This document shows, in pieces, positions 1-64,000 of a stretch of 64,000 bases of DNA. Source of the DNA: Frankia sp. QA3 (GTDB lineage: Bacteria; Actinomycetota; Actinomycetes; Frankiales; Frankiaceae). A model generated the notes under the pieces. The model was not told where the DNA came from. It saw nothing but the letters and a program-made list of their open reading frames with translations, and ran no database searches. The stretch is from the NCBI RefSeq assembly GCF_000262465.1, contig NZ_CM001489.1:4815243-4879242 (forward strand), given 5' to 3'. The translations under genes were made by a program, and so were the position numbers. The first letter of the stretch is position 1, and every line of letters starts with the position of its first letter.

Positions 1-819
1 GGCGAGGCTGTCCAACGCGGTGCGCAGCAGGGCGGCGCCTTCGGCGTCGAGTTCGCCGTTGATCAGGGTGGTGCCGGTCGGGGTGTCGGTGAGGGTGAGC
101 CGGCGGATGTCCGCCGGGTCCGGGCTCGGTTTCTCCCTCCCGCCCTCGCCGCCGGTACCGTCGCTGCCACCATCAGCACCGCCACCACCGGTGCCACTGT
201 CCGTCCTGCCACTGCCACTGCCGCTGTGGGGTTTGGTGTGTTCGCCGGTGTGGCTGTCGGCGTGGGGGTCGTCGCCACCGGGTGAGGTGTCCACCGTGGT
301 CAACGTTTCGCGCAGGCGGGCGGCGATCCTGGTGAGGTGGATGGGGTCGAACTGGTCGGCGAAGCGCAGCAGTGCCTGTTCGGCGGCGGTGTGCTGGTCG
401 GGGGTGACCCCGGCGGGGAGGGAGCGTCTCGCGTCGCCGATGACGATCGCCTGCTCGACCGTGATCGTTCCCTGGGTGAGGGCGGCGCCGGTGGCGGTGC
501 AGACGGTGGTGGTGTCGCGGGCGAGGGTGACCTGGCGGCGGGCGTCGCGGGTGGTCAGGCGCAGCCGGTCGCGCAGCCAGCCGGCGAGGTCGGTGGCGCC
601 GTGGCGCACGGCGAACCCGCGGTCCTGGGCCTCCACGAACAAGGCGCTTCGCACGGCGGCGACCCGGCCGGTCAGCCGGCACACCCTCGCGATCAGTCCG
701 TCCAGCTCTCCGTCGGACAGCTGCCAGGCCTGTGCGGCCAGCAGCCCGTCGAGCTGGCGGGAGATCGTGGCGAGGCGGGCTGGCGGGTCAGGGCCGTCCC
801 CGAGGTCGTCGAAAACCAT
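1..819 (-). CDS. DUF222 / HNH-endonuclease family protein (13E12-type), 3' part beyond window
   Basis: Reading leftward from an ATG at 819, an uninterrupted frame runs off the window edge, so only the N-terminal 273 residues are seen. It begins MVFDDLGDG and contains the DUF222 signature regions: an Arg-rich helix (residues near WLRDRLRLTTRDARRQV) and, close to the edge, INGELDAEGAALLRTALD, which matches the equivalent stretch of the second DUF222 gene at the other end of the window. A Gly/Ser/Asp-rich low-complexity linker lies in between. Family members normally end in an HNH nuclease motif; that part would be outside the window. The start is supported by an SOS box ending 33 bp upstream, the same geometry as the other copy. 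Function of the family is not firmly known; DNA-damage-linked nuclease activity is inferred. Confidence 0.85.
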   Translation of the reverse strand, partial: MVFDDLGDGPDPPARLATISRQLDGLLAAQAWQLSDGELDGLIARVCRLTGRVAAVRSALFVEAQDRGFAVRHGATDLAGWLRDRLRLTTRDARRQVTLARDTTTVCTATGAALTQGTITVEQAIVIGDARRSLPAGVTPDQHTAAEQALLRFADQFDPIHLTRIAARLRETLTTVDTSPGGDDPHADSHTGEHTKPHSGSGSGRTDSGTGGGGADGGSDGTGGEGGREKPSPDPADIRRLTLTDTPTGTTLINGELDAEGAALLRTALDSLA

Positions 820-851
820 GGGTCAACGGTAGAACAACCCACACCGAATGT

Positions 852-865
852 CGAACACATGTTCG
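852..865 (-). promoter_or_regulatory. LexA/SOS box upstream of DUF222-HNH gene
   Basis: The palindrome CGAACACATGTTCG fits the actinobacterial LexA consensus CGAAC-N4-GTTCG with both arms perfect. It sits 33 bp before the ATG at 819. The same element, differing only in the spacer, occurs at the same distance before the gene starting at 63569. Damage-inducible control is inferred from the known consensus. Confidence 0.75.
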
Positions 866-963
866 TATGCTGTGAGCGGAGACGACACGGGAACCAACTC
901 GGACCCCGCGGTCCAGACAGACCCAAGGCCAAACCCGGACAGAACACGACGCCCCGGGGGCGT

Positions 964-2022
964 CTACACCACCGGATTGACCGGGTCGGTCGGCGGAACC
1001 GAGCCGCCTGCCGGTGGCTGGCTCGTGCCGAGGGCGCGCTGGGCGCCGATCCAGGCGTTCACCACCGCCCAGTGCATCGTCAGCCACTGCCGCCGGGCCC
1101 GCTCGGGGTCCGGGATCTCCGCGGCCGGCACCCACCACCAGCGCAGCAGCAGTGGTGCCGCGAACGGCAGCGCCCGCCAGACCTCGCCCGGCGCGCTGAA
1201 CTCGTCCAGGCCGGCATGCGCGACGATCATCGTGGCGGCGATCCGGCCGGTGGCGAGCGCGGCGAGCACTCCGGCCGGCCGCGGCGGCAGGACGGCGTCG
1301 AGATCCTCGGCGACGGCCGCCCGGTCCCACTGGCCGCCGGCCCGCAGCCGAGCGATCAGCCGCAGCCGGCGCGACGGGGTGAAGTTCGCCCCCTCTGGAA
1401 AGATCACCAATGCCTCGCCGGCGCCCAGGCCGCGGGCGAGCTCGCCGATCCGGGCGGCGGCGTGGTCGTCCGACCCGTCGTTGCGCAGGAAGCAGGCGCC
1501 GAGCCGGCCGAGCAGGATGTCGATCGCCGGGTCGAGCTGGAGCTGGTGGACGAGCACCACCCTCGGCAGCAGTCGGTAGCGGCTGAGCAGCAGGTGGATG
1601 AGCACGAACGAGTCCCCCGGGCCGGCGTGCCGGCTGAGCACGAGCACGGGGCGCCCCCCGGCGCCGGCCCCGTCCCTGGGGGGCTCGGTGATCTCCACGC
1701 GCAGCCCGACCAGCAGCCGGGCGGCCGCGACCAGCCGCTCGAGCGCCCGGCGCACCAGCCACACGTGCGCCGCCTCCCACCGCCGGCGCAGGGCCGGCCG
1801 GGCCAGCCACAGGCCGAACGCGGCGACGATCAGGATCACCTCTACGGTCAGGTAGGCCGCGGCGAGCAGGGCCGCCCGCGACAGCCGCAGCCGGCGGTCG
1901 ACCGGCGCGCCCAGCAGGCCGAGCGCGGCGACGGCCACCCCGACCAGGGCCAGCGCCGCCGCCAGCGGCACGAACAAAGGGTCGAGGAGGAACCGGCGGA
2001 CCGCCCACGGTGGAACGCCCAC
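964..2022 (-). CDS. 1-acylglycerol-3-phosphate acyltransferase-like (PlsC family) membrane protein
   Basis: A 352-residue protein with two N-terminal hydrophobic segments (LFVPLAAALALVGVAVAAL and the stretch around YLTVEVILIVAAFG), then a cytosolic acyltransferase domain. The block VLVLSRHAGPGDSF stands where PlsC enzymes carry NHxxxxD (here SRHAGPGD, so His and Asp are kept), and VIFPEGANFTPSRR matches the substrate-binding FPEG motif. It should transfer acyl groups to a lysophospholipid or related acceptor at the membrane. The GTG start at 2022 is chosen because GGAAGG lies 8 nt upstream and the start falls 17 nt after the stop of the patatin gene, so the two form a lipid-remodelling pair. 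Exact acceptor unknown. Confidence 0.85.
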   Translation of the reverse strand: MGVPPWAVRRFLLDPLFVPLAAALALVGVAVAALGLLGAPVDRRLRLSRAALLAAAYLTVEVILIVAAFGLWLARPALRRRWEAAHVWLVRRALERLVAAARLLVGLRVEITEPPRDGAGAGGRPVLVLSRHAGPGDSFVLIHLLLSRYRLLPRVVLVHQLQLDPAIDILLGRLGACFLRNDGSDDHAAARIGELARGLGAGEALVIFPEGANFTPSRRLRLIARLRAGGQWDRAAVAEDLDAVLPPRPAGVLAALATGRIAATMIVAHAGLDEFSAPGEVWRALPFAAPLLLRWWWVPAAEIPDPERARRQWLTMHWAVVNAWIGAQRALGTSQPPAGGSVPPTDPVNPVV

Positions 2023-2039
2023 GGTGTCACCCTTCCCGG

Positions 2040-2993
2040 TCAGGACACGTCCAGCGACCGGGTCCGGCCGCCGGCGGTGAGGTCGAGGTAGGCCGCGGTG
2101 GCCTGGCGGGCCTGCTGGATGCGCCGGTTCAGGCCCGAGGTGGAGCGGTAGCGCAGCGGCACCAGCGGGGCACCGCGCTCCCCGACCGGTAGCACGTGGA
2201 CGGCGACGCCGCTGGGCAGCCGGGCCATCGCCTCGGTGAAACCGCGCCGGCGGGCGATCTCGAAGGCGACCAGACCGGCCTCCCACGGCCAGCGCGGCGG
2301 CCGCAGCGGCCGTTCGATCCGGCCGACGTGCAGGACGTAGACGGTGTGGGCACCGAGCTCCACCGCCCGCCCGACCGGGTTGCTGTCGACGATCCCGCCG
2401 TCGATGAAGTGCTCCCCGCCGATGCGCACCGGGGGCAGCAGCGCCGGGACCGCGCAGGAGGCCAGCACCGCCTCGACGAGCGGCCCGCGGTCGAACCAGT
2501 GCGCGGCGGCCCGTTCGATGCTCGCCGCGACGCACTGGAACCGCACCGGCAGGTCCTCGATCGGCTCGGCCGGCAGGTGCGTGCGCAGCAGCGCCCGCAG
2601 GGGGACGTTGGAGTGCAGGTGGCCATGCTGGACGACGGTGGCCAGCCGCCGGGCCGGGCCCCCCGCGAACACGTCGGAGACGCCGAGCTGCGACCACAGC
2701 TCGGTCAGCCGGTCGATCGTGGCGGGCGCGGGTTCGGCCGCCACCGCGGCGCCGTTGATCGCGCCGACGGACGTGCCGACCACCAGGTCGGGCAGGATGT
2801 CGGCGTCGAACAGGGCGGCGAGCATGCCGACCTCGCTCGCGCCGAGGATGCCGCCCCCGCCGAGGACGAACGCCACCCCCGCCCCGGCGATCGCCTGCTC
2901 GTCCACCGCCCGCCTGGGCCGGGGCCCCGGCTGCTCATCCCGACCCGCCGACTTCGCGTCCACCCACACCCCATCCGCCGATCCGCCCGTCAT
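2040..2993 (-). CDS. Patatin-like phospholipase
   Basis: About 317 residues with all patatin hallmarks: the oxyanion-hole loop VLGGGGILG near residue 45, the nucleophile elbow GTSVG, and the DGG motif of the catalytic dyad (HFIDGGIVDSNPVG). It is expected to hydrolyse acyl ester bonds of membrane lipids and is co-transcribed with the PlsC-like acyltransferase immediately downstream, suggesting deacylation-reacylation of phospholipid. The start is uncertain: the open frame extends to 3254 through a low-complexity stretch containing GGSADGG-type repeats; ATG at 2993 is the first start after that stretch, and a GTG a few codons later (before DAKSAG) is also possible. Confidence 0.85.
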   Translation of the reverse strand: MTGGSADGVWVDAKSAGRDEQPGPRPRRAVDEQAIAGAGVAFVLGGGGILGASEVGMLAALFDADILPDLVVGTSVGAINGAAVAAEPAPATIDRLTELWSQLGVSDVFAGGPARRLATVVQHGHLHSNVPLRALLRTHLPAEPIEDLPVRFQCVAASIERAAAHWFDRGPLVEAVLASCAVPALLPPVRIGGEHFIDGGIVDSNPVGRAVELGAHTVYVLHVGRIERPLRPPRWPWEAGLVAFEIARRRGFTEAMARLPSGVAVHVLPVGERGAPLVPLRYRSTSGLNRRIQQARQATAAYLDLTAGGRTRSLDVS

Positions 2994-3280
2994 TTGCTGG
3001 ACCGCCTGCCATCCGCCGGATCGCCCACCATCCGCCGAACCGCCCGCCGTTGTGCGGATCGCCCGTCCTGCGCCGACCGCTCGCGGTCCGTGGCGGCGAT
3101 CGATCACCTCCTTCCCCGATCCGGGCCGGCCGACCCGTCCCGTCCCGTCCCGGATCGCCGCCAGCCGCCCCGGCCGCCCCGGCCGCCCCAGCCGCCCCAG
3201 GCGCGACCCCGCGACCCCGCGACCCCCGCCACCGGTCCCCGTCCGCCGGGGCACGCCCCCGGACGGGGAGAATGAGCGGC

Positions 3281-3844
3281 ATGCTTTCCGACGACGACGT
3301 GGATGAGATCGTCTTCAGGGCGGCGGGCAACGGCGATCACCGTGGCGCGGCGGCCACCCTGGAGACGCTGGCCGAGCGGCCCGACACCCACAGCGAGACG
3401 ATCACCCGGGCCTCCCTGCTGGTCGACGCGGGCAGCCAGTACGGGCTCGCCCAGGACTGGAGCGAGGCGGTCCGCTGCTACCGCGCCGCCGTGGCCGACG
3501 GCAGCACCTGCCCCGTCGACCCCCGGGTCTGGCTGCACGACGGCCTGCTGCGCGACGGGCAGGCCGAGGAGGCCGGCTCGCTGCGGACGGAGCTGAAGGC
3601 GGCGAGATCGGCCGATCCGGGCGTGTACGAGGCCGTGGCCGAGAGCCTGGAGGCGGCCGGCCTGCTCGACGACGCCCACACCTGGTTCACGATGGGCTAC
3701 CACCGCTGCGAGCGGGCCCCGGTGCCGGACTTCCTGCTCGACCTTCTGCTCGTCGGGCGTCGCCGGGTGCGCGTGGCGCTCGGCCATCCCAGCGACGCCC
3801 TCGACGAGGTCGCCGAGGACTACATGGAGACCGTGGGTGGCTGA
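3281..3844 (+). CDS. Tetratricopeptide-like hypothetical protein
   Basis: A 187-residue soluble, acidic, mostly helical protein. The spacing of small and aromatic residues ([52 protein letters not shown]) is that of TPR-type helical pairs, so a scaffolding or adaptor role is possible. The ATG at 3281 is preferred over the one at 3272 because GGGGAG lies 10 nt before it. It ends 3 nt before the TTG that opens the oxidoreductase gene downstream, so the two are likely translated from one message. No precise function can be assigned. Confidence 0.7.
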
Positions 3845-3847
3845 GGC

Positions 3848-4996
3848 TTGACCGGGACCGGCTCGGGCTCCGACGTGGCGGGCGGGGAAGACAGCGGCCC
3901 CGCCACGTCGTTGCACCACGTCGTGAAACCGACCCGAAGCGTCCCCCTGTCCGTGCTGGACCTCGTGCCGGTCGGCACCGGAACGACCCCCACCGACGCG
4001 GTCCGCGGGTCGCTCGAACTCGCCCGGCACGCCGAACGGCTCGGCTTCACCCGATACTGGCTGGCGGAGCACCACGGCATGCCCGGCATCGCCAGTTCGG
4101 CGACGTCGGTCCTCATCGGCCAGGTCGCCGCGGCCACCAGCACGATCCGGGTGGGTTCCGGCGGCGTGATGCTGCCCAACCACGCGCCGCTGGCCGTCGC
4201 CGAGCAGTTCGGCACGCTCGGCGCCCTGTTCCCCGGCCGGATCGACCTCGGGATCGGCCGCGCCCCCGGCACGGATCCCGCCACCGCCCGGGCGTTGCGA
4301 CGCACCGCCGGGCTGCTCGCCGTCGACGACTTCCCCGAGCAGCTCTCCGAGCTGACCACCTTCCTCGCCGGCGGCGAGTTCGCCGCCGACCACGCGATGC
4401 ACGGCGTCCACGCGTTCCCGCAGGCGCAGGTGCCGCCGATCTGGCTGCTGGGGTCCAGCGGCTACAGCGCCCAGGTGGCCGGGATGCTGGGCCTGCCGTT
4501 CGCCTTCGCGCACCACTTCAGCTCGGCCAACACGGTGCCGGCGCTCGATCTGTACCGCCGATCGTTCCGCCCCTCGCCCGGCCGGGAGCGCCCGTACGCG
4601 ATCGTGGCCGCCGCCGTGGTCTGCGCCGAGGACGACGAGCGCGCCGAATGGCTCGCCGCGCCCGTCCGGCTGGCGATGTTGCGGCTACGCGGCGGCCGAC
4701 CCGGCGTCTTCCCCTCCCCCGAGGAGGCCGCCGCTCACTCCTGGACCCCCCAGGAGCGGGCCGCGGCCGAGAACGCGACGGCGTCGCACATCGTCGGCTC
4801 CCCGACGACCGTCCGCGCCGGGCTCGACGCCCTGCTCGACGTGACCGGCGCCGACGAGATCATGATCACCACGAACGTCCACCGGCTGGCGGACCGGATC
4901 CGCTCCTACGAGCTGGTCGCCGAGCTCGGCGACCTGGCACCGGCCGGCCCGGTCGCGCCGGCGGCCACCCCGGTGGGAGCGGCCCGCCCGCGCTGA
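3848..4996 (+). CDS. LLM-class (luciferase-like) flavin-dependent oxidoreductase
   Basis: A 382-residue (from TTG 3848) or 357-residue (from GTG 3923) protein of the bacterial luciferase-like monooxygenase superfamily. Typical blocks are [20 protein letters not shown], the flavin-binding [21 protein letters not shown], and [17 protein letters not shown], followed by a short C-terminal barrel closure with [16 protein letters not shown]. It should use reduced FMN or F420 to oxidise an unknown small molecule in the cytoplasm. The conserved region begins at SVLDLVPVG, so the first 25 residues may be untranslated. It ends ahead of a strong bidirectional terminator. Confidence 0.88.
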
Positions 4997-5003
4997 CCGC
5001 GCT

Positions 5004-5041
5004 CACCCACGCTGACTGTGCCCACCCACGCTGACTGTGCC
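5004..5041. repeat. 19-bp tandem duplication in convergent intergenic region
   Basis: CACCCACGCTGACTGTGCC is present twice in direct tandem at 5004-5022 and 5023-5041, just after the oxidoreductase stop codon. No gene is visible in it; it probably arose by slippage. Confidence 0.8.
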
Positions 5042-5090
5042 CGACAGCGCTGACCGCGCCCGGCGGCGGTGGCCCGGCCACCGCCCGCCG

Positions 5091-5128
5091 CCCCCGACCG
5101 GGCGACTGCGGGGTCGCCCGGTCGGGGG
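5091..5128. terminator. Bidirectional intrinsic-type terminator
   Basis: A perfect 16-bp inverted repeat (5091-5106 CCCCCGACCGGGCGAC, 5113-5128) with a 6-nt loop TGCGGG lies between the convergent oxidoreductase and short-chain dehydrogenase genes. No U-tract follows, as is common in high-GC actinomycetes. The location and stem perfection make termination in both directions likely. Confidence 0.8.
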
Positions 5129-5238
5129 ATGGGTTGATCGGCTGCCGGACGGCCGCGCCGCGCCGCGAACCCTCACGGCGGCGGGCGGCCGGGGTGGTCC
5201 GATCGGACCGCACGGAACGGCCGGCCGGAGTAGCCCGA

Positions 5239-6078
5239 TCAGGCGGCGCGGCGGTTCGTGGGCGCCGCGCCCGGCAACGCGGCCAGCGACCCGGACCGCA
5301 GCACCCGCTCGGTGATCCGCGCGACCAGGCCGCGGGGCAGCAGCCGGGAGGCGTTGGACGTCAGGTAGTTCAACCGGCCGTCGATGACGTAAGCCTGGCC
5401 CCGGTCGAGGGCGCGGAAGGCCGCCGCCACCACCTCGTCGGTGGTCCGCAACCGGCCGCCGGCGGACATCCGCGAGCCGAGCACCTCGAAGAAGTTGGTG
5501 TCGGTCGGGCCGGGGCACAGGGCGAGCACGTGCACCCCGCGGGGGCGGCACTCGGCCCACAGGCCGATGGACAACGACAGGACGAAGGCCTTGGAGGCCC
5601 CGTAGACCGCCATGTAGGGGACGGCCTGGAAACCCGAGGTCGACGACACGTTGATGACGGTGCCGGAACCCCGGGCCACCATGGCCGGCAGGAACAGGTG
5701 CGCGACCCGCTCCATCGCCACGACGTTCAGCATCACCTCGCGATGGTCCCGGTCCGCGGACAGCTCGTGGTACGGCCCACGGGTGCCGAAGCCGGCGTTG
5801 TTGACGAGGATGTCGATCTCCAGGCCGATCTCGGCGACCGCCTTGGCGAGCTGGTCGGGGCCGCTCTCCTCGGCGAGGTCGATGGGCACGGCGTGCACCT
5901 CGACCCCGTAGCGGGTGCCCAGCCGCTCGGCGACCTCCCGCAGCCTGGGCTCCGCCAGCGCCACGAGGACGAGCCTGGCGCCCCGCGCCGCGTACGCCTG
6001 GGCGAACGCCGCGCCGATGCCTGACGACGCCCCTGTGACCAGGGCGGTGCTCGTCTGAAGATCCGCTTGCGCGGTCAT
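5239..6078 (-). CDS. Short-chain dehydrogenase/reductase (SDR), classical type
   Basis: A 279-residue NAD(P)-dependent oxidoreductase. The cofactor motif TGASSGIG is near residue 15, NNAG follows the fourth strand, and the catalytic Ser-Tyr-Lys are seen in NVSSTSGF and YMAVYGASKAF. The C-terminal extension (LTSNASRLLPRGLVARITERVL) resembles the membrane-associating tail of the DltE/YqjQ-like SDR subfamily acting on lipid-like alcohols or ketones. The ATG at 6078 is preceded by GGGAGGACC, a strong ribosome-binding site. Monocistronic; substrate unknown. Confidence 0.9.
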   Translation of the reverse strand: MTAQADLQTSTALVTGASSGIGAAFAQAYAARGARLVLVALAEPRLREVAERLGTRYGVEVHAVPIDLAEESGPDQLAKAVAEIGLEIDILVNNAGFGTRGPYHELSADRDHREVMLNVVAMERVAHLFLPAMVARGSGTVINVSSTSGFQAVPYMAVYGASKAFVLSLSIGLWAECRPRGVHVLALCPGPTDTNFFEVLGSRMSAGGRLRTTDEVVAAAFRALDRGQAYVIDGRLNYLTSNASRLLPRGLVARITERVLRSGSLAALPGAAPTNRRAA

Positions 6079-6253
6079 GGTCCTCCCTGCTCTGCCGGGC
6101 GCGTGACCATGCTTGGGTCCAGCGCACGGCACGCGACGATGTCAGGAAACGACATCATCGGACATCTCGGGACGGACCGGGCAGTCGCTGTAACGTCAGT
6201 CGTACCTGTAGGTGCGGGCCCTTCGGTGGGGGATGCCCTGCGGCGCAGGTCTT

Positions 6254-8224
6254 TCACGTCCGGTCGAGCAGGTGACGTTCCCGGACCGCACCCACCGACA
6301 GAGTGCGGTAGCCGACATCGTCGAACAGCACGGTGATGCGATCGCCATCCTCCTTGACGACCTGCCCCCGACCCCACGAGACGTGGCGCACCGCGGCACC
6401 CGCGGGGAACGGCGCCTCGCCGTCCTCCGGTTCGGCCCGCCGCTGGGCCGGCAGGCCGGCCAGGCAATTGTCGCAGCGCCCACACGGCCCGTCCGCCGTC
6501 TCGCCGAAGTAGGCCAGCAGGAACGACCGGCGGCAGTCCCGCGTCTCGGCGTAGCCGCGCATCATCTCGACGCGGGAACGTTCGACCTCGACCCGCGCCT
6601 CGGCCACCCCGAGCGCGCGACGCGCCGCCTCCTGCGGGTCCGGGGCGTCCGCGCGCGCGGCGATGTGCCCGTCGTCGTGCACCGCCACCACGTCCGCGCT
6701 GACCAGCAGGTCCACCAGCCGGGTCAGCGCCGTGTCCCGCAGCCCGGCCGCCTTGGCCAGCTCCCGCGCCGTCACCGGTCCGTCGGCGTGACCCAGCAGC
6801 ACCGCGACGCGCCGTAAGGCCGTCTCGTCGACCCGGCCGGAGGCGAAGAACCGCCGCAGCCCGAGGTCCTCCGGCCGGTAGAACAGGCAGGCCACCGCGG
6901 GCTCACCGTCCCGCCCCGAGCGGCCGATCTCCTGGTAGTAGGAGTCGAGGGAGTCCGCCACCTCGGCGTGGATGACGGTGCGGACGTTGGGCTTGTCGAT
7001 GCCCATGCCGAACGCGGTCGTGGCGACCACCACATCGCACCGGTCGGCCATGAAGTCCGCCTCGATCTCGCGTCGCCGCCCGGCCTTCAGGCCGGCATGG
7101 TACGGATGCACCGTCAGCCCCAGTCCGGCGAGCTCGTCGGCCAGCTCCTCCGTGGCCCGCCGGGTGGCCGCGTAGACCAGCGCCGGTTTGGCCTCCCCGG
7201 CGATGCGTTCGATCAGACCCGCCCGCTTGGCCTCCTCGTCGGTGAACGGCGCCACGGACAGGAAGATCTCGGGCCGGTCGAACCCCCGTACGACCTCGAC
7301 CGGGTCCCGCAGCCGCAGCCGCTCGCGGATCTCCCGGCGCACCGGCGGGGCCGCGGTGGCCGTCAGCGCCACGACCACCGGATGCCCCAGGTCCTCGATG
7401 ACCTGCCCGAGCTGGGCGTAGTCGGGCCGGAAGTCGTGCCCCCAGGACGCGATGCAATGGGCCTCGTCCACGACGAACAGGGACGGACGCGCCTCACGCA
7501 GCGCCGCGCGGACGTCGTCGCGCGCCAGCTGCTCCGGCGCCAGGAAGAGGAACTCGGTGCGCCCCTGCCGGACCGCGTCGAAGGCTGCCTGCCGGGCCGC
7601 CCGCCCGGCATCCGAGTTCGCCGCGGCGGCCGCCGCGTCGTCGCCCAGCAGGCCCGACAGCCGCTCGGTCAGCCCGCGCACCTGGTCGCGCTGCAGGGCG
7701 ATCAACGGCGAGACCACGACGGTCGGACCGGCCAGCACCAGCGCCGGGATCTGGTAGACCGCCGACTTGCCACGGCCGGTCGGCAGCACGCACAGCGTGT
7801 CCCGGCCCTCGACGACGGCCCGCATGGCGTCAAGCTGACCGTCCCGCAGCTCCGTGAAGCCGAACCCCTCCTGGGCGACCAGCCGGATCAGGTCGCCCAG
7901 CTCGTCGTCGACCCCGGCACCCGGCCCGGCCGCCCCCGACTCCCCTGACTCCCCTGGTTGCCCCGACTCCCCTGGTTGCCCCGGTCGCCCTGGTTGCCCC
8001 GGCTTTCCCGGTTGCCGCGGCTTTCCCGGTTCCAGCGGCATACCCGGTTGCGGGATCGCCCCCGACTGGCGGGGAAGATCCGGCTCCGGGGCCGACTCCC
8101 GGCGCCGACCCGACTCGGACGGAGTCCGCGCCCTCGCCTCGGTGGTCCCGACGGCGGGCGCGGGCCGGCGCCGGCCTCGGATCCAGGCACTCAGCAGTCT
8201 CGTTGTCTGATCACGGCGGTTCAT
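6254..8224 (-). CDS. recQ: RecQ-family ATP-dependent DNA helicase with collagen-like N-terminal linker
   Basis: A 656-residue superfamily 2 helicase. Walker A is LPTGRGKSAVYQ, the DExH box is VVDEAHCIASWGHDF, motif VI is YYQEIGRSGRDGE, and the RQC zinc-binding cysteines are in the DCRRSF...CGRCDNC region. It lacks a visible HRDC domain and ends with a small beta domain (VRHVSWGRGQVV). It unwinds DNA during recombination and repair. Unusually, residues about 55-100 consist of G-x-P/G-x-S triplets (PGKPGQPGRPGQPGESGQP) like collagen. Start: ATG 8224, with a GTG at 8245 as an alternative. It is divergent from the secreted-protein gene. Confidence 0.9.
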   Translation of the reverse strand: MNRRDQTTRLLSAWIRGRRRPAPAVGTTEARARTPSESGRRRESAPEPDLPRQSGAIPQPGMPLEPGKPRQPGKPGQPGRPGQPGESGQPGESGESGAAGPGAGVDDELGDLIRLVAQEGFGFTELRDGQLDAMRAVVEGRDTLCVLPTGRGKSAVYQIPALVLAGPTVVVSPLIALQRDQVRGLTERLSGLLGDDAAAAAANSDAGRAARQAAFDAVRQGRTEFLFLAPEQLARDDVRAALREARPSLFVVDEAHCIASWGHDFRPDYAQLGQVIEDLGHPVVVALTATAAPPVRREIRERLRLRDPVEVVRGFDRPEIFLSVAPFTDEEAKRAGLIERIAGEAKPALVYAATRRATEELADELAGLGLTVHPYHAGLKAGRRREIEADFMADRCDVVVATTAFGMGIDKPNVRTVIHAEVADSLDSYYQEIGRSGRDGEPAVACLFYRPEDLGLRRFFASGRVDETALRRVAVLLGHADGPVTARELAKAAGLRDTALTRLVDLLVSADVVAVHDDGHIAARADAPDPQEAARRALGVAEARVEVERSRVEMMRGYAETRDCRRSFLLAYFGETADGPCGRCDNCLAGLPAQRRAEPEDGEAPFPAGAAVRHVSWGRGQVVKEDGDRITVLFDDVGYRTLSVGAVRERHLLDRT

Positions 8225-8469
8225 GGTGCCGCTGGGCGTACCCACTCACCAGCGGCTCCCACCCTCGAACAACCACGAAGGGGACAACCTTCGCCAGACC
8301 GGTATCCACCAGTCCGGCACCGGCTGACAAACTCCTCCGCCCGCCGGACCTCCGCCCGCGAGCGGGTCCGCCGCGCCGGCCGACTCACACGGCAAACATG
8401 ACTCCGAAAAGTATTCGATCGACTACAGTTTTGCTCCTACCGGATGGTCGCCGCAGGAGGAATGTATCG

Positions 8470-9594
8470 ATGCGTAGCCGGAGGTTCCGACATGCGACGG
8501 TTCCCCTCATCGCTCTGCTAGCCGCGACCGCCGTCGCGGTCCCGCTCCTCGGGCGCGGCGGGGGCGACGCCACCACCGGCGGGGACGGCGTCGCCGCGGC
8601 GGCAGATCCGGTAGTCGATGGCGAGGTGGCGGACGGTCCGATCGGGCGGTCCGGGCGCGCTGAGCCGCCACGCCGGCCGCTGGCCGCCGGGACCCGGGCC
8701 GTCCCGGCCACCCCGGCAGGCAAACTGCGCTTCGGGCTGGGCCCCGGGCTCGACAGTGCCCACGCCTCCCCGCTGGCGCCCGACCTGGACTTCCTCAGCA
8801 CCTGGTACAACGGGCCGAACGATCTGAGCTTCCTGCGCAAGTGGAAGGCCGATCTGATTCCCGAGGTCTACCGCTCGGGGCACGGCATCCACCTCATCGT
8901 CTGGCTCGACGGCACCGGCGAGGTCGGCACCGTCCAGACGGCGCACGGCCCGGCGTGCGGCCGCGAGTACCCGCTGTCGAGCGGCTTCCTCGACGACGCG
9001 CGCGAGCTCGCCTCGATCTTCTCCGGTCCCGCCGACGGCCCGGCGCTCTACGTCACGCTGTTCACCGAGTTCCAGACGTACCCGTGCCACCCGAACGCGT
9101 GGGCCACCACACCGGACACCACCAACTACTACCTCACGCTGCAGGACCAGTACCTGGCGGCGTTGAACATCTTCCATTCCGGCGCGCCGAACGCGCGGGT
9201 GTCGCTCGGCTGGGGCGGTTGGCAGAGCCGCTGGGACGACCCGGTCGCCGGCGGCGGCCGGTCGCTGATCACCCATTTCGCGGACGTGCTGCGCGCCTCG
9301 GACTTCGAGAGCTTCCAGGCGATGGGCACGGACCCGAACGCCGCGGACGTGCGGGACATGACGAAGGCGCTCGGCCAGTACGGCCCGGTCATGCTGGCCC
9401 ACTTCAAGTCCGAGTCGCAGGCCACCTGGGAGGCGGACATGCACGCGCTGCTGTCCGGGGACGCGGTGCGCCAGCTCAGCCAGGACGGCCTGTTCGCGTT
9501 CAGTTTCATGGACGCGGCCAACCTCGCCTCACCGGCGGCGCTGACCCTGGCCCGGGGCGCGATCCAGAGCCACGGGGTTCACTCGACGCTCTGA
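8470..9594 (+). CDS. Secreted protein, possibly a TIM-barrel glycosidase-type enzyme
   Basis: A 374-residue protein beginning MRSRRFRHATVP with a clear Sec signal (hydrophobic LIALLAATAVAVPLL). AGGAGG ends 9 nt before the ATG. The mature part has alternating strand/helix blocks with aromatic-rich loops (LDFLSTWYNGPNDLSF, VSLGWGGWQSRWDD) and an acidic residue at the end of a strand (VTLFTEFQTYP), which recalls glycoside hydrolase clan A barrels; this is a fold guess, not a family match. Three cysteines are present in the mature part. Its 3' end overlaps the convergent ligase gene by 16 nt. The upstream region holds a hairpin CGAAGG-GGACAA-CCTTCG at 8276-8293. Confidence 0.75.
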   Translation: MRSRRFRHATVPLIALLAATAVAVPLLGRGGGDATTGGDGVAAAADPVVDGEVADGPIGRSGRAEPPRRPLAAGTRAVPATPAGKLRFGLGPGLDSAHASPLAPDLDFLSTWYNGPNDLSFLRKWKADLIPEVYRSGHGIHLIVWLDGTGEVGTVQTAHGPACGREYPLSSGFLDDARELASIFSGPADGPALYVTLFTEFQTYPCHPNAWATTPDTTNYYLTLQDQYLAALNIFHSGAPNARVSLGWGGWQSRWDDPVAGGGRSLITHFADVLRASDFESFQAMGTDPNAADVRDMTKALGQYGPVMLAHFKSESQATWEADMHALLSGDAVRQLSQDGLFAFSFMDAANLASPAALTLARGAIQSHGVHSTL

Positions 9595-11294
9595 ACCTCA
9601 CCGCCGGGCGTGGGGCGCCGGGACCGCGAGGAGGCGGCGGTCAGCGACCGCAGGGCCCGGCGGTCGGTCTTCAGCGAGCTGGTGAGCGGCAACGACTCGA
9701 TGATGTGCACCTCGCGCGGGTAGCGCAGGGGCCCGAGCCGGGCCCGGCCCCAGCGCACCAGTTCCTCCGGGGAGACCGTGCCGCCGGCGACGAGCTGCAC
9801 GTAGGCGATCACCTCCTCGCCCTGGCGGTGGTCAGCCCGTCCGACGACCCCGCACGAGGCGACGTCGGGATGGCCGAGCAGGCCGTCCTCGACGTCGCGC
9901 GGGTAGACGTTGACCCCACCGCGGATGATCAGATCCTTGATCCGGTCGACGACGTACAGGTAGCCGTCGCTGTCGCGGCGCCCCACATCGCCGGTGTGCA
10001 GCCAGCCGCCGCGCAGCACGTCGGCGGTGGCTCGCGGCTCCTGCCAGTACCGCGTCATCAGCATCGGGCCCCGCACGCAGATCTCCCCGTCCTGCCCGGG
10101 ATTGGCCGGCGAGCCGTCGGGCAGCTCGACGCGCACCTCGACCCCGGGCGCGGGCCGACCCACGCTGCCCAGCCGCGCCCCGCCCCTCGGCGAGGTGGTG
10201 ATGATCCCCGCGCTTTCCGTACAGCCGTAACCCTCGACCAGCTCGATGCCGGGCAGGCGCCGCTGCCATTCGAGCGCAGTCTCCCTCGGCAGCGGCGCAC
10301 CGCCGCTGGTGATCCGACGCAGCGACGACGTGTCGGCCAGGTGCAACGGCTCCGCGAGCAGCTGGTCGATCATGGACGGTACCAGCGCGCTGACCGCCAC
10401 CCGGTGTTCGGCCACCAGGTCCAGCCACTGGCGGGGATCGAACCAGCGCATCAGGATCGCGGGGCCCGGCTTGCGCGCATGCAGCGTCATCACGCTGATC
10501 GTCAGGCCGTAGACATGCGACAACGGCAGCGGCAGCAGGCCGACGAGCTCCTCGTCCCCGTTCCCCGACGCGGCCGCGAAGCCCCCGGCGGACAGCGCGT
10601 CGTGGGACAGCACGACCCCCCGCGCCCGCCCGGTGGTGCCGCCGGTGTAGAGCAGCGCGGCCATGGCGTCCGGATCGGTCGGTTCGAGGGGACCGCCGTC
10701 GCCCGCCGCGAGGTCGGCGAAGCGCAGCACCGGCGGCTGCGACCCGCCCAGACCTGCCAAACCTGCCGGACCTGCCGGACCGGTCCCCGGCCGATCGGGC
10801 GAGTCGTCCGTGACGACCAGCGCCCGCACCTGCGGGCAGCCGCGCGCCACCGCGCGGACCTTGGCCAGGAAGTCGGGGGTCGTGACGATGAACCGGGCGC
10901 CGCTGTCGACGAGCACGTGGTGCAGCTCGGCCTCGTCGAGCAGGAACAGCACCGGCGTCACGACCCCGCCGGCCCGCCACACCCCGTGGTAGGCGATGCC
11001 GACCTCCGGGCAGTTGGCCATGTGGACGACCACCCGGTCACCGGGGACCAGCCCCGCGCCGCGCAGGCCGGCGCTGAACCGGCAGGCCTGGGCGAACCGG
11101 GCCGCCCCGGACTCGGCCCGCCCCTCGAAGAGCAGCTCCTCGGTGCCGCCCGTGCGTTCCACGGCGAGCTCCGCGAGCCTGCCCAGGCTGATCCCGGTCG
11201 GCCGGGAGCCGGCTGTGCTCACCATCTCCCACGTCGCCTTCCGCCGGCGCGTCGGCGAGCCGGCGGCTCCGGCCCGCTCGCGCATGAGCAGCAT
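9579..11294 (-). CDS. AMP-forming acyl-CoA synthetase / AMP-dependent ligase
   Basis: An adenylate-forming enzyme of about 571 residues that activates a carboxylic acid as acyl-AMP then acyl-CoA. Motifs: ATP-binding LLYTGGTTGRARGVVLSH, the adenine-site YGCTESAG, WLHTGDVG with the ribose-binding Asp, the hinge DRIKDLIIRGG, and a C-terminal catalytic Lys in LTSSLKTDRRAL. Length and motif order match long- or medium-chain fatty acid CoA ligases; the acyl specificity cannot be read. GAGGTGAG immediately precedes ATG 11294; a more conserved-looking start is ATG 11225 (MVSTAGSRP). It lies divergent to the FAD oxidase gene and overlaps the 3' end of the secreted-protein gene. Confidence 0.88.
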   Translation of the reverse strand: MLLMRERAGAAGSPTRRRKATWEMVSTAGSRPTGISLGRLAELAVERTGGTEELLFEGRAESGAARFAQACRFSAGLRGAGLVPGDRVVVHMANCPEVGIAYHGVWRAGGVVTPVLFLLDEAELHHVLVDSGARFIVTTPDFLAKVRAVARGCPQVRALVVTDDSPDRPGTGPAGPAGLAGLGGSQPPVLRFADLAAGDGGPLEPTDPDAMAALLYTGGTTGRARGVVLSHDALSAGGFAAASGNGDEELVGLLPLPLSHVYGLTISVMTLHARKPGPAILMRWFDPRQWLDLVAEHRVAVSALVPSMIDQLLAEPLHLADTSSLRRITSGGAPLPRETALEWQRRLPGIELVEGYGCTESAGIITTSPRGGARLGSVGRPAPGVEVRVELPDGSPANPGQDGEICVRGPMLMTRYWQEPRATADVLRGGWLHTGDVGRRDSDGYLYVVDRIKDLIIRGGVNVYPRDVEDGLLGHPDVASCGVVGRADHRQGEEVIAYVQLVAGGTVSPEELVRWGRARLGPLRYPREVHIIESLPLTSSLKTDRRALRSLTAASSRSRRPTPGGEVQSVE

Positions 11295-11547
11295 CTCACC
11301 TCACCGGGTGATCGACAGTCCGCTCGCCGCACCCCGGAAACACCTCAGGGAACACTCCGGGGACACAGATGAAGGAACCGACGGCGCAACGCACACGTCC
11401 AGTCACCGGGTCGGCGCGTGGTCCCTCGCGGTCCGTCGGACAGACCCGCCGGGCGGGACGCCGGCCAGGCGGTCCACGATGGGGACCGGCTCCGCCGGTG
11501 GGTCGCCCACCGGCGCCGCCAGTCGTCGGCCCCGGACGGAGGTGCTC

Positions 11548-12948
11548 ATGGGCTTGCCCCTTGGTGAACCCGCGGCGTGGCGGAACTGGGCGGGCAACGA
11601 GACCGCCCAGGCGGTCCGGCTCGCCCGCCCCCGCACCGCCGAGGAGGCGTCGGCGGTGGTGATCGCCGCCGTGCGGGACGGCCGGCGGGTCCGGGCCGTC
11701 GGCGCCGGCCACGCGATGAACGCGATCGGCCGGCCGGACGACGGCGGCGTGCAGGTCGCCCTGGACCGCTGCGCCGATCTGGTCGCGCTCGACGGTGGCA
11801 GCGGGCTGGTGACGGTGCGCGGCGGCATGACCCTGCGCCGACTGAACCGGCTGCTCGCCGAGGCCGGGCTGGCCCTGACCAACCAGGGGCACGGTGAGGA
11901 GGCGACGATCGCCGGGGCGATCGCCACGGGAACCCACGGCACGGGCGCCCGCTACGGCGGGCTGTCCACGCAGGTGCGGGCGCTGGAGGTGGTGCTCGCC
12001 GACGGCGAGGTGGTCACCTGCTCGCGCGGGGAGCGCCCCGAGCTGTTCGCGGCCGCGCGCCTCGGCCTCGGCGCCCTGGGCGTCGTGACGTCGGTGACGC
12101 TGCAGGCCGTGCCGCTGTTCGCCCTGCACGTGCGGGCGAGCCGGCTGCCGTTGGCCGAGGTGCTCGACGGCTACGACGCGCTCGTCGAGCAGGCCGACCA
12201 CGTCCGCTTCGCCTGGTTCCCGCACACCTCGACCGTGCTGGTACGCCGGGATGACCGTCACCCGGTCGACGACGGACTGGACCCGCCGGCCCAGCAGCGC
12301 AACCGGCTGGATGGCGGGCCGGTGGCCGGCGGCGTCTTCGGGGCACTGATGGTGGCCGCCCGGCGGCTGCCGGCGGCGGACCGGCCCGCCGCCCAGTTCG
12401 CCGCCCACGTCGGTGGCCGCGTCGGCGGCGTCGGCGCTGCGCTGACGGGCGGTCGACCGTCGCGCGATCTGTCCTACCGGGTGTTCGCCGCGGGCCACCC
12501 GGCGATCCGGTACAAGGAGGTCGAGTACGCCGTCCCCCGCGCCGAGCTGGCCGCCGCCATGGGCGAGCTCGCCGCCGCCGTAGCCCGATCCAGGGTGCGC
12601 ACCGCCTTCCCCGTCGAGGTGCGCTGCGCGGCCGCGGACGAGATCCCGCTGTCTCCCGCCTTCGGCCGCGACACCGCCTACATCGCCGTTCGGACCGACC
12701 GCCGCGGCGCGCACGAGGACCATTTCGGCCTCGCCGAACAGATCATGCTGGCGGCCGGCGGGCGGCCCCAGTGGGGCACCCTGCACACGTTGGCCGCGGC
12801 GCAGCTACGCGAGCGGTACCCCCGCTTCGACGAGTTCCTGGCCGTTCGCGGCGCCGTCGACCCGGCCGGCGTGTTCGCCAACGCCCACCTCGACCGCGTC
12901 CTCGGCCCGCCCTCGCCGGCCTCCGACCGCCTCGCACCCGCAGGCTGA
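11548..12948 (+). CDS. FAD-linked D-arabinono-1,4-lactone oxidase family protein
   Basis: A 466-residue flavoprotein of the aldonolactone oxidase (VAO) family. The N-terminal FAD-binding domain shows RAVGAGHAMNAIG and the signature IATGTHGTGARYGGLSTQV; the C-terminal ALO domain shows HVRFAWFPHTSTVLV and ends QWGTLHTLAAAQLRERYPRFDEF-type sequence (given here in part) with VDPAGVFANAHL. It oxidises a sugar lactone or polyol with reduction of oxygen or another acceptor. The ATG at 11548 has GGAGG 5 nt upstream. The lead-in from 11295 to 11547 is non-coding divergent promoter space. Substrate unassigned. Confidence 0.87.
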   Translation: MGLPLGEPAAWRNWAGNETAQAVRLARPRTAEEASAVVIAAVRDGRRVRAVGAGHAMNAIGRPDDGGVQVALDRCADLVALDGGSGLVTVRGGMTLRRLNRLLAEAGLALTNQGHGEEATIAGAIATGTHGTGARYGGLSTQVRALEVVLADGEVVTCSRGERPELFAAARLGLGALGVVTSVTLQAVPLFALHVRASRLPLAEVLDGYDALVEQADHVRFAWFPHTSTVLVRRDDRHPVDDGLDPPAQQRNRLDGGPVAGGVFGALMVAARRLPAADRPAAQFAAHVGGRVGGVGAALTGGRPSRDLSYRVFAAGHPAIRYKEVEYAVPRAELAAAMGELAAAVARSRVRTAFPVEVRCAAADEIPLSPAFGRDTAYIAVRTDRRGAHEDHFGLAEQIMLAAGGRPQWGTLHTLAAAQLRERYPRFDEFLAVRGAVDPAGVFANAHLDRVLGPPSPASDRLAPAG

Positions 12949-13039
12949 CCCGCCACCTCCCTTGCCCTTCCACAGCCCTCTGCGCCCGATTCGCCCCTGG
13001 GAGAAGGCAAGCGGGGACCGCCGTGAAGGTACGGCGGGA

Positions 13040-13954
13040 TCACGCGCAGTAGAGGTCGGGGGATCGGGCGGCGGCGACGATGGCGGCGAGGGTGGCGGAC
13101 AGGTGCGGGGCCTGCTGGGAGCCACGGCGGACGGCGGCGAAGATCGGCCGGATCGGCAGGACGCCCGCGATCGGCCGGAGGGCGACCTGCGGGGTGCTGG
13201 ACAGCTTCGCCAGCCTCGGGATGAGGCCGACCCCGCAGCCCGCGGCGATCAGGCCGAGGACCGCGGTGTAGTCGTCGCAGCGGTGGCGCACCCGGGGAAC
13301 GAACCCGGCCGCGGCGCACGCCGCGTGGGTGACCTCGTGACAGGGGGTGCCGGGGCGGCTGGAGATGAAGTCCTCCCCGCCGAGCACCTCCAGCGGCACG
13401 GCCGCGGCGGCAGCGTAAGGATGGTCGGCGGGCAACGCGACGTCGAGCGGGTCGTCGAGCAGCGGGATCTGTAGTAGCCGCTCGTCGAGGGGCCGGGCAC
13501 CCGGGTGGGTGATACAGACCGCGAGATCCAGGTCGCCGGCCAGCAGCAGGTCGAAGCACTCGGGCTCGGCCACGTCGGACACCGACATCCGCAGCCGCGG
13601 CCGGCTCTCCCGCAACGCCGCCAGCGCCGGCACGACGATGCCGGAGATCGCCGTGGTGAAGGCCGCCACGGCCACCGACCCGACCCGGCCCTCGTCGAAG
13701 GCGGCGAGATCCGCCTCGGCCCGTTCCAGCTGGGCGAACAGAACGTCGGCGTGCCCCAGCAGCACCCGGGCGGCCGGGGTGAGCCGGACCCGGCGGCCGG
13801 CCGGGTCGAGCAGCCGCACGCCGGTCTCCTTCGCGAGGGCGGCGAGCTGCTGGCTGACCGCCGACGGCGTCAGGTGCAGCGCCGCGGCCGTGGCCACGAC
13901 CGTTCCCCGGCTGTCGAGCTCCCGCAGGACGCGCAGGCGACGCACATCGATCAT
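13040..13954 (-). CDS. LysR-family transcriptional regulator
   Basis: A 304-residue regulator. The N-terminal winged helix contains VVATAAALHLTPSAVSQQLAAL (helix-turn-helix) followed by LLDPAGRRVRLTPAA, and residues from about 90 form a periplasmic-binding-fold effector domain (VAVAAFTTAIS, GDLDLAVCITHPG). It starts at ATG 13954 (MIDVRRLRVLRELDSRG). LysR proteins commonly regulate a divergent neighbour and themselves; the divergent gene here encodes a small membrane protein across a 73-bp spacer that contains the interrupted inverted repeat ATCT...AGAT and CTGTGGCATGCAG. The effector cannot be read from sequence. Confidence 0.9.
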   Translation of the reverse strand: MIDVRRLRVLRELDSRGTVVATAAALHLTPSAVSQQLAALAKETGVRLLDPAGRRVRLTPAARVLLGHADVLFAQLERAEADLAAFDEGRVGSVAVAAFTTAISGIVVPALAALRESRPRLRMSVSDVAEPECFDLLLAGDLDLAVCITHPGARPLDERLLQIPLLDDPLDVALPADHPYAAAAAVPLEVLGGEDFISSRPGTPCHEVTHAACAAAGFVPRVRHRCDDYTAVLGLIAAGCGVGLIPRLAKLSSTPQVALRPIAGVLPIRPIFAAVRRGSQQAPHLSATLAAIVAAARSPDLYCA

Positions 13955-14027
13955 GTAGGAAATCTTAGCTGTGGCATGCAGAAAAATTAGATGGACTGCA
14001 AGAGCGCTTGCCCTGATCCTGGGGATC

Positions 14028-14330
14028 ATGATGTACACGATCGTGACCGGCGGGGCCGTGCTGCTGGGCCTCGCCGTCTGGCTGTGGGGACCCGACACCC
14101 GCGACGGGCTGGACTGGGCCCGCCGGGACGCCGGGATCAGCCCTGATATCAGCTTCGGGCCGGGCAGCGGCTTCGGGCCGGGCAGCGGCTTCGGGCCGGG
14201 CAGCGGTTTCGGGCCGCGAGGGGGGACCGGCCGCGGGGGTGGCTCCGGCCCGGGTGGTGACGGCCGGCCGGGCCCAGGTACCGCCGAGTGGGCGGCTCAG
14301 GCGGAGTCGGCGGGGACCGCGGCGCCGTGA
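14028..14330 (+). CDS. Small single-span membrane protein with GSGFGP repeats
   Basis: About 100 residues starting MMYTIVTGGAVLLGLAVWLWG, one membrane helix, then a short charged region and a Gly/Pro/Phe repeat (FGPGSG three times) with a Gly-rich tail. GGGG lies just before the ATG at 14028; an upstream GTG at 13971 is possible. It is divergent to lysR and its end overlaps the livF end by 34 nt tail-to-tail, which lowers confidence. No function can be given. Confidence 0.5.
   Translation: MMYTIVTGGAVLLGLAVWLWGPDTRDGLDWARRDAGISPDISFGPGSGFGPGSGFGPGSGFGPRGGTGRGGGSGPGGDGRPGPGTAEWAAQAESAGTAAP
14154..14215. repeat. 18-bp minisatellite, about 3.4 copies
   Basis: TTCGGGCCGGGCAGCGGC recurs at 14154, 14172 and 14190 with a partial fourth copy. 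In the + frame it encodes the repeated hexapeptide FGPGSG. Confidence 0.9.
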
Positions 14331-15091
14331 GCCGGGCCCGCCGCCGCACCGCCCCCGGCCGGCGCGGGCCCATCCGCCCCGTCGGCGACGTCCTCGCCCA
14401 GGTACGCCTGGCGGACCCGGTCGTCGGCGAGCAGGCCGGCGGCCGTGCCCGCGAGGACGACCCGGCCGGTCTCCAGCACGTACCCGCGCCCGGCGATCCG
14501 CAGCGCCGAGGCCGCGTTCTGCTCGACGAGCAGCACCGCGACCCCCGCCTGGTTGATCTCGGCGATCACCTCGAAGATGGTCTGGACGATCATCGGGGCC
14601 AGCCCCATCGACGGCTCGTCGAGCAGGATCAGCCGCGGCCGGCTCATCAGCGCCCGGCCGATCGCGAGCATCTGCTGCTCACCACCCGACAGCGTGCCGC
14701 CCGGCTGGCCGATCCGCTCGGCCAGCCGCGGGAACAACGCGACGACCCGGTCCAGGTCCGCCCGCGCATGCCGACGATCATGGTAGGCGCCCATCAGCAG
14801 GTTCTCGCGGACACTCATGCTGGGGAAGACCCGCCGGCCCTCGGGCACGTGGCTGACCCCGGCGCCGACGAGGCCGTGCGCGGGGATGGACGACAGCGGC
14901 CGGCCGTCGAGGCGCACCTCGCCGGACCGAGGCCGCAGCAGGCCGGAGATGGTCCGCAGGGTCGTCGTCTTGCCGGCGCCGTTGGCGCCGAGCAGGGTGA
15001 CGATCTCGCCCTCGCCGACCTCCAGGCTGACCCCGCGCAGGGCGGTCACCGCGCCGTAGGCGACCTCGACGTCGCTCAGTGTCAGCAGCAT
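14297..15091 (-). CDS. livF: Branched-chain amino acid ABC transporter ATP-binding protein LivF
   Basis: A 264-residue ABC ATPase. Walker A is LGANGAGKTT, the signature is TLSGGEQQMLAIGRAL, Walker B is LILLDEPSMGLAP, and the sequence HVPEGRRVFPSMSVRENL is diagnostic for the LivF branch. It is the second nucleotide-binding subunit of the hydrophobic amino acid uptake (HAAT) transporter. Its ATG overlaps the livG stop (TGATG), so the two are translationally coupled. A Gly/Ala/Pro tail of about 25 residues follows the usual end. Last gene of the operon. Confidence 0.95.
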   Translation of the reverse strand: MLLTLSDVEVAYGAVTALRGVSLEVGEGEIVTLLGANGAGKTTTLRTISGLLRPRSGEVRLDGRPLSSIPAHGLVGAGVSHVPEGRRVFPSMSVRENLLMGAYHDRRHARADLDRVVALFPRLAERIGQPGGTLSGGEQQMLAIGRALMSRPRLILLDEPSMGLAPMIVQTIFEVIAEINQAGVAVLLVEQNAASALRIAGRGYVLETGRVVLAGTAAGLLADDRVRQAYLGEDVADGADGPAPAGGGAAAGPAHGAAVPADSA

Positions 15092-16016
15092 CAGCGCACG
15101 TCCTTCCGCGCGGCGGCGCCGCGCCCGGCGGGGACGTCGGCGCCACCGGCAGCGCCACCGGTGTCCTCGGCATCGGTCACGCCGAGGTACGCCTCGATGA
15201 CCGCCGGATCGCGCTGGACCTCCCCCGGCGTGCCGTGGGCGATCACCCGGCCGAAGTTGAGCACCACCACCGCGGTGGCCACGGACATCACCAACCGCAT
15301 GTCGTGCTCGATGAGCAGCACCGACACCCCGGTGCCGGCGATGCGGGTGATGAGACCGGCGAGGTCCTGCTTCTCCGCCGGGTTGGTCCCGGCTGCCGGC
15401 TCGTCGAGCAGCAGCAGGCTGGGCTCGGTGCCCAGGGCCCGGGCGATCTCCAGCCGGCGCTGCTCACCGTACGGCAGTGAGGCAGCCAGCTCGTGCGTGC
15501 GGTGAGACAGCCCGACCAGGTCGAGCAGGCTCAGCGCGTGGCGCACCCCGTCGCGCTCGGCGCGCCGGGCGTGCGGCAGGCCCAGGATCGCGCCGACCGG
15601 CCCGTACCGCTGCCGCACCTCGGTGCCGATCTGCACGTTCTCCAGGGCCGACAGGGCGGGGAAGAGCCGGATGTTCTGGAAGGTGCGGGCCACCCCGAGC
15701 CGGGTGATCGCGTGCGGGCGGCGGCCGACGAGCTCGGTCGGGCGGTCGGCCTGCGGCCAGAAGGTGACCGAGCCCTGCTGCGGCCGGTACGCCCCGGTCA
15801 GGCAGTTGAACAGCGACGTCTTGCCGGCCCCGTTCGGGCCGATCACCGCGAGGATCTCCCCGCGGCGCTGGCGCAGCGAGACGCCGTCGAGGCTGGTCAC
15901 CCCGCCGAAGCGCAGCGCCAGGTCGCGGGCCTCGACGACCAGGTCGCCGGGCGCGGTCTCGTCGGCGCGCGGGTTGCGGGCGCCGGGTACCCCGGACCGG
16001 TGGGCACCGACCCGGC

Positions 16017-16020
<4 letters not shown>
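15091..16020 (-). CDS. livG: Branched-chain amino acid ABC transporter ATP-binding protein LivG
   Basis: A 309-residue ABC ATPase with Walker A IGPNGAGKTSLFNCLTG, the LivG-typical GVARTFQNIRLFPALSALEN, signature SLPYGEQRRLEIARAL, Walker B LLLLDEPAAGTNP, and switch His in LLIEHDM. The start is GTG 16020, whose last bases overlap the livM stop (GTGA), and the first 25 residues are variable. The C-terminal tail (GGAAGGADVPAGRGAA) is low complexity. It works with LivF on the cytoplasmic side of the LivH-LivM channel. Confidence 0.95.
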
Positions 16021-17488
<1,468 letters not shown>

Positions 17489-17492
<4 letters not shown>

Positions 17493-18421
17493 GCCGCCCG
17501 CCCCAGACGCTCGCCGAGCAGGCCGGAGGGTCGGATCATCAGGATCGCCACCAGGACGAGGAAGGCGATGACGTCCTTGTAGGACGCCTGGAACAGGTAG
17601 CCACCATAACTCTCGACCAGGCCGAGCAGCAGGCCGCCGAGCATCGCGCCGCGCACGTTGCCGATGCCGCCGAGGACCGCGGCGGTGAACGCCTTCACCC
17701 CGGGGACGAACCCCATGCTGTACGAGGCGTTGAACGTCATCGCGTAGAGGAAGCCGCCGGCGCCGGCGAGCAGGCCGCCGACGACGAACGTGACGATGAT
17801 GATCCGCTCGACGTTGACCCCCATGAGGACGGCGGTGTCGGCGTCCTGGGCGACGGCCCGGATGCCCTGGCCGAGGCGGGTGCCGGCGACGAGGCGGTCC
17901 AGGCCGATGAGCATCGCGACGGCGACGGCGAAGATGACCAGCGACTGGGTGGAGACGTCCGCGCCGAAGACCGTGAAGACCGTGCCGTTGTGGAACAGGT
18001 CGGGCAGGTCCACGTTCTGCCGGCCGAACTCCTTGCCGGCCAGGTTGACGGCGAACAGCGACGCCCCGATCGCGCTGATCAGGTAGGCCAGCCGGGGCGC
18101 GGAGCGGCGCCGCAGCGGCCGGTAGGCCACCCGTTCGAGGGTGAACGCGGCGAGCCCCCCGCAGATCGCGCCGACCCCGAGGCCGACGGCCACCAGCCCC
18201 ACGGACGCCAGCCCCCCGGGCACCGACCCGTCGTCGGGCAGCAGGGCTCGGGCGGCGAACAGGCCGCCGAAGGATCCCAGCATGAACACCTCGCTGTGGG
18301 CGAAGTTGATGAGCTGGAGAACCCCGTACACGAGCGTGTACCCGAGTGCTATGACCGCGTACAGCGAGCCGACCATCAGGCCGTCGATGGTCAGCTGCCA
18401 GAACTGGTCGAGGAAACCCAT
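17489..18421 (-). CDS. livH: Branched-chain amino acid ABC transporter permease LivH
   Basis: A 310-residue permease starting MGFLDQFWQLTIDGLMVGSL, with LGYTLVYGVLQLINFAHSE and the C-terminal block VKAFTAAVLGGIGNVRGAMLGGLLLG that define LivH. About eight membrane helices are predicted. GAGG lies 10 nt before the ATG at 18421. The frame stays open upstream to 18601, but that part is the 19-bp repeat array and is not coding. It pairs with LivM to form the translocation path. Confidence 0.95.
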
Positions 18422-18444
18422 ACGTGTGCCTCGTTCGTCGCGTG

Positions 18445-18576
18445 GCTCGTTCGCCTGGCAGAAGTTCGTCCGCGTGGCAGATGCTCGTTCTCGTGGCGGA
18501 TGCTCGTTCTGGTGGCGGATGTTGGTTCTGTAAGCAGAATGACGGGTTGCGGCGCAGATGTTCGCCGGACGCGGCG
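18445..18576. repeat. 19-bp degenerate tandem array between livJ and livH
   Basis: Units of 17-20 bp with core ATGCTCGTTCTCGTGGCGG repeat about seven times; the best copies are 18462-18480, 18481-18499, 18500-18518, 18519-18537, a 20-bp copy at 18538, and 18558-18576. It occupies most of the livJ-livH intercistronic leader. Confidence 0.85.
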
Positions 18577-18578
18577 AG

Positions 18579-18612
18579 GCGGTGGCCGGACGTTCGCTCA
18601 TCCGGCCACCGC
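18579..18612 (-). terminator. Intercistronic hairpin downstream of livJ
   Basis: A perfect 12-bp stem (GCGGTGGCCGGA paired with TCCGGCCACCGC) with a 10-nt loop begins 11 nt after the livJ stop. It probably stabilises or partly terminates the livJ message so that the binding protein is made in excess of the membrane subunits. Confidence 0.75.
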
Positions 18613-18623
18613 CCGCGCCTACA

Positions 18624-19799
18624 TCAGGACTTGATCAGATCCGAGGTGTTGCCGAGAACGGTGATCGCACCGTTCTTGACCTGGTAGATGAACACGTTGG
18701 AACCCTTGACCTCGCCGGTGGACTCGAAGGCGACGGTCTTCGTGATGCCCTGGAAGTTCACGGCGCCGAAGGCGCTCGCGACCGACTCCCGGCTGACGTC
18801 GGTGCCAAGCTTCTTGAACACGTTCGCGAGCGCGAGCGTGGCGTCGTACGCCTCACCGGAGTAAGTTCCGGGCTTCGCGCCCTTGTTGACCTTCTTGAAG
18901 GAGGCGACGAACGCGGCGGCCTTCGGGTCGGTGTTCGCGTCGCCGCAGGGGCAGGTGAGGTAGGTGCCCTCGGCCGCGGCGGCGCCGGCCTGCGCGACGT
19001 ACTGCGGGTCGAGCGAGCCGTCCCCGCTGGCGATCTTGCCGGTGAAGCCCTTGTCCTTGAGCGCCTTGGACAGCAGGGCGAGCTCGGGGTAGTACCCGGA
19101 GTAGTACAGGACGTCCGGCGCCGCGGCGATGATCTTCGTGGCCTCGGAGGTGTAGTCCTTGGTCGGGTTGATGCCGTCGTGGGTGACGGCGACGCCCTTG
19201 GCCTTGAGCTCGGCCTCCAGGACGCCGGACAGGCCGGTGCCGTACTCGGTCTTGTCGTCCAGCGAGTAGACCTTCTTCGCCTGCAGGACGGCGGCCACGT
19301 AGTCGGCGGCGGCCTTGCCCTGCACGGTGTCCGGCGCGATGACCCGGTAGAAGGTCTTGAAGCCCAGGGTGGTCAGCGCGGGAGCCGTCGCGGACGGGCT
19401 CACGGACAGCAGGCCGGCCTGGGTGTAGGCGGGCTCGCTGGCCTTGGTGGCGCCGGAGAACATCGGGCCGACGACCGCGACGACCTTGGAATCGTCGATC
19501 AGCTTCTGCGCGGCCGTGGGGCCCTGGTCCGCGGAGCCGCCGTCGTCGGACTCGACGAGCTTGAGCTGGAACGGCGAGCTCGCGTCCGCGTTCACCTCCG
19601 CGATCGCGGTCCGTACGCCGTAAAGGGCGTTCAGTCCGAGCTGCTGGCTGTCGCCCGACAGAACGCCCTGGAAGCCGATGGTGATCGTTTTCTTTCCGTC
19701 CGCGGAAGACCCACCATCGCTGTCGCTCCCACAGGCCGCGGCGGTCAACGTCACGGCCGTGGCGAGGGCTATCGCTCCCAGGAGCGGGCGCCTACGCAT
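18624..19799 (-). CDS. livJ: Branched-chain amino acid ABC transporter substrate-binding lipoprotein LivJ
   Basis: A 391-residue extracellular binding protein. The N-terminus MRRRPLLGAIALATAVTLTA is a lipoprotein signal ending in AAAC (Cys23 as the lipidated residue), followed by a Ser/Gly/Asp linker. The mature Leu/Ile/Val-binding fold shows ITIGFQGVLSGDSQQLG, VVAVVGPMFSGATKAS, FKTFYRVIAPDTVQG and DVLYYSGYYPELALL. It captures branched-chain or related amino acids for LivHMGF. GGAGGAGG precedes the ATG at 19799. First gene of the operon. Confidence 0.95.
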   Translation of the reverse strand: MRRRPLLGAIALATAVTLTAAACGSDSDGGSSADGKKTITIGFQGVLSGDSQQLGLNALYGVRTAIAEVNADASSPFQLKLVESDDGGSADQGPTAAQKLIDDSKVVAVVGPMFSGATKASEPAYTQAGLLSVSPSATAPALTTLGFKTFYRVIAPDTVQGKAAADYVAAVLQAKKVYSLDDKTEYGTGLSGVLEAELKAKGVAVTHDGINPTKDYTSEATKIIAAAPDVLYYSGYYPELALLSKALKDKGFTGKIASGDGSLDPQYVAQAGAAAAEGTYLTCPCGDANTDPKAAAFVASFKKVNKGAKPGTYSGEAYDATLALANVFKKLGTDVSRESVASAFGAVNFQGITKTVAFESTGEVKGSNVFIYQVKNGAITVLGNTSDLIKS

Positions 19800-20158
19800 G
19801 CATTTCCTCCTCCGGTCCGCCGATCGCGAGCCCGATGCCACGACCGACCCTGCTACGAGCAACCCCCGGCGCCACCGACGTGGGGCCGGCGCGCCACCGC
19901 ATAGAGGATGACGCGCCCCTCGGCGCCAGCCCCGACCGCCCCCCGGAAAACGCGCCCGGACCGGCGGATGACCGGCCGACCGCCACGCGCTCTCCGCTGA
20001 GATGGCGGAAACCTAGTCCCCTGAGCAGATCCGCCGAAAGTACTCATATCAGGTCGTTACACCGATGACACAAAAGTGGTGTCCAGGCGCGCCCAGTGTT
20101 AACAATCCTCGGCGATCGCCGCCGCGCCGCAACGTCGCGAGCGCCGGACTGAAACTGT
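19800..20158. other. Non-coding leader of the liv operon
   Basis: No convincing gene. The segment near 20040-20110 is visibly richer in A and T than its surroundings and includes TGACACAAAAGTGGTGTCC, an imperfect dyad, so the liv promoter and any operator are probably here. The precise promoter was not identified. Confidence 0.5.
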
Positions 20159-21565
20159 TTACGCCGCCGGTCGGCGCGGCGCCGCCCAGACCGCCTGGCT
20201 GGTGCCGAGGGGGGCGGGCGGCGAGAGCCAACGCGGGGCGACCCCGGCGACGGTCGCCGCGGGCCGGATGTACGAAAGCTCGCCGAACTCGCTGCTCAGG
20301 CAGGCGCGGTAGGGGGCGACATCATCCGCCGTCGGATCGGGCCGGGCAAGGGTGTCGTGGTGGCCGAGGTCCTGCAGCCACCGTCCGGTCCGGGCCAGGG
20401 AGACCCGCACGTGCCAGCTCCCGCCCTCGGTCACCCGCCGGGCGAGCGCGTCGAGCACCCCGAACGCGGCGAGGTAGCCGGTGGCGTGGTCGAGCGCCTG
20501 CGCGGGCAGCGGCACCGGGCGCGGCGAGCCGGCCGCCTCGGCCGTGGCGAGGACGATCCCCGAGGCGGTCTGGACCAGGCTGTCGAAACCGCGCAGCCCG
20601 CTCCACGGCCCCTGCCGCCCGTAGGCGCTGATGCTGGCGTAGACGATGCCCGGTCGCATCCGGGCGACGGCGTCCGGGCCGAACCCGAGCCGGTCCAGCG
20701 CGCTCGGCCGGTAGGCCTGCAGGACCACGTCCGCCGACGCGATCAGCTCTCGCAGCCGGCGGGCGTCGGCGGCGACCCGCAGATTGAGGAACGCGTTGCG
20801 CTTGCCGAACCCCGTGTCGACCAGCAGGCTGTGCACCTCCGGCAGGTGGGCGGCGCCGACCCGCAGCACGTCCGCGCCGTAGGCGGCGAGCGTGCGCCCG
20901 GCGATGGGGCCGGCGATGACCCGGGTCAGGTCCAGCACCCGCAGGCCGGCCGCTGGCGTCTCCGTCGACGCGAACCGCGCCGGTGGGGCGTCACCGAGCT
21001 GGCTCACCTCGATCAGCGGCAGCTCGGCCAGCGCACCGGCCTGCCGGTGCTCGGCCCACTCGGGCTCCGACCGCGCCATGCTGGCGCACAGCCCCATGGC
21101 CTGCAGCTCCAGCTCCAGCGACGCGGCCTCGACCCGCCGGATCACCCGCTCCACGGCGGCCCGGTCGTTCGGCGCCCCGAGCAGGTCCAGCACCCCGTTT
21201 CGGTGATGCGGGAAGTTGCAGTGCAGCTGGAGCCAGCGGCCGTCGGCCGTGGGGTAGTAGCCCGAGATCGGGTCCCACGGCCCGGGCGGCTCCTTGCCGT
21301 CGATACGCAGATGGCGCTCGCTGCAGAAGGCGGCGCCGGCGTGGCGGGTGTCCAGGGTGATGTCCGGGGAGCCGCCGCCGGTCCGGGCGGCCAGCAGCCG
21401 CCCGGCTCCGACCGCCGCGGCCGCCACCGAGGCGGTCGCGACCGTCGTCACCCGGTAGAGGCTGGGCAGGACGTCGGCCGGGCCGGTAATGGTCAATCGG
21501 TCCGCGATGCCAGGCTCCCCCACCAGTGACGCGACCTCATCGACGATCTTCGCGACCTGCGCCAT
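20159..21565 (-). CDS. CaiB/BaiF-type (family III) CoA-transferase family protein
   Basis: A 468-residue protein with the family III CoA-transferase core: GLRVLDLTRVIAGPIAGRTL, AAYGADVLRVG, GKRNAFLNLR, ADVVLQAYRP and IVYASISAYGRQGPW, where the Asp/Glu nucleophile region and CoA contacts lie. The N-terminal half carries a further, weaker copy-like segment (ISGYYPTADGRWLQLHCNFP), as in the longer members. It would move CoA between carboxylic acids. The ATG at 21565 follows GGGATGGGGAC and lies only about 14 bp from the apparent end of the upstream IS element, so that insertion replaced its native upstream sequence. TAA stop. Confidence 0.85.
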   Translation of the reverse strand: MAQVAKIVDEVASLVGEPGIADRLTITGPADVLPSLYRVTTVATASVAAAAVGAGRLLAARTGGGSPDITLDTRHAGAAFCSERHLRIDGKEPPGPWDPISGYYPTADGRWLQLHCNFPHHRNGVLDLLGAPNDRAAVERVIRRVEAASLELELQAMGLCASMARSEPEWAEHRQAGALAELPLIEVSQLGDAPPARFASTETPAAGLRVLDLTRVIAGPIAGRTLAAYGADVLRVGAAHLPEVHSLLVDTGFGKRNAFLNLRVAADARRLRELIASADVVLQAYRPSALDRLGFGPDAVARMRPGIVYASISAYGRQGPWSGLRGFDSLVQTASGIVLATAEAAGSPRPVPLPAQALDHATGYLAAFGVLDALARRVTEGGSWHVRVSLARTGRWLQDLGHHDTLARPDPTADDVAPYRACLSSEFGELSYIRPAATVAGVAPRWLSPPAPLGTSQAVWAAPRRPAA

Positions 21566-21578
21566 GTCCCCATCCCGT

Positions 21579-22690
21579 TTGACATCCTCACCTCCCTGAA
21601 GGGAGGTGATTCCCGCATCTCGCGGTGCGGGTTCCTGCTTCATCGACGGACGCCTCCTCGTTTCAGGAGCAAGGTGGTCTCACTCCCTCTCCACAGGCAG
21701 TCACCGAAAGCCCTGCGGTCAGAATGTTCTTCGCCGTGTTCATGTCCCGATCGTGGGCCGCCCCGCAGGCACATTCCCATTCCCGGCTGTTCAACGGCAG
21801 CTGTGCGACGATCGTCCCGCAGGACGAACACGTCTTCGACGACGGGTAGAACCGGTCGATCGCGATGACCGTCCGGCCGTACCAGCCGGCCTTGTACGCC
21901 ACCATCCGCCGCAGCTGCGGCCAGGAGGCGTCGGAGATCGCCCGCGCGAGGGTGTGGTTGCGGACGGGCAGGTCCTCGATGGCCACCGTTTGGTTCGCGC
22001 GGAGGATCCTCGTGGACAGCTGGTGCAGATGGTCCCGGCACCGGTCGGCGATCCGGCCGTGGATCCGGGCGACCCTCACCCGCACCTTCGCCCGGTTCTT
22101 CGAGCCCTTCTGCTTGCGGGACACCGTCACCTGCGACGGCACCACACCGTCGGGCAACGGCCTCGACCAGACGACGTCCCACGGCCGACCCTGCCTCGCC
22201 AGCGTGATCCGACCATTCCAGTAGGTGAAGCAGTTCCGGAAGTAGGCCGCCGCGTCGACGGTCCGGCCCTTCTTCCTGAAAGACGGATAGCCGGCCCGTG
22301 TCGCCCAGAAGTTCACCAAGGCGCCCTGGAGATGACGAAGCGTGGCCTGCAACGGGCCTTTCGATGGTTCGGCCCACCAGAGCGTCTCCGGGTCCCGCTT
22401 CCACCCGGTAAGCATCCTGTCGGTCTCGGCAGGGGTGACCCGGCGCCGTTCCTCCGCCCACGCCCGGGACCGCTCGGCGAGCGCCCGGTTGTACACGTAG
22501 CGGACACAGCCGAACGTCGCGGCAAGCTGCGCGGACTGCTCCGGATCCGGGTAGAACCGGTAGCGGTACGCCCGCTTCGCCACCCGGCTTCCCGCACCCC
22601 ACAGAATAGCACACCTGTTCGATCGGCCGGCGCTGTTGTCGATGCACCAACCCCGCCCTGAAGCTGAAGGGCGGGGCCTGCACGCTACGT
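21579..22690 (-). mobile_element. IS200/IS605-superfamily (IS1341-like, tnpB-only) element, approximate ends
   Basis: The element has a single tnpB-type gene and no tnpA. Short hairpins lie near each end: CACCTCCCT/AGGGAGGTG with a 2-nt loop at 21589-21608, a second stem CCCGC/GCGGG just inside it, and CCCCGCCCT/AGGGCGGGG at 22651-22676. There are no terminal inverted repeats or target duplication, as expected for this superfamily. The 3' end near TTGACATCC at 21579 is fairly sure; the 5' end is a guess. Confidence 0.65.
21663..22583 (-). CDS. tnpB: TnpB-family (RNA-guided nuclease-type) protein, internally deleted
   Basis: A 306-residue frame starting at GTG 22583 (MAKRAYRYRFYPDPEQ). It keeps the N-terminal helix-turn-helix/wedge part, RuvC-II Glu203 (VAIEDLPVRN), the zinc ribbon (CSSCG and CACG), and RuvC-III Asp280 (HDRDMNTAKN). 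However, PSQVTVSR (residues 149-156) runs directly into KQKGSKNRAK. In full-length relatives some 70-80 residues, including the RuvC-I GxDxG strand, separate these blocks. The first catalytic Asp is therefore missing, although the frame is intact. Nuclease activity is not expected; it may be a decaying gene or a binding-only protein. Confidence 0.85.
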   Translation of the reverse strand: MAKRAYRYRFYPDPEQSAQLAATFGCVRYVYNRALAERSRAWAEERRRVTPAETDRMLTGWKRDPETLWWAEPSKGPLQATLRHLQGALVNFWATRAGYPSFRKKGRTVDAAAYFRNCFTYWNGRITLARQGRPWDVVWSRPLPDGVVPSQVTVSRKQKGSKNRAKVRVRVARIHGRIADRCRDHLHQLSTRILRANQTVAIEDLPVRNHTLARAISDASWPQLRRMVAYKAGWYGRTVIAIDRFYPSSKTCSSCGTIVAQLPLNSREWECACGAAHDRDMNTAKNILTAGLSVTACGEGVRPPCS

Positions 22691-22977
22691 CTCATGGTCA
22701 CCCGTGCGCACGCTCCACATCGGCTCCGGCGGCGCGCCTCCGGCCGTCGACCGAGGGCATGACCCGCCCCACACCCAGGAGGCCGGTCGCGAGCACAAAA
22801 CGATCAATCAAGTCACAGAGTGCGCAGAATGTACTTTTTTTATCGGGGAGGTGGCGGGTCTCAGACTCGCCTTCGGGTGGTTCGGCACTCATTCTGGTCA
22901 CGTGCCCGTACTTTCGCCATGACACGGTGTCGCCGTACCGCCCGATCGGGTGGTCATCGGCGGCCGGGGAGGCGCCC
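22584..22977. other. Non-coding region: IS left end and J-protein upstream region
   Basis: The first 100 bp belong to the IS left end with its hairpin. The stretch 22795-22850 is unusually AT-rich for this window and contains a run of seven T at about 22845. No gene is seen. It should hold the promoter of the J-domain gene. Confidence 0.5.
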
Positions 22978-23553
22978 GTGGGTGTGAAACTCTCGCTGTA
23001 TGAGGTTCTGGGCGTGCCGCCCGATGCCACCGCGGACCAGATCCGCCACGCCTACCGGGCCGCCGCGCGGCGTACCCATCCCGATGCCGGCGGCTCGTCG
23101 CCGGCCTTCGCCCGGGTCAACGTCGCCTACCGGGTCCTGCGCGACCCCGGCCTGCGCCGCCGCTACGACCTGCGCCTCGCCGACCCGGGCCAACCACGCA
23201 CCGCCGGACCGAGCCATCCCCGGGCCGGCTCGCCCCATCCCCGGGCCGGGCCATCTCCCTCCGGCGGGCCATCTCCCTCCGGCGGGCCGTACCCCTCCGG
23301 CGGGCAGCAGGGCCCGCCCACGCCGCGGCCCGGAGCCGACCCGGTCGTGCGGCGGCGCTACCTGATCCTGATGTCGATCGCGCTCACCCTGTTCATCGCG
23401 GGCGGCACGGTGGTCCGGCTGTACTCCGTCCCGGCCGCCCTGATCATGATGGCGATCGCGGCGATCATCCCGCCGGTGGCCGTCACCGTCGCGAGCCGTC
23501 CCCGCCCTGCGCCCGCCGCGAAGGACCATGCCCGCCGCGGACGGCGAGGCTAG
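22978..23553 (+). CDS. J-domain (DnaJ-like) membrane-anchored protein
   Basis: A 191-residue type III J-protein. Residues 1-65 form the J domain (LYEVLGVPPDATADQIRHAY, the HPD tripeptide in RRTHPDAGG, and VLRDPGLRRRYD). A Pro/Ser/Gly-rich repeat linker (PSPSGG units) follows, and the C-terminus has two hydrophobic helices (LILMSIALTLFIAGGTVV and AALIMMAIAAIIPPVAV). It would recruit and stimulate a DnaK at the membrane. GTG 22978 is used because GGGGAGG lies 5 nt upstream. No G/F or zinc-finger regions, so it is not a general DnaJ. Confidence 0.85.
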   Translation: MGVKLSLYEVLGVPPDATADQIRHAYRAAARRTHPDAGGSSPAFARVNVAYRVLRDPGLRRRYDLRLADPGQPRTAGPSHPRAGSPHPRAGPSPSGGPSPSGGPYPSGGQQGPPTPRPGADPVVRRRYLILMSIALTLFIAGGTVVRLYSVPAALIMMAIAAIIPPVAVTVASRPRPAPAAKDHARRGRRG

Positions 23554-23621
23554 CAACACCGCGTCGCGACGGCGGGCAGCCGGGAGCGTTCGCGGTCACG
23601 GCACCAGCTCCCTGCGGCGGG

Positions 23622-24653
23622 TCAGCCGGGCAGGCGCACCCGCAGCGAGCCGACCGGGCGCCCGCCACCGAGCACCGTCGGCGCCCCAAGCATGGCGAGC
23701 CGCGCCAGGTCGAGATCCAGGTGCCCCGGGGTGTCCACCCCGGGCAGCGCGCCCAGGCGGTTCAGCGCGGCCAGCGCGACCGGGATGCCTGCCCGCCCGC
23801 TCCCGTCCGCGATTTTGATCGCGACGGTGTGACCGTCGAGCGTCGCGACCAGGGTGACGCCCTCGGCGCCGTTCTTCGCCAGCACGCCGGGCGCGGCCCG
23901 CATCAGGTCGGTGTCGGGGCGCCCGACCCCGCCGACCAGCTCCGGGTGAGCCCGCATGGCCTCGACGACCCGCCGCTCGGGGCTGCCCGGCGCCGCCTGC
24001 ACCATCGCCCGCAGCCCGCGGGCGAGCCCGGTGAGCGAGAACGCGAACAGCGGCGCACCGCAGCCGTCCACCGCCGTGCCGGCGATCTCCTCACCGGCCA
24101 GGTCCTCGACCGTGCGCCTGATCGCCTGCTGCAACGGATGGTCCGGCTCGGTGTAGTTCGCCACCGGCCAGCCGGCGGCCACGCAGCAGGCGATCATCCC
24201 GGCGTGCTTGCCTGAGCAGTTCATCAGGACCGGCTCCGCCCGCCCGCCGGCGCGCAGGTGGGCCTCGGCCGCGGTGGCGCCCAGTGGCAGGTCGGCGGGG
24301 CATCGCAGGGCGTCCGCGGAGAACCCGGCCACGGAGAGGATCTCCAGCACCCGGGCCAGGTGGGCCGGTTCGCCACTGTGCGAGCTGGCGACCACGGCGA
24401 GCAGGTCGCTCGGGATGTTCCGGCTCAGGAAGACCCCGTCGAGACCGGCGCGAAGCATCGCGGCCGCCTGAAAGGGCTTGACCGCCGAGCGGGGAAACAC
24501 CGGCACGTCGGGCGCGCCCACCCGCAGGGCGACCGCACCATCGCGGCCGAGACCGACGACAGTGCCGTGATGCAGGCTTTCGATGAACGGTGCGCCGCTG
24601 CGCAACCCCCGGACGACCTCGGCGACCACCTGCGGACCCTCCGGCGGCTCCAT
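23622..24653 (-). CDS. Asparaginase of the thermolabile (Rhizobium AnsA-like) type
   Basis: A 343-residue protein matching the asparaginase II family found in Rhizobium. Recognisable blocks are VFPRSAVKPFQAAAMLRAG, VVASSHSGEPAHLARV, LMNCSGKHAGMIACC and AVDGCGAPLFAFSL, including the Ser and Lys of SxxK plus the Cys-bearing motifs of this family. It hydrolyses L-asparagine to aspartate and ammonia in the cytoplasm. The ATG at 24653 (MEPPEGPQVVAEVVR) matches usual family starts although no strong Shine-Dalgarno is seen. It is divergent to the FmdB-like gene. Confidence 0.9.
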   Translation of the reverse strand: MEPPEGPQVVAEVVRGLRSGAPFIESLHHGTVVGLGRDGAVALRVGAPDVPVFPRSAVKPFQAAAMLRAGLDGVFLSRNIPSDLLAVVASSHSGEPAHLARVLEILSVAGFSADALRCPADLPLGATAAEAHLRAGGRAEPVLMNCSGKHAGMIACCVAAGWPVANYTEPDHPLQQAIRRTVEDLAGEEIAGTAVDGCGAPLFAFSLTGLARGLRAMVQAAPGSPERRVVEAMRAHPELVGGVGRPDTDLMRAAPGVLAKNGAEGVTLVATLDGHTVAIKIADGSGRAGIPVALAALNRLGALPGVDTPGHLDLDLARLAMLGAPTVLGGGRPVGSLRVRLPG

Positions 24654-24833
24654 GGCTGTCAGGGTACGACGGCCGTCCCCCTGGTGGGGCGCCATGCCAC
24701 ATCCTCACATCCGACGAAAACGCCCGCTCCCGGCGCCGGCTCGGTCTCTCCTCGCGTCCGGCCCTGCCCGCGCCGCCAGCCGAGCGGGGCCGGACGGCCA
24801 CCCGAGGGCGGCCGGGCCGCATACCCTGATGAT

Positions 24834-25058
24834 GTGCCTGCTTACGACTACCGCTGCCGGGTGTGCGACGCCTCCTTCGAGGTCCGTCGAAGCATCACCG
24901 AGTCCGCCCCGACCGACGGGGTGACCTGCCCCTCCGGGCACGCCGAGACCTCTCGGGTCTTCTCCGCGGTGGCCGTCAGCCGCGGCGCGGCCGCCCCGGC
25001 GATGGCGGCGCCGACGGGCGGCGGCGGAGCGTGCTGCGGCGGCGGTTGCTGCGGCTGA
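24834..25058 (+). CDS. FmdB-type zinc-ribbon regulatory protein
   Basis: A 74-residue protein, MPAYDYRCRVCDASFEVRRS..., with the CxxC of a FmdB/CxxC-CxxC-SSSS zinc ribbon and a second half CPSGH replacing the usual CxxC. The C-terminus is Gly/Cys-rich (GGGACCGGGCCG), as in other actinobacterial members. The family is named after a putative regulator of formamidase genes; the role is not established. GTG start at 24834. Confidence 0.85.
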   Translation: MPAYDYRCRVCDASFEVRRSITESAPTDGVTCPSGHAETSRVFSAVAVSRGAAAPAMAAPTGGGGACCGGGCCG

Positions 25059-25110
25059 CGCTGTTGCTGCGGACCGGGCTGTATCTGCGGCCGGGGCCGG
25101 GGCCGCGGCC

Positions 25111-25356
25111 TCACCGCTGGCGGCTGCCCGCCCCGCGGCTCTTCGCCGGCCCGCGGGCCGCCCGGCTGCGGGGACCGACGTCCACCTGGCGGTCCCGCTG
25201 GCCGCCGGATGCCGCCGCCCGGTCCTCGACCAGGCGGCGGTGCAGCAGCCGCAGCGTCTCGTCCCGCTCGGTCTGATCCAGGCCGGAGACGAGGGTCTGC
25301 AACAGACCGCCCGATCCGGGTTGTTGGTCACGGTTGCCGAGCCCACGGGTACCCAT
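25111..25356 (-). CDS. Small hypothetical protein
   Basis: An 81-residue protein, MGTRGLGNRDQQPGSGG..., with an amphipathic helical centre (LQTLVSGLDQTERDETLRLL) and a basic tail. A good ribosome-binding site, AGGAG, lies 7 nt before the ATG at 25356, the main reason for calling it. No family recognised. It follows the membrane-protein gene that ends at the higher coordinates on the same strand. Confidence 0.6.
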   Translation of the reverse strand: MGTRGLGNRDQQPGSGGLLQTLVSGLDQTERDETLRLLHRRLVEDRAAASGGQRDRQVDVGPRSRAARGPAKSRGAGSRQR

Positions 25357-25505
25357 GAATTCACTCCTACCCACGGGTGAGGTGCGTCACGCGGCGCCGC
25401 CGGCCCGGAACCCGTGAGGCGACGGGCCGAGCACGCCGGCCCGGAACCTGGAATTCGCCCGGTCGGGCCCGGTGCCGGCCGGGGCCCGCGCCCGGGGCCG
25501 CCGGA

Positions 25506-26399
25506 TCACTCCGCCGCCCCCGGCCGGTCGGCCCGCCCGCCCGAAACAGCGGTCCGCTCCGGACGATCGGCCGTGGTGGGACCGCCCGCTCGAGAGGACG
25601 GTCCAGCCGGGCTGATGCCGGCCGCAGGACTGGAACGGCCCGCCGGAGTGGTGCCACGCGCCGGAGTGGTGCCACGCGCCGGAGTGGTGCCACGCGCCGA
25701 CGTGGTGCCGGCCGCCGACGTGGTGCCGGCGGACGGCCGACGCCGGGTCGCCCGGAACACGCTCGCCGCGCCGAATCCCCAGGGTGTCGCGCCCGGCGTC
25801 CACCGCAGCCGCGTGGCCCGCCCCGCCCGTGTCTGCGTGGGCCTGCGGCGCGAGCGGATGGACGAGCCGAGCGAGCGGCGCGACGAGCGCAGGGACGCCA
25901 GCGCGGCGGAACCCGCGTCGCCCAGCGAGGCCCGCGCCGCCCGGCCGTAGGTGTGCACGACGCGCCGGTCGAAGGCAGGCGGCCCGAAAATCATGATCCA
26001 CGCGACCCCGAGCGCCCACAGGCCGGCGAGGGCCCCGAAGGCCAGAGCCCCGAAGGCACCCATGAGTGCGAAAATCACGAGGAACGCGACGCTCGCACCC
26101 AGCCCCAAGCTGATCAAGCGGCCCAGGCCGATCGGCTCTGCCGGTCCCCGCCGGGCGGCGGACGGGCGGACCGATGCGGATCCGGCCACCCGGGCCGGCG
26201 CCGGGCGAGCCGCCCGGGTCGGGACGGGTCCCACGGCCCGGCCCGAGGCCGGACCGACCGCCCGGGCCGAAGCGGGCCTAGCAGCCCGGGCCGGCGCGGG
26301 CGCCCGGGATGCGGAGCCGCGTGTGGTGGCTGTGCGCGGCCGTCGATCCAGCACGGTGCGTCCCATGGCTGCTCTGTGCCCCGGTGGTGCCAGCGTCAT
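25506..26399 (-). CDS. Membrane protein with Ala/Pro/Arg-rich N-terminus and GTTPAR repeats
   Basis: A 297-residue protein. Residues 1-100 are basic and Ala/Pro-rich (repeats such as ARAVGPASGR), the middle has two adjacent hydrophobic helices (ISLGLGASVAFLVIFALMG and LAGLWALGVAWIMIFG), and the C-terminal half carries the tandem hexapeptide GTTPAR and relatives. GAGGA stands 6 nt before the ATG at 26399. No known domain. The repeat tail suggests a disordered cytoplasmic or wall-facing region. Confidence 0.65.
   Translation of the reverse strand: MTLAPPGHRAAMGRTVLDRRPRTATTRGSASRAPAPARAARPASARAVGPASGRAVGPVPTRAARPAPARVAGSASVRPSAARRGPAEPIGLGRLISLGLGASVAFLVIFALMGAFGALAFGALAGLWALGVAWIMIFGPPAFDRRVVHTYGRAARASLGDAGSAALASLRSSRRSLGSSIRSRRRPTQTRAGRATRLRWTPGATPWGFGAASVFRATRRRPSAGTTSAAGTTSARGTTPARGTTPARGTTPAGRSSPAAGISPAGPSSRAGGPTTADRPERTAVSGGRADRPGAAE
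25641..25730. repeat. 18-bp minisatellite, five copies
   Basis: CGCCGGAGTGGTGCCACG occurs three times perfectly at 25641, 25659 and 25677, followed by two diverged copies to 25730. It encodes the GTTPAR hexapeptide repeats of the membrane protein on the minus strand. Confidence 0.9.
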
Positions 26400-26601
26400 G
26401 CAATCGTCCTCATGACGACCGCCACATTCCCCTGCCGCCCAGCGGTTTTCCCACCTGACGGCGGTCCGCCGCCGACGACGTCGGATATCGGACAACCGGC
26501 GCACGGCGCAGGGTCGGCGACCGCACCGTCGCCCCGTCGACACGGATCGCAGCCGGCGCCGCTCATCGCCCGAAGCCCGGTTTGTGGTCGGCCGCGGTCG
26601 G

Positions 26602-27024
26602 TCAGCGCCGCGGCAACTCGGCGTCGCTCCTGGACCGCAGCATCCGCCACAGCTCGCCGACGGAGGTGAACTGGACGCCGGGCGGCGCCGCGGCCACTGC
26701 CTCGACGACCCGGTCCGGAGCGTGCTGATGGCGGAGATGGTCCATGATTTCCTCCCGCTCCGCGGGAAAGACCGCCCGGCCGAGCCAGCGGGCAAGTTCG
26801 GAACGCTCCTCGACGTCGGTCGGCGTCATGCCGGCCGACGCCCCGGCCCGGAACTGGGCGGGATCCGGGAACTGCGCGTCACCGGGCAGCTCGTCCGCCG
26901 GTTCGACGGAACGCCACTCCTCCGCCCGGGTGTCCCGGCCGCTGCGCACGAACCCGGAGACCTCGTGCGCCATGGCGTCGTCTCGCCACGGGCCGTGCTT
27001 GGAGCTTCCCCGATCCACTGCCAT
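26602..27024 (-). CDS. DUF2795 domain protein
   Basis: A 140-residue soluble protein starting MAVDRGSSKHGPWRDDAMAHE. The C-terminal 65 residues (SELARWLGRAVFPAEREEIMDHLR ... VQFTSVGELWRML, abbreviated) resemble DUF2795, a short helical domain common in actinobacteria. The N-terminal half resembles small hydrophilic proteins with conserved HGPxxDDAMAHE. GGAGGGAAGGAACGAG precedes the ATG at 27024. Function unknown. It is divergent to the Rieske gene, with a palindrome in between. Confidence 0.82.
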   Translation of the reverse strand: MAVDRGSSKHGPWRDDAMAHEVSGFVRSGRDTRAEEWRSVEPADELPGDAQFPDPAQFRAGASAGMTPTDVEERSELARWLGRAVFPAEREEIMDHLRHQHAPDRVVEAVAAAPPGVQFTSVGELWRMLRSRSDAELPRR

Positions 27025-27142
27025 GTCTCGTTCCTTCCCTCCGTCGCCGCCCGCGGACGGCGACAGGTGGTCGAGAATCCGACGACCCGCGCGGCGGACG
27101 GCGCATGGGGATGTGAGGTCACCCATTCGTCCCGCCGGATCC

Positions 27143-27174
27143 GTGTCGCGCAGGGGATGTACACCCTGGGACAC
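27143..27174. promoter_or_regulatory. Candidate operator palindrome between DUF2795 and Rieske genes
   Basis: GTGTC-GCG-CAGGG-GATGTACA-CCCTG-G-GACAC is a two-tier inverted repeat centred between two divergent genes. It could be a shared operator or a hairpin. No regulator is identified. Confidence 0.4.
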
Positions 27175-27237
27175 GAAACAAACCCTCGGCCGGGTGTCGC
27201 GGTTCGCCGGCGGGCCCGAGCGGGAACACCCGAAGGC

Positions 27238-28140
27238 ATGAGGCGGACACCGCACGATGTCCTCGTCTGGCCGGCCGAGCGCCTGGAGCGGGCCGAAGCC
27301 CTCGATCCGGTGGCCGCGAAGGTCCGCGACCGTGTCCGGCACACCCTGGGCCCCGGGGCGGCACGCGACATCCTCAACGGGGTGCCGCTCGGGCATCCGC
27401 TGCACCCCGCGCTGGCCCAGCTCCCGCTGGGCACCTGGTTGTCGGCGGGGATCGTGGATCTGCTTGGCGGGCGCGATGAACGGTCCGAACGGGCGGTGCG
27501 GGTGCTGATCGGCACGGGCCTGCTCGCCGCGGGGGCAGCGGCGGCGGCCGGCCTCGCGGACTATTCCGAGCTGCACCAACGCCAACTGCGTGTCGGCGTG
27601 GCGCATGCCGGTGCCAACACCCTGGCGGCCGGCTGCTACCTCGCGTCGCTGCTGGCCCGCTGGGGTGGGCGCGACCGGCTGGGCCGCCGGCTGGGCCTGG
27701 CCGGGTTCGCCGTGGCCGGGGCGTCGGCCTATCTGGGGGGTCATCTGGCCTACCGGCAGGCGTCGGGGGTCAACCACGCCGAGGAGGTCGCCTATCTGCT
27801 GCCGCCCGGCTGGCACCGGGTCGCCCGGCTGGACGAGCTCGCCTCGGGCCGCCCGGAGGTCCGGCTGCTAGGTCAGGTGCCGCTGCTGCTGCTCCGGCAG
27901 GGGGATCATGTCGATGTCCTCGCGGACCGGTGCAGCCACCTGGCGGGGCCGTTGCACGAGGGGGAGATCGTGGTGCACGACGGTGCCACCTGCGTGCGCT
28001 GTCCATGGCACGGCAGCACGTTCCGGCTGGCCGACGGGGCGGTCGCGCATGGCCCGGCGACCGCCGGGCAGCCCCGGCTGGAGGTGGCGGTCTCCCACGG
28101 CGACGTCGAGGTGCGGCTGTCCGATGCCGGAGCCCCATGA
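27238..28140 (+). CDS. Rieske [2Fe-2S] protein with DUF2231 membrane domain
   Basis: A 300-residue protein. The N-terminal 190 residues contain HPLHPALAQLPLGTWLSAG and further hydrophobic helices typical of DUF2231 (about four membrane spans). The C-terminal 100 residues form a Rieske domain with both cluster-binding boxes, CSHLAGPLHEG and CVRCPWHGSTF, giving two Cys and two His ligands. It is probably a membrane redox protein passing electrons to or from an unknown partner. It starts at ATG 27238. Confidence 0.88.
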   Translation: MRRTPHDVLVWPAERLERAEALDPVAAKVRDRVRHTLGPGAARDILNGVPLGHPLHPALAQLPLGTWLSAGIVDLLGGRDERSERAVRVLIGTGLLAAGAAAAAGLADYSELHQRQLRVGVAHAGANTLAAGCYLASLLARWGGRDRLGRRLGLAGFAVAGASAYLGGHLAYRQASGVNHAEEVAYLLPPGWHRVARLDELASGRPEVRLLGQVPLLLLRQGDHVDVLADRCSHLAGPLHEGEIVVHDGATCVRCPWHGSTFRLADGAVAHGPATAGQPRLEVAVSHGDVEVRLSDAGAP

Positions 28141-28650
28141 CGCCCGGCGGGAGCACTGGACGATCCGGACGCGTCGGGCGAACGGACCGCATGCCCCGTA
28201 TGGATGATCCGGGGGCCACCCCGTGCGGGCCAGCCGTGCGGCCGGGGAATGGTCCGGCCGGATCAGACGCCCGGTGGCCCGCGACGGTGGGCGGCGTCCC
28301 CTGCGCAGAGATCGGATGGCCCGGCCGTGCACACCCGGGAAGGGGAAAACACCCCGGATCGGACCTCGGCGGCGCAGGTCGCGCGCCCGGACGGACCACC
28401 TCCCCACGGGCGGCCCACGCGGGTGGCGACGGGCCCCTTCGGGCGGGTGCTCCCCGTCTACACCCGCTCAGGCAACCCGGGAGTGCATCCCCCACCTGGG
28501 CCATGGGGGCACCCCCCACTCGGACTATTCAGGTCTGCCGGCACACCGATGACCGTTGCAGCGGGCCGGCGGAGCGATGATCGGGCGACGGAGGACCGGC
28601 CGCCGCGCGTGGCCTTCGGACGGCCGCCGCGCGCGGCCTTCGGACGGCGG
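28141..28650. other. Non-coding convergent intergenic region
   Basis: No supported gene. It contains an interrupted hairpin at about 28483-28512 (CCCCCA/TGGGGG with GTG/CAC flanks) that may act as a terminator, and a roughly 25-bp direct repeat (GGCCGCCGCGCG-type) at about 28598-28650 directly before the phosphoesterase stop. Confidence 0.5.
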
Positions 28651-29442
28651 TCACCGCGCCGTCGGGGCCGCGAGATCGACCGCCGGCGCCGGCGATGGCG
28701 CCGCCATCCGCGCCCCCTCGACGGCCGCCCCCGCGCCGACGGCATAGAACGCGCAGGGCTTTCCGATCACCGGACGGGCGACATTGCGGACCGGCACTCC
28801 GCCCGCCGTCGACCCGCGTTCCGACCCGGCGTGGGCATGCCCGTGCAGGGCAAGGCTGGCGCCGCCGGCATCCATCGCCTCGGCGAGATGGTAGCTGCCG
28901 AGAAAGGGATAGATCTCGGCTCGCTCACCGATCAGAGTGTCAGGTATCGGGGCGTAATGGGTCAAAGCGACACGAATATCGCAATCCAGCGCCTCCAGAG
29001 CGTGCCGAAGCCGGGCGGCGGTCTCCTTCGTATGCCGGACGAAGGCCTTCATCAGCGGTTCGCCGAAGTCCGTTCCGCTGGCCCCGGCAAAGCCGCCCCC
29101 GAATCCCTTGACTCCGGCGACCCCGAGCCGTGCACCGTCGATGTCCAGGACCGTTCCGGTGCCTTCGAGCACCGTCACGCCGGCGTCGGTGAGTATGCCG
29201 GCGATCTCGCGCTCGGCATTGCCGTGATAGTCGTGGTTGCCCAGCACGGCGACGACGGGCAGCTGCGCCCCCGCCACCTCCGCCGCGACGACCTCGGCCT
29301 CGGCCGGCAGCCCGTGCTGGGTGAGGTCGCCGGCCAGCAGCAGCACGTCCGCGCGCCCGGCCAGACCGCGGATGACCGGCGCGAAGGTCCCGCCGCTGTC
29401 CGTTCCCAGATGGATGTCGCCGACGGCGGCGATGCGCATCAT
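28651..29442 (-). CDS. Metallophosphoesterase (calcineurin-like)
   Basis: A 263-residue protein with the dimetal phosphoesterase motifs in order: GDIHLG (D-x-H), LLLAGDLTQHG (GD), AVLGNHDYHG (GNHD), VALTHYAPIP (H) and LHGHAHAG (GHxH). All metal ligands are present. The substrate cannot be read. The ATG at 29442 overlaps the stop of the nucleotidyltransferase-BON gene (ATGA), so the two are translationally coupled and probably act in the same process. Confidence 0.9.
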   Translation of the reverse strand: MMRIAAVGDIHLGTDSGGTFAPVIRGLAGRADVLLLAGDLTQHGLPAEAEVVAAEVAGAQLPVVAVLGNHDYHGNAEREIAGILTDAGVTVLEGTGTVLDIDGARLGVAGVKGFGGGFAGASGTDFGEPLMKAFVRHTKETAARLRHALEALDCDIRVALTHYAPIPDTLIGERAEIYPFLGSYHLAEAMDAGGASLALHGHAHAGSERGSTAGGVPVRNVARPVIGKPCAFYAVGAGAAVEGARMAAPSPAPAVDLAAPTAR

Positions 29443-30686
29443 GAAATGGTCTCCACGTTCGCGGGTTCGTCGGCCGCTGTGGCGTGGCCGGTGATGGTGA
29501 CCTCGTTGCGGACCGGCCGGCCGGGGGCGGCCTCGGCCAGCACGTCCGCGACCGCCCTGCGGCGGGCGTCGGTGGCGACCTCGCCCTCGACGAGGATGCG
29601 CCCGTCGGCGACCACCACCTCGAGCCCGAGCTCCGCGACCCGTGGGTCCTCGGCGAGCCGTTCGTGGAGCTCCCCCGCCAGGTACTCGTCGGCCTCGGCC
29701 AGGTCCAGCTCGCCCTGGGCGCCAGGCGGCGGCGCCACCGCGGTGGCGGCGTCGGGCCACCCGGGGCGGGCGCCCGGCGCGGCCGAATTCCGCCCGTCCT
29801 GCGCACCACGGCGTTGCGCCGCCGCGGTTCCCCTGTCCTGCGCACCCCTGTCCTGCGCGCCCCAGCCCGGCGCCTCACTGCCCTGCGCGCCCCAGCCCGG
29901 CGCCTCACTGCCCTGCGCGCCCCAGCCCGGCGCCTCACTGCCCTGCGGGCCCGTGCCTTCCCCGCGGCTACCTTCTGCCCTGCTGCCTGTCGGACCATTG
30001 CGTTCCGGCACGCGGACTTCGGGCGCACTACCTTCTATCTTGCTGCCTTTCGCCGCGTCGCCTTCCGCCGCGTCGCCGAGTTCCGCCCCGGCAAGCGCAA
30101 TCCCGCCGGGTCGCGCGGCGGCCGGGGCGGGGTCTGCCGGCGGAATGAGATTGAGCCGGGTCGCGACCAGCAACGCGGCCTCGGCGAAGGGCGAGGCGGC
30201 GGTGGATCGGCGAACCTGGTCCCAGTCGACCTGCTCACGCATCGCCCGGATCATCGGCAGGACCCGGGCCAGATCGCAGTAGCGCTCCTCCAGGGCCAGC
30301 AGGGTCATCTCAAACCAGTCCGTGGCATCCAGGACGGGCATCCGAACCGAGTCCACCGACATCTCGCTGGACCGTTCCAGCGTCTGCTGGGTGACCGCGC
30401 GACCGACCGGATGGTGGATGAGATCGACGAGTACCTCGCCGTCGAACACCTTGGTGAGCCAGTCCTCCGGCGGATCCACGGGACGCAGCCCGGCCGCGGC
30501 CAGCACCTCGACCGCCCGCGGCACATCCTCTTCCCGCAGCATGAAATCAACGTCGTGTACGGGTTCGGGGCCGCCACGAGCCCAGCACGCGTAGCTACCC
30601 CCGAGGGCGAACGGGATGTCCGCCTCCTTCAGGGTCACGGCAACCCGTTTCAGACTCTCCCGCAGACCTCTGGGCGCATCCTCCAT
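29439..30686 (-). CDS. Nucleotidyltransferase-fold protein fused to a BON domain
   Basis: A 415-residue two-domain protein. Residues about 1-180 are a minimal nucleotidyltransferase fold (PFALGGSYACWARGGPEPV then HDVDFMLREEDV, giving the GS...DxD signature, with LVDLIHHPVG as the third acidic strand). A 140-residue Ala/Gly/Glu-rich linker follows, holding three copies of GSEAPGWGAQ. The C-terminal 80 residues form a BON domain (LGLEVVVADGRILVEGEVAT ... VRNEVTITG), normally found in membrane- or lipid-associated stress proteins. It starts at ATG 30686 and lacks a good ribosome site. The combination is unusual; function unknown. Confidence 0.8.
   Translation of the reverse strand: MEDAPRGLRESLKRVAVTLKEADIPFALGGSYACWARGGPEPVHDVDFMLREEDVPRAVEVLAAAGLRPVDPPEDWLTKVFDGEVLVDLIHHPVGRAVTQQTLERSSEMSVDSVRMPVLDATDWFEMTLLALEERYCDLARVLPMIRAMREQVDWDQVRRSTAASPFAEAALLVATRLNLIPPADPAPAAARPGGIALAGAELGDAAEGDAAKGSKIEGSAPEVRVPERNGPTGSRAEGSRGEGTGPQGSEAPGWGAQGSEAPGWGAQGSEAPGWGAQDRGAQDRGTAAAQRRGAQDGRNSAAPGARPGWPDAATAVAPPPGAQGELDLAEADEYLAGELHERLAEDPRVAELGLEVVVADGRILVEGEVATDARRRAVADVLAEAAPGRPVRNEVTITGHATAADEPANVETIS
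29851..29940. repeat. 30-bp minisatellite, three copies
   Basis: The 30-bp unit starting CCTGCGCGCCCCAGCCCGG recurs at 29851, 29881 and 29911 almost without change. On the minus strand it encodes the decapeptide GSEAPGWGAQ in the linker of the nucleotidyltransferase-BON protein. Confidence 0.92.
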
Positions 30687-31160
30687 ACCGCAGCCCGTAC
30701 CCGCCTGTGCCCTGTGATGCACCTCGCGCGCGGCGCCGAGTAGTCGCAGGTACCGCTGTCACGATCGCGACATCCCCGAATGGCTACCCCAAAGCGGTGA
30801 CAAGAGTACTACGCAAGTGCCGGGATGTCCGGCTATCCGTAGTTATAATTTCACTACATGCCACAGGAGTTACGGCTTCGACGTCGGAGCGCCACCCGAT
30901 TCTCACACCCTGGCGACAACGAGCGTCGGCATGAGCGATGATGACCTTTGCGGCGAACTCGTCGGCCGCCCACTTCGACACCGGATTGGAAGCGAACCCT
31001 GAACGCGCGCACACGATCCGACCAGTTGCCCAGGGGTGTCAGTGAAGACACCGGCGTGCTGGAACATTCCGGCGAGCGCCTACCCGGGCAACGCGCCAAC
31101 GGGCCGGCCACCCTGTCCCCGCAACCGGCCGACCTGCCCAGCACCAGCGGTGTGGTGGAC
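30687..31160. other. Non-coding region upstream of MarR gene
   Basis: No convincing gene; a 34-codon frame from ATG 30938 is possible but unsupported. The segment around 30800-30860 is AT-rich and includes a perfect TATAAT at 30844-30849 embedded in GTAGT-N9-ACTAC (30839-30857), with another ACTAC at about 30809. This may be a promoter with an operator for the MarR protein. Confidence 0.5.
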
Positions 31161-31577
31161 ATGTCCAGCCACCCAGGCCAGCTGGCCCGCCGGCTGCAGC
31201 AGGTGACCTACCAGCTATGGACCACGACCGTCTCCACCGAGACCACTCCACCGCAGTTCGTGGTCCTCAACAGCCTCCTCGCCGATCCCGACATCGATCA
31301 GCGCACGCTCGGCGAACGGGCGTCGCTCGATCGGTCCACGGTCGCCGATGTGGTGGCGAGGCTCGTCCAGCGAGGACTCATCCGCCGGGTCCGCGACCCG
31401 CGCGACGGCCGCCGCAACGTGCTACGGCTGACCAAGCGAGGCGAGTCGACCCACGGCCAGGTGGCGGACCGCATCGAACAGATGAACGACAAGCTATTGG
31501 CTCCCCTGTCGAGGGAGGAACAGGGCACACTGCTCTCCATGCTGACGCGGATCGTCGACCAGGGCGGCCCGCGCTAG
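31161..31577 (+). CDS. MarR-family transcriptional regulator
   Basis: A 138-residue winged-helix protein, MSSHPGQLARRLQQ..., with PPQFVVLNSLLADPDIDQRTL leading into the recognition part ERASLDRSTVADVVARLVQR and the beta-wing IRRVRDPRDGRRNVLRLTKRG, all typical of MarR. Such proteins repress nearby genes and release DNA on binding a small aromatic or oxidant. The start could be further upstream (GTG 31056) since the frame is open to 30948; ATG 31161 with GGTGG before it gives a normal family length. Confidence 0.85.
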   Translation: MSSHPGQLARRLQQVTYQLWTTTVSTETTPPQFVVLNSLLADPDIDQRTLGERASLDRSTVADVVARLVQRGLIRRVRDPRDGRRNVLRLTKRGESTHGQVADRIEQMNDKLLAPLSREEQGTLLSMLTRIVDQGGPR

Positions 31578-31648
31578 CACGAGCGCTACCCATCGTTTAC
31601 ATTCGGTAACGCTAGGACGTCGATTCGATCCGACCGGCACCGAGGACG

Positions 31649-33100
31649 ATGCAGCGACTCCGTCGGCCCGACGCGCGGCGTCGCCCCCGAACCTCTGGCG
31701 CCCCGCTCCTGGGCCTGTCCGCACTTCGGCGACTCGCTGTCGTCGGGCTCGCCGGTCTCGCGGTCGGCACCGTCGGCATCACCGCCTCGTCCCCGCTCCA
31801 CGGGCGCGAGGCCGCCCGGCCCGCCAGTTCCTTCCCGGCGGGCCGTCCCGACCGCGGTGAGCCCGACGGCGGTGCGCGCTCTGGCGATCGCGACCTGCAC
31901 GGCGATCGCGACCTGCACGGCGGGGTCCAGCCGCACGGCCTTCGGCCGGGCCAGACCCGGCCGAATGGTGCCAGCGCCTCGTTCGGTCCCGAGGCCACGT
32001 CCATCACCCTCGTCGCGGGGGGCGAGATCGATCTGTCCCGGGCCGTCGACCCGCGGGCGGCCCTGGTGGCCCTGCGCGGCTACGGCACCGCGGCCGATCT
32101 CGCCCTCTGCCGGCTGGCGGCGTCCCTGCCCGCATCCCCCCACGCCGCGAACGCCACCGACGCGTCGAATGCCCCGAACGCCCCGGGCGGCGGGCCCGAC
32201 GGCGAAGATACCGCCGCCGCCGCGCTTGCAGGCGCCGGTTTCGACCGGTGCGACACCGCCGACGGCGATCCGCCGGGCAGCGCGGCTGCACGGCGCACCC
32301 GCACGGCCCTCGACCGCGCCGGCATCGCGGCGTCCGTCCCGGCGGACGGAGGCGGCCGGGCACCGATCGGCACCGAGACGGTCCGGGGAGTGCGGATCGC
32401 CCTGCTGACCTACCTCGGCTCCGCCACCATGACTGCCGAGGCCACCCTCACCGCCGAGCGGATCGGCCAGGACGCCGCCCGTGCCCGCGCCGACGGCGCC
32501 GATCTCGTCGTCGCACAGCCCGCCTGGGGTCGGCCCGGCCAGGCGGCCGTGACGTCGCGCCAGCGCGACCTGGCCCACGCGCTGCTCACCTCGTCCGACG
32601 TGGACCTGATCCTCGGCACCGGCGGCGGGAGCCCGCTGCCGATCGAGCGTGTCGCCGGGCGCTACGTCGCCTACGACCTGGGCACCCTGATCGGCGCTCA
32701 GGCCTCCGGCGACCGCGCGGGCGGCACCGCGGACAGGTCGACGGGCGGCGGGGAGTCCCCGGCGCCGGGCCGCGACGGCGTGCTGCTGTCCATCCAGGTC
32801 CGGCGCACGGCCCTGGGCTGGACGGTGGCCGGACTCACGTACGCGCCGACCTGGGCGGATCCTTCCGGTGCCGCCGGCTGGCCGATCGCCGACAGGCTGG
32901 ACGACCGCGGCGCGCCCGCGCCGGGGCGGGCGCTGTTGAACGCCTCCTGGCAGCGCACCGTCGCGGCTGTCGGGGCGCTCGGCTCGACCGACGGGGTCCG
33001 GGTCGACCGGGTTCCCCGCGATCCGCCCCCGGACCGCCCTGGCGGGCCTGCCCGGCCGGCCAAGCCCAGCCAGGCGGACGGCGCGGATCCGGCCGGATGA
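31649..33100 (+). CDS. CapA-fold protein lacking metal-binding residues
   Basis: A 483-residue protein with one N-terminal membrane anchor (residues about 24-46). The rest follows the poly-gamma-glutamate CapA fold: ITLVAGGEIDLSRAV, DLALCRLAASLPA, ALAGAGFDRCDTADGDPPG, LVVAQPAWGRPGQ, LILGTGGGSPLPIERVAGRY, VAYDLGTLI. In active members these blocks carry GD, HLE, NH.D.G, HWG and GHHPH. Here they are GGE, RLA, DPPG, AWG and GTGGG, so essentially all metal ligands are replaced. A non-catalytic role is inferred. ATG 31649, with GAGGA close before it. Confidence 0.78.
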   Translation: MQRLRRPDARRRPRTSGAPLLGLSALRRLAVVGLAGLAVGTVGITASSPLHGREAARPASSFPAGRPDRGEPDGGARSGDRDLHGDRDLHGGVQPHGLRPGQTRPNGASASFGPEATSITLVAGGEIDLSRAVDPRAALVALRGYGTAADLALCRLAASLPASPHAANATDASNAPNAPGGGPDGEDTAAAALAGAGFDRCDTADGDPPGSAAARRTRTALDRAGIAASVPADGGGRAPIGTETVRGVRIALLTYLGSATMTAEATLTAERIGQDAARARADGADLVVAQPAWGRPGQAAVTSRQRDLAHALLTSSDVDLILGTGGGSPLPIERVAGRYVAYDLGTLIGAQASGDRAGGTADRSTGGGESPAPGRDGVLLSIQVRRTALGWTVAGLTYAPTWADPSGAAGWPIADRLDDRGAPAPGRALLNASWQRTVAAVGALGSTDGVRVDRVPRDPPPDRPGGPARPAKPSQADGADPAG

Positions 33101-33334
33101 GCCACCGGCGGCCACGGACCCCCAAAGATCGCGTCGGCCGTCGGCCCGGCCGCCCACGAAACCTCTGCCCACCCGTGGATTACCGCGCGTCCCCTCCGCC
33201 TGAGCGAACGGCCGAAAATAGATCAAACTTAGTGCAATTAGCGTGTCCTCCCCGTCAACCCGATACTGTCGGCGCTGCGGCAGCGGCGTGACGCCACGCC
33301 GTACACCCGGGTAGCCGTTCCGAGGAGGAGACAC

Positions 33335-33856
33335 GTGACATCGCCTGACACCGCGGCCCTGGTGCTCCGGGTCATCGTGGGTCTCACTCTGGTCGCCCAC
33401 GGCTACAACCACGTCTGGGGGCCGGGCGGGATCAAGGGGACGGCCGGCTGGTTCCAGAGCATGGGCCTGCGCCCGGGCATCGTGCACGCCTGGGCCTCCG
33501 GTCTCGTCGAGCTCGCCGCGGGATTCGGGCTGGTCTTCGGCTTCCTCACCCCGTTCAGCGCCGGTGGCATCATCGGCACGATGGTCGTCGCGGGCATCAC
33601 GGCACACCGCAACAACGGCTTCTTCATCTTCAAGCCGGGGCAGGGTTACGAGTACGTCCTGATGATCGCGGTCGTCTGCGCGGCGATCGGCATCCTCGGC
33701 CCCGGCAAGGCGTCGCTGGACCACGCGATCGGCATCGAGCTCGACGGCTGGGCCGGCGGCCTGATCGCGATCCTGCTCGGCGTCGGCGGGGCCGCGCTGC
33801 TGCTGGTGACCGCCTGGCGACCGGAGCGCAAGCCGGCCGCGTCGGCCAAGGCCTGA
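33335..33856 (+). CDS. DoxX family membrane protein
   Basis: A 173-residue protein with four membrane helices, starting at GTG 33335 with CGAGGAGGAG just upstream. The conserved start LRVIVGLTLVAHGYNHVWG and the second helix VELAAGFGLVFGFLTPF fit DoxX, a family of small quinone/thiol-linked membrane proteins. A 20-bp tandem duplication spans its stop codon. Role undefined. Confidence 0.9.
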   Translation: MTSPDTAALVLRVIVGLTLVAHGYNHVWGPGGIKGTAGWFQSMGLRPGIVHAWASGLVELAAGFGLVFGFLTPFSAGGIIGTMVVAGITAHRNNGFFIFKPGQGYEYVLMIAVVCAAIGILGPGKASLDHAIGIELDGWAGGLIAILLGVGGAALLLVTAWRPERKPAASAKA

Positions 33857-33882
33857 GCGAGCCGGCCAAGGCCTGAGCGAGC
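33843..33882. repeat. 20-bp tandem duplication across the DoxX stop codon
   Basis: CGGCCAAGGCCTGAGCGAGC is present at 33843-33862 and 33863-33882. The first copy contains the functional TGA; the second is downstream. Confidence 0.9.
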
Positions 33883-33955
33883 CGCCCGGTCCCCGCCGCC
33901 GAGCACGGCACGGCGGCGGGGCGCCCGGACGAAGAGTGTGCTCATACTGACCTAC

Positions 33956-34873
33956 GTGCCTACGAACTCCGACAGCGAACAGCTGGCTTCGACGACTTCC
34001 GGCCCGTCCCTGCGCATCCCGAACGGCGGGCTGACCCTCGCCGCGGACGCCTACGGCGACGACACCGATCCTGCGGTGGTGTTACTCCACGGCGGTGGCC
34101 AGACCCGTCACTCCTGGCGGCGCACCGCCCGCCGGCTCGGTACGGACGGCTGGTACACCCTCACGGTCGACCTGCGCGGCCACGGCGACTCCGGCTGGTC
34201 CCCCGACGGTGACTACGCCCTCGACGCCTTCGCCGACGACGTGCTCGCCCTGTGCCGCGCCCTCGGCCGGCCGCCGGTGCTCATCGGCGCGTCGCTCGGC
34301 GGGATCGCCTCGCTCGCCGCCGTCGGCCGCGACCCCGACGTCGCACGTGGCCTGGTCCTCGTCGACGTGTCGCCGTTCCTGCAGCCCCGGGGCACCGGAA
34401 GGATCATGGAATTCATGCGGGCGGCGCCGGACGGCTTCGCCTCCGTGCAGGACGCCGCCGACGCGGTGGCCGCCTACCTGCCGCACCGGGAGCGCCCACG
34501 CGACCCGGACGGGCTGCGCAAGAACCTCCGCTTCACCGACGGACGCTGGTACTGGCACTGGGATCCGGCCTTCGTCTTCCCGCCGGAGGGCCACGACCCG
34601 CGGCTGCGGCTACGCACGCCGCTGGAGGAGCTGTCCACCATAGTGACGAGGCTGCGGATCCCGACCATGCTCGTGCGGGGCGGCCAGTCGGACGTGCTCA
34701 GCGAGGACGACGCCCGCCAGTTCCTCGACCTCGCCCCGCACGCGGAGTACTGCGACGTCGCCGGGGCGCACCACATGGTGGCCGGCGATGACAACGCCGT
34801 CTTCGACGTGCGGATCCTCGACTTCCTCGAACGCCGGATCCGGCCTCGCCTCGTCCTGGGCCCCGCCGGCTGA
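33956..34873 (+). CDS. Alpha/beta hydrolase
   Basis: A 305-residue alpha/beta-hydrolase. The oxyanion strand is VVLLHGGGQTRHSW, the nucleophile elbow is IGASLGG (Ser), the acid is in VRGGQSDVLSEDD, and the base is the His of VAGAHHMVAGDD. It acts on an unknown ester, epoxide or C-C bond substrate. GTG 33956 lies 7 nt after a CATACT that could be a -10 box, so the message may be leaderless; GTG 33938 is the other possible start. Confidence 0.88.
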   Translation: MPTNSDSEQLASTTSGPSLRIPNGGLTLAADAYGDDTDPAVVLLHGGGQTRHSWRRTARRLGTDGWYTLTVDLRGHGDSGWSPDGDYALDAFADDVLALCRALGRPPVLIGASLGGIASLAAVGRDPDVARGLVLVDVSPFLQPRGTGRIMEFMRAAPDGFASVQDAADAVAAYLPHRERPRDPDGLRKNLRFTDGRWYWHWDPAFVFPPEGHDPRLRLRTPLEELSTIVTRLRIPTMLVRGGQSDVLSEDDARQFLDLAPHAEYCDVAGAHHMVAGDDNAVFDVRILDFLERRIRPRLVLGPAG

Positions 34874-34910
34874 CCCCGCCGCCCCGCCCGGTGGGGTATG
34901 CCTGAGTGCG

Positions 34911-35969
34911 ATGGACGCCGAGCTGGACGCCGCCCCACCCGCGGACGCCGCCCCACCCGCGGACTTCGCTCCACCCGCGGACTCCGCCCCACCCGCGGTC
35001 GCCGGTCTACTGCTCGCGGCCGGGGCGGGGCGGCGGATGGGGCGCGCCAAGGCGCTGGTGGAGCTCGGCGGTGAGACCCTCGCCGCGCGAGGGGTCCGCA
35101 TGCTCGTCGCCAGTGGGTGCGCGCCGGTCGTCGTCGTCGTCGGCGCCGCCGCGGACGAGGTCGGCGCGGCCCTGGCCGCCCTCGCCTCCGAGGACCGCAA
35201 GTCGGACACTCTTCCCGCCCCAGCACGTCTTCCTCCCGGCAGGGCGGACCGTCCCGTGCGGGTGGATGTGCGCCTGGTGCGGGCGGCTGGATGGGCCGAG
35301 GGGATCGGTGCCTCCCTGCGGACCGGGCTCGAAGCCCTCGCCGGCACCGGCGCGGACGCGGCGGTCGTCACGCTGGTGGACCAGCCCGGCCTGACCGCGG
35401 CCGCGGTCCGCCGCCTGGTCGACGCCGCCGCGCCGGCCGGCGCGTACCAGCGGTATCCGGCGCTGACCGCCACCTACCACGGGCGGCCGGGCCATCCCGT
35501 TCTGCTGCGCCGGGCAGTCTGGGCCGACGTCACCGGCCTCGCCCGCGGGGAGGTCGGCGCGCGGGCCTGGCTGCGCGCCCATCCCGGCTCGGTCGGCCGG
35601 GTCGCCTGCGACGGCCTCGGCACCCCCGCGGACGTCGACACCCCTGCCGACCTCGCCGGCATCGAGGAAGATGCCCCCATGGACCTGTCTGTCACCGACA
35701 ATCCCGAACGCATCCGCTACGAGGCGCTCACGCCGACCGGCGAGGTCGCCGGTTTCGTGCAGTACCAGAAGCGGGCAGATCGGATCATCTTCATCCACAC
35801 CGAGGTGAGTCCGGAGTTCTCCGGTCAGGGAGTGGGCTCCGCTCTCGCCGCCGGGGCGTTGGACGATGCGCGCGCGCAGGGCCTCGCCGTGGTCCCGCAG
35901 TGCCCCTACATCCGCGCGTTCATCGAACGCCATCCGGCCTACTCCGATCTCGTCGCCGCCGACGCGTGA
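34911..35969 (+). CDS. MobA-like NTP transferase fused in frame to a GNAT-type acetyltransferase domain
   Basis: A 352-residue frame. Residues 1-30 are an AAPPAD repeat. Residues about 30-255 are a molybdenum-cofactor-type nucleotidyltransferase: LLLAAGAGRRMGRAKALVELGG, VVVVGAAADEV, VTLVDQPGLTAAAV, YHGRPGHPVLL and GLGTPADVDTPADLAG, where family members normally stop. Without a stop the frame continues into a 96-residue small GNAT domain (MDLSVTDNPERIRYEAL...) of the YjdJ type. Either one fused protein or two products are made. The ATG at 34911 has only a weak upstream Shine-Dalgarno. Confidence 0.8.
   Translation: MDAELDAAPPADAAPPADFAPPADSAPPAVAGLLLAAGAGRRMGRAKALVELGGETLAARGVRMLVASGCAPVVVVVGAAADEVGAALAALASEDRKSDTLPAPARLPPGRADRPVRVDVRLVRAAGWAEGIGASLRTGLEALAGTGADAAVVTLVDQPGLTAAAVRRLVDAAAPAGAYQRYPALTATYHGRPGHPVLLRRAVWADVTGLARGEVGARAWLRAHPGSVGRVACDGLGTPADVDTPADLAGIEEDAPMDLSVTDNPERIRYEALTPTGEVAGFVQYQKRADRIIFIHTEVSPEFSGQGVGSALAAGALDDARAQGLAVVPQCPYIRAFIERHPAYSDLVAADA
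34929..35000. repeat. 18-bp minisatellite, four copies
   Basis: GCCGCCCCACCCGCGGAC and variants at 34929, 34947, 34965 and 34983 encode the AAPPAD-type repeat at the N-terminus of the MobA-like protein. Confidence 0.9.
35679..35969 (+). CDS. Possible separately initiated GNAT (YjdJ-like) N-acetyltransferase
   Basis: An in-frame internal ATG at 35679 is preceded by GAGGAAG 8 nt upstream. It would yield a complete 96-residue small acetyltransferase, the usual length for stand-alone YjdJ-like proteins, with the acetyl-CoA loop EFSGQGVGSALAAGAL and the C-terminal CPYIRAFIERHPAY. Whether it is made separately from the fused frame is not decided by sequence. Confidence 0.55.
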   Translation: MDLSVTDNPERIRYEALTPTGEVAGFVQYQKRADRIIFIHTEVSPEFSGQGVGSALAAGALDDARAQGLAVVPQCPYIRAFIERHPAYSDLVAADA

Positions 35970-36276
35970 GCCCCGGTCCCACTGACGCCGAGCGAACGTC
36001 TGGCCTGGTAGGCCACCATGTCGACGACGCAGGAAACGGAAGAACAACGCCGAGCCCCGGCATTCCAAGATGAGCTGACGACCGGCCCGCGGCTGGGCAG
36101 TATCGGCGGCACGAAAACCGATGCGAGGCACAACGCTCCCGATTCCCGGATCGGCGGGGGACGGCGAGGAGTGCGGTCGACCGTTGCGCGGTGGGCTCGG
36201 CGGGAGAAGTAGTCACATCATCGTGGTGGCGACGGGTCCGGAACAGGCGCGGCGCCTCCCGTGAAAGGACGTCTGT
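35970..36276. other. Non-coding spacer before the VWA gene
   Basis: About 300 bp with no supported gene and no strong hairpin. It should hold the promoter for the VWA protein, but none was recognised. Confidence 0.4.
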
Positions 36277-38358
36277 GTGTCCGGCGCCCGTCATCGGTCC
36301 CCAGGTGGAGGCTCTCGCGGCGCCGGGCCGCGCGGGCCTGGCCGCCGTGTCGGCAGGTCGCCGCGCGGGCGGCTCGCGCGGCCCGGACGGTTCGCGCGGC
36401 CCGGACGGTTCGCGCGGCCCGGACGGTTCGCGCGGCCCGGACGGTTCGGCTCGGACGGCCGGCGCCGGGGCTGGCGGGCCCGCGGGATCGGTCTCGGCGC
36501 GGTCAGCAGTGCCGCCCTACTCGTCCTCGGCGGTCTCACGATCACCGGCCTCGGGTTCGCGGCGGCGTCCGTCTGGCACGGCGGTTCGCCCGACGAGTGC
36601 GCGGACGGCACCACCCGGACCACGCTGACCATCACCACCGCGCCGACCCTCAACGCGCCGATCAGCCGGCTGGCAGCAGAGTTCAGCCGGACGCACTCCG
36701 ACCGGGACGGACCCTGCGTGACCTTCGAGGTGTCCGCCTCGCCGTCCGACCGGGCGCTCGACACGCTGTCGCGGGCGAACGCGCCCGGTTCGGCCGTTCC
36801 CGACGTGTGGATCCCCGAGTCGGCGGACTGGCTGGAGCTTGGGCAGGAGTCGAACACCGCGGCGCAGCAGCTACCGGCGCGGGCGACGACGATCGCCGGC
36901 TCCCCCGTCGTCATCGCGATGCCCCGGCTGATGGCGCAGCGGCTCGGCTGGCCCGAACATCACCTGACCTGGGCCGATCTCGCGGCCAACGCGGACGAGG
37001 CCGCATTCTGGCCGAACCGCGGGGAGCCCCGCTGGGGCGAGTTCCGGCTCGCCATGGCCAACCCCGAGACCTCGGCGGCGGCGCTGCGCACGGTCATCGG
37101 CACGGTCGGCGCGGTGCGCGGGCTGGCTCCCGCGGACATGACACCGGGTACCTTCGACCAGGATCGGGCGGCCCAGGCCACGGTGCTGCACCTGGAACGC
37201 TCGATCGACTGGCTGCCGCAGTACGACCACCAGCTGTTCGACTCGGTCCGCAACAGCGGGACGGAGAACGGCGCCGCCGGCAGCGCGCCGTCCGCGTTCC
37301 CCGCCCTGGAGTCCGACGTCATCGCCTACAACCGGGCGCTGGCGGCCCGGACGGGACCGCTGCCGGCGACGACCCTGGTCGCCTCCTATCCCGCCGACGG
37401 CGTGTTCACGGCAACGGTGCCCTACATCGTCCTGAAGCGGACGTCGGGCTCGGCGCCCAAGCGCGCCGCGGCGGACGCCTTCGCCGCCTACCTGCACGGC
37501 GACGCCGGGCGGCGGGCACTGACCGCGGCCGGCTTCCGCACCCCGGCGGAACTGCAGGGCCGCGACGACCCGGGCGGGCTGTCGGCAAGTCTCAACGCCA
37601 CCGACGGCGTGCGCTCCACCCCGCCGAAACTCGCCAGCACGGACGCCTCGGACAGCGTGCTCGGGACCGCGCGCCGGTTCTTCCGGCACAGCCGTGAGCG
37701 CGGAACCACCCTCGCCGTGCTCGACACCTCCGGTTCGATGGCGCTGCCGTTGACGGGCGACGCCGGTCGCACACGCCTCCAGGCGGCCACGGCCGCGGCG
37801 CTGGCCGGCCTGCGGCTGTTCGCGCCGGACAGCGAGGTCGGGCTCTGGCAGTCCTCCGCCGAGCTGCCCGGGGGCCACCGGGAGCTCGCCCCACTGGCCC
37901 GGCTGGACGCGCCGGGCCGCACCGGCACCCAGCTCAACGACCTGACCGCGGCGCAGGCGGACCTGAAACCCGCCGGCAGCACCGACCTGTACTCGACCGC
38001 GGTCGCGGCCGTGCGCGAGCTGACCGGCAGATTCACCCCCGACCGGCTCAACCGGGTCGTTCTGTTCACCGACGGCGACGACGACGCGGGCGGCGACGAC
38101 CATGCCGGCGGCGAGCAGCCGGGGCGGCAGGCGGCGGCGAGCCGCGAACCGGCGCTCGACCAGGCGGTCTCCGCGCTGCGGGCCGCCGCCGATCCGCGCC
38201 GGCCCGTCCAGCTCATCGTCATCGCCTGCGATCCCGGCGCGGATCTCGCCGCGCTACAACGCCTGGCCGGCGCCACCGGCGGCCACGCCTACCTCACCCC
38301 CGACTCGGACGGCCTGTTCGACATCTACGTCGACACGCTGACCGGCGCCGGCGGCTGA
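36277..38358 (+). CDS. Membrane-anchored solute-binding-like protein with C-terminal von Willebrand A domain
   Basis: A 693-residue protein. A basic N-terminus with ARPGRF repeats is followed by one membrane helix (SSAALLVLGGLTITGLGFA). Residues about 110-430 form an extracytoplasmic type II binding-protein fold (LTITTAPTLNAPISRLAAEF, VPDVWIPESADW). Residues about 480-690 are a VWA domain with an intact MIDAS: DTSGSM, GSTDLYSTA and FTDGDDD. Such SBP-VWA proteins are common in actinobacteria and may bind a wall ligand via the metal site. GTG 36277 follows AAAGGA. Confidence 0.85.
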   Translation: MSGARHRSPGGGSRGAGPRGPGRRVGRSPRGRLARPGRFARPGRFARPGRFARPGRFGSDGRRRGWRARGIGLGAVSSAALLVLGGLTITGLGFAAASVWHGGSPDECADGTTRTTLTITTAPTLNAPISRLAAEFSRTHSDRDGPCVTFEVSASPSDRALDTLSRANAPGSAVPDVWIPESADWLELGQESNTAAQQLPARATTIAGSPVVIAMPRLMAQRLGWPEHHLTWADLAANADEAAFWPNRGEPRWGEFRLAMANPETSAAALRTVIGTVGAVRGLAPADMTPGTFDQDRAAQATVLHLERSIDWLPQYDHQLFDSVRNSGTENGAAGSAPSAFPALESDVIAYNRALAARTGPLPATTLVASYPADGVFTATVPYIVLKRTSGSAPKRAAADAFAAYLHGDAGRRALTAAGFRTPAELQGRDDPGGLSASLNATDGVRSTPPKLASTDASDSVLGTARRFFRHSRERGTTLAVLDTSGSMALPLTGDAGRTRLQAATAAALAGLRLFAPDSEVGLWQSSAELPGGHRELAPLARLDAPGRTGTQLNDLTAAQADLKPAGSTDLYSTAVAAVRELTGRFTPDRLNRVVLFTDGDDDAGGDDHAGGEQPGRQAAASREPALDQAVSALRAAADPRRPVQLIVIACDPGADLAALQRLAGATGGHAYLTPDSDGLFDIYVDTLTGAGG
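36376..36447. repeat. 18-bp minisatellite, four copies
   Basis: GCGCGGCCCGGACGGTTC repeats perfectly at 36376, 36394, 36412 and 36430. It encodes the ARPGRF hexapeptides in the cytoplasmic tail of the VWA protein. Confidence 0.93.
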
Positions 38359-38695
38359 CCCGAGCCGGCCCGCGACGCCTTACCACTGACCACGCCGGGC
38401 AGGCCGGCAGCCTTCCCGCCGACCACGCGGGCCGGGCGGGCCGGGCCGGGCGGGCCGACAGCTCGTCCGGGGCCGTCCTCATGCCGCCACTCTCCCCGCC
38501 CGGCACCGCCAACCAGCCGCCCTTCGTCATTCCGGCCAGATCGCGGCCACATCGTGCCGAGGCCTAATCACGGTTCTGAGCCGAAAAACCGTGCCCAGAC
38601 CTCGGCACGACTACGCACACCACCGGTAACGGAAGGAAACCGCAGCCAGCTACTCAGCCCGGCCCGCTGGCCGGTCAGCCCGCGACACCGACGGC
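38359..38695. other. Convergent intergenic region holding a nested palindrome
   Basis: No gene seen between the VWA gene and the small conserved gene. It contains runs of GGGCCGGGC-type sequence near 38420-38460 and the palindrome described separately at 38552-38610. Confidence 0.5.
38552..38610. terminator. Nested palindrome, candidate bidirectional terminator
   Basis: An outer perfect 11-bp stem (TCGTGCCGAGG at 38552-38562 with its complement at 38600-38610) encloses an inner 7-bp stem (CACGGTT at 38569 with AACCGTG at 38587). The joined loops are asymmetric. Its place between convergent genes fits a terminator; a protein-binding or mobile-element remnant is possible. Confidence 0.6.
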
Positions 38696-38944
38696 TCAGC
38701 CCGCGACGCCAGCGGCGCGGCGTCGGCCGGCCCGGGTGCGGCGCGGATCGGGGCTGGCGGCGTCCGGGAAGCGGCGCAGGTACTCGCGTTCGAGCTCCAT
38801 CATGCGCGCGGTGTGGGTCTCGAACGCGTCCTCGCTGCCTGCGATGAACGCGTCGTGCCGGGTGCGGTGCAGGTGCCGCAGCTCTCGGACGAGGTCGTCG
38901 TCGGTCAGGTTGGGGGCGGGGATGCCCGCGGGTCGGTGCGTCAT
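38696..38944 (-). CDS. Small conserved actinobacterial protein (DUF6158-like)
   Basis: An 82-residue, highly charged helical protein: MTHRPAGIPAPNLTDDDLVRE with LRHLHRTRHDAF, a central AFETHTARMMELEREYLRRF and a basic C-terminus. The LTDDDL...ELxxLHRTRH pattern is that of a small conserved family in actinomycetes (recalled as DUF6158, from memory). It starts at ATG 38944. No function known. Confidence 0.75.
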   Translation of the reverse strand: MTHRPAGIPAPNLTDDDLVRELRHLHRTRHDAFIAGSEDAFETHTARMMELEREYLRRFPDAASPDPRRTRAGRRRAAGVAG

Positions 38945-39115
38945 GACCTGGGTCTACCCGCTCCGCCGGCAGATTTCGCGCCGATCCCGGCCCTGGTCGC
39001 AGCCGGCGATCGGCCCCACCAGCGCGGCCTCCCAGCCCAGCCCGGAGTCACTCCCGGCCCGCAGGCACAGCCGACCCATGGTCACAGCCCACCCATGGCG
39101 ACAGCCGGCCCATGG

Positions 39116-39439
39116 TCACAGCGGGGGCGGGACCGGCAGGGGGCCGGGCTGCGGGATGGGGTCCGGGCCGGGGCCGGGCGGCACGGGATCGGGCCCCGGG
39201 CCGGGCGGGACGGGGTCCGGGCCGGGGCCGGGCGGCACGGGATCGGGCCCCGGGCCCGGCGGCACCGGATCGGGGACGGGCGTCGGCGGGACGGGGTCCG
39301 GAGGCGTCGGAAGCGGGCCCGGGCCGGGCGGCGGCAGGACCGCCACGGCCCCGAATCCCGCGTACTTGCGCGGCGCCGGAACAGGGGTGAGGCAGATGCT
39401 GTCCATCTTGTGGCGGTGCCCACGCGACGCCCGGCGCAC
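39116..39439 (-). CDS. Proline-rich GPGPDPVPP repeat protein (doubtful)
   Basis: A 107-residue frame, or 96 residues from ATG 39406 (MDSICLTPVPAPRKYAG). More than half is a Pro/Gly repeat of nine residues (GPGPDPVPP, four to five copies) from a 27-bp DNA repeat. No signal peptide, domain or strong ribosome-binding site is seen. It is divergent to the sensor kinase gene. It may be real or merely an open frame in a minisatellite. Confidence 0.4.
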   Translation of the reverse strand: MRRASRGHRHKMDSICLTPVPAPRKYAGFGAVAVLPPPGPGPLPTPPDPVPPTPVPDPVPPGPGPDPVPPGPGPDPVPPGPGPDPVPPGPGPDPIPQPGPLPVPPPL

Positions 39440-39505
39440 ACCGCAACGACCGGATCGGACGCGAGGGGTGGTCGTGCCACCGCTCGATCATTACCGTTGT
39501 GACCT

Positions 39506-40777
39506 ATGACCGGGTTGGGCGGATCCGCGGGTCCTACCTGGGCCGTCGTCCACCGCACCGAGCAGCGCATGTCCCGGATGGTCGGGTACGCGCGGGCCGC
39601 CTGCGCGACGTTCGTGGTCATCCCGCTGTTCGGGTGGGACCGGCTGCGCCATCCCTGGCTCGCCGTGCTGATCGTGGTCGCCGCCGCCGCCGAGGCGAGC
39701 TGGTTCGCCTGGCGGGCCTGGCACGGGCCGGACCGGCTGTCCCGGCGGCTGGTGTTGACCGACGTCTCGTTCTGCGTGCTGCTGATGCTGGTCGGCTCCC
39801 GCGCGGCCCAGCCGCACGACCGCAACAAGCTGATGACCGAGCTGGTGCCGTTCAGCCTAGTGGCCTCGGCCGGCGTCGGGTTCGGCCTGGGGCTCGGGCT
39901 GCTGGCCATCGCCGCGGTGACGATCCTGATGACGGCGTGGAGCCTGGCCGTCCTGCCGGACGTCTCCCTCAAGCTCGGCTCGGACCTGCTGGGCTTCGCT
40001 CTGTGGTACGTCGTCGCGATGCTCATCGCCCGGGAGCTGCGGACGCTGTCCGCGGCGACCGCGGCCGCCCAGGACGCGGCCAGGGTCGCCGGGCGGCTCG
40101 CCGTGGAGCAGGAACGGGAGGCCGAGAGCCTGCGCCAGCGCGAGATCACCCACCGGGAGATCCACGACTACCTGCTGCCCATCGTCGATCACGTCGCGGC
40201 CGGCGGCATGCCGTCGGCCGCGCTGGTCCGGGAGGCCCGGCGCGGGGCGCAACGGGCCCGGCGGATCATCATGGACCCGCGCGGGCTGGACCCGCGGGTC
40301 CTCGACGGCGACGGCGGCGGGACGCCCGAGCCGGGCGAGACGGGGTTCGAGGCGATGATGTCGGCGGTCGTCGACGCGTTCGCCGACGAGGGCCTCGCGC
40401 TCGTCCCCTTCGTGGCGATCCAGGGCGAGCCGCCCGCGCCGGTGCGCGAGGCGCTGGTCGCCGCGACCCGGGAGGCGCTGCGCAACGTCGTGCGGCACGC
40501 CGGCGGGGTCGACGAGGTCAGCCTGTTCGTCGAGGGTGACGCGAGCGGGATGCTCGTGGTCGTCCGCGACCGGGGCGTCGGGTTCGACCCGGCGACGGTC
40601 CGCCCGGGCGGCGGGATGAGCGGCAGCTACCAGGCCCTGCGCCGGCACGGCGGGCAGGCGCTCGTCACCGGCCGGCCCGGCGGCGGGGTCAAGGTGACGC
40701 TGCGCTGGCCGGCGCCGCCCACCCCGCCCGATGGCGGGGCACCGTCCCCCCTGCCCGAGCAGGAAGGCCCGTGGTGA
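39506..40777 (+). CDS. Sensor histidine kinase (NarL-partner type)
   Basis: A 423-residue membrane kinase. The N-terminal 170 residues hold about five hydrophobic helices (ACATFVVIPLFGW, LAVLIVVAAAAEASWFAW, GVGFGLGLGLLAIAAVTIL). A coiled helix (AVEQEREAESLRQREITH) leads to the phosphoacceptor HREIHDYLLPIVDH. The ATPase domain has the N box (REALRNVVRHAGG) and G box (RDRGVGFDP). It phosphorylates the response regulator encoded next, with which it overlaps by GTGA. It starts at ATG 39506. Signal unknown. Confidence 0.9.
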   Translation: MTGLGGSAGPTWAVVHRTEQRMSRMVGYARAACATFVVIPLFGWDRLRHPWLAVLIVVAAAAEASWFAWRAWHGPDRLSRRLVLTDVSFCVLLMLVGSRAAQPHDRNKLMTELVPFSLVASAGVGFGLGLGLLAIAAVTILMTAWSLAVLPDVSLKLGSDLLGFALWYVVAMLIARELRTLSAATAAAQDAARVAGRLAVEQEREAESLRQREITHREIHDYLLPIVDHVAAGGMPSAALVREARRGAQRARRIIMDPRGLDPRVLDGDGGGTPEPGETGFEAMMSAVVDAFADEGLALVPFVAIQGEPPAPVREALVAATREALRNVVRHAGGVDEVSLFVEGDASGMLVVVRDRGVGFDPATVRPGGGMSGSYQALRRHGGQALVTGRPGGGVKVTLRWPAPPTPPDGGAPSPLPEQEGPW

Positions 40778-41580
40778 GCACCGAGCGTCGGCCGGTCTCG
40801 GTGGCGATCATCGACGACCATCCGATCGCCACCGAGTCGCTGGCCGCCCGCTTCGCCGGCGCCGGGTTCTCGGTCCTCGCGCCGGCCCCGAGCCTGGAGG
40901 CGTTCGACCGCAGCGCCACGCCCGGCGTCGTCGTCTGCGACCTGCACCTGCCCGGGATCTCCGGCGCCGCGGCCGTGGCCGACCTGCACGCCCGCGGCCT
41001 GCCGGTCCTGACGACGTCCGGGGTGGCGACCCCCGACGAGGTGCTCGACGCGATCGCCGCGCAGGCCCGCGGGTTCGTCGAGAAGACGGCGCCGGCGCAG
41101 CAGTTCGTGGCCGCGGTGACCGCCGTGGCCGCCGGCAGCTACCACGTCTCCGCCCGCCTCGCCGGATTCCTGCTGGAGGACGCACAGCGGCGGCCGCTGT
41201 CCCGCGGCGAGATCGACGCCGACGAACGCAACCTGCTGCGCGGCCTCGCCCAAGGGGATCATCTCGACGAGCTGTGCGCCGAGTGGGGGCTCGCGCCGCC
41301 CGACGCGCACGGCTTCCTCGCCCGGATCTTCGACGCCGCCCGCCGCCGGCGCCGGCTGCACCGACCCTCGCCGCGGGAGGCCGAGGTGATGGTCCTCGTC
41401 GGCTGCCAGGGGCTGTCCCACAAGGAGGCGGCCCGGGCGATGAACGTCAAGGCCAGCGTCGTCGCCGACTACCTGCGCACGGTGCGGGCCAAGTACATCG
41501 CGAGCCATCCCGACGCCCCGCCGACGATCCCGCCGAGCACCGCCGCCGCGATCTGGGCCCGTGAGCTCGGCTTCGGCTGA
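40774..41580 (+). CDS. LuxR/NarL-type response regulator
   Basis: A 268-residue regulator. The receiver domain has the acidic pair in AIIDDHP, phospho-Asp in VVVCDLHLPG, Thr/Ser in LTTSG and Lys in FVEKTA. The C-terminal helix-turn-helix is SPREAEVMVLVGCQGLSHKE followed by VKASVVADYLRTVRAKY. A 60-residue helical linker separates the domains, longer than usual. The GTG at 40774 overlaps the kinase stop; AGGAAGG is 7 nt before it. Cognate pair with the upstream kinase; targets unknown. Confidence 0.9.
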   Translation: MSTERRPVSVAIIDDHPIATESLAARFAGAGFSVLAPAPSLEAFDRSATPGVVVCDLHLPGISGAAAVADLHARGLPVLTTSGVATPDEVLDAIAAQARGFVEKTAPAQQFVAAVTAVAAGSYHVSARLAGFLLEDAQRRPLSRGEIDADERNLLRGLAQGDHLDELCAEWGLAPPDAHGFLARIFDAARRRRRLHRPSPREAEVMVLVGCQGLSHKEAARAMNVKASVVADYLRTVRAKYIASHPDAPPTIPPSTAAAIWARELGFG

Positions 41581-41675
41581 GCCCCGCACCCGGCCCCGCG
41601 GCTTGGCGCTCCCCGGGGCACCCCCGTGTTTTCGTGGGATTGCCGGGCGTCCCCTGCGCCCACACCCTCGTCAGG

Positions 41676-42263
41676 ATGGGGGGCGTCGGCGGGGAGGGAG
41701 ATCCGACGCGGGCGGACCGACTGCGCGCGGCCTTCCTCGGCTCCTTTCTCACCGTGGCGGAGCTGCCCCCCGGCATGTGCCGCATCAGGCCGCCCGGCAT
41801 CACCGCCCCCGACCCGCCAGCCCCACAGCCCGGCAGGGGGCCCGCCGGCCACGCGGTGCACCAGGACCATGCCGTCTGGCTGGGCTCGCCCGACGCGGAG
41901 CTGTACCGGCTGGACGACGCGCGCTGGCTGCTGCCCAGCCCACGCCGGGCCGCCGGGCTCGCCCGCGAGCTGCTGGGGCCACAGGCCATCCCGCCGAGTG
42001 CCGGTGGGGCAGCCCCCGGTCCGGCCCGGCTGCAGGTCGTCCGCGGCACCCCGACCGCCGGCTACCTGCAGGTCATCCAGCTCGGTCCGGTGGTAGCGCG
42101 GCTGCAGGCCGTTCCCGGCGAGGATTCGGCGCTGCCCGACGGCCTCGACGCGAACCTCGGCCGGCTCGTCGCGCAGCGGATCGCGGAGCTGGCCGGCGCG
42201 GCCGCCGGGCTGCGCCGGCCCGGTTGGCATCCCGCCCGCTGGATCCGCCGGCCAGGCGGGTGA
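41676..42263 (+). CDS. Hypothetical protein
   Basis: A 195-residue protein starting MGGVGGEGDPTRADRLRAAF. It contains ordered-looking segments (HAVWLGSPDAELYRLDDARW, LQVIQLGPVVARLQAV, VAQRIAELAGAAAG) split by a Pro-rich stretch, and no membrane helix. No family recognised. The start could be GTG 41634. It follows the two-component pair on the same strand and precedes a strong hairpin. Confidence 0.6.
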   Translation: MGGVGGEGDPTRADRLRAAFLGSFLTVAELPPGMCRIRPPGITAPDPPAPQPGRGPAGHAVHQDHAVWLGSPDAELYRLDDARWLLPSPRRAAGLARELLGPQAIPPSAGGAAPGPARLQVVRGTPTAGYLQVIQLGPVVARLQAVPGEDSALPDGLDANLGRLVAQRIAELAGAAAGLRRPGWHPARWIRRPGG

Positions 42264-42775
42264 GGAGCGGGTGAGGGACCGCGGGAAACCATCCTCCGAC
42301 GGCCTGTGCCGACTGTTTTCCCCCGATGAATCGGGGATGGTCTGCGCCACCGGAATCCCACAGGATGAGTCCAGGGACCACGCCGGTGCGACGGGTCAGG
42401 CCAGTTCGCCGGGGGACGAGACGGCCAGGTGCCGAATCGGGGGCGCACCGGCGTGGTTCCGCGGACTGCCGGTCTTTCGGGGGAGACCGGCAGTCCGACG
42501 CACCTTCCGGGCACCGCCCCGCCGCTCTACTGCTCCGCCGCCACGCCGCCACGCCGCCGCGCCGCCGCGCCGCCACGGGCACCCTGCCACCGCAGGCACC
42601 CCACCGCCACGGCCGAGGCACCGTGCGCACGACGGCCCACCGCGGAGCGCAACCACGGGCGGCTACCAGATACGGACGTTCGGTCCCGTTATCCTGCCGT
42701 TTGGCGAGGGTGTCGACGCCTACCCCGGTCGGCGCCGCTACGATCTGCCCACCGGAATCGTGGACAGGGGGTGCC
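42264..42775. other. Non-coding upstream region of the Hsp70-WD40 gene
   Basis: No gene called. It contains a strong hairpin at 42462-42497, a small dyad CCCCGAT-GA-ATCGGGG at about 42319, and a CCGCCACG/CCGCCGCG triplet-like repeat at about 42535-42580. Confidence 0.5.
42462..42497 (+). terminator. Intrinsic-type terminator hairpin
   Basis: A perfect 14-bp stem, CGGACTGCCGGTCT (42462-42475) with its complement at 42484-42497, and an 8-nt loop TTCGGGGG. It lies 200 bp after the hypothetical gene and likely insulates the Hsp70-WD40 transcription unit. Confidence 0.75.
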
Positions 42776-45106
42776 GTGGGCGAGCCGATCCTCGCGATCG
42801 ACTACGGTACCTGCAGTGCCCGGGCGGCTTTGGCCGTCGAAGGCCGCATCGAACCGGTTCGGGAACCCGCCAGCGGCTCGGTGAGCTGGCCGGCGTCGGT
42901 GTTCGCCGACGGGGGCAACCTGATCGTCGGCACCCTCGCCGAACGCCGCAAGCGGATCTGGCCCGCCGCCTACCGCGGCGAGATCAAACGGGACCTGGCC
43001 CGCGAGGGCGCCGTGTCGCTCGATGGCCGCGGCTACCCGGCGCACGCGCTGGTCACCGCTGTGCTGGGCGCCCTGAAGGCGGAGGCGGAGCAGCAGCTCG
43101 GCGAGCAGTCGCTGTCACGGGCCGTCGTCACCGTGCCGGCGAGCTACGACCCGGCCGGCCCGCTGCGCCGGATCATGATCTCGGCGGCGGAGGCCGCCGG
43201 CTTCGTCGACGTGGACCTGCTCGCCGAGCCGGTCGCCGCGGCCTGGTCGCCGCTCGTCGGCGCCGAGCCCGAGCCCGGGTCGCTGATGCTCGTCTATGAC
43301 CTCGGGGGCGGGACGTTCGAGGGGGCGCTGGTCTCGGTCGGCGACAACGGCCGGCACGAGATGATCGCGCACGCGGCGCTGCACGACTGCGGCGGGCGCG
43401 ACCTCGACCAGATTCTGTTCGACGAGATCCTGGGCCTCTACGGTCCGGGGCTGGAGCCGCTGCTCAACCCGCCGGGGATCGGCGACATCTACCAGACGAC
43501 GGCCAGCCGCACCCGCCACGAGCTGCTCGACTTCGCCCGCGCGGTCAAGCACCAGCTGACCGACATCGCCGTCGTCGAGGACGTGTTCAGCCCGGCCGGC
43601 CTGCTGGTCAGCATGCAGCGCGACCGGCTCACCCAGCTCGCCTCGCCGACCCTGGCCCGCACGATGGCCTGCTGCCAGCATCTACTGGAGACCGCCGGGT
43701 ACGGGCCGGAGAAGCTCGGCGGGGTGCTCCTCGTCGGCGGCAGCTCGCGCATCCCGGTGGTCACCGACGTCCTGGAAGGGCGGCTCGGGGTCGGCACCGA
43801 CTGGCCCGGGCAGCAGCTGTTCACCCCGGTCGACCCGGAGCTCGCCGTGGTGCTCGGCGCGGCGGCCTGGGCGTCGTCGGTGTCGACCCGGCGGACCACC
43901 GCCGCGCGGCCGAACCCCGTGCTGCAGCCGGCTCGCTGGGACATTCCCGGCGGGCGGGCGACGATGGTCCGCTGGCTGGTCGAACCGGGCGGACGCTTCG
44001 ACGCGGGCGCCGTGCTGGCCCGCGTCCGGCTCACCGACGGTTCCCTGTTCGACCTGGCCGTCGAGGCGCCGGGCAGCCTCATCCACACCCACGCCGAGCC
44101 GGGCACGCCGGTCCGCGACGCCGACTGGCTCGCGACCACCCTGCCCTCGGGACCGGCGCCGCTGGGGTCGGCGGGCGCCGCGGACCTGCGCGGCTTCGAG
44201 CGCAGCAGCCGCCCGTCGCTGCGCGTGGAGGTCACCGCGCGGGCCACGCTCAAGGGCCACGAACGCGACGTCACCTCCGCCGCCTTCTCCCCCGACGGCG
44301 CGCTGCTCGCCACCACCAGCAAGGACGGCACCCGGCTGTGGGACGTGGCGACCGGCCGCACGTCGCTGACGCTGAGCGGGCGCAAGAGCCTGGTCGTGCA
44401 CGGCTGCGCGTTCTCCCCCGACGGCAAGCTGCTGGCCACCACCGGCAGCGACAAGACCGCCCGGATCTGGGACGTGGCCACCGGCCGGCAGACGGTGACG
44501 CTGAGCGGGCACCGCGGACCCGTCTACGGCTGCGCGTTCTCCCCCGACGGCAGCCTGCTGGCGACCACCGGCACCGACCGCACCGTGCGGCTGTGGGGCT
44601 CGTCGACCGGCAAGAACATCGCCACCCTCAACGGGCACCGCGGCACGGTCTACGGCTGTGCCTTCTCCCCGGACGGCCGGCTACTGGTCTCCGCGGGCGC
44701 CGAGTCCACGCTGCTGTGGGACGTCTCCGTCGGGGAGGCCATCATGAGCCTGCCGGGGCACACGAACTTCGCCGGCGGCTGCGCGTTCTCCCCCGACGGC
44801 AGCCTGTTGGCGACCGCCGGCAACGAGGGCACCCGGCTGACCGACGCGGGCAGCGGCAGCACCGTCGCGACCCTGCCCGGCTCGGCCCAGAGCTGCGCGT
44901 TCTCCCCCGACGGCCGGCTGCTGGCGACGGCGAGCACCGACGACACGGCCCTGCTGTGGGACGTCTCGACCGGGGCGGCGATCGCCACCCTCACCGGCCA
45001 CAGCAGCACCGTGATGAGCTGCGCCTTCGCGCCGTTCGGCCTGCTGCTCGCCACGACGAGCACGGACCTGACCGCCCGCCTCTGGGAGATCATCTACACG
45101 CCCTGA
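42776..45106 (+). CDS. Hsp70-like ATPase / lipoyl-like domain / seven-bladed WD40 fusion protein
   Basis: A 776-residue protein. Residues 1-370 are an Hsp70-actin ATPase: phosphate-1 IDYGTCSARAAL, catalytic VTVPASYDPA, phosphate-2 VYDLGGGTFEG and adenosine motif LLVGGSSRIPVV. The Hsp70 peptide-binding domain is absent. Residues about 395-455 resemble a biotinyl/lipoyl beta-barrel (VRWLVEPGGRFDAGAVLARV, LAVEAPGSLIHTHAEPGTPV) without the Lys. Residues 490-776 contain seven WD40 repeats with CAFSPDG and LWDV motifs, one full propeller. GTG 42776 has AGGGGG 5 nt upstream. It is likely an ATP-switched scaffold; partners unknown. Confidence 0.87.
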   Translation: MGEPILAIDYGTCSARAALAVEGRIEPVREPASGSVSWPASVFADGGNLIVGTLAERRKRIWPAAYRGEIKRDLAREGAVSLDGRGYPAHALVTAVLGALKAEAEQQLGEQSLSRAVVTVPASYDPAGPLRRIMISAAEAAGFVDVDLLAEPVAAAWSPLVGAEPEPGSLMLVYDLGGGTFEGALVSVGDNGRHEMIAHAALHDCGGRDLDQILFDEILGLYGPGLEPLLNPPGIGDIYQTTASRTRHELLDFARAVKHQLTDIAVVEDVFSPAGLLVSMQRDRLTQLASPTLARTMACCQHLLETAGYGPEKLGGVLLVGGSSRIPVVTDVLEGRLGVGTDWPGQQLFTPVDPELAVVLGAAAWASSVSTRRTTAARPNPVLQPARWDIPGGRATMVRWLVEPGGRFDAGAVLARVRLTDGSLFDLAVEAPGSLIHTHAEPGTPVRDADWLATTLPSGPAPLGSAGAADLRGFERSSRPSLRVEVTARATLKGHERDVTSAAFSPDGALLATTSKDGTRLWDVATGRTSLTLSGRKSLVVHGCAFSPDGKLLATTGSDKTARIWDVATGRQTVTLSGHRGPVYGCAFSPDGSLLATTGTDRTVRLWGSSTGKNIATLNGHRGTVYGCAFSPDGRLLVSAGAESTLLWDVSVGEAIMSLPGHTNFAGGCAFSPDGSLLATAGNEGTRLTDAGSGSTVATLPGSAQSCAFSPDGRLLATASTDDTALLWDVSTGAAIATLTGHSSTVMSCAFAPFGLLLATTSTDLTARLWEIIYTP

Positions 45107-45118
45107 CCGGTGCTCCTC

Positions 45119-45164
45119 CCCGGCCCGGCCCGCGCGATCGGGTGGCGGCGTGGGCCGGGCCGGG
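45119..45164. terminator. Bidirectional terminator hairpin
   Basis: CCCGGCCCGGCCC (45119-45131) pairs perfectly with 45152-45164 across a 20-nt loop. It lies between the convergent Hsp70-WD40 and dienelactone hydrolase genes, 12 and 17 bp from their stops. Confidence 0.78.
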
Positions 45165-45181
45165 ACGGTGGGCGTCCGGCG

Positions 45182-45928
45182 TCAGTCGGTGGGCAGTTCC
45201 CGGGCGAACAGCGCCGTGACCTTCTCCCAGTGCCGCTGCTCGGCGGCGGCGTCGTGGCTGGGGTTGTCGGCGACGGCGAAGCCGTGGGCGGCGGTGTAGT
45301 GCTCCAGCTCGTAGCGGGTGCCGGCCTTGTCCAGCGCCGTGGTGAGCAGCTCCTGCTGCTCCGGCGTGCAGGACTGGTCGTTCGCCGCGACGCCGAAGTA
45401 GAGCGCCGCGCTGATGTCGTCCGCCCGCAGGTGCGGGCTGGTCGGCTCCTCCGTGGCGATGCCGCCGCCGTGGATGGATGCGGCGGCCGCGACCCGGTCC
45501 GGGATCGCGCCGGCCACGGTGAAGGACAGCAGCCCGCCCCGGCAGTAGCCGACGGTGGCGACCTTGTCGGCCCGCACGTCGGACCGCGCGGCCAGGACGT
45601 CGAGCAGCGCCGCGGTGTCCTGCACGACCAGCGCCGGGGCCGCCTTGCCCATCACGGCCATCAGCTCGGCGCGGAGATCGGGATCGGACCACACCTTGCC
45701 GACGTCGAACGAGATCTTGCCGGAGCGGTAGAAGTAGTTCACCACCGCCACCGCGTAGCCGCGCGTGGTGAGCTGGGCGGCCATGTCGTGCATGACCGGG
45801 CGGACGCCACCGGCGTCCGGGTAGAAGATCACGACCGGCGGCGTCGTGCCGCCGCCGTCGTCGGGGGTGTGCAGGTACACGTCCATCACACCGTCGGCCG
45901 TGCGTACATCTATTTCGGTGACGGGCAC
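45182..45928 (-). CDS. Dienelactone hydrolase family protein
   Basis: A 248-residue alpha/beta hydrolase. The nucleophile is Cys in VGYCRGG, as in dienelactone hydrolase, the acid is in VAANDQSCTPEQ and the base is the His of YTAAHGFAVAD. VVIFYPDAGGVRPVMHDMA is the oxyanion region. It cleaves lactone or ester bonds; the natural substrate is uncertain. GTG 45928 (MPVTEIDVRT) is chosen because GGGAGG sits 8 nt before it, although the frame is open much further upstream. Confidence 0.9.
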   Translation of the reverse strand: MPVTEIDVRTADGVMDVYLHTPDDGGGTTPPVVIFYPDAGGVRPVMHDMAAQLTTRGYAVAVVNYFYRSGKISFDVGKVWSDPDLRAELMAVMGKAAPALVVQDTAALLDVLAARSDVRADKVATVGYCRGGLLSFTVAGAIPDRVAAAASIHGGGIATEEPTSPHLRADDISAALYFGVAANDQSCTPEQQELLTTALDKAGTRYELEHYTAAHGFAVADNPSHDAAAEQRHWEKVTALFARELPTD

Positions 45929-46072
45929 TCGGTTCGCCTCCCGCTGGTACCGTCCCGGCCCCGTGCCGGGCGCAGCCATGCGGCAAGCAGCATCCTCCAT
46001 GTCGCGCCCGCGGCGGTACAGACCGCCTCCGCGGCTGCGGTGGGCGCCCGTAGCGCCACGCCAGGCGACCGA

Positions 46073-46220
46073 TTCGGCGCCGTCCGGAAGGCTCAGGCGG
46101 GACGCGCGGCGTCCGCGCCGGCAGGGTCGGCGGCGGCGGGATCCGTTTCGGCGCCGTCCGGAAGGCTCAGGCGGGACGCGCAGCGTCCGCGGCGGCAGGG
46201 TCGGCGGCGGCGGGATCCGT
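46073..46220. repeat. 74-bp tandem duplication
   Basis: The segment 46073-46146 is repeated at 46147-46220 with about two mismatches. The second copy encodes the last residues and the stop of the secreted protein on the minus strand. The first copy repeats that coding end downstream of it. Near-identity indicates a recent duplication. Confidence 0.93.
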
Positions 46221-46724
46221 CGCGTCCGCGGGCGGGCACTCCAGCCCGAAGTCGTCGAGCACGGCCGTCGGCGCGACGCCGCAGCCCACCTCGTAGGTGC
46301 CGAGCTGGACGAGCTTCCAGCCGCCGTCGGTACGGTGCAGCACGCCCTCCGCCCGGTCGAGGTCCGCAACCGTCGGGTGCAGCTCGGTGTATGCCCAGCT
46401 CGGGTCGCTGCTCGCGAGACGGGTGCCGGCGAGCTCGTAGTCCTTCGCCGGGACCTGCGCCGTGTACGGGCTGGTGCGCACCGCCTTGTCGATGGCGTCG
46501 GCATCGCGCGCGGAGGGGACGACGGTTTCGGCGGCGGCGTCGCGGACGGGCGCCACGACCACGCCGGTGCTCGCGGTGGCGGCCGTGGACCCGGTACAGG
46601 CGAAGGCAGTTCCCACCGTGACGACTCCCGCGGTGACCAGAGTGGCTGTGGGCAGTACCACCCGACGCGCCACGCGAGGGCGCACGCCGTGGCGGGCGGA
46701 CTGAGGACGACGGTGTCGAGCCAT
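46167..46724 (-). CDS. Secreted hypothetical protein
   Basis: A 185-residue protein starting MARHRRPQSARHGVRPRVARR with a basic n-region, then the hydrophobic VVLPTATLVTAGVVTVGTAFA, a typical Sec or lipoprotein-like signal with a Cys right after (FACTGS). The mature part (PYTAQVPAKDYELAGTRLAS, GVLHRTDGGWKLVQLGTYEVG) has two more Cys that could pair. The tail DPAAADPAAADAARPA lies in a 74-bp duplication. No family recognised. Confidence 0.7.
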   Translation of the reverse strand: MARHRRPQSARHGVRPRVARRVVLPTATLVTAGVVTVGTAFACTGSTAATASTGVVVAPVRDAAAETVVPSARDADAIDKAVRTSPYTAQVPAKDYELAGTRLASSDPSWAYTELHPTVADLDRAEGVLHRTDGGWKLVQLGTYEVGCGVAPTAVLDDFGLECPPADATDPAAADPAAADAARPA

Positions 46725-47235
46725 GCGGAGCACGTACCCAGTTTGCGCGGGTGAACCCCCCCTTGGGGTGCAGTTCCCTGGTCGTCCTCGCGACAGATCA
46801 CAGCGTGCTCCCCAGGGGTACCCGCTGTCACCTGGGTGACAGCCGTGTGACGTCGGCATCGTCACCGTGGGACGCCGCCGACGCCGTCGGTGACCACGCC
46901 GAAAGGGGTAGGGCGGCCGGGCTCCGCGGCCTGGCCCCGCCGCCACCGTCAGGCCCGCCACCGCCCGGACCCGCCGCCGCCGAGCCCGTCAGCGCCAGGC
47001 CTGTCGACATCGGTCGGAGCAGCGCTGTCGATACCGGTCAGGGCAACGCCGTCGATCCCCGGCCGGCGTCCACGCCGATGCCGCTGTCGTCCCGAGCCGA
47101 CGCGGCCCCCGCCAGCGATCGGGGCGCGCCGACGCTCCAGGGCAGCCGCGACCGTCCGGCGGCGTCGCCGCTCAGGTCCGCTTGGCCTAGGACGATCGGG
47201 GGATACGCGCGTACCTTGCGCACAGCCTCGGAGGG
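46725..47235. other. Non-coding region between membrane and secreted protein genes
   Basis: No supported gene in about 510 bp. It contains a 20-bp near-perfect palindrome at 46824-46843 and a second dyad GTGAC-N9-GTCAC at about 46847-46865, both upstream of the secreted-protein gene on the minus strand. Confidence 0.5.
46824..46843 (-). promoter_or_regulatory. Candidate operator palindrome upstream of secreted-protein gene
   Basis: GCTGTCACCTGGGTGACAGC has 9-bp perfect arms around a 2-bp centre, about 100 bp before the ATG at 46724. It looks like a dimeric regulator site. The regulator is not identified. Confidence 0.5.
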
Positions 47236-48243
47236 TTACTGACTGTCCCTGGCACGGAGGACCGCAACGCTGGCGGCCAGCAGCCAGACGGGGGCCAGCA
47301 GCCCGGCCGAGTACGGCAGGCCGACGCCGAGCGTCGCGCCGATCGATACCGTGGCGAGCACCACGCTCACAACGCCGAACCAGGTCGGCAGAACCCGGTG
47401 CGCGAAAACCAGCACGGCCGCGCAGGCGGCCGCGGCGATCACCCCCCACCAGGCCGCGTACTGCATCTGGCTGACGATCAGGCCCAGGACCTCGACGTCG
47501 GTGTTCGTGTAGAAACCGGCGTCGATGCCGCCCGGAGCACCGCCGGCGAGGGCATGCTTGAGCCCGAAGCCGAACAGCAGGCAGCCGACCGCCCCCGCGA
47601 ACGACAGCCGCATCGCCGGCACAGCGAGGCTGTCCGGGGCCCGCCGGGCGGCCAGCCGGGTGAACCCGGCCGCGAAGACGAGCAGGGCCAGCACACTGAC
47701 GAAGCCGACGGAGGCGCCGATCATGATGGTCCGACGGTGCTCGCCGGCCTCAGCGACCAGGACAGCGCTGCCCGCCCGGGTCGCCTCCTCGCTCGGGTCC
47801 CAGCCCAGGACCACTGAGCCGAGCGCGCCGAGGACCGCCGCCGCCACCCCCGCCAGCGGCCAGCGGGCGCGGTGGCTGCCGTGGGCCCGCCGGCCACGCC
47901 TGTCCCGCCCATCAGGCCCGTCCCACCCGTCCCGACCATCCCACCCGTCAGGCCTGTCCCACCCGTCCCGACCGTCAGGCCCGTCCCGACCGTCAGGCCG
48001 GTCACGCTGCGGGCCGGCCGCGTCGAGATCGCCACGGACCGCGAGCCTCTCGCCGACCGGGTCTCCACCCCCGTTCGCGAACCGCTCGCGTCCCGCGAAC
48101 CGTGCACCGCTCGCGACCGGACTCGACTGGGTCTCCCGGCGCGCGGGATCCCCGGCACCGCCCCGCAGGCCGGAGCCGCCGGCATACCAGGCACCGGCGG
48201 CCGGCCCCTCGCCGAACCGGCCGGACGTGGTGAGCTCTTCCAT
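47236..48243 (-). CDS. Integral membrane protein with Asp/Gly/Arg repeat N-terminus
   Basis: A 335-residue protein. The cytoplasmic N-terminal 125 residues are hydrophilic, with a repeat of DGRDG/DGWDG type, followed by about six membrane helices (LAGVAAAVLGALGSVVLG, TIMIGASVGFVSVLALLVF, AGAVGCLLFGFGLKHAL, VIAAAACAAVLVFAHRVL). It resembles DUF4386-like membrane proteins only in architecture. GAGGA lies 6 nt before the ATG at 48243, and the stop is TAA. It is divergent to the ABC transporter operon. Confidence 0.78.
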   Translation of the reverse strand: MEELTTSGRFGEGPAAGAWYAGGSGLRGGAGDPARRETQSSPVASGARFAGRERFANGGGDPVGERLAVRGDLDAAGPQRDRPDGRDGPDGRDGWDRPDGWDGRDGWDGPDGRDRRGRRAHGSHRARWPLAGVAAAVLGALGSVVLGWDPSEEATRAGSAVLVAEAGEHRRTIMIGASVGFVSVLALLVFAAGFTRLAARRAPDSLAVPAMRLSFAGAVGCLLFGFGLKHALAGGAPGGIDAGFYTNTDVEVLGLIVSQMQYAAWWGVIAAAACAAVLVFAHRVLPTWFGVVSVVLATVSIGATLGVGLPYSAGLLAPVWLLAASVAVLRARDSQ

Positions 48244-48421
48244 GGTGATGTCCTCATTCGTCGCGCTGATGGCCCCCGACTGGCGGCATCGGTAACGATG
48301 CGGCCCGAGACGTCCGATCGGCGACGGTGGCAACCTGCGCCTCCGAGGGGAGGCCACCACCACGACCGGACGCCTGGTAGCCGGGTGGGCGGGACCAGAG
48401 GATCGGAATGGAATCGCGACT

Positions 48422-49246
48422 ATGACGGACGCCGACCTGCCGGCGGCCACGGATCAGCAGGACGTGGTGATCCGCCTCGTTGCCGGGCACCGCGTCTTCG
48501 ACGCCGAGCGAGCCGCCGTGCACGCGCTGCGCGGGGCGAGCCTCGCGGTGCGCCGCGGGGAGTTCGTCGCCGTGATGGGCCCGTCCGGAAGCGGCAAGTC
48601 CACCCTGCTCAACGTCATCGCCGGACTGGAACGGCTCGACGACGGCGCGGTGACGCTGGCCGGCGCGTCGCTGTCCGAGCTGTCGGAAGCGGCGCTCGCC
48701 CGCCTGCGCCGCCGGCACGTCGGCATGGTCTTCCAGTTCTTCCACCTGCTCGACGCCATGACCGTGACCGAGAACGTGCTGCTGGCGGCCCGGCTGTCGG
48801 GACTGCCGCGGCGGGCGGCGACCCGGCGGGCCCACGACCTGCTCGACGTGCTGGGGCTGCTGGAACGGGCCGAGGCGATGCCCGCCATGCTCTCCGGCGG
48901 CGAACGCCAACGCCTCGCGATCGCCCGCGCCCTCGCGAACGAGCCGACGGTGCTGCTCGCCGACGAGCCGACGGGCGCGCTGGACTCGGCCGGAGCCGCG
49001 GAGATCCTCGAGCTGTTCCGCCGGTTGCATGCCCGTGGCCAGACGATCCTGCTGGTCACCCACGATCGGCAGGTCGCCGCCGGCGCGCAGCGGATCGTCC
49101 TGCTCCGCGACGGCCAGCTCGACGGGCAGGCCCCCGGCTCGCCGTCTGGCTCAGCACTGCATGCCGGCCTCGGCGACGGCCGGCTCGACAGGCTCGCATC
49201 CCCCGGCACCGGCACCGCGGCGGCCCGTCCGGCCCGGCCCGCGTGA
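48422..49246 (+). CDS. ABC transporter ATP-binding protein (LolD/MacB type)
   Basis: A 274-residue ATPase: Walker A MGPSGSGKSTLLNVIAG, the LolD-type VGMVFQFFHLLDAMTVTEN, signature MLSGGERQRLAIARAL, Walker B VLLADEPTGALD, and switch His in LLVTHD. A 40-residue low-complexity tail follows. The first 20 residues are variable. It pairs with the FtsX-type permease two genes downstream, separated by a sensor kinase, so this is an operon of ATPase-kinase-permease. Its stop overlaps the kinase start (GTGA). Confidence 0.92.
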   Translation: MTDADLPAATDQQDVVIRLVAGHRVFDAERAAVHALRGASLAVRRGEFVAVMGPSGSGKSTLLNVIAGLERLDDGAVTLAGASLSELSEAALARLRRRHVGMVFQFFHLLDAMTVTENVLLAARLSGLPRRAATRRAHDLLDVLGLLERAEAMPAMLSGGERQRLAIARALANEPTVLLADEPTGALDSAGAAEILELFRRLHARGQTILLVTHDRQVAAGAQRIVLLRDGQLDGQAPGSPSGSALHAGLGDGRLDRLASPGTGTAAARPARPA

Positions 49247-50886
49247 GCGGCCGATCGTTGGGGCGAGCACTCCACGTCGGCGGATCACCGGGCAACGCGG
49301 GACCGCTGCTCGCCGCGGGACTGCTCACCGGCGCGGCGATCGCCCTGGTGTGGGTGGCCGCGCGGGTGCTCGGCCAGGCCACGCCGTCCTGGCCAGCCCT
49401 GCTGGCCGGGGAGGCCGCGGTGATCCTCGCCGCGCTCGCCGCGGGCGCGGCCGCGCGCACGCGGCGGCAGGCCGAGCGGGTCCTGCTGACCGCGGCTGAC
49501 GTCACCTGCGTCGCCGGGCTCGCGGTCCTCGCGCTGGCAATCGCCGTACTGCTGCTCGGGCACCTGCCGCGCTCGGAGCAGACGCGGATGGTCGGCCCGC
49601 TGTTCGCCGGTGCCGGGTTGGCGGTGGCCGGTGCCGGCCCGACGCGCCGCGCGGTGCGGGCGGCGGTGCGGCACGCGCTGCGCGGCCCCCGGCACGCGGC
49701 GGACGACGTGCTGCGGATGTTCGGTGAGCAGACGAGCCGCGGCGTGGACCTCCACGAGGCACTGGCCGGCCTCGCCGATGCCCTGCGGCGCCAGCTCTCA
49801 CTGCGCCGGCTGGAGATCTGGACGGGGACCGGCGGCCGGCTGACCGCGGCGTTCGGCGTCCACCCGCCGTCGCCGACGGCGATGACGCTCGCCGACGCCG
49901 AGGTCCTCGCGCTCTCCCGGACCCGGGTGGCCGGGCCGGGCTGGCTGGCGCTGTGGATACCCCGGCTGCTCGGCGAGCCGGCCGGCGGGGCCGGTCCTGC
50001 CGGCGGTGCGCTCGAGCCCGGTGACGTCCCGCTGCGGCTGGTGCCGGTCCGGGCCGGCGGGGCGCTGCTCGGCCTGCTCGTCGCCGAACGGCCCGCGAGT
50101 GCCGGCGGGTTCACGGAGGCCGAGGACCGCCTGTTCGCCGAGCTCGGCACCCGGTTGGGTACCGTCCTGCACAACCGCGAGCTCGACGCGAACCTACGCG
50201 ACGCCCTCGAGGACCTGCACCGGGCCAACGACGAGCTACGCCTGTCCCGGGCCCGGCTGGTCGCCGCCGCCGACGCCGAGCGCCGCCGGATCGAACGGGA
50301 CCTGCACGACGGGGCGCAGCAGCATCTGGTCTCCCTCGCCGTCGGCGTCCGGCTGGTCCGCGACCTGGTCACCGAGGACATCACCGCCGCCACGGAGCTG
50401 CTCGCCACCCTGGGCGACCAGATCACCGAGACCATCGGCGAGGTCCGCGACCTCGCCCACGGCATCTACCCGCCGCTGCTGCGCTCCGTGGGCCTCGTCG
50501 AGGCCCTGCGCGCCGCCGGGCAACGCTCGCCGCTCGGCGTCACCGTGCGCGCCGCCGGGGTCGGCCGGTACCGGCCGGAGATCGAGGCGGCCGTCTACTT
50601 CTGCTGCCTGGAGGCGTTGCAGAACGCGGCCAAGCACGCCCCGGGAGCCACGTCCGACCGCGGGGTCGAGGTGGTCGTGGCCCTCGCCGAGCGCGGGGAC
50701 ACGCTGGAGTTCACGGTCGCCGACGACGGGGTCGGCATGGAGCCCGCCGCGATGCGTCCGGGTCACGGCGTGACGAACATGCGCGACCGCATCGGCGCGA
50801 TCGGCGGCTCGGTGCGGTGGGCGAGCTCGACCGGCGCCGGCATGGCCGTGCACGGGATCGTGCCCCTCGGCGCCGAGGTGAGCTGA
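49243..50886 (+). CDS. Membrane sensor histidine kinase (HisKA_3 type) with GAF-like domain
   Basis: A 547-residue kinase. About four hydrophobic helices occupy the first 130 residues, followed by a GAF-like domain (LRRLEIWTGTGGRLTAAFGV ... RLVPVRAGGALLGLLVAERP). A helix precedes the HisKA_3 motif ERRRIERDLHDGAQQHLVSL with its phospho-His. The ATPase domain has EALQNAAKHAPG and VADDGVGMEP. GTG 49243 overlaps the ABC ATPase stop. Its probable partners are the two response regulators encoded on the opposite strand at 53.6-54.8 kb. Confidence 0.9.
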   Translation: MSGRSLGRALHVGGSPGNAGPLLAAGLLTGAAIALVWVAARVLGQATPSWPALLAGEAAVILAALAAGAAARTRRQAERVLLTAADVTCVAGLAVLALAIAVLLLGHLPRSEQTRMVGPLFAGAGLAVAGAGPTRRAVRAAVRHALRGPRHAADDVLRMFGEQTSRGVDLHEALAGLADALRRQLSLRRLEIWTGTGGRLTAAFGVHPPSPTAMTLADAEVLALSRTRVAGPGWLALWIPRLLGEPAGGAGPAGGALEPGDVPLRLVPVRAGGALLGLLVAERPASAGGFTEAEDRLFAELGTRLGTVLHNRELDANLRDALEDLHRANDELRLSRARLVAAADAERRRIERDLHDGAQQHLVSLAVGVRLVRDLVTEDITAATELLATLGDQITETIGEVRDLAHGIYPPLLRSVGLVEALRAAGQRSPLGVTVRAAGVGRYRPEIEAAVYFCCLEALQNAAKHAPGATSDRGVEVVVALAERGDTLEFTVADDGVGMEPAAMRPGHGVTNMRDRIGAIGGSVRWASSTGAGMAVHGIVPLGAEVS

Positions 50887-53553
50887 ATGGCATCCTCGAT
50901 GGGCGCCGCTGGAATGGGCGCCGCTGGAATGGGCGCCGATGGGATGGGCGCGGTGGGGATGGTCGCCCGCGCCGAGCTGCGCCGCCGCCTGCCCGCGCTG
51001 ATCGCGCTGGGTCTGCTCACCGGGATCGTCGCCGGTCTGGTGGGCGGCACCGCCGGGCTGCTGCGGCGCACCGCGACGGTGCACGACCGGCTGGAGCGGG
51101 CCTCCCGGCTGGCGGACCTGCAGGTTTCGTTCGCTCCGGACCCGGCGCTCGCCCGCCGCGTCGTCGCCGCCGTCCCCGGGGTCGCCGCGGCGTCGACGCT
51201 GCGGGCGATGGTCGCCCGGGTGGAGAACCGGCCGGGCGTGGTCTATCTCGGCATGATCGCCCCGGAGCCGGGTGGGGCGACCCAGCTGTCGACCCCGGTG
51301 GTCGTCCGCGGGCGACCGGCCAGCCCCGCCGCGCCCGACGAGGCCGTACTCGACGAGCGCACCGCGACGTCCCTCGGCGTGGCGCCCGGCGACCGGCTGA
51401 CGTTGCGCCTGCTCACCCGGCATGACTACCTCCACTTCGACACCGGCCTCGGAACGCCGGGCGGAGCGCTCGTCACCGTCACCGTGACGGGCCTTACCCG
51501 GATCGCGGGGGTGGCCGCCGGGCAGACCCCGCTGTCGCTGTCCCCCGCGGCGGCCGCGCACCTCGACCCGGTCGGCCTCAGCGTCCTGCTCCGGCTACGC
51601 CCGCCCGGCCCGCCCGGGGCGGTGGGGGCGGCGGTGAACCGGGCGCTGGACGCCGTGGCCGCGACGGTGCCACCGGAGCCGGACGCCGACGAGTTCCCGC
51701 CGCTCATCGTCACCCGCCCCGCCGCGGAGCCCGACACCAGCGCGGCCGCCGCGCGCCGCGTCCTCGTCACCGGGCTGACGGTCTTCGGGCTGGTCGTCGG
51801 GCTCGCGGGACTCGTCACGACCGCGCAGGTGTTCGCCCGCCATCACGCGGCCACGGCGCACGCCCAGCGGATCGAGGCGGTGCTCGGGCTGTCGCCGGCG
51901 GGTCGGGTCGGCGCCCGCGTGCTCGCCGCCGGCCCCGCCGCACTGCTCGCCGGGCTGGTCGGGACGGCCGGGCCGGTCCTCGCCGGGTTCCTGGGGCCGC
52001 TGGGCACGCTGGCCGCCCTGGAGCCGCACCCCGGCTACGCCGCGAACGTCACCATCACAGTGATCACCGGACTCGGGGCGGCGGTGGCCGTGCTGGTGCT
52101 GACCGCGACGACCGCCGCCCGGGCCGGGCGCCGCCGGACCGACGAGGCCCACGCGGGTCGGGTGAAGGCCGGCTCCGTCGCGGGCCCGCTGCTCGCGCTC
52201 GCCCGGCGCGGCCCGGCCTGGCTGTGGGTCGGCACGGCCTTCGCGCTGGGGCGCGGCCAGGGCGGTACCCGCGGCGCGCGGCGTCCCGCCCTCGCCGCCG
52301 CGGCGGTGGCGGTGACCGGGGTCGTCGCCGCGGCGACGATCGCGAGCTGCATCGACCGGCTGGTCTCCAGCCCGCACCGCTACGGTTGGCGGGGCGCCGA
52401 CCTGCAGATCGTCGACGCCCGTCCCGACGTCGAGGCGAGTCTGCGCGCCGACCCGCGCATCGCCGAGGTCCGTACGCTCGCCCAGTCGACCGTCCTGACC
52501 GGCCAGGACTGCGCCGGCGGGGCCGACACCAGCCAGGAGCATGCCAACCAGGACGCCGCCAGTTCGGAGGACGCCAGCCAGGAGCACGCCAACCGGAACA
52601 CAGCCGGTCGGGGGGACGCCGGCGGAGGCGACGGCAACCCGGGCTACGGCACCCGCGCAGATGTCGCCCAGGACAGCGCGGGTCAGCAGGACCCGAGCCG
52701 CCAGGACCCGAGTCGGCACGGCGCCTGCCGCGAGATCGTCGCGTACGGCTTCGTCGGGGACGTCGGGCCGCGCGCCGGGACCGGCATCGGCTGGACGTTG
52801 TTCAGCGGGCATGAACCCCGGACCGCCCGGGAGGTCGTGCTCGGCCCCAGGATCGCCGGCGAACTCGCCCTGGTCCTCGGTGACGCGCTCGACGTCGCGA
52901 CCGTGGACGGCCACCGGCAGCGGTTCACGGTCGTCGGCACGGGCATCGGCCCGGTCTTCGGCAACGAACAGCTCGGCGCCAGCCTGCTGCTGCATCCGGC
53001 GGCGCTGACCACCGTCGCCCAGACCAGCCCCTGGCGCAACGCCCTGCTGCGCACCGCCCCCGGCGTCGCGCCCCGGACCGTGGCGGACACGTTGGGCGCC
53101 GACCTGGAGCTCGCCCTGCGCACGCCGCCGGGTGAGGTGACGAACCTCGGCGGGATCGGCCGACTCCCGCTGCTGCTGGAGGCCGCGCTGGCGCTGCTCG
53201 CGCTGGCCGCCGTCGCGCACGCCGTCCTGGAGACCGGCCGCCACCGCCGCGGCGAGCTCGCCGTGCTGCAGGCCCTCGGCTTCACCGCCGCCCAGACCGC
53301 CGCCGTCACCCTGACGATGTCCTGCGTGCTGGCGTCGCTGGCGGTGCTGATCGGCATCCCGGCGGGGTTCGGCCTCGGCCGGCTGGCCTGGTGGGAGATC
53401 GCCACCGCGACCGGCGTCGCCCCCGACCCCGCGGTTCCCGCGTGGACCCTGGCCCTGCTGCTCCCGGCCGCCCTCGCCGCCGGCACGCTCCTCGCCGTCA
53501 TCCCGGCCCGCCGCGCCGCCCGCGCCGCCACCTCCAGCCGCCGCGACGATTGA
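50887..53553 (+). CDS. FtsX-like ABC transporter permease
   Basis: An 888-residue permease with an N-terminal helix (LIALGLLTGIVAGLVGG) and a periplasmic-type region. A first FtsX unit of helices follows (LVTGLTVFGLVVGLAGLVTTA, VGTAGPVLAGFL). Then come a long extracellular insertion rich in Gln/Asp/Ala (DTSQEHANQDAAS repeats) and a second FtsX unit near the end (LEAALALLALAAVAHAVLE, MSCVLASLAVLIGIPAGFG). The ATG at 50887 directly follows the kinase stop. The first 24 residues (MGAAG repeats from a 15-bp minisatellite) may not be translated; ATG 50959 is an alternative. It would act in lipoprotein or peptide export. Confidence 0.88.
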   Translation: MASSMGAAGMGAAGMGADGMGAVGMVARAELRRRLPALIALGLLTGIVAGLVGGTAGLLRRTATVHDRLERASRLADLQVSFAPDPALARRVVAAVPGVAAASTLRAMVARVENRPGVVYLGMIAPEPGGATQLSTPVVVRGRPASPAAPDEAVLDERTATSLGVAPGDRLTLRLLTRHDYLHFDTGLGTPGGALVTVTVTGLTRIAGVAAGQTPLSLSPAAAAHLDPVGLSVLLRLRPPGPPGAVGAAVNRALDAVAATVPPEPDADEFPPLIVTRPAAEPDTSAAAARRVLVTGLTVFGLVVGLAGLVTTAQVFARHHAATAHAQRIEAVLGLSPAGRVGARVLAAGPAALLAGLVGTAGPVLAGFLGPLGTLAALEPHPGYAANVTITVITGLGAAVAVLVLTATTAARAGRRRTDEAHAGRVKAGSVAGPLLALARRGPAWLWVGTAFALGRGQGGTRGARRPALAAAAVAVTGVVAAATIASCIDRLVSSPHRYGWRGADLQIVDARPDVEASLRADPRIAEVRTLAQSTVLTGQDCAGGADTSQEHANQDAASSEDASQEHANRNTAGRGDAGGGDGNPGYGTRADVAQDSAGQQDPSRQDPSRHGACREIVAYGFVGDVGPRAGTGIGWTLFSGHEPRTAREVVLGPRIAGELALVLGDALDVATVDGHRQRFTVVGTGIGPVFGNEQLGASLLLHPAALTTVAQTSPWRNALLRTAPGVAPRTVADTLGADLELALRTPPGEVTNLGGIGRLPLLLEAALALLALAAVAHAVLETGRHRRGELAVLQALGFTAAQTAAVTLTMSCVLASLAVLIGIPAGFGLGRLAWWEIATATGVAPDPAVPAWTLALLLPAALAAGTLLAVIPARRAARAATSSRRDD

Positions 53554-53579
53554 CCTCGCGGCTTCGGGTGCCCCCTCGG

Positions 53580-53987
53580 CTACACGCTGGCGGCGGGGTC
53601 GCGCCAGTGGCGCCAGAGTTCCCGGAGAACGTCGGCCGCGAGGTCGGCCTTGTGGAGGTAGGGCAGGCCGCTGGCGGTGACGTTGGCCGGCAGGTCCGCG
53701 CGGTCGTAGGTGGAGCAGAGCACAACGAGGGTGGCCGGTCTGGACGTCCGGATGAGCGTGCCGGCGGCGACGCCGTCCAGCCCCGGCAGGTTGACGTCCA
53801 TCAACACGAGATCCGGACCGAGCACCTGCGCCGCGGCGACCCCCTCCTCGCCGGAGGCCGCCTCACCCGCGAGGACGAAGCCGGGCGCCCGGCGCAGCAC
53901 CGCACGCATCGCGAGCCGAAACGGTCGCTGGTCATCCACGACCAGCACGCAGACGTCGGGCACACGTACATCGGGCACCTGGGACAC
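53580..53987 (-). CDS. Stand-alone receiver-domain response regulator
   Basis: A 135-residue protein that is a receiver domain only: acidic pair in CVLVVDDQRP, phospho-Asp64 in LVLMDVNLPG, Thr/Ser in LCSTYD and Lys in YLHKADL. There is no DNA-binding output domain. GTG 53987 follows GGGAAG 9 nt earlier; a GTG at 54011 is also possible. It ends 26 bp from the permease stop, convergent, and sits downstream of the NarL-type regulator. It may act as a phosphate sink or protein-interacting switch for the nearby kinase. Confidence 0.85.
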   Translation of the reverse strand: MSQVPDVRVPDVCVLVVDDQRPFRLAMRAVLRRAPGFVLAGEAASGEEGVAAAQVLGPDLVLMDVNLPGLDGVAAGTLIRTSRPATLVVLCSTYDRADLPANVTASGLPYLHKADLAADVLRELWRHWRDPAASV

Positions 53988-54035
53988 TCGTCGAGTCTTC
54001 CCGCCGCGCACGGACGGGACCAGGGTGCGACCACG

Positions 54036-54773
54036 TCACCCCCGGGGTGTGGCCACCCTCCCGTTGCGCCCACCGCCATCGGCGGAACGCTCGTCGCCGG
54101 CCGGCGCGGCGCCGCCGGCGTGCAGGAACATCAGGACGGCCTTGACCCGGCGGTTGAGGTCCGGCTCGTCGGTGAGGCCGAGCTTCGCGAAGATCGAGTT
54201 ACTGTGCTTCTCCACCGCCCGCTCGGACAGCACGAGGCTCGCGGCGATGGCGGCGTTGCTCCAGCCTTGCGCCATGTGGCCGAGCACCTCGCGTTCCCGC
54301 GGCGTAAGCCGGTCCAGCGCGCTGTCGCGACGCCGGCTGCCGGCGGCGACGAGCCCCTCGACGACCGTCGGATCGATCATGGACTCCCCCGCCGCCACCG
54401 CACGGATGGCCCGGATGAGGTCGTCGACCCCGGCAACCCGCTCCTTGAGCAGGTACGCCCGCCCCGCCGCGCCCCCATCGAGCAACGCGATCGCGTAGGA
54501 CGCCTCGGCGTGCTGGCTGAGGACGACCACCCCGACACCGGGCCGCTCCCGGCGCAGCCAGCCGGCGATGCGGATCCCCTCGTCGGTGTGCGACGGCGGC
54601 ATCCGGATGTCGGTGACCACGACGTCCGGCTCGCTGTCCAGCACCGCCTGCTCCAAGGACGGCAGATCGGTGGCGGTGCCTACCACCTCGACCCCGCCCA
54701 CCCGCCTGATCATGGTCTCCAGACCCTGCCGGAGCAACGCATTGTCCTCGGCCAGCACCACCCGGACGGTCAT
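54036..54773 (-). CDS. NarL/LuxR-type response regulator
   Basis: A 245-residue regulator. Receiver: VVLAEDNALLRQGLE, phospho-Asp55 in VVTDIRMPP, VVLSQHA and LLKERV. Output: LTPREREVLGHMAQGWSNAA plus VLSERAVEKHSNSIFAKLGL, a LuxR helix-turn-helix. The C-terminal 30 residues are a Gly/Arg-rich tail. The ATG at 54773 lies 7 nt after TAGAGT, so a leaderless message is plausible. It is probably the transcriptional partner of the membrane kinase in the convergent ABC operon. Confidence 0.9.
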   Translation of the reverse strand: MTVRVVLAEDNALLRQGLETMIRRVGGVEVVGTATDLPSLEQAVLDSEPDVVVTDIRMPPSHTDEGIRIAGWLRRERPGVGVVVLSQHAEASYAIALLDGGAAGRAYLLKERVAGVDDLIRAIRAVAAGESMIDPTVVEGLVAAGSRRRDSALDRLTPREREVLGHMAQGWSNAAIAASLVLSERAVEKHSNSIFAKLGLTDEPDLNRRVKAVLMFLHAGGAAPAGDERSADGGGRNGRVATPRG

Positions 54774-54780
54774 ACGCCCC

Positions 54781-54786
54781 ACTCTA
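54781..54786 (-). promoter_or_regulatory. Candidate -10 box for a leaderless response-regulator mRNA
   Basis: TAGAGT on the minus strand is 7 nt from the ATG at 54773, the spacing that places the transcription start on the start codon. No Shine-Dalgarno is present. This is inference from spacing only. Confidence 0.4.
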
Positions 54787-54877
54787 GGACGTGCAGGGCA
54801 AGCGCCCGTGCGAGAGCAGGCACAGCCGCAGCCAAGTGAAGCCGATTTACCATTGGGCGCGGGAGCAGCGGCGACGG

Positions 54878-56227
54878 CTAATTGCTCGACCAGGTGGGGG
54901 GCGACGAGGCATCGGATCCCCACACCACCGAGACCTCTGCGGCGGAACACAAAGCGAGTAGGTCGGGACGCGGTTTCCGGGGAACCAGGAGGACCATTCT
55001 TGGCGGTGGATCAAAAAAGCGGCGGTAATCGATGAGCTGTCCGATAGCCATACGGATGGCATCTCGCGTCACGGTACCTTTAGCCTCGATGAGCTCACCG
55101 GTCGTGTCATCGTAAAGATCGGTAAAAAGGGGATGAACCTCATCGGGGGGCAGAATCTGCTTTCTACACACCTCATGGCCAAGGGATAGAAGGTGCTCAC
55201 GGTAGGCGCTGACGAGGGCAGCCTCGCGCCGGAAGGCCGTGGTCGGCTCAGCCGGCGAGGATATCGCGTAGTTTTCGACGTTCGACGCCTCTACCGGGAT
55301 GGAGGTGACCCTGCTGGTCGTCGTGGGAGTCTCAGGGAGGTCTGCATCGACCGACAGCACCGACCCCTGCGGACGTAGCCGAAACATGATGACTGTCCGC
55401 AGCGGCCCACCGTTAGTTTCTGGCGCCTCACTCGTGTACCACGGGCGATCAGGATCGATCTCGAACGCCCCGAGATACTCAACGCCATCCGGCACGACGC
55501 GAAAGAGGCGAAGCGTGCGGCCGTCCCTCCGGTGAGCCAGGATGGCGAGATTCCCCTGCACCATCCGCTGATCACCAAGCTGCCCTTCCCCGGTGTAGTG
55601 GAAACATCCGTCGTCGCCCCACCCGTCAAAGTAGCCGTGCGACCGACCCCGTACCGGGTTCGTAAAGAGCAGCACATTGGGAGTGGAGCGGGACGGGCCA
55701 ATTCCGCCCTGACGTCGACCGCCATAACGCGCATGGACGTCGCGACGGACTACCACAACCCCCGGCTGGATCTCCCAGAAGACAGCGTCTGGGCCAGCAG
55801 GACCTGCCGCCTGACCTAGCAGCCGGTGCAGCGCCGCCGCGAACTGTTCACGGTTGCGCTCGTCTCGTAGCAGTTCAAAGGCAGGCGCGGAGAGTCCAAA
55901 CTCAGGATCCTCCCGATCCAGCCACCGGCGTGGCTGCGAGCTGTGCGCCGCGGGCGCTGCTGAGCCGGCGCGGATCTCCCAGAGCGGGGAGTTCCTCAGC
56001 GCCACCACCGGGTACTCGGGTGCTACTCGTCCGCGGTTCTCGACCCCACCCCCGACCAGCGCAGCCGCCAGCTCGTCGCGGACTTCCGACCAGCGGCGGA
56101 GCCGTACTCCATCCCCGATGCGCTCCACCGCCCACAGCAGCGTCAATGACTGATGCGGCAGCGAGACTCCCCGAGCCGACGCCCTCCGGAGCATCGACAA
56201 ACCGCTCAAAGCGTCATCTAGGTGCAC
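54878..56227 (-). CDS. Probable type IV restriction endonuclease: ScoMcrA-like sulfur-binding domain + SRA-like domain + PD-(D/E)XK nuclease
   Basis: A 449-residue protein. Residues about 8-90 (RASARGVSLPHQSLTLLWAV ... EYPVVALRNSPLWEI) resemble the ScoMcrA DNA sulfur-binding domain with its PHxxL and EYP...LW landmarks. Residues about 158-255 carry YFDGWGDDGCFHYTGEGQLG, an SRA/YDG-type modified-base reader. Residues about 335-435 carry a PD-(D/E)XK nuclease: D374, IEAK (E381, K383) and QLIDY (QxxxY). No HNH motif is present. It should cleave DNA bearing phosphorothioate or methylated bases. The gene is visibly less GC-rich than its flanks, suggesting acquisition. Start GTG 56227, or ATG 56194. 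Confidence 0.82.
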   Translation of the reverse strand: MHLDDALSGLSMLRRASARGVSLPHQSLTLLWAVERIGDGVRLRRWSEVRDELAAALVGGGVENRGRVAPEYPVVALRNSPLWEIRAGSAAPAAHSSQPRRWLDREDPEFGLSAPAFELLRDERNREQFAAALHRLLGQAAGPAGPDAVFWEIQPGVVVVRRDVHARYGGRRQGGIGPSRSTPNVLLFTNPVRGRSHGYFDGWGDDGCFHYTGEGQLGDQRMVQGNLAILAHRRDGRTLRLFRVVPDGVEYLGAFEIDPDRPWYTSEAPETNGGPLRTVIMFRLRPQGSVLSVDADLPETPTTTSRVTSIPVEASNVENYAISSPAEPTTAFRREAALVSAYREHLLSLGHEVCRKQILPPDEVHPLFTDLYDDTTGELIEAKGTVTRDAIRMAIGQLIDYRRFFDPPPRMVLLVPRKPRPDLLALCSAAEVSVVWGSDASSPPTWSSN

Positions 56228-56398
56228 TGCGCAACGATACGGTCGCTCTGTCCGCTTTGCACGCGGTCCCGTGGAAGGCTCGTCGCGGTCGAACAGTGCG
56301 CAGGCACGGTCGCCGGAGTGAGTGTCAGCACGCTCGCCGCCCGCCGGGGCTGGGCCGGCGTGCGACGCCTACCGATCCAACCGCCTCGCCTGGACCGC

Positions 56399-56427
56399 TC
56401 ACAGGAAGTTCACAGCCAGGACTCAGG
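56399..56427 (+). promoter_or_regulatory. PhoP-box-like direct repeats upstream of the PhoP-like gene
   Basis: TCACAGG (56399), TCACAGC (56410) and ACTCAGG (56421) form three heptamers at an exact 11-bp period, ending 33 bp before the ATG at 56461. Mycobacterial PhoP binds TCACAGC-N4-TCACAGC, the same spacing. Autoregulation is inferred. Confidence 0.7.
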
Positions 56428-56460
56428 CTACGGCCAGGCATTCGGGAGAAGCTGTCCCGT

Positions 56461-57207
56461 ATGCAACCGGTGCGGGTACTCGTGGTGGACGACGAGACGA
56501 CGCTGGCGGAGCTGCTGTCGATGGCGCTGCGCTACGAGGGGTGGGAGGTGCGCAGCGCCGGGGACGGGCGTGGCGCGCTGCGGCTCGCGCGCGAGTTCCG
56601 GCCGGACGCGGTGGTGCTCGACATCATGCTGCCCGACATGGACGGGCTGGAGGTGCTGCGTCGGCTGCGGGCGGAGAGCCCGGACGTCCCCGTGCTGTTC
56701 CTGACCGCCCGCGACGCCGTCGAGGACCGGGTGGCCGGGCTCACCGCCGGCGGCGACGACTACGTGACGAAGCCGTTCAGCCTGGAGGAGCTGGTCGCCC
56801 GGCTGCGCGGGCTGATGCGCCGCGCGGCGCGAACCACCGAGGCGCTGCAGGGCGCGCGGCTCGTCGTCGGCGACCTGACCATGGACGAGGAGAGCCGCGA
56901 GGTGGCCCGCGGCGGCGTCCCGGTGCACCTGACCGCGACCGAGTTCGAGCTGCTGCGCTTCTTCATGCGCAACCCGCGCCGGGTGCTCAGCAAGGCGCAG
57001 ATCCTCGACCGGGTCTGGAACTACGACTTCGGCGGGCAGGCGAACGTCGTCGAGCTGTACGTCTCCTACCTGCGCAAGAAGATCGACGCCGGCCGCCCGC
57101 CGATGATTCACACGATGCGGGGCGCCGGCTACGTGCTGCGGCCGGCCGAGACCGACTATCCCGTCCGGTCGGACAGCGCCGCAGCCTCCCCCGCACCCAC
57201 GGCGTGA
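56461..57207 (+). CDS. PhoP-like OmpR-family response regulator
   Basis: A 248-residue regulator closely resembling mycobacterial PhoP. Receiver: VLVVDDETTLAELLSMAL, phospho-Asp54 in VVLDIMLPDMDG, VLFLTARDAVEDRVAGL and DDYVTKPFSLEELVARLR. The winged helix shows LTATEFELLRFFMRN, VLSKAQILDRVWNYDFGG and the wing VVELYVSYLRKKID. GGAGAAG precedes the ATG at 56461. It is likely transcribed with the kinase 12 nt downstream. PhoP-type boxes lie before this gene and before the glycosyltransferase gene. Confidence 0.92.
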   Translation: MQPVRVLVVDDETTLAELLSMALRYEGWEVRSAGDGRGALRLAREFRPDAVVLDIMLPDMDGLEVLRRLRAESPDVPVLFLTARDAVEDRVAGLTAGGDDYVTKPFSLEELVARLRGLMRRAARTTEALQGARLVVGDLTMDEESREVARGGVPVHLTATEFELLRFFMRNPRRVLSKAQILDRVWNYDFGGQANVVELYVSYLRKKIDAGRPPMIHTMRGAGYVLRPAETDYPVRSDSAAASPAPTA

Positions 57208-57219
57208 CGGCGTGACGGC

Positions 57220-59238
57220 GTGAACGCCACCGCGCGGCACACCGCCTCGGTCGCCCAGGCCGGCCCGTCCGGGCAGGTCGGCCCCGGGCGACGCCGCGCC
57301 GGCCACGGCTGGCCGGTCGCCCCGTCCCGCTGGTCGTTGCGGACGCGGCTGCTCGCCCTGCTCATGGTGCTGCTCGCCACCGTGTCGCTGGCGATCGTGT
57401 TCGTGACCGCGGTGGCGTTGCGCGGCGTCCTGCTCGACCAACTCGACCGCCGGCTGCACGAGGCGAGCAACCGGTGGGAGCGTCCCCCGTCGCGGTTCTT
57501 CGACACGCCCCTGCCGCAGCAGCTCCCCGGCGACGGATCGGACTCCGGATCGGGCACGGTTCCCGCGCCGGGCTATGGCTATGGCTATGGCTCGGGCTCG
57601 GGGTCGGGGTCGGGCACGACAACCTCCTGGCGGCCTGCCGCCACGACGGCGACCATCAGCGCCACCGTGGTCTCCGCGACGACCACTGCCGGCATGATCC
57701 GCGCCACGACGAGCGGGAGCAGCACGACCAGCACCGCCCCGACCGGCGCCATCACGGCTCAAGGGGTGTCCGCGCGCGTGATCTCCGCCGCGGTCCCGAA
57801 AGCGACGACGGCCGGCTCGGCGACGTCCACGGTGCAGACGCTGTATGGCGTGAGCGGCGGCACCCTGCTCAGCCGTTTCTTTACCGGGCCGGTCGAGCCC
57901 GGCACGCTGGCCGCGGTCATCGACGACACCGGTATCTACGGCGCCTACATCGGCACGGCCGACTCGCCGCAGGTGCTCTCCGCCAGTCAGGCCGCTACCG
58001 TCGCGGCCGTCCCGCGTGACAGCGGCACGCATACTCGCGGTCTCGCGAACGCCGGCGACTACCGGCTGCTCAGCCGTACCCTGCCCGACGGCACCACCGT
58101 CGTCACGGGCCTGCCGATGAAGCAGGTGAACGCGACGCTGACCAAGATGGCGGCCATCGCCGGCGCCGTCGCCCTGGCGGGGGTGGCCGCGGCGGCGGTT
58201 GCCGGCACGGTGATCGTCCGGGTGACCCTGCGCCCGCTGCGCCGGGTGGCGGCGACCGCGTCCCGGGTCGCGGAGATGCCGCTCGACCGGGGCGAGGTGG
58301 CGCTGTCGGTCCGCGTGCCGGAGGTCGACACCGACCCGAGGACCGAGGTCGGCCAGGTGGGCTCGGCGCTCAACCGGATGCTCGGCCACATTGGGGCGGC
58401 GCTGGCGGCCCGGCACGCCAGCGAAACGCGGATGCGGCAGTTCCTCGCCGACGTCAGCCACGAGCTGCGCACCCCGCTCGCCGCGATCAGCGGCTACGCG
58501 GAGCTCACCCGCCGCACCCGCGAACCCGTCCCGCCGGACGTCACCTACGCGATGAGCCGGGTCGAGTCGGAGAGCGCGCGGATGACGGCTCTGGTCGCGG
58601 ACCTGCTGCTGCTCGCGCGGCTCGACTCCGGGCGGCCCTTGGAGCACGAGCCGGTGGACATCTCCCGGATGGTCGTCGACGCCGTCAGCGACGCGCACGT
58701 CGCCGCCCCCGACCACCGCTTCGCGCTCGACCTGCCCGAGGAGCCGGTCACCGTCACCGGCGACTCGGCCCGGCTGCACCAGGTGCTCGCGAACCTGCTG
58801 GCCAACGCCCGCACCCACACCCCGCCGGGCACCCGGGTGACGGCCAGCCTGTCCGTCACCGACGACGAGGTCACCGTCGCCATCGTGGACGACGGCCCCG
58901 GCATCCCTCCCGACCTGCTGCCCGAGGTCTTCGAGCGCTTCGCCCGCGGGGACAGCTCCCGGTCGCGGGCCGCGGGAAGCACCGGGCTCGGCCTCGCCAT
59001 CGTCGCGGCCGTCGTCGAGGCGCACCACGGCCGGGTGGAGGCGACCAGCCAACCCGGGCGCACCGCGTTCGTCGTCGCGCTGCCGCGCTGGTCGGCCGCG
59101 GTCTCGGCGCAGGGCGAGCCGGCCACCCCGATGACCACGACCCCGGTCCTGACCGCGCTGCCAGGACCGGCGCCGGTGGCGCCACCCGCACCGCCGGCAA
59201 CGGCGGCCGGCCTCGCCGGGCCCACACGCCGCGCCTGA
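57220..59238 (+). CDS. Membrane sensor histidine kinase (PhoR-like) with long low-complexity sensor loop
   Basis: A 672-residue kinase, longer than the usual 470-500. First helix LLALLMVLLATVSLAIVFVT; second helix MAAIAGAVALAGVAAAAVAG; the extracellular loop of about 260 residues contains YGYGYGSGSGSGSG and a Thr/Ser/Ala-rich stretch. HAMP follows, then DHp FLADVSHELRTPLAAISGYA, N box ANLLANARTHTP, G1 VDDGPGIPPDL and G2 GSTGLGLAIVAAV. The C-terminus is a Pro/Ala tail. GTG 57220 follows a repeated GTGACGGC octamer that includes the regulator stop. It phosphorylates the PhoP-like regulator. Confidence 0.9.
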   Translation: MNATARHTASVAQAGPSGQVGPGRRRAGHGWPVAPSRWSLRTRLLALLMVLLATVSLAIVFVTAVALRGVLLDQLDRRLHEASNRWERPPSRFFDTPLPQQLPGDGSDSGSGTVPAPGYGYGYGSGSGSGSGTTTSWRPAATTATISATVVSATTTAGMIRATTSGSSTTSTAPTGAITAQGVSARVISAAVPKATTAGSATSTVQTLYGVSGGTLLSRFFTGPVEPGTLAAVIDDTGIYGAYIGTADSPQVLSASQAATVAAVPRDSGTHTRGLANAGDYRLLSRTLPDGTTVVTGLPMKQVNATLTKMAAIAGAVALAGVAAAAVAGTVIVRVTLRPLRRVAATASRVAEMPLDRGEVALSVRVPEVDTDPRTEVGQVGSALNRMLGHIGAALAARHASETRMRQFLADVSHELRTPLAAISGYAELTRRTREPVPPDVTYAMSRVESESARMTALVADLLLLARLDSGRPLEHEPVDISRMVVDAVSDAHVAAPDHRFALDLPEEPVTVTGDSARLHQVLANLLANARTHTPPGTRVTASLSVTDDEVTVAIVDDGPGIPPDLLPEVFERFARGDSSRSRAAGSTGLGLAIVAAVVEAHHGRVEATSQPGRTAFVVALPRWSAAVSAQGEPATPMTTTPVLTALPGPAPVAPPAPPATAAGLAGPTRRA

Positions 59239-59299
59239 GCACGTCTCCGCCACGCCCGGCTCCGGGGCCGTGACACAGGCGAGGGTCCTCAACCGAGCT

Positions 59300-59328
59300 T
59301 CACAGGTTGCGCACAGGCGGAGCACAAG
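59300..59328 (+). promoter_or_regulatory. PhoP-box-like direct repeats upstream of the glycosyltransferase gene
   Basis: TCACAGG (59300), GCACAGG (59311) and GCACAAG (59322) recur at exactly 11 bp and end 33 bp before the ATG at 59362. The geometry is the same as before the PhoP-like gene, which marks this gene as a likely direct target. Confidence 0.7.
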
Positions 59329-59361
59329 GACCCGAAAGGTCGATGGCCCAGGGTGATCCTT

Positions 59362-61920
59362 ATGTCGCCCACACTCACCGACCCGATCCCGCACGCCGGG
59401 GGTCGGCGCGCTCAGGGACACCGTCGCCGGCTGCCGTGGACCAGGACGGATCCGGCTCAGCCGACGGACCACGACGCGCCCACAGTGGTCGGGCCCGCCG
59501 CCGAGGACACCGCACCGCCGGTCGCCACCGAGCCGGACCCGCGTTGGGTCCGCCCGGCGCTGATCGTCCTGCTGGTCGGCACCGGCGTGCTGTACCTGTG
59601 GGACCTGAGCGCCTCGGGCTGGGCCAACGCCTTCTACTCGGCCGCGGTCCAGGCGGGCTCGGTGAGCTGGAAGGCGTTCTTCTACGGCTCCTCGGACGCC
59701 GGCAACTCGATCACCGTCGACAAGCCGCCGGCCTCCCTGTGGGTGATGGCGCTCTCGGCGCGCATCTTCGGGCTGAACTCGTGGAGCCTGCTCGTCCCAC
59801 AGGCGCTGATGGGCGTGGGCACCGTCGGGCTGCTCTACGCGACGGTGCGCCGACAGCTGTCCGCCGGGGCGGGGCTGCTCGCCGGCGCGGTGCTCGCACT
59901 CACCCCGGTGGCGGCGCTGATGTTCCGGTTCAACAACCCGGACGCGCTGCTGGTGCTCCTGCTCGTCGCCGGCGCCTACGCGACGCTGCGCGCGGTGGAA
60001 CAGGCCAGCACCCGCTGGATGGTGCTGGCCGGCGTGCTGGTCAGCTTCGCGTTCCTGACGAAGCTGCTGCAGGCGCTGGTCGTCGTACCGATCTTCGCGC
60101 TGGTGTACCTGGCCTGCGCGCCGACGTCGTTCTGGCGCCGGGTCCGCCAGACGCTGGCCGGCGGCCTCGGGCTGCTGGTCCCGGCCGGACTGTTCATCGC
60201 GATCGTGGAGCTGGTCCCCGACTCGTCGCGGCCGTACATCGGCGGCTCGCAGCACAACAGCCTGCTCGAACTCACCCTCGGTTACAACGGGCTCGGCCGG
60301 CTCACCGGCAACGAGACTGGCAGCGTCGGCGGCGGTGGGGCTGGCGGCCGCGGCGGTTTCGGCATGCTCCAGGACGGCGCGACCGCGGCGCTGCCGGGCG
60401 GCGGCACCGGCACCGGCGGCGCGGCCGGGTTGGCGAACGGCGCCGCCGGCGGGATGCCGTTCCCGGGCGGCGGTGGCCCGGGCGGCGGGCGCGGCGGCGG
60501 CATGTGGGGGGAGACCGGCTGGACGCGGATGTTCGGCTCGGAGGTCGGCGGTCAGATCTCCTGGCTGCTGCCGGCCGCACTGATCCTGCTGGTCGCCGGG
60601 CTGTGGATCACTCGACGGGCGCCGCGGACCGACCGGCTGCGGGCCGCGTTCGCCCTCTGGGGCGGCTGGCTGCTCGTCACCGGGATCATCTTCAGCCAGA
60701 TGAAGGGCATCTTCCACGCCTACTACACGGTGGCCCTGGCCCCGGCGGTCGGTGCCCTGGTGGGCATGGGAGCGGTCCTGCTGTGGCGGCACCGGAGCCA
60801 CCCCGCCGCCGCGCTGGCCGGCGCGGCGACGATCGCCGCGACCACCGCCTGGTCGTGGACGCTGCTGCACCGCACCGCCGACTGGCACCCGTGGATCCGC
60901 TACACCGTGCTGGTCGCGGGGATCATCGCGACGCTCGGCTTCCTCGCGACCGTCCGGCTGCCCCGCCGGGTCTCGATCGGGGTCGCCGCGGTGGCGCTCG
61001 TCGCCGGCCTGCTCGGGCCGGGCGCCTATGCGGTGGCCACCGCCGGGTCGCCGCACACCGGCTCGATCCCCTCGGCCGGTCCGGCCGGCGCCGGCTTCGG
61101 CGGCCCGGGCGGCTTCATGCGCCGCATGAACGGCCAGCAGGGCGGCCCGCCCGGCATGGGCCAGAACCAGGCCGGCGGCCAGCAGGGCACCGGCGGCCAG
61201 GGCCAGAACCAGGCCGGCGGGGCCTTCCCCGGCGGCGGCCAGGCAGGCACCTTCCCGGGCGGCGGCCAGGGCGGCGCCTTCCCCGGCGGGGGCCAAGGCG
61301 GCTTCTCCGGCGGGGGCCAAGGCGGCTTCCCCGGCCGCGGCCAGGCCGGCGGATTCCCGGGTGGCACCGGTGGCACCGGTGGCACGACGGGCGGGGGCAC
61401 CGGCAACGGCGCGGCGGGCGGCCAGGGCACCCTCCCGGGCCAAGGCGGCACCGGCACCGGCCAGCAGGGCAACGGGTTCACCGCCGAAGGCGGCATGCGC
61501 GGCGGCATGGGCGGCCTGCTCGACGCCGCGAAACCCAGCGAGGCCATCGTGAAGCTGTTCAAGCAGGACGCCGACTCCTACACCTGGGTCGCCGCAGCGG
61601 TGGGCTCGAACAGCGCCGCCGGTTACCAGCTCGCGACCCGCGAACCGGTCATGCCGATCGGCGGCTTCAACGGCAGCGACCCGTCGCCGACCCTCGCGCA
61701 GTTCAAGAAGTACGTCAGCGACGGGAAGATTCATTACTTCATCGGCGGCGGCGGTTTCGGCCGCGCCAACGGCGGCAGCAGCTCCTCGCAGGAGATCTCC
61801 TCCTGGGTGACGGAGAACTTCACCGAGAAGACGGTCGACGGGGTCACCCTCTACGACCTGACCGCCCCCAAGGCGAGCACCGGCACCTCCGCCACCAGCA
61901 CCACCGCTCGTACCGCCTGA
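59362..61920 (+). CDS. ArnT/YkcB-like membrane glycosyltransferase (GT39/GT83 type) with Gly-rich inserts
   Basis: An 852-residue polytopic protein. The catalytic N-terminal part has SASGWANAFYSAAVQAGS and NSITVDKPPASLWVMALSAR, the first-loop region of polyprenyl-phosphate-sugar glycosyltransferases, then about 12 membrane helices. Two Gly-rich inserts follow (GGGGAGGRGGFGM..., and a long GGGQGG/FPGGGQ repeat near residues 590-700). The extracytoplasmic C-terminal domain (LFKQDADSYTWVAAAVGSNS, FIGGGGFGR) is typical of the YkcB group. It should transfer sugars from a lipid carrier to wall or protein acceptors. AGGGTG is 8 nt before the ATG at 59362. Confidence 0.88.
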   Translation: MSPTLTDPIPHAGGRRAQGHRRRLPWTRTDPAQPTDHDAPTVVGPAAEDTAPPVATEPDPRWVRPALIVLLVGTGVLYLWDLSASGWANAFYSAAVQAGSVSWKAFFYGSSDAGNSITVDKPPASLWVMALSARIFGLNSWSLLVPQALMGVGTVGLLYATVRRQLSAGAGLLAGAVLALTPVAALMFRFNNPDALLVLLLVAGAYATLRAVEQASTRWMVLAGVLVSFAFLTKLLQALVVVPIFALVYLACAPTSFWRRVRQTLAGGLGLLVPAGLFIAIVELVPDSSRPYIGGSQHNSLLELTLGYNGLGRLTGNETGSVGGGGAGGRGGFGMLQDGATAALPGGGTGTGGAAGLANGAAGGMPFPGGGGPGGGRGGGMWGETGWTRMFGSEVGGQISWLLPAALILLVAGLWITRRAPRTDRLRAAFALWGGWLLVTGIIFSQMKGIFHAYYTVALAPAVGALVGMGAVLLWRHRSHPAAALAGAATIAATTAWSWTLLHRTADWHPWIRYTVLVAGIIATLGFLATVRLPRRVSIGVAAVALVAGLLGPGAYAVATAGSPHTGSIPSAGPAGAGFGGPGGFMRRMNGQQGGPPGMGQNQAGGQQGTGGQGQNQAGGAFPGGGQAGTFPGGGQGGAFPGGGQGGFSGGGQGGFPGRGQAGGFPGGTGGTGGTTGGGTGNGAAGGQGTLPGQGGTGTGQQGNGFTAEGGMRGGMGGLLDAAKPSEAIVKLFKQDADSYTWVAAAVGSNSAAGYQLATREPVMPIGGFNGSDPSPTLAQFKKYVSDGKIHYFIGGGGFGRANGGSSSSQEISSWVTENFTEKTVDGVTLYDLTAPKASTGTSATSTTARTA

Positions 61921-61939
61921 TCTATCGCGATCGTCAGGC

Positions 61940-61985
61940 CGGCCGTGTGTTCCGGGTTCTTTCTCAGGCCCGGAGCACACGGCCG
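61940..61985 (+). terminator. Terminator of the glycosyltransferase gene
   Basis: A 17-bp stem with one G-U pair (CGGCCGTGTGTTCCGGG at 61940-61956, complement at 61969-61985) and a 12-nt loop, 19 bp after the stop. It lies between convergent genes and may work in both directions. Confidence 0.8.
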
Positions 61986-62090
61986 CTACCGTGTCTCGCC
62001 CGATATATGAGATTCCAAATCCACTGCACGCGTCCGGTCCGCGCTTATAGGGCCGTCGCGACACGAGCTGGACGGGATACGGACGGAATT

Positions 62091-63569
62091 TCATCCGGCG
62101 GCGATGCCGTAGAGCAGGCCGTGGGGGTGGAGTGTGTAGGGGTTTCGGCGGGGGTTACGGTGAGAGTCGATCCAGGCTGGGGGGAGGAATTCGGGGCGCC
62201 GGTCAGGCCCGAGCTGGACGGTCCAACCCTGGTGATGGACAACCCGGTGGTGATAACCGCAAAGCAGTACGCTGTTGTCCAGCGAGGTGTCTCCCCCATC
62301 GGCCCAATGTCGAATGTGATGTGCTTCGGTCCATCCTGCGGGCCGGTCGCACCCCGGGAACGCACAACCGTTGTCGCGAGCGATAAGAGCGCGGCGAATG
62401 TCGGGGGTGACGGTGCGCTGCGCGCGTCCGACATCAAGAGGAACGCCGGCGGGGTCGAGGACGATGCGGCGGACCGAGGCGTCGCAGGCCAGGCGGCGCA
62501 GCACCTCGCGGGGCAGGGGCTGACCCCAGCTGGTGGTGGCGGGCACGCCCGAACCGCCGACCAGTGCCGCCCAGGTGATGGTGACGCTCAGGTGCGGGCG
62601 GATCCCGCCGCCGGCGGGCAGGACGGCGGCGTCGAGAGTCCGACCGAGTAGATCGACGAGGGCGTCGGCACGCCGCCGGGCGGGGCTACGCGAGTCCAGG
62701 GCACCGTCGATGGCGGGGCGCGGAGCGGCCAGCGGGTCGAGGGCGGTACGCACCAGGGCAGCGGCTTCGGGGTCGAGCTCACCGCTGATCCGGGTCATCC
62801 CATCCGGCAACTCCGAGATCCACAGCCCCCGACGACCCGCCGGATCCTCCCCCTGCTCCCCATCCGCGTCAGCCACACCGGCGGAATCGGCGGGACTGCC
62901 AGGTTGGACGTCGCCCGCAGCGCCGCTGTTGGACTTGCCGTCGCTGGACTCACCACCGGCGCCAGGCCCACTGCCCTCACTGCCGGACTCCCCGCCGGCG
63001 GCCGGGCCAGGCGGATCATCGCCGGGGCTCTCGTCCACCCACGTCAGGGTCTCGCGGATGTGACGGGCCAGGCGGGCCAGTGCGGTCGGGTCGAACTCGT
63101 CGGCCTGGCGCAGCAGGAACGCCTCCACCTGCCGGCGCACATCCGCGGTGACACCGGCCGGCAGCGATCGCATCCCCGCGGCAATCACCTGTGCCTGCTC
63201 CACACTGATCTCCGCCGCGGCCAGTCGCGCCCCCGTCGCCGCCAACGGACCGTCCACCGCCACGGCAACATCGACCAGGCGACCCGCATCCGCCGCCCGG
63301 ACCCGTAGCCGCTCCCGCAGTAACGCCACCGTGCTACTGGCACCCGCGCGCCGCGCCAACCCCCGACCATGCACCTCCGCCACCACTTGAAGCCGGAACG
63401 CCGCCAGCCGCGTCAACACGGCCGAACAGTCCACCAGAAAATCCAGCAGACCCGCATCCGACAACGACCACACCGGACCACCCATCAGGCCATCCACCCG
63501 CGCAGACACCGCGGTCAACCCATCGACCAGTACATGCAAGCCACTAGGGAAATCAGGATTCGAGACCAT
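62091..63569 (-). CDS. DUF222 / HNH-endonuclease family protein (13E12-type)
   Basis: A complete 492-residue member. It starts MVSNPDFPSGLHVLVDGLTA. The DUF222 region includes LLRERLRVRAADAGRLVDVA and ISGELDPEAAALVRTALDPL, with an Asp/Gly/Ser linker between. The HNH motif is at the C-terminus: CAFPGCDRPAGWTEAHHIRH, then SLDNSVLLCGYHHRVVHH. The frame remains open to 63698, but ATG 63569 is chosen because the SOS box at 63603-63616 would otherwise be inside the gene and because the other copy has the same box-to-start distance. It is likely LexA-controlled. Confidence 0.9.
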   Translation of the reverse strand: MVSNPDFPSGLHVLVDGLTAVSARVDGLMGGPVWSLSDAGLLDFLVDCSAVLTRLAAFRLQVVAEVHGRGLARRAGASSTVALLRERLRVRAADAGRLVDVAVAVDGPLAATGARLAAAEISVEQAQVIAAGMRSLPAGVTADVRRQVEAFLLRQADEFDPTALARLARHIRETLTWVDESPGDDPPGPAAGGESGSEGSGPGAGGESSDGKSNSGAAGDVQPGSPADSAGVADADGEQGEDPAGRRGLWISELPDGMTRISGELDPEAAALVRTALDPLAAPRPAIDGALDSRSPARRRADALVDLLGRTLDAAVLPAGGGIRPHLSVTITWAALVGGSGVPATTSWGQPLPREVLRRLACDASVRRIVLDPAGVPLDVGRAQRTVTPDIRRALIARDNGCAFPGCDRPAGWTEAHHIRHWADGGDTSLDNSVLLCGYHHRVVHHQGWTVQLGPDRRPEFLPPAWIDSHRNPRRNPYTLHPHGLLYGIAAG

Positions 63570-63602
63570 GCGAAAAAGCCTAGCCGAACAGCTAACCGAT
63601 GT

Positions 63603-63616
63603 CGAACGCATGTTCG
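63603..63616 (-). promoter_or_regulatory. LexA/SOS box upstream of DUF222-HNH gene
   Basis: CGAACGCATGTTCG matches CGAAC-N4-GTTCG perfectly. It ends 33 bp before the ATG at 63569. Flanking bases (ATGTCGAAC...GTTCG) are also shared with the site at 852-865. Confidence 0.78.
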
Positions 63617-64000
63617 GATACGTAACCATTGCCGATGTATGGTCGCAGCAGGAAGACCGACCACAGCCACAACACCAAGGGCCTCTCACTGCAGACACCT
63701 ACCGAGGAACGGCCCCTTGCAGAAATGAAGAAGTTCGGCCGCACCAGCAATTTGATCTTGCGTTGCCCGTTAGTATGGAAGACACTGCGGAGCCTGAGAT
63801 GGGTCGAGGCATCGAGGCCCCGCCGTATGACACGGGAACCACACGTCGCGATCCGCGGCGCCGAGAATGAGAGGACGAGTCATTATTAGGTAGATGCCTT
63901 GCTAGAGATGCTCGTCAATACGTCAAGGGGAGGAGTGAAGCGCGGCGGAGACTTCCTTCGATATGATGCCCAGCCGCTTCCTTCTACATGATCGGAAAGT
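63617..64000. other. Less GC-rich right end, no firm gene
   Basis: Several short frames exist, but none has both a good start signal and a recognisable protein. ATG-ATG at about 63962 opens a frame that runs off the edge (MMPSRFLLHDRK), which could be the start of a gene outside the window. GGGGAGGAG near 63928 is a possible ribosome site for an unseen reading frame. Confidence 0.35.

Follow-up and report, generated by a model that had tools for sequence, protein, structure and literature searches.

Is the pair of modification readers found in ScoMcrA, a sulfur-binding domain (SBD) followed by an SRA domain, tied to an HNH nuclease, or can the same pair be joined to a nuclease of another fold? 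The question is raised by a gene in the window, that is, the whole stretch of 64,000 nucleotides from Frankia sp. QA3 that was analysed; the host genome is a single contig of 7,590,853 bases. ScoMcrA itself has the order SBD-SRA-HNH, and more than 900 homologues with SBD-HNH fusions are mentioned in passages of PMC7461809. A first-pass annotation had proposed that the window gene encodes an SBD-SRA-PD-(D/E)XK protein, and this layout is borne out by the sequence homology of SBD and SRA, by module HMMs and by the fold of the nuclease. A reader joined to a nuclease is one mark of a type IV enzyme, and here SBD and SRA homology and a PD-(D/E)XK fold are found in one protein. We therefore regard the protein as a probable stand-alone type IV (modification-dependent) restriction endonuclease in which either reader would license cutting, and we put the probability of this reading at roughly 0.78.

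The gene and its neighbors are arranged as follows.

54878..56227, minus strand: SBD-SRA-PD-(D/E)XK gene, 449 amino acids, GTG start
54036..54773, minus strand: LuxR-type response regulator (named by eye), the other flank of the gene
56461..57207, plus strand: OmpR-type response regulator, divergent from the gene and anchor of the site

The assignment of the GTG start is supported by five relatives (L001, L002, L003, L005 and L007), in which the frame opens just 3-5 codons before the corresponding GTG. The gene was described earlier as a single-gene system in less GC-rich DNA between two regulator genes, and all of this holds: a LuxR-type regulator lies on one side and an OmpR-type regulator on the other, the GC content of the gene is 0.641, and its GC3 is 0.702 compared to 0.92-0.96 in the five neighboring genes measured. 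Within the gene the GC content is 0.69 in the SBD, 0.64 in the SRA and 0.59 in the nuclease part. The lower GC and GC3 values point to acquisition from outside. Despite this foreign-looking composition, the gene has been around long enough for several Frankia species to share it, and its identity to the closest named relatives is 91% in F. torreyi, 62% in F. gtarii, 61% in F. tisae and 56-57% in Frankia sp. AiPa1. A recent strain-specific island was considered and rejected, since the gene occupies the same position in several Frankia species. The LuxR-type flank has a short similar piece in L002 only, among 13 relative loci compared. A cognate methyltransferase partner did not appear: the adjacent genes are regulators, and a PF00145 search of the own genome, which covers the C5 type of methyltransferase only, was empty at E<=1e-15.

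The N-terminal module corresponds to the sulfur-binding domain.

55808..56227, minus strand: sulfur-binding domain, residues 1-140 (match to the SprMcrA SBD, and module HMM on L009, which is the window gene)
56150..56155, minus strand: H25-Q26, aligned with the sulfur-pocket residues Y31-Q32 of SprMcrA and H116-R117 of ScoMcrA
56000..56014, minus strand: Y72-P73...A76, aligned with the sulfur-pocket residues Y78-P79-A82 of SprMcrA

Residues 14-123 are similar to the SprMcrA SBD, with a phmmer E value of 1.5e-10 (7cc9; 1.5e-10 to 1.8e-10 over 7cc9, 7ccj and 7ccd), and residues 18-243, running across the SBD into the SRA, match ScoMcrA (5zmn, phmmer E 2e-8). The NCBIfam model PT-DNA_restrict gives E 4.9e-5 and 22.6 bits, far below its cut-off of 180, and Pfam, SAD_SRA included, gives no match to the protein. 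The full-length AF2 model is too poor to help (pLDDT 47.7, and below 50 over most of the SBD), and Foldseek with this model returned no match at E<=0.001; the assignments of SBD and SRA therefore rest on sequence only. At that level both proposed readers match known domains. The sulfur pocket is formed by Y31, Q32, Y78, P79 and A82 in SprMcrA (PMC7470945) and by H116, R117, Y164, P165 and A168 in ScoMcrA (PMC6224610), and in the alignment H25, Q26, Y72, P73 and A76 of the window protein carry at 5/5 of these positions a residue found in one or the other enzyme. The position of Q26 is held by R117 in ScoMcrA, where the exchange R117Q, equal to the window residue, is reported to lower binding (PMC6224610). 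A glutamine at this position is, on the other hand, native in SprMcrA. The SBD is regarded as a winged-helix domain, and a wHTH+SAD+HNH arrangement has been described near Dnd genes (PMC10853773).

How far this pocket is maintained can be judged from eight SBD-SRA-nuclease genes, those of the window, L001, L002, L003, L005, L007 (frameshifted), L008 (which ends with its contig) and L030. All five pocket positions are kept in 5/8, namely in the window, L001, L003, L008 and L030. L007 has F in place of Y72, and L002 and L005 read S-E/F-P instead of H-Q/Y-P and keep the proline and the alanine alone. The base-contact loop, HGD in SprMcrA and SRGRR in ScoMcrA, is also unlike that of SprMcrA: H95 of the window protein aligns with H102, S replaces G, and D falls in a gap. 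The altered pockets of L002 and L005, together with a relative (L032 in genome G413) that has lost the SBD in frame and kept SRA and nuclease, suggest that reading of phosphorothioate (PT) by the SBD may be dispensable. They also lend weight, as does the deviating loop, to a different view of the protein as an SRA-PD-(D/E)XK nuclease for modified cytosine, in which the SBD is either a helper domain for DNA binding or a vestige and no longer reads PT. We take this possibility seriously but rate it below an even chance; the five genes that retain the complete pocket speak against it, and further evidence comes from the distribution of the modules described below. The loss in L032 recalls the SprMcrA-S deletion described in the consulted passages of PMC7461809.

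The middle of the protein is assigned to the SRA domain.

55328..55792, minus strand: SRA domain, residues 146-300 (profile matches to ScoMcrA and SUVH5; module HMM)
55595..55633, minus strand: Y199, D201 and Y211, the likely flipped-base pocket of the SRA (Y-x-D...Y)

The PADLOC model mREase_IV matches residues 19-243 with E 4.3e-7. A profile built from 16 SRA modules recovers ScoMcrA (E 3.5e-8) and also, as an independent match, SUVH5 with its plant SRA (E 0.0023); TagI is absent from its matches at E<=10. PF02182, to which the window protein is unmatched, matches the relatives L054 (1.7e-4) and L012 (0.011), both under its cut-off. Across the 16 modules Y211 is invariant and Y199 and D201 are conserved to at least 90%, and in the window protein the three residues align with the Y-N-D...Y of SUVH5. 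The pocket of TagI consists of Tyr55, Asp58 and Tyr67 (PMC6212794), with the same spacing of the tyrosines as in the window protein. Since the aspartate of TagI lies one residue further along, participation of D201 in the base pocket is likely rather than established.

The C-terminal part carries the nuclease.

54881..55240, minus strand: PD-(D/E)XK nuclease domain, residues 330-449
55079..55120, minus strand: catalytic-site candidates D370 and E381-x-K383, from an alignment of 25 sequences
55025..55039, minus strand: Q397-x3-Y401 motif, invariant in the 25 sequences

A sequence profile of this module found no relative in the PDB, with two matches at chance level (E 0.81 and 1.7), and the type of nuclease was settled by fold search, in which residues 335-435 adopt the PD-(D/E)XK fold, as had been proposed. 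In the alignment of 25 sequences E381, K383, R392, Q397 and Y401 never vary, and D370 shows at least 90% conservation; the motif residues are also invariant in the window protein and seven relatives. The earlier assignment of the E-x-K and QxxxY motifs thus stands, while that of D374 as catalytic acid has to be corrected: the conserved acid is D370, and D374 sits in a variable column. In one SRA-nuclease relative (L053, genome G666) the E-x-K is lost and reads E-P-T, which probably makes it a dead nuclease.

With three modules at hand, the protein can be set beside known systems. It shares with ScoMcrA the succession of SBD and SRA in one type IV protein, with homology over both readers. However, ScoMcrA carries an additional head at its N terminus and uses an HNH nuclease, and the C-terminal HNH that characterizes the ScoMcrA family is absent from the window protein, which has a PD-(D/E)XK domain in its place and gave no HNH family match in family profile searches. 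SprMcrA provides the closest SBD among solved structures and shares the glutamine in the pocket, but it has the layout SBD-HNH and lacks an SRA. EcoWI is of the same SBD-HNH kind. TagI (SRA-HNH) resembles the window protein in having an SRA whose pocket is of the Tyr/Asp/Tyr type (PMC6212794) and differs from it in having an HNH nuclease and no SBD. An SRA followed by a nuclease of the PD-(D/E)XK fold is known from MspJI (PMC12707154, PMC6212794). MspJI and AspBHI, in which the nuclease is Mrr-like with a PD-QxK site, differ from the window protein by the absence of an SBD and are without a PDB sequence match to the window-type nuclease; the Q-x-K active site of MspJI (PMC12707154) contrasts with an E-x-K that is invariant in 25 sequences, which places the protein outside that family. 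PvuRts1I also combines SRA and PD-(D/E)XK nuclease, but in reverse order (nuclease, then SRA), with no SBD and with a preference for 5hmC and g5hmC (PMC12707154). The first-pass idea of a dual reader with a swapped nuclease is thus supported, with a qualification. An SRA followed by PD-(D/E)XK is not new in itself, as MspJI has it; the unusual part is the added SBD together with a nuclease module for which Pfam and NCBIfam have no model. The layout SBD-SRA-PD-(D/E)XK was not found in the open-access literature searched, where PD-(D/E)XK is unsearchable as a string and REBASE was outside the scope. As far as we have seen, the nuclease swap is new, whereas the modular principle of reader plus nuclease is established.

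Shuffling of these modules is visible within the Frankiaceae. Any match was found in 12/35 genomes of the family (own genome counted), and the three modules stand in one frame in six of the 35 (own genome, G399, G402, G405, G406 and G412), five of them Frankia. The copy in G418 is split over two contigs, that in G401 is frameshifted, and G396 holds a disrupted SBD remnant. In two further genomes the SBD is joined to a middle part of another kind, which contains a zinc-ribbon-like stretch and is followed by HNH_2 (identified by Pfam in L035, the only one of the two scanned).

L035:493-1929 (G428) and L036:1498-2937 (G423): SBD-other middle-HNH_2 form

Their SBDs are 62-64% identical to that of the window protein, from which they differ in everything after the SBD. 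The SBD tree nests this form among the SBD-SRA-nuclease proteins, and the branches that determine its position have bootstrap values of 84-92%; owing to long outgroup branches, we make this claim with moderate confidence. SBD and HNH are also fused in L021 and L041 (both by eye), and G402, the Frankia genome with L041 (G402:C77:13682-14002), has this SBD-HNH protein in addition to an intact window-type gene. The SRA occurs with other partners as well, NOV_C in L011 (Pfam) and HNH in L019 (by eye). In L026 the SRA module is joined to a long segment in which a Walker-type ATP-binding motif was recognized by eye. Other N-termini also precede the nuclease module (L014-L018, L022).

Beyond the family the modules are sparse, with any match in 18/396 genomes of a phylum sample (own genome included) and 41/393 of a class sample (own genome and all 35 Frankiaceae included). 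SRA and nuclease in one frame were confirmed in 13/358 non-Frankiaceae genomes of the class sample, a count that rests on the frames opened and leaves out weaker matches; 12 of them lack an SBD and one (G629) has it. Streptomyces plasmids also carry SRA-nuclease proteins, with both modules confirmed in L080; the matches listed are annotated as hypothetical protein. Among phage records searched by protein two match, both of Gordonia phage Sidious. In this phage the SRA-nuclease protein is gp63 (L079:2992-3888), and two genes with methyltransferase annotation follow directly downstream of its gene. The SBD-less form is hence the commoner one outside Frankiaceae and is found on plasmids and in phage, as would be expected if the SBD were an accessory or a relic. 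Against this stands the union of SBD with the same two modules in another order, found in another genus in 2/248 genomes searched, the two proteins being 49% identical to each other.

L054:523-1962 (G629) and L082:1477-2901 (G844): permuted SRA-SBD-nuclease proteins

The permuted order means that the union of SBD, SRA and nuclease arose or was rearranged at least twice.

The site itself may also bear on what the SRA reads. The OmpR-type regulator is present in all 13 Frankia genomes searched, and the window-type gene divergent beside it is intact in five, broken in two and absent from six. Counting a PF00145 match at E<=1e-15 as a C5 methyltransferase, we found one in 0/5, 2/2 and 5/6 of these groups, respectively (0/5 intact versus 7/8 other Frankia genomes, Fisher p 0.0047). 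G401 is the exception among the methyltransferase-bearing genomes; in the other 6/7 the distance between the methyltransferase and this OmpR gene is 0.2-6 kb, so that either the one system or the other tends to occupy the site. Upstream of the OmpR gene, L071-L076 are C5-methyltransferase islands where other Frankia have the type IV gene. A Pfam scan of ten island proteins, with the islands of G400, G403 and G407 left out, revealed besides methyltransferases Vsr and a UvrD helicase in G396, an HSP90-type ATPase and a ResIII-Mrr protein in G397, and Vsr in G404. The region divergent from the OmpR regulator has the look of a defence hotspot in this genus.

The alternation of methyltransferase and window-type gene would fit a nuclease that reads 5mC, but it is suggestive only. 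Within the family, C5 methyltransferases occur in 1/6 genomes with full-length genes versus 20/29 others (p 0.028), and in 2/8 versus 19/27 when SRA-nuclease presence is scored (p 0.039). Outside Frankiaceae the trend is weak (4/13 versus 165/345, p 0.27), and over the whole class sample it amounts to 6/21 versus 184/372 (p 0.074). All of these are single-test p values, uncorrected for the number of tests. After tree correction 2-3 independent contrasts remain; each of them points the expected way, but the sign test gives p 0.5, so relatedness removes the significance. Relatives outside the genus also break the pattern, as the intact G412 and the contig-split G418 carry PF00145 matches; that of G412 is partial (2-168 of 324), and a few motif strings sought in frames >250 aa within 3.3 kb around it gave none. 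Mere turnover of systems at a defence hotspot, which would say nothing about what the SRA reads, explains the pattern too, and we consider it an even bet. The clustering of methyltransferases at the OmpR gene and the tree-corrected test agree with turnover. Two cases do not: in G401 the window-type gene beside the OmpR regulator carries a frameshift even though the methyltransferase of this genome lies on a different contig, and in G396 the SBD remnant lies ~1 kb before the methyltransferase, which is followed by Vsr. For the other mark, dndC occurs in 2/35 Frankiaceae genomes and in 0 of 10 with an SBD protein (p 1.0), which is too rare for the exclusion test to be informative. That the protein is a non-defence DNA-processing nuclease, acting for example in repair and using its readers to bind modified bases, appears very improbable to us, given that the gene is patchily present in the family, that some copies are broken and that restriction-modification islands use the same low-GC site.

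We favor the following working of the type IV enzyme. The N-terminal SBD would dock on a phosphorothioate of incoming DNA, and the SRA would flip out and check 5-methyl- or 5-hydroxymethyl-cytosine. The C-terminal domain, probably as a dimer, would then cut nearby via D370, E381, K383 and a divalent metal ion. Either reader alone most likely licenses cutting, which we favor because two activities have been reported for ScoMcrA. The SBD and SRA would thereby bind marks that the host appears not to make, as the search for C5 methyltransferases was empty and no dndC was found in the own genome at E<=0.001, and we infer a role in restriction of phages or plasmids. Alternatively, SBD and SRA might act as a coincidence (AND) reader, with both marks needed, or with PT positioning the enzyme and 5mC licensing the cut. 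The occurrence of two fusion orders would then reflect the usefulness of the pair, and hosts would lose the enzyme on gaining a C5 methyltransferase; we think this rather unlikely.

The data suggest that the ScoMcrA-type reader pair is apparently not tied to HNH cutting. Frankiaceae offer a natural module swap, in which closely related SBDs are combined either with SRA and PD-(D/E)XK or with another middle part and HNH. If active, enzymes with the PD-(D/E)XK domain might place their cuts with a better-defined geometry than ScoMcrA does and aid the mapping of PT or 5mC. Electrotransformation of Frankia has been reported with unmethylated plasmid, success has also been noted for conjugation from a methylation-positive donor, and an Mrr-type enzyme has been named as a likely transformation barrier in F. 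alni ACN14a (all from the consulted passages of PMC6769113). The enzyme described here would be a further candidate for such a barrier in Frankia besides the Mrr-type enzyme, and the site at the OmpR gene makes it possible to ask whether 5mC methylation and a nuclease that reads 5mC are mutually exclusive.
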